Assembly (NCBI GenBank): GCA_021797895.1 | Contig: JAJZYW010000004.1 | Location: 1-33,502, forward strand | Reading direction: 5' to 3' | Origin: Microcaldota archaeon | Lineage (GTDB): Archaea; Micrarchaeota; Micrarchaeia; Micrarchaeales; Micrarchaeaceae | DNA: 33,502 nt | Shown: positions 1-33,502 of the stretch, piece after piece | How the letters are laid out: every line of letters starts with the position of its first letter | Numbering within the stretch: position 1 is the first letter of the stretch | Translations under genes and position numbers: made by a program | The notes under the pieces: model-generated | Database searches by the model: none | What the model saw: the letters and a program-made list of their open reading frames with translations, nothing else | What the model was told of the DNA's origin: nothing

Positions 1-2
1 AA

Positions 3-73
3 AATAATAGAGAAAAAGAAAAACTCCTTATGGATCCGCTTGCCCGCCTGCTCCTCCTTCCATAATTTTCACC
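3..73. repeat. Direct repeat copy 1 (partner 330..400)
   Basis: aataatagagaaaaagaaaaactc and tgctcctccttccataattttcacc shared exactly with 330..400, no indels, divergent centre. Confidence 0.9.
28..63 (-). CDS. Putative 11-codon minigene, unit B (MEGGAGGQADP), in tandem repeat unit
   Basis: Minus strand GGTGA-AAATT-ATG GAA GGA GGA GCA GGC GGG CAA GCG GAT CCA TAA, followed by T-rich tract (complement of 3..25); TATA-like TTTATAAGC (plus-strand reading) at 107..121. Confidence 0.3.
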   Translation of the reverse strand: MEGGAGGQADP

Positions 74-121
74 TATAAATTTACTGAATACGCATCACAG
101 TATGGGTTTATAAGCATTTCT

Positions 122-328
122 GCGCTCTCTTATGAACTTGAGGATACACGTTTCCTATACGCAAGCAAGATCGCATACTTTGAGCTGGATCCGTTAACTT
201 CCAGCCAGAACATGCGTCTAATCTCAGAATACAAGATAAAGTCAGAATCGCCAAGAGTCTACGACGAAGAAACGTTCTACAAATTAAGGAAATTCAAGAA
301 TAAAGTATATGCTGAAGAATACGATTAA
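122..328 (+). pseudogene. Gene 3' fragment between the repeats (..ALSYELEDTRFLYASKIAYFELDPLTSSQNMRLISEYKIKSESPRVYDEETFYKLRKFKNKVYAEEYD*)
   Basis: Open frame 11..328 ending TAA 326..328 with no good start; protein-like composition. Confidence 0.35.
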
Positions 329-329
329 C

Positions 330-400
330 AATAATAGAGAAAAAGAAAAACTCTCTATGGTCCCGTTCCGCCAGTTGCTCCTCCTTCCATAATTTTCACC
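330..400. repeat. Direct repeat copy 2 (partner 3..73)
   Basis: See copy 1; offset 327 nt throughout. Confidence 0.9.
355..390 (-). CDS. Putative 11-codon minigene, unit A (MEGGATGGTGP), in tandem repeat unit
   Basis: Same layout as 28..63 at a constant 327-nt offset; stop TAG at same codon; T-rich tract downstream; TATA-like element 430..444. Confidence 0.3.
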   Translation of the reverse strand: MEGGATGGTGP

Positions 401-557
401 CATGACCTATATCCGTGTCGCAATACTAATTTATAAGCATTTCTACGGCCTTGCACTAGCCCGCGATGCCGTCTTTGTGTGACCTCTCATAAAGCGAGAG
501 CTCTTCATTGGCAACCATAGCTTGGGCAAGGCGCACAGAATTCGGCGCCAGGCAAGC

Positions 558-2621
558 TTACTCGCTGTCGTGCCTGACTATCCTTAGTATGCCCGGCCTT
601 GGAGAGTAGACGTCTCCCCTCTTCTCAAGCTCCTCTATGTACTTCTTTGCTGTTCCAGAGTCGAAGCCGGCCTTCTCCGCCTCCTCAATAACTCTCTGCA
701 TCTTGGCGCTTCCTTCATCGGAGTCGAGCTTCTTTATTATCTCTATCATTGCATTTATCTTGTCGACCTTCTCCCTTGGCATTCCCGTGAGAAGCGTATC
801 AATGTCGCGCCTGCCGCTGCTGTCCACTGCGAGTATCTTCAGCATGTATTCGCTCAGCGATATAGCCTTCTCGGCGTCCTCGAGAGCAACAGTATCCGCC
901 AGCCTAGATTTGGCTCTCGCCTCAGCCATCCTTATAAGCCCCTCTATCTGCCTTGGCGTTATAGGCACTGCGCCCTGCTTGGCGCCGCTCTTCCTAAGCT
1001 CAACGTAATACTTCTTTATGCGCTCCGAAGCCTCGTGGCTAAGCCTTGGCGATACGTTCCTCCTCGCGTATGCTATGTACTTCCTGAGAAGCTCGCCGTC
1101 GACCACTGGAAGTTCTACCTGCTTATAATTCTCTATGTCAGCTATCTTGGCGCCTGCCGCCTCATGCTGCGTAAGTATGTGCTCGGCTATGCTCTTGTCA
1201 AGCTCCTCGTCCAGCACGTCCCTTATCGGGAATATCAGGTCAAATCTTGAGAGAAGAGTAGGCGGTATGTCGAACTGCTCTGCTGGGTACTGCGTCGAGT
1301 CGAACCTGCCAAACTTGGGGTTCGCAGCGGCAAGCACAGCAGCTTTTGCATTGAATGTCGCTATTATTCCAGCCTTTGCGACGCTTATGGTCTGCGATTC
1401 GAGCGCTTCGTGGAGCGCCGCCCTGTCCTCGTCCCCTATCTTGTCAAATTCGTCGATTGCGACTATGCCTCCGCTTCCCAGTACCATGGCGCCTGCCTTG
1501 AGCGTCCATCCTCCGTCAGCAAAGTCATCCCTTTCTGCAACAGCTGTCATTCCTCCACCTGTGACAGACTTGCCGCTCACGTATATGCCCTTGGGAACAA
1601 GCCTTGACACTGCTTGCAGAATCCTTGTCTTAGCGCTTCCTGGGTCCCCTATGAGAAGTATGTGCATGTCGCTCCTTATCGTGCCTCCGTCAACAAGCAA
1701 CTTTCCTGACGTGCCGCCAAAAAGCTGAAGCGTAACCGCTTCCTTTATCTCATCGTAGCCGTATATCGAAGGGGCTATCGACTTTGCCACCTTCTCGAAT
1801 ATGCCCGGATCCTTGGAAAGCTCTATTATCCTGCGCTCCTCCTCCTCGCTTATGTCAAGGTCTGCGAACTCCTTCTGCTTGGGCACTATAGAAACGGTCT
1901 CGAGGAACATCGAGTAGAAGTTCTTCTCCTGCTTCCCCCTGAAGTTCCTCCTTGGCCTTATGCGCAGTATCCCTGTCAGCTCTATCCTGTCTCCAGGTAT
2001 GACTGTGTTGACCAGGTCGTCCTCTATCCAGACCTCGAGCTGCCATGTAGGCGTGCTGCCGCTCAGCTTCTCCAGCGGGTCCTGCACGGCTATCTTCTGG
2101 AGGTTGAGGAAGTGCGACTCCTCAGGCACCTGCCTCAGCGCCTTGCGCTTGCACTGGTCGCATATCTCAGGGACCTCGTCCCTGTCAACCCTTATCTTGT
2201 AGGTTGCGTCGCAGAACGAGCATTTGTATACCCCTACCTTGACCTTCGGTATTATCTCGGACCTTTTTACTATGAGGCTGTCGAGCGCTATCATCTTGCC
2301 TATGTAGGATGATCCAACGTCCTGCACCAGCGGCGAATTGACAGACTGGCCGAAAATTCTTACGTTGACGTCCTTCTCAATTTCGGGCTTGCCTATGAGC
2401 TCTCTCAATGCTAGCTTTGAAGCTTCAAGCAGGTCGTCAGGGCTCTCTATCAGCTCGTCCGCAAGCTCCGGATCAAACCTCTCGAGCTCCCTGAAATCAA
2501 CAGGCATGCTGACTTTGTCAGGATAGGAAAGTGCAAGCGATTCCACCTCCTCCTTGCAGTATTTGCTGAAGAATTCGGAGAACCTCTCCCTGTACCCTTC
2601 AATAGTAGCGTCATCAGCCAA
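558..2621 (-). CDS. mcm: Minichromosome maintenance (MCM) replicative helicase
   Basis: MCM Walker A GDPGSAKTRIL, Walker B IAIDEFDK, zinc motif CSFCDATYK..CDQC. Confidence 0.98.
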   Translation of the reverse strand: MADDATIEGYRERFSEFFSKYCKEEVESLALSYPDKVSMPVDFRELERFDPELADELIESPDDLLEASKLALRELIGKPEIEKDVNVRIFGQSVNSPLVQDVGSSYIGKMIALDSLIVKRSEIIPKVKVGVYKCSFCDATYKIRVDRDEVPEICDQCKRKALRQVPEESHFLNLQKIAVQDPLEKLSGSTPTWQLEVWIEDDLVNTVIPGDRIELTGILRIRPRRNFRGKQEKNFYSMFLETVSIVPKQKEFADLDISEEEERRIIELSKDPGIFEKVAKSIAPSIYGYDEIKEAVTLQLFGGTSGKLLVDGGTIRSDMHILLIGDPGSAKTRILQAVSRLVPKGIYVSGKSVTGGGMTAVAERDDFADGGWTLKAGAMVLGSGGIVAIDEFDKIGDEDRAALHEALESQTISVAKAGIIATFNAKAAVLAAANPKFGRFDSTQYPAEQFDIPPTLLSRFDLIFPIRDVLDEELDKSIAEHILTQHEAAGAKIADIENYKQVELPVVDGELLRKYIAYARRNVSPRLSHEASERIKKYYVELRKSGAKQGAVPITPRQIEGLIRMAEARAKSRLADTVALEDAEKAISLSEYMLKILAVDSSGRRDIDTLLTGMPREKVDKINAMIEIIKKLDSDEGSAKMQRVIEEAEKAGFDSGTAKKYIEELEKRGDVYSPRPGILRIVRHDSE

Positions 2622-2679
2622 GCAAGCACCATAATCAGTAAAGCGTATTGCGTATACGCGTCAAAGATATAAATAGCTT

Positions 2680-3180
2680 CTATGGCTGGCGTTTTGCGGC
2701 ATTCCCGGATTGGGATTTTGCGCCAGCAGCTACCGCTGCCCTGTTTATATGGAAAGCCTCTCCAAGTATAAGCCCAGCAGAGAGGCCAAGGAGCGCTGCG
2801 ATAATCGCGTTTGCGGTAATGCTTGCCGGATAGAGCATGTAAACCACGTACCTGAGAAGGAGAAGCGCTATGTAAGCTGAGAAAATTATGGGAGATCTCC
2901 TGTAGTACACTTCAGAATCCTTCGTGAATACTGAAATGCCCTCGCCAAGGCCCAAGCCAACGAGGAGCCCAACCACTCCAAGGGCGAAAGTAAGCAACAC
3001 TGCATACTCTGGAATGCCAAACAGCGAGATTGCGGTTATTACAAGATAGATAAGAGGCAGCCTAAGCACGCGCGAGCGCGAGAATCTCTGCCCTTTCGAA
3101 TTCCTTCGCACGCGAAGAAGAAGCATCGCGGCTATGAATACTACGAAAATAAGGCCCTCGGAATACTGCATGCAAAACAC
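2680..3180 (-). CDS. Multi-pass membrane protein, unknown function
   Basis: ORF with several hydrophobic segments; abuts 3180..3971. Confidence 0.6.
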   Translation of the reverse strand: MFCMQYSEGLIFVVFIAAMLLLRVRRNSKGQRFSRSRVLRLPLIYLVITAISLFGIPEYAVLLTFALGVVGLLVGLGLGEGISVFTKDSEVYYRRSPIIFSAYIALLLLRYVVYMLYPASITANAIIAALLGLSAGLILGEAFHINRAAVAAGAKSQSGNAAKRQP

Positions 3181-3971
3181 TAATCAGGATACAGGAGGCA
3201 GAATCTCGCGCCTGTTTTCAGCCTGCGTCCCCTCCCCTCTATCCATTCACCATTCATATATTTTTCCGAGCAAAACCTTGATGCGAGTTCCTCAGCCTTG
3301 CGCTTTTCCTCCTCGGAAGGGAATTTTGCTTCAACTCTCCTCAGCATATTTCCCATCAAACGCTTCTTAGTGGTGCCAAGGCTTCCATCAGTGAAGTCGG
3401 AAAGCGCAGGAAGCATCCCTATCTTTTCATAATCGGATTCAGGGAAATTCATCGCATCCCTTATCCTTTTCGAATTCCATCTGCTTACCGCAACCACTCC
3501 GTGGTAGAGGAAGGAGTGGCCGAGCCCTATGCTCTGCGCGTGCCCGGCTATGGGCATCCCGTCAACGTTTATCGCATATACGCCGCCCAAAGAGACCTTA
3601 GCAGCGCTTCCTATGATATCCGATATTCCGCCGAGCGCTATGCTGCTGTATTTGCGGTGCAGCGCTTCGGGCCCTGAAACTGAGCTGTCGCCGTTCAGCG
3701 GCCCTGCAATGCTATATGCGAGCGTATTTTCTCCAACATATATTGTCTTGCCTCCAGTCTCCCGCCTTGTGACCTCTACTCGGCTGCGATCCCTGATGCT
3801 GCCAGGGTCGTCCGACGCCGATAATATAACAGAATCCCTGTCGAAATCGTAGAACCTGATGTATATGCGGCCTGTCTTCTCCGAGAGCTCCTTGAGAGCC
3901 TCGTCCAGCGCCATATTCTTCGCAGCGCTGTTCCTTGAATAGCCGAAACTGACCGCTTCCATACAAAGCAC
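3180..3971 (-). CDS. Lipoate/biotin-protein ligase (LplA)-fold protein
   Basis: RRETGGKTIYVGENTLAYS motif, MPIAGHAQS at the usual KxSGxA position. Confidence 0.7.
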   Translation of the reverse strand: MLCMEAVSFGYSRNSAAKNMALDEALKELSEKTGRIYIRFYDFDRDSVILSASDDPGSIRDRSRVEVTRRETGGKTIYVGENTLAYSIAGPLNGDSSVSGPEALHRKYSSIALGGISDIIGSAAKVSLGGVYAINVDGMPIAGHAQSIGLGHSFLYHGVVAVSRWNSKRIRDAMNFPESDYEKIGMLPALSDFTDGSLGTTKKRLMGNMLRRVEAKFPSEEEKRKAEELASRFCSEKYMNGEWIEGRGRRLKTGARFCLLYPD

Positions 3972-4049
3972 AAGCTAATTAGCCAGATGCAAATATTTAT
4001 TACTAGGTTTGGAATTAAAGTATATTCAATTGAAAGCGGGTTTTAGTCA

Positions 4050-4988
4050 ATGTCATTCCTGATTGCTGGAGGTACAGGCCTTATAGGCAGCGCGCTAATC
4101 GACATCCTCAACGCCTCCGGGGAGGACGTGGTAGTCTTGACACGCGGCAGCACTATGGAAAAAGACGGGATCGCATACATACACTGGGATCCGGAGAGGC
4201 CCGACACTGAAACGCTCTCTGATTCGATAAGCGAATCGGATTACGTGATAAACCTTTCCGGCGCGCCTATAACTCCATCGAGGATGAGCAAGGCAGAGAA
4301 GGATGCGATAATGAAAAGCAGGATCGACGCGACCAATGCGATAGTCAAAGCGATAGGCGAATCTGGGAGCAAGCCGAGAGCTCTTGTCAATGGCTCTGCG
4401 ATAGGCTTCTACGGCAACCGCAACGACGAGGAGCTCACCGAGAACTCGCCGCCTGGAAACGGTTTTCTGAGCGAGGTGTGCAGGGCATGGGAGGGAGCTG
4501 CGTTCCGTGCGAAGGAGTATGGCGTCAAAGTCTATGCCATACGGACTGGGATGGTCCTTTCTGCCGACGGCGGATCGCTCCCAATAATGGCGAAGCAGGC
4601 GATGAGGGGCATAAGCGCAACCATGGGCAGCGGGTCGCAGTGGATGTCGTGGATACACATCAGGGACATAGCCAGGCTGATGATAAGCTTCGCGAAGAGC
4701 GGTGCACCGTCAAGCGCTGCAAACGGCGTATCACCAAATCCTGTCAGGAATTCTGAATTTGCCGAAACCCTGGTGTCATCTCTTGGCAGGAAAAATGGCA
4801 TAAAGATACCCAAATTCGCGCTGAAGCTTGCCCTTGGTGATCTTGCCGAGGAGATGCTGCTCTCAAGCCAGAGAGCTCTCCCTGCAAAAGCGCAGGAAAT
4901 AGGTTTCAGCTTCGAGTACCCGCAGCTTAAAGACGCACTGGAAGAAATCTCGCCAAAATTGTTGAGGTTATTGAATGCAAAACGGTAA
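4050..4988 (+). CDS. TIGR01777-type NAD-dependent epimerase/SDR (YfcH-like)
   Basis: IAGGTGLIGSALIDIL, NLSGAPI, RTGMVLSADGGSLP. Confidence 0.9.
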   Translation: MSFLIAGGTGLIGSALIDILNASGEDVVVLTRGSTMEKDGIAYIHWDPERPDTETLSDSISESDYVINLSGAPITPSRMSKAEKDAIMKSRIDATNAIVKAIGESGSKPRALVNGSAIGFYGNRNDEELTENSPPGNGFLSEVCRAWEGAAFRAKEYGVKVYAIRTGMVLSADGGSLPIMAKQAMRGISATMGSGSQWMSWIHIRDIARLMISFAKSGAPSSAANGVSPNPVRNSEFAETLVSSLGRKNGIKIPKFALKLALGDLAEEMLLSSQRALPAKAQEIGFSFEYPQLKDALEEISPKLLRLLNAKR

Positions 4989-6609
4989 GCAAAAGATAAT
5001 AGTGACGTCGGCGCTGCCCTACGCGCACGCTCTCCCCCACCTTGGCAACTTCATAGGCTCCATACTGCCTGCTGACGCATACTACAAATACCTTACGATG
5101 GAGGATGAGGACGCAATATTCATATGCGGCTCTGACCAGCACGGCACGCCCATAGAGCTCCGCGCCATAAAGGAGGGCGTTCCGCCAGGGCAGCTTGCTG
5201 ATTCCGTCCATGAAAGGATAAAGTCCATGCTTGCGGCCTACGGCTGCACGCCAACGTACTACGGGAAGACGCACACCGAGCAGAACAAGCAGAGCGTGTA
5301 CGAGCTGTATCATGCTTTGAAGAAGAACGGCTACATAACAGAGGTGCACGACAAGCAGGCATACTGCAGGTACGACAAGCGCTTCCTGGTTGACAGGGAC
5401 ATAGAAGGCACATGCCCGTTCTGCGGCGGCAAGAAGGCGAGGGGCGACCAGTGCGACGACTGCGGCAGGCTGCTTGACCCAATAATGATAATAGACCCGC
5501 ACTGCAACATATGCGGAAGGTCCGAAATAGAGTTCAGGGACGTGAAGAACCTTGCCATATCTCTTGACAAGCTGCAGGGCCGCATTGAGGCGTACGTGAA
5601 CTCTGCGAGCCAGAACGGCTGGAGCAAGAACGCAACAAATAAGACGTTAACTTTCCTGAAGGAGGGTCTAAAGCCAAGGGATATAACCAGGAGCATGAAG
5701 TGGGGCTTTCCTGTTCCGGAAAAGGGTTTCGAGGATTCCGTCTTCTACGTCTGGTTCGACGCTGTGATAGGCTACATAGGCATAACCAGGGAATGGAGCG
5801 AGTCAAAGTGGAAGGAGTACTGGATGTCAAGCAGCACAAAGCTGATACAGTTCATGGGCAAGGACAACATAGAGTTTCATACGATGATGTTTCCAGGAAT
5901 TCTTCTTGGGGCGGATATGGGATACATACTCCCATACTCGATAAGGGCGAGCGAGTACCTCAATTCAAGAAGCGTCAAGTTTTCAAAGAGCAGAGGAATA
6001 GGGCTCAACATGGAAAGCGCGCTAACGGTCCTGGGCGCCGAATACTGGCGCTTCATACTGATGTACCTTTATCCTGAGAGCGCCGACGTCGAATTCAGCG
6101 TTGACGCCGTGAAAGAAATAGTCAACAGCGTGATGAACGACAAAATAGGCAACCTTGTGCACAGGGTGCTGACATTGTGTTGGTCGAATTCCATTCTGAA
6201 CGGAATCGCTACATCTACAGACGAAAAAGTGGAAAAGATTGTAGAGGGGTACAGGCTCAACTTCTCGCAGCAGCACATACGAGAAGCGCTGGGCAACGTG
6301 GTAGAGCTAGCATCATACGGCAACGAGCTGATAAGCTCCTCCGAGCCGTGGAAGATGATAAAGGACGAGGGCAAGCATGCAGAAGCAAAGCGCGTGATGT
6401 CACTGCTTGCTGGAGTCGTGCGTGCTGTGGGCATACTGCTATATCCGTTCTGCCCGGAATCCTCCTCCAAAGTATTGGAGGCTTTCGGCTCAGGACCAAA
6501 GCTCTCCTCAATCTTCGAGGAGGTTCCACTAAGCATAAAATCACAGCCCAAGCCGCTGTTCTCAAAATTCGAAAAGGAGGATGAGGAAAAGCTTTCCTCA
6601 TTTTCATGA
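4975..6609 (+). CDS. metG: Methionyl-tRNA synthetase, catalytic and anticodon-binding parts only
   Basis: PYAHALPHLGN (HIGH), KFSKSRG (KMSKS), zinc knuckles CPFCGGKK..CDDC..CNICG; no C-terminal tRNA-binding domain. Confidence 0.97.
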   Translation: MQNGKQKIIVTSALPYAHALPHLGNFIGSILPADAYYKYLTMEDEDAIFICGSDQHGTPIELRAIKEGVPPGQLADSVHERIKSMLAAYGCTPTYYGKTHTEQNKQSVYELYHALKKNGYITEVHDKQAYCRYDKRFLVDRDIEGTCPFCGGKKARGDQCDDCGRLLDPIMIIDPHCNICGRSEIEFRDVKNLAISLDKLQGRIEAYVNSASQNGWSKNATNKTLTFLKEGLKPRDITRSMKWGFPVPEKGFEDSVFYVWFDAVIGYIGITREWSESKWKEYWMSSSTKLIQFMGKDNIEFHTMMFPGILLGADMGYILPYSIRASEYLNSRSVKFSKSRGIGLNMESALTVLGAEYWRFILMYLYPESADVEFSVDAVKEIVNSVMNDKIGNLVHRVLTLCWSNSILNGIATSTDEKVEKIVEGYRLNFSQQHIREALGNVVELASYGNELISSSEPWKMIKDEGKHAEAKRVMSLLAGVVRAVGILLYPFCPESSSKVLEAFGSGPKLSSIFEEVPLSIKSQPKPLFSKFEKEDEEKLSSFS

Positions 6610-7461
6610 TCATCTTACTCTGCTTCCCTCCTTGATGCCTTTCTCTGGAGTCAGCAGCGAAAGATTGGAGTCGTCCTCTGCAGCGAGAACCATTCCTTCC
6701 GATATGAACATACCTCCTATGCTCTTCGGCTCAAGGTTTGAGACTACGATTATGCGTTTGCCGAGCAACTCATCCTTTGAATACCTGTCTTTTATCCCTG
6801 CGGCTATGTTCCGTATGCCCAGCCTCCCGAGGTCCACTACAAGCGCGTACATCGGCTTCTTGGTCTGGAGGTCGTTGACCTCGACTATCCTTCCAACGCG
6901 AAGGTCGACCTTTGCGAAATCGTTTATGCCGATGCTCTCTTCAAGTGTCTCTACATAATGGTCCAGTATCTCCTCGTTCTCCCCGAAAAGGAATGAAGCT
7001 TTTATTCTCTTGCCTCCAAGCACATCGGGCAGCCAGTACTTATCGTCAGGCCACATTTTGTCCAATGGAAGATTCCTGATTCCCGCCCAGAGTGGCCGCA
7101 TCTCCTCGCTTTCAGAAGGTTCCCCCTCCCATTTGTCCGCGATGAATACATGTACCCTCTGGTTCCAGTCCTTCTCCTCGGAAGACTGTACGAAGTAGAA
7201 ATCTATGGTGCCCACCTTCCTAAAGGAGCTTACCCTGACGCCTATTTCCTCTTCGGTTTCGCGCATCATGCCATCCTCTATGCTCTCCCCCTGTTTGACC
7301 TTGCCGCCCACGCCGTTGAGCTTCCCTTCGCCGAAGCCCCTCTTCTTCATAGCGATGAGCACCTTCCCAGTATTCTTGTCGACTAAGTAGCAGAGCGTCA
7401 CGTCCCTGAGCTTCTTGCCTTCCTTCTCATAATCAGCTATTGATTTCATAGATACCGCCAA
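6610..7461 (-). CDS. NUDIX (MTH1-like) hydrolase fused to C-terminal MetRS-beta/Trbp111-type tRNA-binding OB domain
   Basis: NUDIX box GKVKQGESIEDGMMRETEEEIGV; MRPLWAGIRNLPLDKMWPDDKYWLP resembles human MTH1; C-term FAKVDLRVGRIVEVNDL..LVVDLG..RNIAAGIKDRY..VVSNLEP. Confidence 0.9.
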   Translation of the reverse strand: MAVSMKSIADYEKEGKKLRDVTLCYLVDKNTGKVLIAMKKRGFGEGKLNGVGGKVKQGESIEDGMMRETEEEIGVRVSSFRKVGTIDFYFVQSSEEKDWNQRVHVFIADKWEGEPSESEEMRPLWAGIRNLPLDKMWPDDKYWLPDVLGGKRIKASFLFGENEEILDHYVETLEESIGINDFAKVDLRVGRIVEVNDLQTKKPMYALVVDLGRLGIRNIAAGIKDRYSKDELLGKRIIVVSNLEPKSIGGMFISEGMVLAAEDDSNLSLLTPEKGIKEGSRVR

Positions 7462-7510
7462 GCGTTGCTTTCAACGTTACATACTGCTACGGCAATGTTT
7501 ATAGTGCTGC

Positions 7511-8005
7511 TTACCAGTCGTGGTGGACAAATGCATCCAGAAGGTTTTCAAGCTTCCTTTTCTTTTCCTCCTCGTTGCTCCTTATGCTGCCGAACACTTG
7601 CGCTACGCCGCTGCCTTCATACTCCTTCTCCCACAGTAAGAATATGCTTATCTTGTAATTCGAGAACGATAGAACGAAATCGAGAACGCTCCCTATGTCA
7701 TTTTTTTCTATCTCCGCCCCGAGGTCGAACGGCGCATTGAGGTGGTCGTAGAGCCCTGTGCTCTCCCTCCTTTCAAGCAGTTTTATCCTTTCGAGCCCGC
7801 TGTTTCCAGCGATGGCCTGCAGCTCCTCGTTCTCCCTCTCCAGGTATCTTCCAAGCCCGCCTATCATTTCCCTGACATTGTTTAGCAAGGTTGTCTCCTT
7901 CAGCCCATCCAGCTTGTCAATGACCCTTGAGTTGAGCGCGCATATCTTAGATATGAACTGCTTCGACAATTCGTCCGTTTCCTTTCCTGATATTGAGCGT
8001 TCCAT
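7511..8005 (-). CDS. Helical conserved hypothetical protein
   Basis: Long ORF, predominantly helical composition. Confidence 0.6.
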   Translation of the reverse strand: MERSISGKETDELSKQFISKICALNSRVIDKLDGLKETTLLNNVREMIGGLGRYLERENEELQAIAGNSGLERIKLLERRESTGLYDHLNAPFDLGAEIEKNDIGSVLDFVLSFSNYKISIFLLWEKEYEGSGVAQVFGSIRSNEEEKKRKLENLLDAFVHHDW

Positions 8006-8080
8006 CCCTATCGGATATACTCTTCTTTCGTCTTCCTATTTAACGCTTTTGTGCAGATAGCCATCTGTTTAACCCGCACA

Positions 8081-9316
8081 TCATGCCTTCCTGAGTATTA
8101 TCTCGCCATACTTTGAAGGGGTGATGTACTCCTTTATATAACGCAATATGGTTTTCATGTCGAGCTTCTCCAGTTCGCCCTGAATGTGCTCAAGCATTCG
8201 CCCGTCGCCGTACATGAGTTCCATTTCACTGATTTCTATCGCACTGTCGAGAACATGGTCCAGCCCCATTGCGTATTTTATTCCGAGCCCCTTCTTTACT
8301 TCGTCTAGCTCTGTTTTTCTAACGCCTCCCCTCTTCAGCCTGGCGAATTCGCTCAGCATTATTGATTTTATACTTTCAAGCTTTGCGGTTGCGGCTCCCG
8401 CTGAAGCCATGAGGTAGCCGAACGTGCCGTAGGGTTCATAGTCCACCCCCGGGTCATACGAGAGGCCGTGCTCCTCCCTCACCTTGTCGTATATCCTGTT
8501 GCTGAGCAGCTCTGCGATTGCGTCCATCGCAACGTATTCTGCGAGGGCCGTGCCCGCATCGCCCGCAATTCCCCTGCATGGGAACCCGATCCCTATCTCT
8601 CCGCGCTCTATATCCTTCTTCCTTATGTAAAGTTTTTCTGTCCGTTTCCTTTCCTGAAATGCATGCCTCTCGGGAGCGACGTGCTTCCTGTTGAAGCCGG
8701 ACATATACTTCTTTGCCAGCTCAAACGCCTCATCGGCGCTGATCCCCCCATATATCGTGAGCGACATGTTGCGCGGGTTGTAATACTTTTCGTACGCTTT
8801 TACAAGATCCTGGCGTCTTATCCTTGATGCTATCGCTCCGCTGTCTGGCGGCATTAGCTTTCCGTCCTCGCTGAAGATGGTCCTTGGCATGTTGTCATAC
8901 AGTATCGAGTCAGGGTCCTCCCTCCTCATCGCTATCTCGTGCAGTATGGGGCCTCTCTCCAGCTTAAGCTCCTTGCTGTCGAAAACCGGGTTCCTCACCA
9001 TGTCTGAGATAAGGTCCATCGCCTTGTCAAGATACCTCCTGTACACCACAGCTTCATACATCGTGGCTTCGTAGTCCGTTTCTGCATTGTAGAGTATGCC
9101 GTAGCTGCGTGTTATCTCGTTTATCTGCGTCCAGCTCCTTTTCCTGGTCCCCTTGAAAAGCATGTGCTCTATGAAATGCGCCAGCCCATTAAGCCTTTTG
9201 CTCTCATCGATTGAGCCGAAATTCACACCGATGACGATTGCGACAGATTCAAGGCTTTTCCTTGGTGCAACAAGGACCCTAAGCCCGTTCTCCAGGACCC
9301 GCCTGTAAACCTTCAT
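8081..9316 (-). CDS. M16 family zinc metallopeptidase
   Basis: HXXEH (HFIEH) then ELKLERGPILHEIAMRREDP. Confidence 0.93.
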   Translation of the reverse strand: MKVYRRVLENGLRVLVAPRKSLESVAIVIGVNFGSIDESKRLNGLAHFIEHMLFKGTRKRSWTQINEITRSYGILYNAETDYEATMYEAVVYRRYLDKAMDLISDMVRNPVFDSKELKLERGPILHEIAMRREDPDSILYDNMPRTIFSEDGKLMPPDSGAIASRIRRQDLVKAYEKYYNPRNMSLTIYGGISADEAFELAKKYMSGFNRKHVAPERHAFQERKRTEKLYIRKKDIERGEIGIGFPCRGIAGDAGTALAEYVAMDAIAELLSNRIYDKVREEHGLSYDPGVDYEPYGTFGYLMASAGAATAKLESIKSIMLSEFARLKRGGVRKTELDEVKKGLGIKYAMGLDHVLDSAIEISEMELMYGDGRMLEHIQGELEKLDMKTILRYIKEYITPSKYGEIILRKA

Positions 9317-9409
9317 AAGTCACTTTTTCCGCGATATAATAAAAATGCATGGCAGCCAGTCCCAACAGCGCCAGAAACGTTTAAATATGATCCAGGACGG
9401 ATATCGTAT

Positions 9410-10018
9410 ATGCAGAATTCCAAAGAGCAGTCTAATGCGGAACGCTACAAAGCAATCGAATTTGGGCCGGGAAACAGGGTATCAATATTGGATGGCGGCA
9501 CGAGCGCATCCCCCGACAGAAGCATCTGTGCCGATGAGTTCAAGTCGCTGCTAAGATCCGATCGCGCGGTGCTTGTCGAAACAGAGATTGCCGACATTGT
9601 GCCAAAATCCGCACAAGAATTAGTATGTTATAACGGCAAGTATACCGGCTATAGATATCTCAAGGTGGAGGGTGTAAGCGTGGGCAGCAGCCCGCCCCAC
9701 CAAACCGTGTATCTCTGGGATTCAAAAAATCCATCTAACTCTTTCGGTTTCATCGCGGCGGCGCTCGCAGTATCAATAAATCGGGACTTTCCTGTAGAGC
9801 TTATAGCTGTGGTTGGGCTAAGCAAGAACCCCTACTCGATAACTTACAAAAATCATCACATAGCGTCCTATAATAGACAGCCATCAATGGTTCTTTACGT
9901 CACCGAAGCGGCATTCAGGCTTTCCTGGGGTCTGGGCCCCAATTCGCACATGCTCGATGAATTTTTCGAGCTGGGGCTGCCGCCATTCACAAAAAGGGGG
10001 CAGCAGAATCATCAATAA
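9410..10018 (+). CDS. Orphan hypothetical protein, probably leaderless
   Basis: ORF; TATA-like gtttaaatatg about 26 nt upstream of ATG. Confidence 0.6.
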   Translation: MQNSKEQSNAERYKAIEFGPGNRVSILDGGTSASPDRSICADEFKSLLRSDRAVLVETEIADIVPKSAQELVCYNGKYTGYRYLKVEGVSVGSSPPHQTVYLWDSKNPSNSFGFIAAALAVSINRDFPVELIAVVGLSKNPYSITYKNHHIASYNRQPSMVLYVTEAAFRLSWGLGPNSHMLDEFFELGLPPFTKRGQQNHQ

Positions 10019-10039
10019 TATTAACAACGTGAACGGGAA

Positions 10040-10064
10040 ATCCCACACTCTTTAGAGGTGGGAT
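10040..10064 (+). other. IS200/IS605 right-end-like hairpin 1
   Basis: ATCCCAC-A-CTC-TTTA-GAG-GTGGGAT. Confidence 0.6.
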
Positions 10065-10255
10065 GAAAGCGAACCGCGGATAAATAGAAGAATCCCATTT
10101 TCCCATCAGGGATTCCTTGACTTCATATCGTTGTTTAGTTCGGTATGTTCTCAGTTCATGGGCAATCGCCTCACTGGAAATCTAAGGTCTTACATCATTT
10201 CCCTGAGCGTGAATTTCGGCGTGTCCCGCCGTATAATATAATTTTGTTACAAACA

Positions 10256-10263
10256 TTTATATA
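10256..10263 (+). promoter_or_regulatory. TATA box (TTTATATA), probably for rps8e
   Basis: acaaacaTTTATATAcctcc; predicted start about 10285 gives a roughly 95-nt leader. Confidence 0.6.
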
Positions 10264-10304
10264 CCTCCTTCCCTTATATTATTTTGTTGTTTAGTTCGGG
10301 AAGT

Positions 10305-10333
10305 CCACGCCGTTTACGGGTGGGAGGATGTCA
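10305..10333 (+). other. IS200/IS605 right-end / omega-RNA 3'-end-like hairpin 2
   Basis: CCAC-G-CCG-TTTA-CGG-GTGG followed by GAGGATGTCA; same bulge and loop as hairpin 1. Confidence 0.6.
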
Positions 10334-10379
10334 CATAATTGCGCTACTGATACTAATCGCTAATACTAGAGTGGATTAA

Positions 10380-10775
10380 ATGAGCCAGTTTGGAGTTCAA
10401 GTACATGGCCAGTCGGCCACAAAGAAGAGCGGCAACGGTGCCAGGAGGAGGTCCAACAGGGACAAGAAGAGGCGTGAGGTCGGCAGCTATTTCTCAGCTA
10501 CAAAGCTCTCCGCAGAGAATTCGCCTAAGACCATAAGGCACAGGGGCGGCTATGTTACTACGGTGCTCAAGGCGGCAGGCGTGGCAAACGTCCTCACAAA
10601 AGACGGGATGAAGAAGGCCAAGATAACCGGAGTCCTGGAATCAAAGGACAACAGGAACTTCGCCAGGCAGAACATAATAACCAAAGGCACAATAATCAAC
10701 ACCGAGCTCGGCAAGGCGGTAGTCACGAACAGGCCCGGAAGGGAAGGTGGCGTGAACGCAAAGATAGTTGATTGA
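10380..10775 (+). CDS. rps8e: 30S ribosomal protein eS8
   Basis: eS8-like basic sequence, TKGTIINTELGKAVVTNRPGREGGVNAKIVD. Confidence 0.95.
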   Translation: MSQFGVQVHGQSATKKSGNGARRRSNRDKKRREVGSYFSATKLSAENSPKTIRHRGGYVTTVLKAAGVANVLTKDGMKKAKITGVLESKDNRNFARQNIITKGTIINTELGKAVVTNRPGREGGVNAKIVD

Positions 10776-11153
10776 ATGGCGGAGCGCGTTTACGAGTTCG
10801 ATTCCTCGAAGAAGCAGGCGCTCAAGAAGCTCATAGACTACGATCCGTACCTTGACCAGACGCTCGACGACGAGGCGTTGCGCAAGATGAAATCTGATGC
10901 ATACGCCAACATAATATTCACCAGGCAGGAGTGCGAGATAAAGGACGGGGACATGATAGGAATGGATTCTTCAAAGGGCTATCTCTACATAAAGGCAAAC
11001 GAGGATTTCATGAAGGGCGCAGAAGAGAAGCTCACAAAGGAGATAGAGGGGCTGAAGCGCTGCGACCCGGATACTGAAAGGAAGGTCATAACGTTCATAA
11101 ACGATGAGAAAGAGAAGGGCAACGTCGGATTCGGCTCTATATTCGGTGGTTGA
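10776..11153 (+). CDS. Conserved hypothetical protein
   Basis: ORF immediately after rps8e with the same codon style. Confidence 0.75.
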   Translation: MAERVYEFDSSKKQALKKLIDYDPYLDQTLDDEALRKMKSDAYANIIFTRQECEIKDGDMIGMDSSKGYLYIKANEDFMKGAEEKLTKEIEGLKRCDPDTERKVITFINDEKEKGNVGFGSIFGG

Positions 11154-11159
11154 CTGAAC

Positions 11160-12053
11160 TTGATAAGCGCTGACGACCTGTCCAAGGACGAGGTAAACGA
11201 GATATTCGAGATAGCGGACAACCTTAAAGAGGGAAAAGAGGAGCTGACCCTAAGGGAGCATTCCGTCATATCGCTTTTTTTCCAGTATCCTTCAGTAAGG
11301 ACTCGCAGCGCTTTCGAGGCTGCTGCCGCGCAACTCGGCTCCTCATCAATATACATATCGGGGAATATGGCGGAGCTTGAATCAGGCGAGCTTCCGAGTG
11401 ACATAGCAAAGGCCCTCAGCGGGTACTGCGATTTCATCGTTGCACGGATGCTGAAGCACCAGGACCTCGCCAAGATGGCAGAGGGCGCAAGCGTTCCCCT
11501 GATAAACGGGATGACAGACCTGGAGCACCCTACTCAGGCGCTTTCCGACCTTTATACCATAAGGATGTACAAGGGCAATCTCAAAAACGTCAAGCTCGCC
11601 TTCATGGGCGACATAACCTCAAACGTCGCGAATTCGCTTATGCTTTTCGGCTCTAGGCTCGGAATGGAGATCGCACTCGTCGGGCCAAAGGAGATGATAC
11701 CGAATAGCATATACTTCAACAAGTCAAGGGAGTACGGCACTCTGGACACGTTCGCGTCGCTGGATGAGGGTCTTGAGGACGCCGACATAGTCTACACTGA
11801 CACGTTCTCAGGTATGGGGAAGTCTAATCCCGACGAAGCGAGGTTGAAGTCGCTCTCCCAGTACAGGCTCACCAAGGAGGCCATGCAGAAGGCCGATTCT
11901 GAGGCGCTGGTCATGCACTGCCTTCCTGTCCACCGCGGCGTTGAGGTGGACGCTGATGTCATAGACGGGCCGAAGAGCATCATATGGCAGCAGGCGAAGA
12001 ACAAGATGCTGCTGGCAAAGGCGATACTGCTCTACCTATCAAAAGGAAGGTAG
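11160..12053 (+). CDS. argF: Ornithine carbamoyltransferase-type transcarbamylase
   Basis: SVRTRSAFEAA, HPTQALSDL, HCLPVHRG (OTC-type), TTG start. Confidence 0.85.
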   Translation: MISADDLSKDEVNEIFEIADNLKEGKEELTLREHSVISLFFQYPSVRTRSAFEAAAAQLGSSSIYISGNMAELESGELPSDIAKALSGYCDFIVARMLKHQDLAKMAEGASVPLINGMTDLEHPTQALSDLYTIRMYKGNLKNVKLAFMGDITSNVANSLMLFGSRLGMEIALVGPKEMIPNSIYFNKSREYGTLDTFASLDEGLEDADIVYTDTFSGMGKSNPDEARLKSLSQYRLTKEAMQKADSEALVMHCLPVHRGVEVDADVIDGPKSIIWQQAKNKMLLAKAILLYLSKGR

Positions 12054-12095
12054 CCAACGGAATGCCTTATATTGTTTTTCAGCGCATTCTAATTC

Positions 12096-12779
12096 ATGGA
12101 TTTGCTTTCAAAGGCTGTCATAACAGCTGTTGTGATGATAGCAATAGTGCTTGTCTTGCTATTCATAAAGAGCTACACCGTGGTGCATGCGCCGCCGCTG
12201 AACGCTACGTCCGCATCCAAGCTGGTCATATCCGATCTTCAGCAGAGCTACCCCAACGCATCCGTGAGATTGCTCTCTGTAAACAGGTCCTACGTGCGCA
12301 ACAACAGCTGGGAGATTACTCTCGGCGTGATATACGGGCCGGCAACTCCCTGCCCTACGGTGAAGATAGAGAGCTTTGACTATCCTGCAACAGGTCTTGT
12401 GCCTACGGTTACCAATGTGTATTCAAACTACTCGTCGGGCACGTGCCACGTGTACGGCCTGCCGAATTCCGCGCTGCCATACTTCAGCTATACCGTGAGC
12501 TCTCCTGAAATCGCAATAGACAGGGCATATAATGCCGATTATGCTCCTTTGGTAAGTTTCATCAACGCGAGCGGCTTCAACAACATAACAGCATCGGCGA
12601 ACTTCTATGGAAATACTACACTTCTTGGGAAGAATTATACCAACATCTGGTTAGTAAAATATTTGCATGAGACAAGCACTTCGCAGGAGTCGCAGTTCGT
12701 CGTGATGAACTATAGTGGGTCTGTGCTTACGGGCTACGTCGTCATGCTTAATTATACGAAGAACTTCACGGTCAAGTAA
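12096..12779 (+). CDS. Membrane-anchored extracytoplasmic protein with many N-glycosylation sequons
   Basis: N-terminal TM segment; repeated N-x-S/T. Confidence 0.7.
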   Translation: MDLLSKAVITAVVMIAIVLVLLFIKSYTVVHAPPLNATSASKLVISDLQQSYPNASVRLLSVNRSYVRNNSWEITLGVIYGPATPCPTVKIESFDYPATGLVPTVTNVYSNYSSGTCHVYGLPNSALPYFSYTVSSPEIAIDRAYNADYAPLVSFINASGFNNITASANFYGNTTLLGKNYTNIWLVKYLHETSTSQESQFVVMNYSGSVLTGYVVMLNYTKNFTVK

Positions 12780-12803
12780 GCCGAGCTGGCAATACTTCGG
12801 CGT

Positions 12804-13982
12804 TTATTTGAAAGTCCCCTTGACGACCCACGGAGGCTCGCCCTGGTTGAACGGCTCCATGCCCTTCACCTTGTACTCTTCCAGTATGCGCTCGTCCAAA
12901 CTTATGCCCAGTCCCGGCTTCCCAGAGACGCTGAAATATCCGTCATCAAGCGAATAGCCCGACCTGACAAGCGATTTCTTCCACTTCGGCCAGAACATCT
13001 CGAACGATTCCTGTATAAGCAGGTTTGGTATCGTCACGTCCACGTTGAGTGTAGCTGCGGTCTGTATCGGACCGAACGCATTGTGGTGAGCAATCTCAAC
13101 TCCGAATGACTCAGCCATGGTGGCTATGCTTTTCGCCTCAAGGATGCCGCCGCAGTTCGTTATGTCAGGCTGCAGCACGTCGACAAGGTTCTCGCGGAGG
13201 TAGTTGAGGAAGAGGTTCCTGTCGAGCACTCTCTCGCCCAGAGCTATAGGCGACTTCAGCACCCTTCTAAGCCTGCGCAGCCCTTCAAACTGGTCAGGAT
13301 GCACCGGCTCCTCGACGAAAAGAGGCTCAAATTCAGAAAGAGGGGCGCACGACCTTGCAGCTGAATTGGAGCTGAATCGCCCATGGCATTCTATCATTAT
13401 GTCTCGATCTCCGATTGCTTTCCTTACGGTGCGAACGACCTCCTTTGCATGCGCCGCCTGCTTCTCCGTTATGCTGTCGAACGCCTTCCCGAACGGGTCG
13501 AACTTCATTCCGGTAAAGCCCATCGCGGCAACCTTTTTCGCCTTCTTCGCAAACTCTCCCGGCTCAACGCATCCGTCGTACCACCCGTTTGCGTAAGCCC
13601 TGACCCTTCTGTTGAGCATGCCACCCAGCATGTCAAATACAGGCATGCCATAAATCTTGCCGACTGCGTCCATGCACGCTATTTCTATCGCGCTCAGCGC
13701 GGCTGTTGTCTCCATGGACACTGTGAGATAGAACGAGTGCTTGTAGATCTCCATCCTGTTTGCCTGTATCTCAGTGACCTCCCTGCCCTTAAGGATCCTG
13801 GACAGCTCCCTAACTTCCTCGAGAACTGGCAGAGTCATCATAGTTGTTGGCGCCTCCCCATAACCCACCTGTCCATCCGAAGTAGTGACCCTCACGACTA
13901 TTATGGTGGAGCTCCACGGGCTTGATTTTTCGCCCTCCATGTCGCCGAGCTCCATTATCTCTATATCATTTATCTTAGGCAT
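12804..13982 (-). CDS. Enolase-superfamily sugar-acid dehydratase (gluconate/galactonate dehydratase-like)
   Basis: GMKFDPFGKAF, IECHGRF, LFVEEPVHP, IALGERV, QPDITNCGGILEAKSIA. Confidence 0.88.
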   Translation of the reverse strand: MPKINDIEIMELGDMEGEKSSPWSSTIIVVRVTTSDGQVGYGEAPTTMMTLPVLEEVRELSRILKGREVTEIQANRMEIYKHSFYLTVSMETTAALSAIEIACMDAVGKIYGMPVFDMLGGMLNRRVRAYANGWYDGCVEPGEFAKKAKKVAAMGFTGMKFDPFGKAFDSITEKQAAHAKEVVRTVRKAIGDRDIMIECHGRFSSNSAARSCAPLSEFEPLFVEEPVHPDQFEGLRRLRRVLKSPIALGERVLDRNLFLNYLRENLVDVLQPDITNCGGILEAKSIATMAESFGVEIAHHNAFGPIQTAATLNVDVTIPNLLIQESFEMFWPKWKKSLVRSGYSLDDGYFSVSGKPGLGISLDERILEEYKVKGMEPFNQGEPPWVVKGTFK

Positions 13983-14075
13983 TCAACCACAAACGCTATT
14001 TCCAGCAAAACTACTTACTTCTTTCCGGAAATGATGTGTGCCTGCGGTATACCCCCAGCACAGCAAGATATGCAA

Positions 14076-14354
14076 CTATTTCATACCCGCATCGCTGGAA
14101 GCTTCCATCTTGGCGTCCTTTTTTGATTTCGCTTCTGCAGTTTTCCTGTCTACCAGCGCGTTGATGCGCCTCCTTGCCGCAAGTATGGCTATTCCAACAA
14201 CGAGAACAAACGCACCAAGGTAAAGCATCCCGTCTGGGTTGCTTGAGAGAAGATGCCTAATCATGATAATGTGCCATGTGAAGAGGCTTACCACTCCCGC
14301 GCCTATCCAGCCGTATCCTGCCATAAGCACAGCGCGCCTTGTTTTCCCTTCCAT
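14076..14354 (-). CDS. Small two-TM membrane protein
   Basis: ORF with two hydrophobic segments. Confidence 0.55.
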   Translation of the reverse strand: MEGKTRRAVLMAGYGWIGAGVVSLFTWHIIMIRHLLSSNPDGMLYLGAFVLVVGIAILAARRRINALVDRKTAEAKSKKDAKMEASSDAGMK

Positions 14355-15838
14355 GCTTCATCTTCTGCATCCCAATACTTATTACTTGCCGCGCCTCAAA
14401 TGGAAGAAAATTGCAAAGCCTCTTAAAATGCTTGTGCGCAATAAAACTTGTGGCAGCCCGTGCTGCAGCGGTGGTTGAGTTAGCTGATGTTAAGTTCGAC
14501 GTTGAAAAAGCGCTGGAGCAGCTTCCACAGGACATACGGCTCAGGGCAGTCGACAGGCTCAGGATAAAGTCCGAGCGCCTGAAGCGCACCGGCATGTCTA
14601 AGTTCCTGCTTGCGATAGCGCTGATAGGCCCGGGCATAATAGTGATGATAGCGGACAACGACGCAGGAGGAGTGATAACCTATGCGCAATCAGGCTCAAT
14701 ATTCGGCCTAGGCTTCTTCCTGCCCTTCATGCTTCTCATGATACCCGTCGCGTACATAGTGCAGGAGATGACAGTAAGGCTTGCTGCAGTGACCAGGCGC
14801 GGTCATGCAGAGATGATATGGAAGAGATACGGGAGAGGCTGGGGCATATTCTCCCTTGCAGATCTGGTGATAGCCAATTCGCTTACTCTGGTCACAGAGT
14901 TCATAGGCATCTCTTTCGGTCTCGGGATATTTGGGATACAGCCCGTCTACGCCGTAACCTTTGGGCTGTTGTTTGTTGTGGGAATAACGCTCGGGCTGCG
15001 ATATCACAGGTGGGAGCGTGTCAGCCTTGTCATAGCGGCGTTCAACCTGATATTCATACCATTAGCATTTATCGTGCATCCAAACCCAAATACCGTGCTG
15101 CAGGCATTCGCAACGTGGAAGATTCCCGGCGGAGTAAATTCCTTCTTCATATATGTATTGCTGGCCAACATAGGCACGACGATTGCGCCGTGGATGCTGT
15201 TCTTCCAGCAATCATCTGAGGTAGACAAGGGCATCACGCCGCAGGACATAGGCGCCAGCCGCCGTGACACCCTCATTGGAGCCTTTATCATGGCTGCGGT
15301 TGCGATATCAATAATAGTGATAACTGGATGGCTGGTCCACGGCTACACCACTGCGAACAATAGCTATGATATACAGCTGATACTCAATGTGATAGGCCAA
15401 AAGGTCGGGAAGCTCCCGGTGGAGCTCTTTGCGATAGGGCTGATAGACGCGGGGCTTATAGCCGCGATAGCAATAACCGCAAGCACCTCATGGGCTGTAG
15501 GCGAGGCGTTCGGCTGGCCCCGAAGCATAAATCTCCCGTTCATGAAAAGCAGGAAGTTCTACGCTCCAGGGCTGATAAGCTTGGTCATAGCTGCTGCGAT
15601 AGTGATGATACCCAACCTGCCGTTGAGTTTCCTAAACATAACAGTACAGGTTATTGCGTCGATATTCATGCCGGCAGCCATGCTGTTCCTGCTTCTCCTC
15701 GTGAACGATCCCGAAGTAGTCGGCAAGTACAGGAACAGAGCGTGGCAGAACGTATCTTCGATAGTGATAATGGGGGTGCTTATAACTATGAGCACGCTAT
15801 ATGCAATTTCGCTGATAATACCGAATCTTTTCGGATAG
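14339..15838 (+). CDS. NRAMP-family metal ion transporter (true start likely near 14470)
   Basis: GPGIIVMIADNDAGG (TM1), IGTTIAPWMLFFQQS (TM6), multiple TMs. Confidence 0.85.
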   Translation: MFSLPCFIFCIPILITCRASNGRKLQSLLKCLCAIKLVAARAAAVVELADVKFDVEKALEQLPQDIRLRAVDRLRIKSERLKRTGMSKFLLAIALIGPGIIVMIADNDAGGVITYAQSGSIFGLGFFLPFMLLMIPVAYIVQEMTVRLAAVTRRGHAEMIWKRYGRGWGIFSLADLVIANSLTLVTEFIGISFGLGIFGIQPVYAVTFGLLFVVGITLGLRYHRWERVSLVIAAFNLIFIPLAFIVHPNPNTVLQAFATWKIPGGVNSFFIYVLLANIGTTIAPWMLFFQQSSEVDKGITPQDIGASRRDTLIGAFIMAAVAISIIVITGWLVHGYTTANNSYDIQLILNVIGQKVGKLPVELFAIGLIDAGLIAAIAITASTSWAVGEAFGWPRSINLPFMKSRKFYAPGLISLVIAAAIVMIPNLPLSFLNITVQVIASIFMPAAMLFLLLLVNDPEVVGKYRNRAWQNVSSIVIMGVLITMSTLYAISLIIPNLFG

Positions 15839-15842
15839 GTGA

Positions 15843-16058
15843 ATGGCAATGGAACACAGAAAAATAGATTACAGCTTCATAAAGTCAAAGGAGGACTGGG
15901 ACAGGTTTCTCAAGTCCGAGGGGCTATACGACTACGAGAAGATACGTGTCAAGAGGGCAAAGGTAAAGGGATGGGTGAGGTTTGCTTTCTGGTTCCTAAG
16001 GGCTTACGTCACGCTCATGGTCGTGATAATAGCCCTGGGATTCCTCCACATACTCTGA
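15843..16058 (+). CDS. Small single-TM protein
   Basis: Basic N-terminus and C-terminal TM; 4 nt after the transporter stop. Confidence 0.55.
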   Translation: MAMEHRKIDYSFIKSKEDWDRFLKSEGLYDYEKIRVKRAKVKGWVRFAFWFLRAYVTLMVVIIALGFLHIL

Positions 16059-16067
16059 CAATTGCTG

Positions 16068-16394
16068 TCATATGCTGCTCGTTATGAATGGGCAGTCCAG
16101 TGACACGATACCGATTCCCTTTTCAGTTATCGAGTAAGATACCGCGAGCGGGTGCTGCGATACTACCTGCCTCTTCACAAGCCCCATCCCGACAAGGTCC
16201 CTGAGCACGGCAGTCAGGGTCTTCGGATTCAATCCGGAAATATCATAAAGCCTGTTGAAGTTTGAGGCGCCCAAGCTTTTCAGTATCTCGAGAGTTGAGA
16301 GATGCCAGTGGCCCTTTATCAGCTGCCTAAGGTCCTGCAGGCTCATCCCTTCCGACACCTTTTCTGACACAGGGCAAAACTTGGCTTTCTGCAT
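16068..16394 (-). CDS. HxlR-type winged-helix regulator
   Basis: GHWHLSTLEILKSLGASNFNRLYDISGLNPKTLTAVLRDLVGMGLVKR; ATG at 16394. Confidence 0.8.
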   Translation of the reverse strand: MQKAKFCPVSEKVSEGMSLQDLRQLIKGHWHLSTLEILKSLGASNFNRLYDISGLNPKTLTAVLRDLVGMGLVKRQVVSQHPLAVSYSITEKGIGIVSLDCPFITSSI

Positions 16395-16414
16395 ACTTAC
16401 AAATGGTAATCCCA

Positions 16415-16426
16415 ATATTTAAATAT
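16415..16426. promoter_or_regulatory. Palindromic TATA box ATATTTAAATAT, candidate bidirectional promoter
   Basis: Perfect 12-nt palindrome between divergent genes; about 26 nt from regulator ATG. Confidence 0.5.
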
Positions 16427-16471
16427 GTCTGCAGTGTTAGGTTTGCGTCCAAAAGCGTCGTGTGAAGCTGC

Positions 16472-17956
16472 ATGCAATCCGATATGAAACCCCCGAAAGA
16501 TTCTGGGAGTCAGGATACCGAATCAGGCAAATCAATGCTTGCCGAGTTAAAGTCTCTTGCTGAATTCTTCTACATAAAGGACGTTCCATCATACGGCAAC
16601 AATTTCTTCTTCACAATAGGAGTATACCTGCTGGAGCTTTTCGGCATACTCGCAATAACAGGAATAGTGATGCTGATATTCGGACCGTATTGGTGGAACC
16701 TTACGACTGTTGGCACCTTCTTCAGGAGCCTCCATCTCTGGGCAGCTGAAGCTTTTGTAACTCTGATATTCGTTCACTTATTCGTCCAGTTCGCAACATC
16801 TTCGTTCAAAAAGAAGAAAATGGTCTGGATGATAGGATCGGTCATGCTGTTCCTCGTTTTCCTTGAATTCGCTTTCGGAATAGGGGTCCAGGGCGGCTTC
16901 GTCGCACAGTGGAACGCCAAAGCCGGAGCTGACTTATGGAACGGCATGGGCCTCGGATACTGGGTCAATCCTCTCAACATGACCGCGGTGCTCGGCTGGC
17001 ATGTCGCGATAGTGCCCATACTCCTAGCGTTGCTGATGTTCGTGCACTACATGCTTGTAAAGCAGAAGGGGCTGAGCAAGCCGTACAGGAGCGACATACC
17101 TTACAGTATGGTTCCCGCAAACCACAACGCGATGTACAGGCGCATGGCATACATATTCATCATAGTTCTTCTGTTCGCGATATTCCTGCGCTCGCCATAC
17201 ATAGCACCCCTGTCCATACAGCAGATAGCCAACACTACTCCTGACATAGTTGCTACAACATTCATCCAGGAATTCAATTATTCATCCGCCACAGCTACAT
17301 ACCTGGATACGATAGACCCGTACACGTTCAGCACACGTAACGCATTTGTGACAGTGCCTTATCAAAGCTACACTGCGCTTTCAGGCTCAAAGGACTATGA
17401 AGCAGAGCTGCTCAATTACAGCCCTGAGAACCAGGATGCGATGCTCGCCCAGGCAGCTTCGTACTTCAACGGCAACGGGTCGATAACCGCAGGAATGCAT
17501 TCCGCGAATCCTGCTATAGCGCTATTCTCGCAGCTCACCTACATGGCGCAGACAGGAACCTACCAGTCCGTTCTTCAGAACGAAGTGCAGAATCCGCTAA
17601 ACGAGACCTACGTAATAAGGTTCATTACTGACAGCGGAGCGCTCTACACCTATGCGACGCAGTACGGACTGCGCACCCACCAGTGGGGAATGCTTAAGGC
17701 TGGAAGCCTGTGGTGGCAGATAGGGAGCTACTGGACAGCCCCGTATAACTGGATGGAGATAATTACATCTGGAATATCCTGGTGGGGCGACATAGAGAAC
17801 GGTACGATAGCCCTGGTTGCGTTCGCGGTGCTCGTATTCCTGCCGTTCATACCGGGAGTAAGGCAGATTCCAGACAGGTTGAAGCTGTACAAGATATTCT
17901 GGAATAAGTACACAATACCAGAAATGAAAAAATCAAAAGCAAAGGCGAAGAAGTAG
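16472..17956 (+). CDS. Diheme cytochrome b (b6-like) with large extracytoplasmic insertion
   Basis: H-x13-H (SLHLWAAEAFVTLIFVHLF) and H-x14-H (WHVAIVPILLALLMFVHY). Confidence 0.88.
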   Translation: MQSDMKPPKDSGSQDTESGKSMLAELKSLAEFFYIKDVPSYGNNFFFTIGVYLLELFGILAITGIVMLIFGPYWWNLTTVGTFFRSLHLWAAEAFVTLIFVHLFVQFATSSFKKKKMVWMIGSVMLFLVFLEFAFGIGVQGGFVAQWNAKAGADLWNGMGLGYWVNPLNMTAVLGWHVAIVPILLALLMFVHYMLVKQKGLSKPYRSDIPYSMVPANHNAMYRRMAYIFIIVLLFAIFLRSPYIAPLSIQQIANTTPDIVATTFIQEFNYSSATATYLDTIDPYTFSTRNAFVTVPYQSYTALSGSKDYEAELLNYSPENQDAMLAQAASYFNGNGSITAGMHSANPAIALFSQLTYMAQTGTYQSVLQNEVQNPLNETYVIRFITDSGALYTYATQYGLRTHQWGMLKAGSLWWQIGSYWTAPYNWMEIITSGISWWGDIENGTIALVAFAVLVFLPFIPGVRQIPDRLKLYKIFWNKYTIPEMKKSKAKAKK

Positions 17957-18080
17957 CTACTTGTCTGCGCTCTCCTCCGTCAAGATTTCGGAGTATAGAC
18001 CTCTTTCTTAACTCTTTTGAGCCTTAGGTCGAGCATCTGTTCCGGCATGATTGCGTAATTGTCTGGTATCTCTTTAGCTT

Positions 18081-18623
18081 CTATCTCTCCTTGCCTTCAT
18101 TGTAAAGCCAACTCTTAATACGCTCGGCTAGATTATTCTGTTTATTGCTGAGCGGTTCTTTGTTCAAATTTATCGCAGACAAGAATAGGATTGGTACTTC
18201 TAGCCAGTACCTGTAAAGCACTTTTGGATCTGTATCCTGTACCGGCTGTGCCACAATATCGTAAGTACCAAGCTTTTGGAAGATAAATTTGGCCCTATTT
18301 ATATGGAAGTTTGATGTTATAAGGAACAATTTGCCATTTTCTCCGCCCATCATAACAAGTAGCTTTGACATCTGGTAAAAGTTGTCTACAGTATCCCTTG
18401 AATCACCATCATATGATATCTTGTTTATAGGTATACCGCAGCCCAGAAAGACATTTAACATTGCATCGACTTCTCTGTGGGTACCTACAGCAGCTATATC
18501 ATTTACCTCCCCGTTTCTAAAGAGCTCTGCTGCCTTTTTTGCCCTATTTACAGTCAAATCTAGGTTAGCATCTCCGAGCACAACTCCTATTGTGTTGCTC
18601 TTATCAATGCTCTTAGTTGCCAT
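18081..18623 (-). CDS. DUF218 / YdcF-SanA-like protein
   Basis: VVLGDANLDLTVNRAKKAAELF, DTVDNFYQ, LFLITSNFHINRAKFIF. Confidence 0.8.
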   Translation of the reverse strand: MATKSIDKSNTIGVVLGDANLDLTVNRAKKAAELFRNGEVNDIAAVGTHREVDAMLNVFLGCGIPINKISYDGDSRDTVDNFYQMSKLLVMMGGENGKLFLITSNFHINRAKFIFQKLGTYDIVAQPVQDTDPKVLYRYWLEVPILFLSAINLNKEPLSNKQNNLAERIKSWLYNEGKER

Positions 18624-18689
18624 TCTATCAATTATCTTGAAGGTTTGTTTTATTGATATATATAATTATGCGAGATAATGGCTCCTTAT

Positions 18690-18964
18690 TTAAGCCTTTT
18701 TGTAAGCGGAGCTTAGCTTGGAGTAGTAATTGAGCCGCGAGTCTCTTAAAACACATAGATTTTTCTGATAATGCTTCCAGATACACTCTCCTAAAATGCT
18801 GCTGGACCAAACTTTGATTACGGAACGTTTCTCACTCTTTGATATGTATCTCTCTATTATTTTTCCAGCACAGTACCCACGCCGAAATCATTAGACGCAG
18901 AAAGCCCGAATTTTAGGTATCCGTTTGCTCCCGTGCATAAAACATTTTGTGCTGCGATGTACTT
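18690..18964 (-). pseudogene. Frameshifted gene relic (..KYIAAQNVLCTGANGYLKFGLSASNDFGVGTVLEK/IIERYISKSEKRSVIKVWSSSILGECIWKHYQKNLCVLRDSRLNYYSKLSSAYKKA*)
   Basis: Two frames join at a 5-A run (complement of 18860..18864); stop TAA of the first frame at 18857..18859. Confidence 0.5.
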
Positions 18965-19501
18965 TCATCTGTTAGCAATGAATTTTTCATAGTATTTTTC
19001 GTAGTATAATACCGCAGCTATGGTCTTGTTGTCCATTATCTTCCCAGATTTAATCATATTTAGAACTTTTTTCAGGCCGATATTTTCTATCTTTATCACT
19101 TCATCTGGGTCCTTATGGAACTTAGCGTTGCCGTCTGTCAAGCCAACTGACAGGAAGCAATAGAATAATTTTGATGATGAACTTGGCGTGTGATATGCTT
19201 TGTACATGAAATATACGCGCTCTGGAGCAAAGCCGGTCTCTTCCTGCATTTCCCTTATCGCCGCTTCCCGTGGGGTTTCCCCTTCCTCTACATGTCCGGC
19301 TGGCAATTCGTATATGTATTTGCGCAACGCCTGCCTGTATTGGCGTTCGATAAGAATAGTGTCTTTCTTTGAATCGACAAATGGTAGTACGACAGAGACT
19401 TTTGGTTCAAAGGTTTCTTGAGTCCGACTCCCTTTGCCGTTTATGTTCCGGTGCTCCGTTTTCAGCGATACAAGATTACGTTTAGTGCGCCCTCTTTCCA
19501 T
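18965..19501 (-). CDS. NUDIX hydrolase, ADP-ribose pyrophosphatase type
   Basis: GHVEEGETPREAAIREMQEETGF. Confidence 0.9.
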   Translation of the reverse strand: MERGRTKRNLVSLKTEHRNINGKGSRTQETFEPKVSVVLPFVDSKKDTILIERQYRQALRKYIYELPAGHVEEGETPREAAIREMQEETGFAPERVYFMYKAYHTPSSSSKLFYCFLSVGLTDGNAKFHKDPDEVIKIENIGLKKVLNMIKSGKIMDNKTIAAVLYYEKYYEKFIANR

Positions 19502-19572
19502 TTTATCGTTAGGCTATCCCTCAAAAATAATAAAAAGTAGTGTCTGATGCGATTGCGTTTTTAAGCAAAGCA

Positions 19573-19645
19573 TGGGGCTGCCGAGATTTGAACTCGGATT
19601 GCCGACGCCCGAGGCCGGTAGTCTGCCAGGTTAGCGTACAGCCCC
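19573..19645 (-). tRNA. tRNA-Pro(CGG)
   Basis: GGGGCUG/CAGCCCC acceptor, anticodon loop CUCGGGC, T arm CCGAG-UUCAAAU-CUCGG, A73, CCA not encoded. Confidence 0.9.
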
Positions 19646-19837
19646 ACAACATAGTTTATCCTATAAAAGGCTTTTAATTGTAGCGTAGCGCATCAGCAAG
19701 CCAAAACAATGAAACCCTATGTGCATACTTGCTTTTGCGCCATCAATTACATTTGCCCGTTAAAATCTGCCTGCTCACAAGACCTCGCTGTTTCCGCTTC
19801 ATATCAAGATTTTTATTAATGAAGAAAGGAATTATAA

Positions 19838-20797
19838 GTGATGTACACCACCGCTGATCTTGACTTCGCCTACAAGTACCCTTTCACCGTCAAAGCAAAG
19901 GAGATAGTCAGGGAAAGTTCAGCCGACAAGATATCAGCCGAGACGAAGGAGAGGATACTGAAGAGTGCAGCTGCGAGGGTTTCAGAGGCTTTCAAGAGCG
20001 GCAAACTTGAAGCGTACAGGCTGCACATGGATTCTGCAAAGCTGGAAAACGTGCTGGCATACCCGTATGCAAGGCTGCTTGCCAGCTCGATACAGCGCAA
20101 CGACCTCATGCAGAAGTACATAAGGGCTGAAGCCAAACGCTGTTCCTCCTTCCTTTACCTAGAAGATAAAGACGTTCTCGGCGCTATAGCTTCTGAGCTC
20201 GGGATAAACCTAAAATACGAAGACGATAAATACTCAATCGGCTTCGTCGAATATCTGCACCATGCGCCACAGGAGAGCCAGTTCCGCCTTGTAAATCAGG
20301 AGCTGTCGCAAGGTATCGTGCGCATGAATTTCCAGAAAACCGCAAGCTTCCTTTCCGAGCCGATAGCATCGGCGATGTCTACCGGCTTCCCGATACCGAA
20401 GAACCAGATACCAAAGGAAATAATCGAGTATTCAAAGGCGATAAGGCTGCCAAAGCCCAAGCTCTCCGCTCCCGGAAGAAGCTCGGAGTGGATAGAGAGC
20501 ATATTAGCCAATCCAATACCTGATGTGCGGCAGCGAGTGGTGGGCCTTATACTCGCGCCTTACCTCGTCAACGTCAAGAAGATGGATCCCGACGCAGCGT
20601 ATCCAATAATACTGGACTACATAAACAAGTGCAGGCAGATCGACAACTCGACCCATATAACCGATGCCCAGATAATGTACCAGTGCAAGTACGCCAAGGA
20701 GAAGGGGATGCGGCCGCTTTCATTCACGAAAGCAAAGGAGCTGCTCGCCGGGATAATAGACCTCCAGGACGAGAAAACTGGCAAAGAGAAGAAATGA
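19838..20797 (+). CDS. priL: DNA primase large subunit PriL with PriX-like C-terminus
   Basis: YPFTVKAKEIV, LAYPYARLLASSI, FVEYLHHAPQESQFRLVNQEL; C-term RQRVVGLILAPYLVNVKKMDPDAAYPIILDYINKC. Confidence 0.85.
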   Translation: MMYTTADLDFAYKYPFTVKAKEIVRESSADKISAETKERILKSAAARVSEAFKSGKLEAYRLHMDSAKLENVLAYPYARLLASSIQRNDLMQKYIRAEAKRCSSFLYLEDKDVLGAIASELGINLKYEDDKYSIGFVEYLHHAPQESQFRLVNQELSQGIVRMNFQKTASFLSEPIASAMSTGFPIPKNQIPKEIIEYSKAIRLPKPKLSAPGRSSEWIESILANPIPDVRQRVVGLILAPYLVNVKKMDPDAAYPIILDYINKCRQIDNSTHITDAQIMYQCKYAKEKGMRPLSFTKAKELLAGIIDLQDEKTGKEKK

Positions 20798-20815
20798 AAA
20801 GGGAGGTGCGGGATT

Positions 20816-21040
20816 TTATAAGCCAGAGAATTTGACTGCATCAGCCACGATAATGTCCGCCCCATCCTGCCCGATTCCTGTTTGGTGAAATCCAAGGAGA
20901 GAAGTGAAAGCAAAAGCGTTTGCAGCAGTCCAGTCTGCCGGAGCGAGCTCCACGCTTATGCCACCAGAATTAGGATTTCTTGTGAAGAATCGGGAATAGA
21001 AGTTGTGCGCAACAATTGCATTGCAGTTTGCGACCCGCAC
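20816..21040 (-). CDS. Possible small orphan protein
   Basis: 74-codon GTG-start ORF with TATA-like TTTTATATTTG upstream (minus strand). Confidence 0.35.
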   Translation of the reverse strand: MRVANCNAIVAHNFYSRFFTRNPNSGGISVELAPADWTAANAFAFTSLLGFHQTGIGQDGADIIVADAVKFSGL

Positions 21041-21170
21041 CTATACCCCCATTTCCTATCTCTCACCATACAAATATAAAACTATCCATTTCATTATTTT
21101 GATTATTATCAAAGCAGCGTGCATATTTTATGCGCTGCTTGAGGAACCAGCATATAAAGCGCAACACAAA

Positions 21171-21350
21171 GTGCATGAAGTGCCTGAAATTGCAACCCTT
21201 TGCAGGAAATGCGGTCGCATAGCGCATCACGTATGCAGCATGTGCGGCGGCCATTTCTGCGACGAACATTTCGACTCCAAGCTCGGCCTGTGTCTGTCCT
21301 GTGCACGAGGCAGGAAAACTGCCCCTGCGCAGAAAAAGCGGAAGCTCTGA
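21171..21350 (+). CDS. Small zinc-ribbon/HIT-like protein (start likely GTG 21171)
   Basis: LCRKCGRIAHHVCSMCGGHFCDEHFDSKLGLCLSC. Confidence 0.6.
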   Translation: MHEVPEIATLCRKCGRIAHHVCSMCGGHFCDEHFDSKLGLCLSCARGRKTAPAQKKRKL

Positions 21351-21418
21351 TATGCTTGCAAACGTATTTATATCAGCTAAGCTGAATGCAACGTGCCAGC
21401 GAGGCAAAGGCTACATTT

Positions 21419-22036
21419 ATGGCAGTGGGAAAAGCAAAATTTATTGTGCTTGAAGGCATAGACGGTGCTGGGAAGACTACGCAGGCAGCATCTCTAAATG
21501 ACTACCTAGTCAATGAGATGGGGATTGAATGCCTGCTCACAGCCGAACCTACCAAGTCGAAGCTCGGCCTGTACATACGCGGCAACCTTATGGAGCTGAA
21601 GCTCAATCCTTATACCATGCAGTTACTTTTCACGGCAGACAGGGCCGAGCATGTTTCGTCAGAGATAATCCCTGCGCTGAACAGCGGCATGTGGGTCATT
21701 TCCGACAGATACTATTTTTCTACAATAGCATATGCGGTGCTCACGGGCCTTTCGGAAAGGCAGCGCGACGCCCTGCTCGCTGTAAACAGGACATTCATGC
21801 AGCCTGACCTTACCGTATTCCTTGACGTGGATCCTAGGAAGCAGCTTCTCGGCGCCCGTGGAAGCCTTGAGGCGTTTGAGCGCATGGGCCTAGAATCAAA
21901 AACTAGGATGCGTGAAGAATATGTAAGGCTCTGCGCAGCCACGCCGAACTGCATTGCCGTAAAGGTGGACAACAACAAAGAGGAGGTGCGCACCCTTCTC
22001 CGTGGTCTCGCAAACGAGCTCCTACGGAAAGCTTGA
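21419..22036 (+). CDS. tmk: Thymidylate kinase
   Basis: LEGIDGAGKTTQAASLNDYL, SDRYYFSTIAYA. Confidence 0.95.
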   Translation: MAVGKAKFIVLEGIDGAGKTTQAASLNDYLVNEMGIECLLTAEPTKSKLGLYIRGNLMELKLNPYTMQLLFTADRAEHVSSEIIPALNSGMWVISDRYYFSTIAYAVLTGLSERQRDALLAVNRTFMQPDLTVFLDVDPRKQLLGARGSLEAFERMGLESKTRMREEYVRLCAATPNCIAVKVDNNKEEVRTLLRGLANELLRKA

Positions 22037-22072
22037 TTTTTAGTAGTTGCCATCACATAATCTACTGGTTCC

Positions 22073-22648
22073 ATGCCTATTGTAGTGTGCATAACTGGAT
22101 ATCCGTGCTCAGGAAAGACCACTCTTGCAGGCATACTGGGAGACGATGGCTTTGCGGTGGTGGAGCTTGGCGATCTTGTAAGGGAAAGGATGAAGGTCGA
22201 TCCAGCCGCGCTGAAGTTCGCAGGAGACATACGCGGCTTCTCCGGAATGATACGCGAAGTTTACGGCAGGGATGTCGTTGCAGCGTGGGCTGTTGAAAGG
22301 ATAAAGAAGCTAGGCTCGGCAAAGATAGTCGTTACTGGTCTGAGGACAGAGGAGGAGCTGAACAGGATAAAAGCAGAATTCCCGAACGCATTGCTGATAT
22401 CGGTGAACGCCCCCGATGACGTAAGGTTCCAGAGGATGCTGTCAAGGGGAAGGCGCGGCGACCCAAAGAGCTACGAGGATTTCATGAAGCGCGACGAGAA
22501 GGAGCGCGAGGGTCTTCTTGCTGCAGGGGAGGAAACGGAAGGTCTCGATGCCATGGTAGCAAAAGCTGATTACCACATAGAGAATACCGGCACAATTTCT
22601 GACCTGAAGAAAGCAGCTTACAAAATACTGAAGTCGCTTGGCGAATAA
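22073..22648 (+). CDS. UPF0200-type P-loop kinase-like protein
   Basis: ITGYPCSGKTTLAGIL, VVELGDLVRERM, VTGLRTEEE. Confidence 0.85.
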   Translation: MPIVVCITGYPCSGKTTLAGILGDDGFAVVELGDLVRERMKVDPAALKFAGDIRGFSGMIREVYGRDVVAAWAVERIKKLGSAKIVVTGLRTEEELNRIKAEFPNALLISVNAPDDVRFQRMLSRGRRGDPKSYEDFMKRDEKEREGLLAAGEETEGLDAMVAKADYHIENTGTISDLKKAAYKILKSLGE

Positions 22649-22658
22649 AAGGATTGGA

Positions 22659-22744
22659 CGCCGGGGGCGAGATTCGAACTCGCGGAAGCCATTTCTGACT
22701 AAACAGCTTAGCAGGCTGCCGCCCTACCACTAGGCGACCCCGGC
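22659..22744 (-). tRNA. tRNA-Ser(GCU)
   Basis: GCCGGGG/CCCCGGC acceptor, anticodon loop CUGCUAA, long variable arm, T arm GCGAG-UUCGAAU-CUCGC, G73. Confidence 0.95.
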
Positions 22745-22816
22745 ACGCAGATATTTATCCAACTCCAGTTTTTATAATGTTCGCAGCAGCGTCCCGCGCG
22801 CAGCACAACATCAAGT

Positions 22817-23111
22817 GGCAGAGGTGCATGCAGCATAGGGTCGTAGATGCAAGCTTGTCCCGCATTAGCTCGGTCCTGTATCCTGAAAGCATGGCTTATT
22901 TGCACGCCTGGTGCGAGCGTTCGCACGAAAGCTATATGCTTAAGGTTGCTCCTTCCGGCCTGGCCTGGTTCACACATAAAGCCATCTATCAGGGCAGGGC
23001 CTCATCGCCTAAGCGGGGGCCGCACCGCCGATTCCTACACCGCATGCACATTGGCCCGCCGTTAAAGGGATCTGCGTCACAGGGAACCCTTGGCTCCCCG
23101 GCCTATCTGCC
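22817..23111 (-). ncRNA. Signal recognition particle (7S) RNA
   Basis: Helix 8 GUGUGAACCAGGCCAGGCCGGAAGGAGCAACC (22944..22975); helix 1 GGCAGA/UCUGCC at termini; long helix 5 including GUGCAUGC/GCAUGCAC and AUGGCUU/AAGCCAU; CCUGUGAC Alu-type motif; TATA-like TATTTATG centred about 26 nt upstream. Confidence 0.92.
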
Positions 23112-23234
23112 TTATAAACTTGTATCCCAATTCATAAATAGTTTTTGAGCGCTCCCTCCAAAATGCGCATAACGCGCGCAATCTAACAAAGTAATATATA
23201 TCATTCGAGGGTAAAATCTAAATGTGATTTATCA

Positions 23235-23651
23235 ATGGCAGAAGACGAATATGAAAAGCTGCTTGAACGCGCTTTTGCAGAGTCGCCCTCCCAGGGCGTG
23301 GCAAAGCAGGACTTCGAGATACCCAAAGTGGACTCGATGGTGCAGGGCAACAAGACAATAATAAGGAACATAAACGCTATAGCGGACAGGGCGCGCCGCA
23401 AGCCGGAGGAGATAGGTCGCTACCTGAGCAAGGAGCTGTCAGTGCCAGTCAGCGCGGAGGACCAGCGGCTCATAATAAACGGCAGGTTTCCATCGAAGGA
23501 TCTCGACGCCAAGATAGAACGCTATTTTAACACATACGTGATATGCAGGGAATGCCACAAGCCTGACACCCACCTGGAGCTGGCAGGGCGCGGGATGTTC
23601 AGCTTCGTCTGCGAGGCGTGCGGTGCGCATTACGGCGTGAAGAGCTATTGA
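23235..23651 (+). CDS. Translation initiation factor aIF2 beta
   Basis: GNKTIIRNINAIAD, LIINGRFPSKDLDAKIERY, C-terminal zinc ribbon CRECHKPDT..CEACG. Confidence 0.97.
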   Translation: MAEDEYEKLLERAFAESPSQGVAKQDFEIPKVDSMVQGNKTIIRNINAIADRARRKPEEIGRYLSKELSVPVSAEDQRLIINGRFPSKDLDAKIERYFNTYVICRECHKPDTHLELAGRGMFSFVCEACGAHYGVKSY

Positions 23652-23655
23652 GGTT

Positions 23656-23979
23656 TTGACAATGGGATACGGCAACAGGTACAACAGGCGCGGTTCACAG
23701 CCGGAGCCGGAGCACGCGCTCAGGCTGCCACATGAGGGCGAAACCCTCGGGAAGGTGATAAAGATATCCGGCGCCACAAAGTTCATAGTCGCATGCTCCG
23801 ACGGCAAGGAAAGAGTGTGCAGCATACCGGGGCGCTTCAGGAGGCGCTTCTGGATAAAGGTCAACGACATAGTAATGGTGAAGCCCTGGGTCGTGCAGAG
23901 CGACGAGAAGGGCGACATAATCTGGAGGTACAGCATACTCGACGCAAACAAGATAAAGGAGCGGAAGCTTATAGAGTAG
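23656..23979 (+). CDS. Translation initiation factor aIF1A (start may be ATG 23662)
   Basis: GKVIKISGATKFIVACSDGKERVCSIPGRFRRRFWIKVNDIVMV. Confidence 0.96.
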   Translation: MTMGYGNRYNRRGSQPEPEHALRLPHEGETLGKVIKISGATKFIVACSDGKERVCSIPGRFRRRFWIKVNDIVMVKPWVVQSDEKGDIIWRYSILDANKIKERKLIE

Positions 23980-24042
23980 TCAAAGTAGCGTACCCACTAA
24001 AGCTTAAAACCTGAACTGCATATAACCATCCGGGTGTGAACG

Positions 24043-25242
24043 ATGTCAGTGCTTAACGACCTGCTGGTAGAATCAAAGGTTTTTGCCAACAGGGAGGTTT
24101 TGTCACCGCACTACATACCAAAGAAGCTTATTGCGAGGGACAGGGAGATAAATTCAATAGAGAAGGCGATAGCTCCGTCACTCAAGGGAGAGCGCGGCAG
24201 GAACCTCTTCGTATACGGTAAAACAGGCGCGGGAAAGACCTCATGCATCAAATACGTAATAAACGAGGTCAACAACATACCAAACACGCGCGCAAGGATA
24301 TCGTATGTGAACTGCAGGATATACAATTCAAGGTATCGCGTCTTCAGCAAGATAATAGGCGACCATCTTCCAACATACGCGAAGCGCGGATACGGCGTAG
24401 TGGACCTTTACGAAAAGCTAACGGGCTGGATAGAGGAAGACGGCAAGACGCTCATAGTGGTGCTTGACGAGATAGACGTGGTGAGGGACCTTGACAACCT
24501 GATATACGCCCTAACAAGGATAAACAGCGAGATAAAGGCTGGGGGCGTGAGCATGGTCGGAATATCCAACACCGTATCGTTCAAGGAGAGCCTCGACCCG
24601 AGGAGCCTCTCATCGCTTTACGAAACCGAGCTGGTCTTCACGCCATACAACGCAAACGAGCTTTTCGAGATTCTGCTTGACAGGAGCACTACCGGCCTAC
24701 GCCCTGGAGCTGTAAACGAGGACGTGCTCAGATACATAGCTGCAGCAGCTACCAAGGATGGCGGAGACGCGCGCTTCTCACTAAATGTCCTTTCCAGGGC
24801 GGGAGAGATCACGGAGGAGAAGAACAGCAGCAAGATAACACTAGAGGACGCACAGCATGCAATAAAGTTTGCCGAGGACGATATAGTCTACGAAGTCATA
24901 TCCACGCTGCCGGAGCACCAGAAGCTTGTGCTGTATTCAATCGCCATGCTGACCAAAAGCGGCGGAACGTACAAGAAGCTCACCGACGGGGTGGATACCT
25001 ACCTTTTCAGCGGCGAGGTTTACAGCAGATACAAATCCATAACTGAAAGCCTGAAGAAGGAACCCAAAGGCGAGCGCTGGTACAGGAAATACCTCTCCGA
25101 GCTTCAGATGCAGGGGCTTATAGAGACGTTCGAATCGGGCCGCGGGATAAGGGGCCACACAAAACTGATAAAGCTGGCATACCCTGCCGACAGGACGAAG
25201 GAGGTTCTCGAGAAGGACCTGTTCGGGGTCAACGTGCGGTAA
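24043..25242 (+). CDS. cdc6: Orc1/Cdc6 replication initiator
   Basis: NLFVYGKTGAGKTSCIKYV, LIVVLDEIDVV, C-terminal winged helix. Confidence 0.98.
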   Translation: MSVLNDLLVESKVFANREVLSPHYIPKKLIARDREINSIEKAIAPSLKGERGRNLFVYGKTGAGKTSCIKYVINEVNNIPNTRARISYVNCRIYNSRYRVFSKIIGDHLPTYAKRGYGVVDLYEKLTGWIEEDGKTLIVVLDEIDVVRDLDNLIYALTRINSEIKAGGVSMVGISNTVSFKESLDPRSLSSLYETELVFTPYNANELFEILLDRSTTGLRPGAVNEDVLRYIAAAATKDGGDARFSLNVLSRAGEITEEKNSSKITLEDAQHAIKFAEDDIVYEVISTLPEHQKLVLYSIAMLTKSGGTYKKLTDGVDTYLFSGEVYSRYKSITESLKKEPKGERWYRKYLSELQMQGLIETFESGRGIRGHTKLIKLAYPADRTKEVLEKDLFGVNVR

Positions 25243-25246
25243 TACG

Positions 25247-25741
25247 ATGCGCTTCTACGATGTTGTTGCGGACCCTGAGCTTGTAGGGTCAGGCATATGC
25301 AAGGAGATAGGCTTGGATCTCGTGTTCTTAGCTCCGGGGAAGGGCGAGCGCGGGATGCCAGATGCACCTGCATACCTGAGCGATGGGCGCAACGCGACCA
25401 CACTGCTGAAATCCGGGGCAAAATGCGCTGTTGCCGATGTGCTTGAAATACCTACCGATCTTCCCCAATATATGAAGGCAGAGGGCATACCAATCCTGGT
25501 GCCACTACACGGGATACTTGCTTCGGCATCTTTCGAGCGCGTGCGTCTCATAAGGAAAACTTCAAGGTTCTATAACGACATGCGCAAGTCCGGTGTTACA
25601 TGCATATTCGTTAGCATGGCAGCAAGCGCTGACTACCTACTTTCTAGGATGCAGCTCTCTTCGCTCTCATTGATGCTTGGCGGCGGAAGGGAAAAGGCAG
25701 TCGCTTCAAACGGCATGCTGCCATCAATTTTCGGCGATTGA
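25247..25741 (+). CDS. rnp3: Ribonuclease P protein component 3 (Rpp30-like, short)
   Basis: RFYDVVADPE start, Rpp30-like strand pattern, followed by the Pop5 gene. Confidence 0.65.
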   Translation: MRFYDVVADPELVGSGICKEIGLDLVFLAPGKGERGMPDAPAYLSDGRNATTLLKSGAKCAVADVLEIPTDLPQYMKAEGIPILVPLHGILASASFERVRLIRKTSRFYNDMRKSGVTCIFVSMAASADYLLSRMQLSSLSLMLGGGREKAVASNGMLPSIFGD

Positions 25742-25742
25742 A

Positions 25743-26048
25743 ATGATGCGCGACAAAAAGAGGTATGTGCTTATACGCTTCTCCCACGCGCAAAACGGGG
25801 ACCAGGAGCAGTTCAAGCGCGATTTTACTGCCGAGATGATGAAGGTGATGGGCCAGGCGGATTACGCACTCTCCAACCTACGCATAATAAGATTGTCAAG
25901 CTCGGAGATGGTAGTCCGGGTAAACCTCTCAACGCTTGAAAAATTCATTATATCCACGGCACTCGTAAGGCGCGTCTCGGGAGCTGAAATCGGACTTCTC
26001 ACCGTGCGCAATTCGGGATCGATAGCTGGCCTGTCAAAGGTTGCTTAA
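25743..26048 (+). CDS. rnp2: Ribonuclease P protein component 2 (Pop5/Rpp14)
   Basis: RDKKRYVLIRF.., RIIRLSSSEMVVRV. Confidence 0.82.
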   Translation: MMRDKKRYVLIRFSHAQNGDQEQFKRDFTAEMMKVMGQADYALSNLRIIRLSSSEMVVRVNLSTLEKFIISTALVRRVSGAEIGLLTVRNSGSIAGLSKVA

Positions 26049-26581
26049 TTTGTCGTCTTAGCGCTGAAAGCAGCTATCTTTGCTGTCAGCCATGGGTTGC
26101 TGCTGCTTGGAGCTTGGTTTGCCTGCGTATAGTTTATCCATATGTATCCTGTATACGGTGTCCCTATCTGCGTGGAACTGAACCTCGTTCCGTAAGACGT
26201 GTAGCATGGCATGCTTACATAAAACTTCTGCGAGTTTATTACCGTCCTTGCAGGCGAAGCAACGAAATCGTTGCGGGGGCTCGGCAGCCCTGCAGAACTC
26301 TCCAATGCTGTGCACGTAAACTCAAGGTTGTAAAGCGTCGTACCTGTGTCCTGGCCAAATTCTAACGTCACGATTCCATTGTACGAAAACGAAAGGTCTG
26401 TGCACACGTATCCGCTTTGCGATGTGCAGGAGCTGCTCGTCGTCGAGGAAGGGCTGAAAAGCCCAAGGACATAGAGGAGCCCCAAAGCGACTGCTATGAT
26501 GAGTATGGCCCAGCCGTAGGTCATCAGGTATTCCATAGCCGACTGAGAACGTTTAGAATGCTTATGTTCGGTCATATACAT
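26045..26581 (-). CDS. Secreted pilin-like protein with class III signal peptide
   Basis: KRSQSAMEYLMTYGWAILIIAVALGLLYVLGLF; start inferred at MYMTEH. Confidence 0.85.
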   Translation of the reverse strand: MYMTEHKHSKRSQSAMEYLMTYGWAILIIAVALGLLYVLGLFSPSSTTSSSCTSQSGYVCTDLSFSYNGIVTLEFGQDTGTTLYNLEFTCTALESSAGLPSPRNDFVASPARTVINSQKFYVSMPCYTSYGTRFSSTQIGTPYTGYIWINYTQANQAPSSSNPWLTAKIAAFSAKTTN

Positions 26582-26780
26582 AGCCGCCTGGTCACGCGAT
26601 TTACTCTCTGCTGTGTGATTATAGATAAAATGCACACTATTTAAATCTTCCCTCCCCCCTTCCCACATCGGCATAACGCACGGATCGGGCTGCGCAGAAA
26701 TACTTAAAGAACTTTCCATATAGATATATACACTGCTTTTCCCGCAGTTACTGCATAAGCTTGCAGGAGGGATTGATCAG

Positions 26781-27413
26781 ATGGAAACCAATACCGCTAG
26801 CGAACTTGAGAAGTTCATGGCTGAGAACAAGGGCAAGAGGAAATTCACGCAGAGCGTGGAGCTCGCCGTCAATTTCAAGGGCATAGACTTCAACAAGCCA
26901 GAGAACAGGCTCAACATGTCAATATCGCTCCCGAAGGGAAGGGGCAAGGAGAGCGCAGTCGCAGTATTTGCCGATGACGAGCGCATTATAGATGCAGCAA
27001 AGGAGACAGGTGCGAAGTTGATACCTTCATCGGAGCTGGAGCAGATAAGGAGCGACAAGGCAAGGATGACAGAGCTTCTTGATTATGACATGTTCGCGCA
27101 GCCGAGCCTCATGCCCCAGATTGCGAAGGCGCTCGGGCAGTTTCTCGGACCCAGGAACAAGATGCCAAGGCCTATAGTAGGTTCGGACGTCAAGGGCATA
27201 CTTGGAAAGGCAGGCGGCTCTGTTTCGATAAGGAGCAAGGGCAAGTACCTCCCAACGGTGCACTGCACTGTAGGCACCGAGTCAATGCCGGCAAACGACA
27301 TAGCGGCTAACGTGGACCAGGTTGTGTCCGACATATCGAAGAAGGTAGGGAAGCAGAACATAAAATCGGTATACCTAAAGCTCACAATGAGCAAGCCGAT
27401 AAAGATAATGTAG
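26781..27413 (+). CDS. rpl1: Ribosomal protein uL1
   Basis: GPRNKMPRPI, SIRSKGKYLPTVHCTVG. Confidence 0.95.
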   Translation: METNTASELEKFMAENKGKRKFTQSVELAVNFKGIDFNKPENRLNMSISLPKGRGKESAVAVFADDERIIDAAKETGAKLIPSSELEQIRSDKARMTELLDYDMFAQPSLMPQIAKALGQFLGPRNKMPRPIVGSDVKGILGKAGGSVSIRSKGKYLPTVHCTVGTESMPANDIAANVDQVVSDISKKVGKQNIKSVYLKLTMSKPIKIM

Positions 27414-27421
27414 GTGCCTTT

Positions 27422-28255
27422 ATGATTACAAAGCAGCAAAAGGAAAAGTTCGTCCAGGAAGGGTCAGCAGAGCTCAAAAAGTACAAGTCGGTCGGCATAC
27501 TTCGGCTGGACAAGGTCCCAGACATGCTGCTCCAGGAGACGAAGAACAGGCTCAGGGGAAAGGCGAGGTTCATCTCCGGAAGGAAGAACCTGCTCAAGAA
27601 GGTCCTTGAGTCGGACAGCAAGTCATCCAAGCTCCTCGACATGCTCGACGGGACATGCGCAATATTGCTGACGAACGAGGACCCGTTTGATCTTTTCTCT
27701 GAGTTCAAGGCAGGGTCCATAATGCTTCCGGCGAAGCCCAAGCAAAAATCTCCATCCGACATAACTATAGAGCCGGGCGAGACGACGCTGCAGCCAGGCC
27801 AGGCTGTAACTGAACTGAAGCAGGCAGGGATAGACGTGCAGATACAGAAGGGCAAGGTCGTGATAGGGAAAGGCAAGACAATAGTGAAGGCCGGTGAGAC
27901 GATTTCAACTGCGGTATCGAAGGCGCTGCATACGCTCAACATAAAGCCGATAGAGGCTTCGATACTCCCAAACGCTATCCTTTCAGAGGGTGTGCTTTTC
28001 AGGAGGGAAGTGCTCGGCATAGACCGCGACAGCACAGTTGCAGGCATAATGAAGAGCTTCCAGGAGGCTCTGGCGCTCTCTAAGTCTGCTGGCATAGTTA
28101 ACGCATACACGATAAGGGAGATGCTCTCGAAGGCTTTCAACGATGCTATGTACCTCAGCGTGGAGAGAAACATCTATACAAAGGAGACAATAGACAGGTT
28201 CATAGGGAAGGCCTCATCAGAGGCTTCGGCCCTGGACAGCATGATAAAGAAATGA
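27422..28255 (+). CDS. rplP0: Ribosomal protein uL10 (P0)
   Basis: GKARFISGRKNLLKKVLES, PAKPKQKSPSDITIEPGETTLQPG. Confidence 0.95.
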   Translation: MITKQQKEKFVQEGSAELKKYKSVGILRLDKVPDMLLQETKNRLRGKARFISGRKNLLKKVLESDSKSSKLLDMLDGTCAILLTNEDPFDLFSEFKAGSIMLPAKPKQKSPSDITIEPGETTLQPGQAVTELKQAGIDVQIQKGKVVIGKGKTIVKAGETISTAVSKALHTLNIKPIEASILPNAILSEGVLFRREVLGIDRDSTVAGIMKSFQEALALSKSAGIVNAYTIREMLSKAFNDAMYLSVERNIYTKETIDRFIGKASSEASALDSMIKK

Positions 28256-28273
28256 CGCTATAAAGGTGAAGTT

Positions 28274-28570
28274 ATGGAATATGTATACGCAGCGCTCCTG
28301 CTCAACGCAGCTGGCAAGGAGATAGACGAGAAGGGACTGATGGAAGTTGTCAAGTCCGCAGGAATAACGCCGGACGAGGCGCAGGCAAAGGCGGTCGCAT
28401 CCTCATTGAAGGGAGTGGACATAAAGGAGGTCCTGAAGAACGCACAGAGCGTACAGGCAGCAGCCCCGGCCCCGCAGCATGCAGCAGAGGCTCCAAAGCC
28501 GAAGAAGGAGGAGAAATCCGAAAAGACTGAGGAGGAAGCTGTCGGCGGACTTTCTGGTCTGTTTGGCTGA
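28274..28570 (+). CDS. rpl12: Ribosomal protein P1 (archaeal L12)
   Basis: MEYVYAALLLNAAGKEI, charged tail, GGLSGLFG end. Confidence 0.97.
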   Translation: MEYVYAALLLNAAGKEIDEKGLMEVVKSAGITPDEAQAKAVASSLKGVDIKEVLKNAQSVQAAAPAPQHAAEAPKPKKEEKSEKTEEEAVGGLSGLFG

Positions 28571-28701
28571 TCAGGCATGGCCCGGAGTCACGGGCCCAGC
28601 CTTGCTTCCGTCGTCTTTTGTATGCTGGGTTAATTCTAAATTAGAAGCTTATAAAAAGATGAACAGGAAACTGTATGATTAATGATGTTTGGTGTGATTA
28701 G

Positions 28702-29061
28702 ATGGACGTATGGGTAGACAAGCCAAAGTGCACCGGTTGCCATCATTGCTTCGATGTATGCCCGGTAGCCGTTTTCGAGATGAGGAGCAGGAAGGACCTG
28801 GCTGCGGCAAACGCGGACAACGCTCCCGAAGCGATGAAATGGACCGGCAAGTCAGAGCAGCAGGTAATAGACAAGTGGGGCAGCGTGCAGGACGGCCACA
28901 AGCATTTCGCTGACGAGAGCGACGGCACCAGCGGCGGCATATCCGTAGGCGTAAACGGTTCATCTTGCATACTCTGCCAGGCGTGCCTGATAGAGTGCGA
29001 AGGCGAATGCATACACATAACTGACGACACAGGTACGACATACCAGTCGGTATACAAGTGA
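28702..29061 (+). CDS. 2[4Fe-4S] ferredoxin with long inter-cluster insertion
   Basis: CTGCHHCFDVCP and CILCQACLIEC. Confidence 0.85.
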   Translation: MDVWVDKPKCTGCHHCFDVCPVAVFEMRSRKDLAAANADNAPEAMKWTGKSEQQVIDKWGSVQDGHKHFADESDGTSGGISVGVNGSSCILCQACLIECEGECIHITDDTGTTYQSVYK

Positions 29062-29120
29062 AAACGGCTTGCCCTGCAAGCCTTTTTATTCTTCTTTTTT
29101 CATATTCTATATAGCTAATT

Positions 29121-31802
29121 TTGGCAGTGTTTGGCATGATAAGCTATGCGGGCAAACCGTTCAGCGACGCCGAGAGCATGGCAGTGCTCAACCCTTACGT
29201 TAAGGACTGGTTCATGAAGAACTTCGGCGAGCTCACCCCTCCCCAGAAATACGCGTTCAAGCTTATAAGCGAGGGCAAGAACCTTCTCATAACCGCGCCT
29301 ACCGGGTCAGGGAAGACCATCTCGGGTTTCCTCTCTATAATAAGCAGGCTGTTCGACTATTCGCTTGAGGGAAAGCTCGAAGACAAGGTGTACTGCGTGT
29401 ACGTCTCCCCTCTCAGGGCGCTCAACAACGACGTATACAGAAACCTCACTGTGCCGCTGGAGCAAATATACGCTGAGATAGTCAAGGACAAAGGGGAAGA
29501 CATACTCAAGGGCAACATGCGCAAGGTCACGATAGGGGTAAGGACCGGCGATACGACACAGCAGGAGAGGAGGAAGATGCTGCTCAAGCCGCCCAACATT
29601 CTCGTTACCACGCCGGAAAGCCTCGCAATAATACTAAATTCAAGGAAGTTCATGGAACACCTTTCTGGTCTCGAATACGTGATAATAGACGAGCTTCATG
29701 AGCTCGCCAACAACAAGCGCGGGGTACACCTATCGCTTTCGCTTGAAAGGCTCAAGGAGGAGGTTGCGGGAAGGATATCGCTGATAGGTCTGGGCGCAAC
29801 TTTGTATCCTCTTGACGAGGCAGCCAAATTCCTCGTAGGCAGCGCCGCATCCTCAACCGAAGACTGCGTGATAGTGGATGCATCGTGGAGCAAGAAGCTC
29901 GACGTGGTGACCAGGAGCCCGGTAAGGGATCTAATATACACCGACGGGCAGAAGATTGAGGACGAAATGTACAAGATGGTCAACCAGATAATAAAAGAGA
30001 ACAAGTCTACGCTCATCTTTACCAACACGAGAAGCGGGACCGAACGAGTGGTCTTCAACCTCAAGAGGCGCTTCGGTTACGGGGAGGACATAGCCGCCCA
30101 CCACAGCTCGCTGTCCAGGGAATCGAGAATGGAGGTTGAGGACCTGCTCAAGAAGGGCGCCCTGAAATGTGCAGTATCGTCGACAAGCCTGGAGCTCGGC
30201 GTGGACATAGGCGCGATAGAGGACGTCGTGCAACTCGGTTCGCCGAAGAGCGTCACCAGGGCAATACAAAGAATCGGGCGCGCAGGCCACTCCTACAAGG
30301 CAACTGCAAAAGGGGAGATGATAGCGCTTGACAGGGACGACCTTGTCGAATGCACGATAATGCTTGACGCTGCGCTGAAAAAGCATCTGGATTCCTTCAA
30401 GGTGCCGGAAGCGCCGCTTGACGTGCTGGCGCAGCACATCATAGGAATGTCGATAACCAGAAAGTGGAACGTTGACGAAGCGTTCTCGCTTGTCAAGAAA
30501 GCTTATTCATACCGCGACCTCCCACGCAAGGATTTCGACGCGCTTCTCAATTACCTTGCAGGAAACTATGTTGGCCTGGAGAGCAGGAGGGTGTACGGCA
30601 AGATATGGTACGATGAGAAGGAGAGAATGTTCGGCAGGCGCGGCAAGATGGCGCAGGTCATATACATGCTCAATCTCGGCACAATACCTGACGAGGTAGC
30701 AATAAATGTCTTTGACCTGAGCAAGAAGTGGATTGGCAACATAGAGGAGGAATTCCTGACCAAGCTGAAGCCAGGAGACATCTTCACTCTGGGCGGCAGG
30801 CTGTACAGATTCGAATACGCGAAAGGGATGAAGTGCTTCGTATCCGAAGCCAAGACCAGCGCGCCAACCATACCGCCGTGGTTCTCAGAGCAGCTGCCGC
30901 TTAGCTTCGAGCTCGCTGAGGAGATAGGGAAGTTCAGAGGGAGCTTCGCATCAGTCATACGCGCCTCAATAAAGAAACGGAAGATATCAAGGGTGTCAAA
31001 GTCCACAAAAATGCCTACAGAGGTCAAAAATGCCCTGGCACAGCTGCCGATGGATGAAAACGCGAAGGACGCGGTCTTCAGGTATTTTCTCGAGCAAATA
31101 CTCTTCGCAAAGGAGGTGCCTAATGACAAGCTCATGCTTGTAGAGCAGACGCACGACATAGATGGCGGCAAGAACTACCTGGTGTTCCATGCGCTGTTCG
31201 GAAGGAGGGTGAATGATACCCTTTCCAGGCTTTTCGGCATAATATTGGGCGAGATGCTCGACATGGACGTCGGCATACTGGTCGGAGACAACGGTTTCAT
31301 GCTTGAACTCGAACGGGAATCAAGGCTCTCCCAAAAGGCGATGAAGGAGCTTTTTTCCAACGTGCTCTCGTCAGACATCGTATCAACGATAAGGCTCAAC
31401 ATACGCAAAACTGAGATGATGAAGAGGCGTTTCAGGCATGTTGCAGGCAGGAGCTTTATGATACTGAAGAATTACAAGGGCTGGAAGATAAGCGTTGGAA
31501 GGCAGCAGGTCAACTCGCAGCTGCTCCTCAACGCCGTTGAGGAAATAGACCCGGACTTCCCGGTACTAAAGGAGACGTACCGCGAAGTAATGGAGGACGT
31601 GATGGACGTGCCGAGAGCTAAGGAGGTTGTCGAGCGCCTTTCGAAAGGATCGCTCAAGTACAAGTTCATAATCACTCCAACGCCCTCGCCGTTCGCGCAC
31701 AAGACGCTCACGTTCGGCCATGCTGACGTGATAATGATGAAGAACAAGCACGACTACCTAAAAGAGCTCAACCGCCTTGTACTGAAACGGATAAACGGAT
31801 GA
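29121..31802 (+). CDS. lhr: Lhr-like ATP-dependent helicase
   Basis: ITAPTGSGKTISGFL, DELHE, SSTSLELGVDIG, QRIGRAGHS. Confidence 0.95.
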   Translation: MAVFGMISYAGKPFSDAESMAVLNPYVKDWFMKNFGELTPPQKYAFKLISEGKNLLITAPTGSGKTISGFLSIISRLFDYSLEGKLEDKVYCVYVSPLRALNNDVYRNLTVPLEQIYAEIVKDKGEDILKGNMRKVTIGVRTGDTTQQERRKMLLKPPNILVTTPESLAIILNSRKFMEHLSGLEYVIIDELHELANNKRGVHLSLSLERLKEEVAGRISLIGLGATLYPLDEAAKFLVGSAASSTEDCVIVDASWSKKLDVVTRSPVRDLIYTDGQKIEDEMYKMVNQIIKENKSTLIFTNTRSGTERVVFNLKRRFGYGEDIAAHHSSLSRESRMEVEDLLKKGALKCAVSSTSLELGVDIGAIEDVVQLGSPKSVTRAIQRIGRAGHSYKATAKGEMIALDRDDLVECTIMLDAALKKHLDSFKVPEAPLDVLAQHIIGMSITRKWNVDEAFSLVKKAYSYRDLPRKDFDALLNYLAGNYVGLESRRVYGKIWYDEKERMFGRRGKMAQVIYMLNLGTIPDEVAINVFDLSKKWIGNIEEEFLTKLKPGDIFTLGGRLYRFEYAKGMKCFVSEAKTSAPTIPPWFSEQLPLSFELAEEIGKFRGSFASVIRASIKKRKISRVSKSTKMPTEVKNALAQLPMDENAKDAVFRYFLEQILFAKEVPNDKLMLVEQTHDIDGGKNYLVFHALFGRRVNDTLSRLFGIILGEMLDMDVGILVGDNGFMLELERESRLSQKAMKELFSNVLSSDIVSTIRLNIRKTEMMKRRFRHVAGRSFMILKNYKGWKISVGRQQVNSQLLLNAVEEIDPDFPVLKETYREVMEDVMDVPRAKEVVERLSKGSLKYKFIITPTPSPFAHKTLTFGHADVIMMKNKHDYLKELNRLVLKRING

Positions 31803-31806
31803 GAGG

Positions 31807-32547
31807 ATGATGCTTACCAAGGATATAGAGCTTCCTGAAGGGCTCCCCGTAGCTCACATGAGGAGCCTGTCCTCGATAGTCATATCTGATCTCCACCTCG
31901 GATACGAGGGCATGATGGCAAGGAACGGCGTTCTCTCGCCAAAGATAAATCTTCTTCGGATAAAGAAAACTATCTCAAAGGCGCTCGACGCCACGGGTGC
32001 CAACCGCGTAATAGTAGACGGCGACATAAAAAACGAATTCTCGAAGGTTGAAATGGAGGAATTCAACGAGCTGTACGATTTCATAACCTACGTCAAGTCC
32101 ACCGGCGCAGAACTTGTACTGATAAAGGGAAACCACGATAATTTTGTGGAGAGGTACGGAAATGCCTTCGGCTTGAAGATATACAGGCAGGAGGCTGCAT
32201 TCGGCGAATACCTGTTCTTCCACGGAGAGGAAATGCCGGGCAGCAGCGCCAGCATCAAGACTCTCGTGATGGGCCATGAGCATCCTGCCATAGGCGTGTA
32301 CAACAAATCCGACAGGAAGGAGAAGCTCAAGTGCTTCCTGTACGGAAAATACATGCGTTACAATCTGCTTGTACTTCCAGCAATGAACTACTTCTCCACA
32401 GGTACTGAGGTGAACATGGAGCCAAAGGGCAATCTTCTGGCTCCGATATTCAGGAAGCTCGATGTGGACTCGATGAGGGCTATAGCCATAGGCTACGGCT
32501 CAACCGAGGATTTCGGCAAGGTGGGCAGGCTTCGCAACCTTGCATAA
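31807..32547 (+). CDS. Lhr-associated metallophosphoesterase
   Basis: ISDLHLGYE, VDGDIKNEF, IKGNHDN, MGHEHP. Confidence 0.92.
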   Translation: MMLTKDIELPEGLPVAHMRSLSSIVISDLHLGYEGMMARNGVLSPKINLLRIKKTISKALDATGANRVIVDGDIKNEFSKVEMEEFNELYDFITYVKSTGAELVLIKGNHDNFVERYGNAFGLKIYRQEAAFGEYLFFHGEEMPGSSASIKTLVMGHEHPAIGVYNKSDRKEKLKCFLYGKYMRYNLLVLPAMNYFSTGTEVNMEPKGNLLAPIFRKLDVDSMRAIAIGYGSTEDFGKVGRLRNLA

Positions 32548-32658
32548 GGCTTAATTCTCCCTGTCGAGCAGCGCCCCGCGCATGCCCCAGCTACAAGGAT
32601 AAAGAATCCTGTTGCAAAATATTAAGAATTCTAGATCTGATAATACACAGGTGGTAAA

Positions 32659-32838
32659 ATGAAGCACGAGGAAAAAATTGAACTTATGAAGCGCATGCAT
32701 AGCAAGCTCCTCCAAAACATAGATATGTCGCAAAGCATCGGGCTTGACGAGGAGAAGAGAGCGAAACTGGAGGCCGCCCATGAGAAGATAAAGGGCTATC
32801 ATTTCGTGCTGCAGAAGGAAAACTCAGATAAATCTTAG
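32659..32838 (+). CDS. Small 59-aa helical protein (missing from ORF track)
   Basis: MKHEEKIELMKRMHSKLLQNIDMSQSIGLDEEKRAKLEAAHEKIKGYHFVLQKENSDKS*; GGTGG upstream. Confidence 0.6.
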   Translation: MKHEEKIELMKRMHSKLLQNIDMSQSIGLDEEKRAKLEAAHEKIKGYHFVLQKENSDKS

Positions 32839-33500
32839 AAGAACCATGGGAATATGTTCACTATGAGCCCGATTAGCACTATTGCTGTTATCGCGCTTAC
32901 AAATCTCTGATTTTTGAAGTTCGTCTTGTATATTCTCCACCCGTCGAGCGAAGGCAGCGGAAGGAGGTTTACCACCCCAACCAGAAAATTGAGTAGGAAG
33001 GAAAGCGATACAAACGTGTAGATGAAGTAAAGCGCTGAAGCTGCGACTCCAGGATTCACTGCTGATTCCTGCTCAAGATCAACTCCTATCAAGCCCAGCG
33101 TCGAAGTGGAGTTAAGCGGCTTTGCCACGAAAGAGAAGCTCCCCTTATTTGTAGTTATAGCGACTGTCTGCCCCGGCCTGTCCTTTGATGCAACACCCTC
33201 CAGCTGGGCGATGCTGGAGACGTGCACTCCGTCCCATGACGTTACCTGCGACCCTACTGGAACTATTCCATTTGCTGGGAAGCCTGGTATTGTTGCCGCA
33301 ACTACAATAACGTCGTGCGTTATGTAGGGCAGGACGTAATAGAAAAGCAGGACTACAAATACGAAGAAGACAAGCATCGCTATGAAGTTCGCCGATATTC
33401 CAGCAGCAAAGATCTTTGTCTGCTTCATGCTGTCGAGCTTTACCACTTCCTTCTCCTCAGGCTCAACAAAAGCCCCCATGGGTATAACGCCAAGTATCAC
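32835..33500 (-). CDS. M50 site-2-protease-like membrane protease, partial at window edge
   Basis: PDZ-like segment and NLLPLPSLDG motif. Confidence 0.88.
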   Translation of the reverse strand: MILGVIPMGAFVEPEEKEVVKLDSMKQTKIFAAGISANFIAMLVFFVFVVLLFYYVLPYITHDVIVVAATIPGFPANGIVPVGSQVTSWDGVHVSSIAQLEGVASKDRPGQTVAITTNKGSFSFVAKPLNSTSTLGLIGVDLEQESAVNPGVAASALYFIYTFVSLSFLLNFLVGVVNLLPLPSLDGWRIYKTNFKNQRFVSAITAIVLIGLIVNIFPWFF

Positions 33501-33502
33501 CA

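Follow-up and report, generated by a model that had tools for sequence, protein, structure and literature searches.

Next to the methionyl-tRNA synthetase (MetRS) gene of a micrarchaeal genome, an open reading frame (ORF) joins a NUDIX hydrolase domain to a tRNA-binding OB domain, and the locus raises the question of whether this fusion is real, how it arose, and whether its two halves share a task. The ORF lies within positions 1 to 33,502 of contig JAJZYW010000004.1 (assembly GCA_021797895.1, a Microcaldota archaeon), the whole of which is referred to here as the window. The window's genome (G000; 0.71 Mb, 77% complete) belongs to genus g1, which has two further genomes (G001 and G002), deposited under names such as Candidatus Micrarchaeota archaeon. 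All three are metagenome-assembled genomes (MAGs) with completeness of 72 to 78%; a further, unfused copy of either half might therefore escape notice in one of them.

The minus-strand ORF at 6610-7461 is present as described in the initial annotation (283 amino acids from TTG 7461), and the NUDIX and tRNA-binding OB domains attributed to it were borne out by Pfam and PDB matches. Judging from sequence, ATG 7449 is the likelier start, because all three fused genes, as well as the stand-alone NUDIX genes of sister genus g5, have a Met at that alignment position. The TATA-like box upstream is also seen in G002. Both Pfam matches exceed their gathering cutoffs, with NUDIX occupying residues 19-146 and tRNA_bind residues 187-280 of the 283-aa ORF. 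The closest PDB relatives of residues 29-175 are MTH1/NUDT1 structures (2e-36), and that of residues 179-283 is the MetRS C-terminal domain 1mkh (1.9e-23). Two complete domains in one chain, with a near-seamless join, are thereby confirmed. The features of the locus are as follows.

6610..7449, minus strand: fused gene, NUDIX plus MetRS beta; 279 aa from ATG 7449 (the TTG 7461 start adds 4 aa)
7498-7503, minus strand: TATA-like box TATAAA, 49 to 54 nt upstream of ATG 7449; a consensus match only
7024..7407, minus strand: NUDIX domain, MTH1/NUDT1 type (PF00293, 2.9e-14; hMTH1, 2e-36; Foldseek TM 0.95)
7315..7317, minus strand: Asn45, equivalent to base-pocket residue Asn33 of hMTH1 (alignment to MTH1 chains)
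7237..7305, minus strand: complete Nudix box GX5EX7REUXEEXGU, GKVKQGESIEDGMMRETEEEIGV (residues 49-71)
7042..7053, minus strand: base-recognition motif W-P-D-D, equivalent to hMTH1 W117, D119, and D120 (alignment to MTH1 chains)
6922..6951, minus strand: junction ETLEESIGIN, NUDIX end and beta start (codon comparison, three genomes)
6934-6936, minus strand: AGC (Ser172) at the expected beta start-codon site (codon comparison)
6622..6903, minus strand: tRNA_bind OB domain, MetRS beta/Trbp111 family (PF01588, 6.6e-20; 1mkh, 1.1e-23; 1pyb, which is Trbp111, 7.9e-20)
4975..6609, plus strand: MetRS, 544 aa, with catalytic and anticodon domains and without a C-terminal OB domain (Pfam/NCBIfam)

MTH1 (NUDT1) is a pyrophosphatase that acts on 8-oxo-dGTP, 2-OH-dATP, O6-methyl-dGTP, and N6-methyl-dATP. 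The initial view that the NUDIX half is MTH1-like is supported by the PDB match, the predicted fold, and the conserved pocket residues. The AlphaFold2 model of this half has block pLDDT values mostly between 81 and 97, and its top PDB matches by Foldseek are all MTH1 (hMTH1 target, TM-score 0.95, 1.4 Å, 43% identity). Nudix-box columns E55, R63, E64, E67, and E68 are invariant among 42 aligned homologues, as is G70 in a 10-sequence alignment. Eight hMTH1 residues (F27, N33, F72, E100, W117, D119, D120, and W123) are conserved in the NUDIX half; F27, N33, F72, W117, D119, and D120 have a role in base recognition (PMC4801406). Conservation of the base-recognition residues, together with an unbroken Nudix box, leads naturally to the prediction that the NUDIX half, like MTH1, acts on modified purine nucleoside triphosphates. 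One base-pocket contact of hMTH1, the auxiliary and noncatalytic Met81, has no counterpart in the phmmer alignment, where the loop is four residues longer, and fine specificity may differ because this contact is absent. Overall, the NUDIX half resembles the human enzyme in identity (∼43% across the domain), Nudix box, recognized base-pocket residues, and predicted fold, and differs from it in being archaeal, in the four-residue insertion, and in carrying an OB domain at its C terminus.

Assignment of the C-terminal half to the MetRS-beta/Trbp111 fold, also proposed initially, agrees with its PF01588, 1mkh, and 1pyb matches. The tRNA_bind match scores 71.5 bits against a cutoff of 27 and covers profile positions 1 to 95 of 96. 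The best NCBIfam model is TIGR00399 (metG_C_term), at 104.7 bits and under its cutoff of 116.65; CsaA models score lower (87 bits against a cutoff of 119.65). Trbp111 recognizes tRNA solely through the 3' CA, with defined contact roles for the pocket residues (PMC11286949). Of that pocket, K33, I77, S82, and M85 are retained in the OB half, R75 is replaced by Lys (a substitution also found in the Pyrococcus MetRS domain 1mkh), and F78 is replaced by Gly. Owing to this glycine and to an additional residue in the L45 loop, tRNA affinity may differ. Because Trbp-type proteins that stand alone bind diverse tRNAs (PMC11286949), it is gene order that points to a MetRS-specific role for the OB half. 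Segments flanking the OB fold on its N- and C-terminal sides form the strong dimer interface of Trbp (PMC11286949), and since both flanks are present in the fusion, a NUDIX-carrying dimer formed through the OB half is likely. The AlphaFold2 model of this half is of low confidence (block pLDDT of about 28 to 58) because only three alignment rows covered it, stand-alone betas having been left out.

In comparison with MetRS beta or C-terminal OB domains (1mkh and 5h34) and Trbp111 (1pyb and 8vtz), the OB half is alike in having the whole domain, most of the 3'-CA pocket, and a position adjacent to the MetRS gene (metG). It is unlike them in the extra L45-loop residue, in the Gly in place of F78, and in having its N terminus joined to a NUDIX domain rather than free or attached to a MetRS core. 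Arc1p, AIMP1, and Trypanosoma brucei MCP1 and MCP2 offer a parallel, as Trbp-type OB domains joined to an extra domain and serving synthetases in trans, although their partner domain is GST-like or a scaffold, whereas here it is a hydrolase. A deacylase function of the Arc1p/MCP1 type was considered and rejected. MCP1 residues K326, R331, and S335 correspond to E, G, and S in NLEPKSIGGMFIS (mapped by eye via Trbp111), and the inactive MCP2 has the same E/G pair (PMC12021450). With Glu and Gly at positions where MCP1 and Arc1p have deacylase residues, the OB half is not expected to act as a deacylase.

The absence of an OB domain from the adjacent MetRS, also stated in the initial annotation, was confirmed by a domain search that found catalytic and anticodon-binding domains only. 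The metG and fused genes meet tail-to-tail with adjoining stop codons, and the layout is the same in G001 and G002. A beta match occurs in 83 of 85 genomes of the family and in 27/27 genera (g1 counted); outside g1, beta is a separate short ORF among the matches listed. It stands tail-to-tail with metG, at a distance of ≤1.2 kb, in 25 of the 46 relatives in which both genes were placed, and the block MCM-metG-beta-S8e-(125-aa ORF)-OTC recurs across genera. Given this shared block and the tail-to-tail position, the C-terminal half is the MetRS-beta gene that already resided at this ancestral site. Since alpha and beta are split across the family, with free beta beside metG, an OB-less MetRS with a free beta is the ancestral and normal state in this archaeal family. 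Transfer of the OB domain from MetRS to a NUDIX gene is ruled out on the same grounds. What happened in genus g1, and only there, is the addition of a NUDIX gene upstream of beta. No MetRS-type beta beyond the fusion was found in the three g1 genomes, in which the second PF01588 match is a CsaA-like paralogue, and no second MTH1-type NUDIX was found in them. The beta tree was poorly resolved and did not place g1 among the genera.

MTH1-like NUDIX proteins that are unfused and encoded elsewhere occur in both Micrarchaeota and Patescibacteria; they share the motifs of the NUDIX half (identity of 71 to 78% in sister genus g5 and ∼48 to 64% in others). The g5 gene, about 72% identical, adjoins an Nramp gene (locus L160). 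DNA similarity to the g5 NUDIX gene, as seen by blastn, spans 7468 to 6933 and ends at the join. A blastn search with the g5 NUDIX locus matched only the fused gene and Nramp in the window, with no NUDIX remnant upstream of the latter. An Nramp-type gene directly follows the stand-alone NUDIX in g5; its counterpart in the window (14339-15838) is ∼7 kb away from the fused gene, which may be a relic of the rearrangement by which NUDIX came to beta. More broadly, MTH1-like NUDIX genes are unevenly distributed in Micrarchaeota and frequent in Patescibacteria, with identities of ∼48 to 64% across the domain boundary (L071 to L150), a pattern that suggests transfer between the two groups.

Several further observations concern this neighborhood and the free betas of relatives. 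In g1, beta and S8e are separated by an M16 peptidase gene and two orphan ORFs; in the other genera examined, no relative of the orphans was found at the equivalent site. Window ORFs 7511-8005 and 9410-10018, near the fused gene, have no Pfam match and no relatives in the syntenic blocks examined from other genera, but are matched in the other g1 genomes. Free betas of genera g4, g6, and g19 (L212 to L219 and L190) carry an acidic, low-complexity N-terminal extension of ∼50 to 60 aa, often opening with a motif like DIDSIMxDI(N/D)E, which is possibly a docking peptide; in several of these genera, beta no longer adjoins metG. A very divergent MetRS (∼30% identity, partial) stands beside the same beta in G005, G013, G017, G021, G024, G029, G044, and others, which suggests that the synthetase was replaced there while beta was retained.

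The fusion is present in 3/3 genomes of g1, with the other two copies 96% and 88% identical to the window's gene, and its junction is kept as ETL(E/G)ESIGI(N/D). The stand-alone NUDIX of g5 closes with DHYVKAL(E/G)E and a short tail, (G/N)..A(D/E)-stop, and the stand-alone betas of genus g18 begin with M-V-T-I-E-(D/E)-F; the fusion runs from DHYVETLEE straight into S-I-G-I-N-D-F. By this comparison, both partners have kept everything essential at the join. Release of a free beta from an internal start was rejected, as no in-frame ATG, GTG, or TTG occurs near the beta start in G000. Across the three genomes, dN/dS is 0.04 to 0.07 for the whole fused gene, junction included. The NUDIX half gives 0.045 to 0.085 and the beta half 0.02 to 0.035, at dS values of 0.4 to 1.3, which is similar to MetRS (0.05 to 0.07). 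Both halves have thus been under strong purifying selection since the fusion. Divergence over the fused gene reaches a dS of about 1.1, with up to 57% of synonymous sites differing among the three genomes. An assembly join between two ORFs, the concern raised by the initial annotation, is excluded because the same junction recurs in genomes this diverged. The flanking gene order is conserved as well; even for metagenome-assembled genomes, a chimera or frame error is a negligible prospect.

In searches of other genomes, the fusion was seen only in g1 among the matches listed. Among the matches listed for 301 genomes of the phylum (126 genera), both halves were matched in one frame only in the three g1 genomes, and among those listed for 333 Patescibacteria, none spans both halves in one frame. 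The best 80 MTH1-like loci of 84,980 GTDB genomes lack a beta partner, save those of the same two species. No report of a NUDIX-tRNA_bind fusion was found in the open literature, which omits most subscription journals, and the NUDIX-MetRS beta fusion is apparently undescribed. The domain architecture is new, genus-restricted, and built from known, intact families.

NUDIX domains have other associations in the genomes searched. The window's genome encodes, on contig C13 (L067, 892-1857, minus strand), a ∼321-aa ORF combining NUDIX (Pfam, 4.1e-14) with a family-4 uracil-DNA glycosylase (TIGR00758, 3.1e-43). In the Clostridia MAG RGIG5890 (L135, 3016-4548, plus strand), an MTH1-like NUDIX is in frame with adenylosuccinate synthetase (PurA) in a 510-aa protein. 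NUDIX domains thus seem to have joined a range of partners with which they share no obvious pathway. One patescibacterial genome (G344; L208, 3894-5124, minus strand) has a run of NUDIX, CsaA-type tRNA-binding, and MTH1-like NUDIX genes separated by 2-bp gaps. A conserved NUDIX-tRNA_bind operon was rejected, as this single case is not kept in its family. The incomplete 0.71-Mb genome G000 holds nine NUDIX genes, the second within the window lying at 18965-19501; a 319-aa ORF at 19838-20797 of the window matches the PriX (primase X) domain (1.4e-11).

Taken together, we favor, with a probability of about 65%, the reading that gene fusion in g1 gave one bifunctional protein, a nucleotide-pool sanitizer and MetRS beta with two largely independent jobs. 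An MTH1-type NUDIX gene fused in frame to a free-standing beta already tail-to-tail with metG. The NUDIX half would hydrolyze modified purine (d)NTPs (for example, 8-oxo-dGTP, 2-OH-dATP, or N6-/O6-methyl purine dNTPs), and the OB half would capture the tRNA 3' CA end and assist the truncated MetRS. Dimerization through the OB half probably keeps two NUDIX domains together. Union would then provide co-production and shared dimerization, the activities most likely being independent. Substrates, tRNA binding, MetRS association, dimerization, and independence of function are all inferred here. Two independent functions are favored because the link occurs in one genus only, with NUDIX and beta apart in the relatives examined, and because NUDIX is also joined to uracil-DNA glycosylase in the same genome and to PurA in Clostridia. 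The initial suggestion of a MetRS cofactor with a second function survives in the form of one polypeptide with two jobs. The other initial suggestion, that the hydrolase processes by-products of aminoacylation or works at the MetRS-tRNA complex, found no backing; among the genomes searched, no other MTH1-like gene was seen linked to metG or beta.

That second suggestion belongs to a reading in which the halves are functionally coupled: the OB half would bring the hydrolase to tRNA 3' ends or MetRS, clearing nucleotides that spoil aminoacylation, such as oxidized ATP and adenylated or dinucleotide by-products. In its favor, 8-oxo-rATP is bound by MTH1, for which it is a weak substrate (PMC4801406), beta probably partners MetRS, and strong selection has preserved the fusion, together with its junction, in three species. 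Against this, only 1 of 126 genera in the phylum has the fusion among the matches listed, and the relatives' loci examined show no NUDIX-beta or NUDIX-metG neighborhood. The patescibacterial gene order, in which a CsaA-type tRNA-binding gene lies directly upstream of an MTH1-like NUDIX gene, would speak for coupling, but it is absent from other genomes of that family. The 21 NCBIfam matches include no Ap4A-hydrolase model, although the library may have no suitable one. Finally, the glycosylase fusion in the window's own genome means that NUDIX fusions need not imply a shared pathway. We therefore regard coupling as unlikely, and its specific form, a tRNA- or MetRS-tethered hydrolase of oxidized purines at the methionyl-tRNA charging site that couples nucleotide damage control to translation in a genome-reduced archaeon, as somewhat more doubtful still.

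Coupling could instead be regulatory, with nucleotide binding by the NUDIX domain gating tRNA delivery by beta and slowing methionylation under oxidative stress. The N-terminal extensions on several relatives' betas indicate that this terminus accepts extra parts, and oxidative habitats are plausible, on inference only; the NUDIX catalytic residues, however, are fully conserved, which would be needless in a mere sensor, and the halves are not linked elsewhere. We give this idea little credence, and equally little to a neutral fusion in which one domain works while the other decays as a passenger. Confinement to one genus, with no linkage elsewhere among the matches listed, would suit a neutral event. 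Purifying selection on both halves at dS near 1, the intactness of all key NUDIX and most OB residues, and the failure to find a second MTH1-type NUDIX or MetRS-type beta in g1 genomes all argue otherwise.

The reading of one protein with two largely independent jobs makes the interest of this locus modest unless biochemistry reveals coupling. The locus offers a clear example of a free synthetase partner gaining an enzyme domain, traceable from separate genes through a seamless fusion to purifying selection. If the activities are uncoupled, it counsels caution, in that a domain fusion confined to a single genus says little about whether the domains share a pathway. If they are coupled, nucleotide-pool sanitation would be linked to tRNA charging in these archaea.
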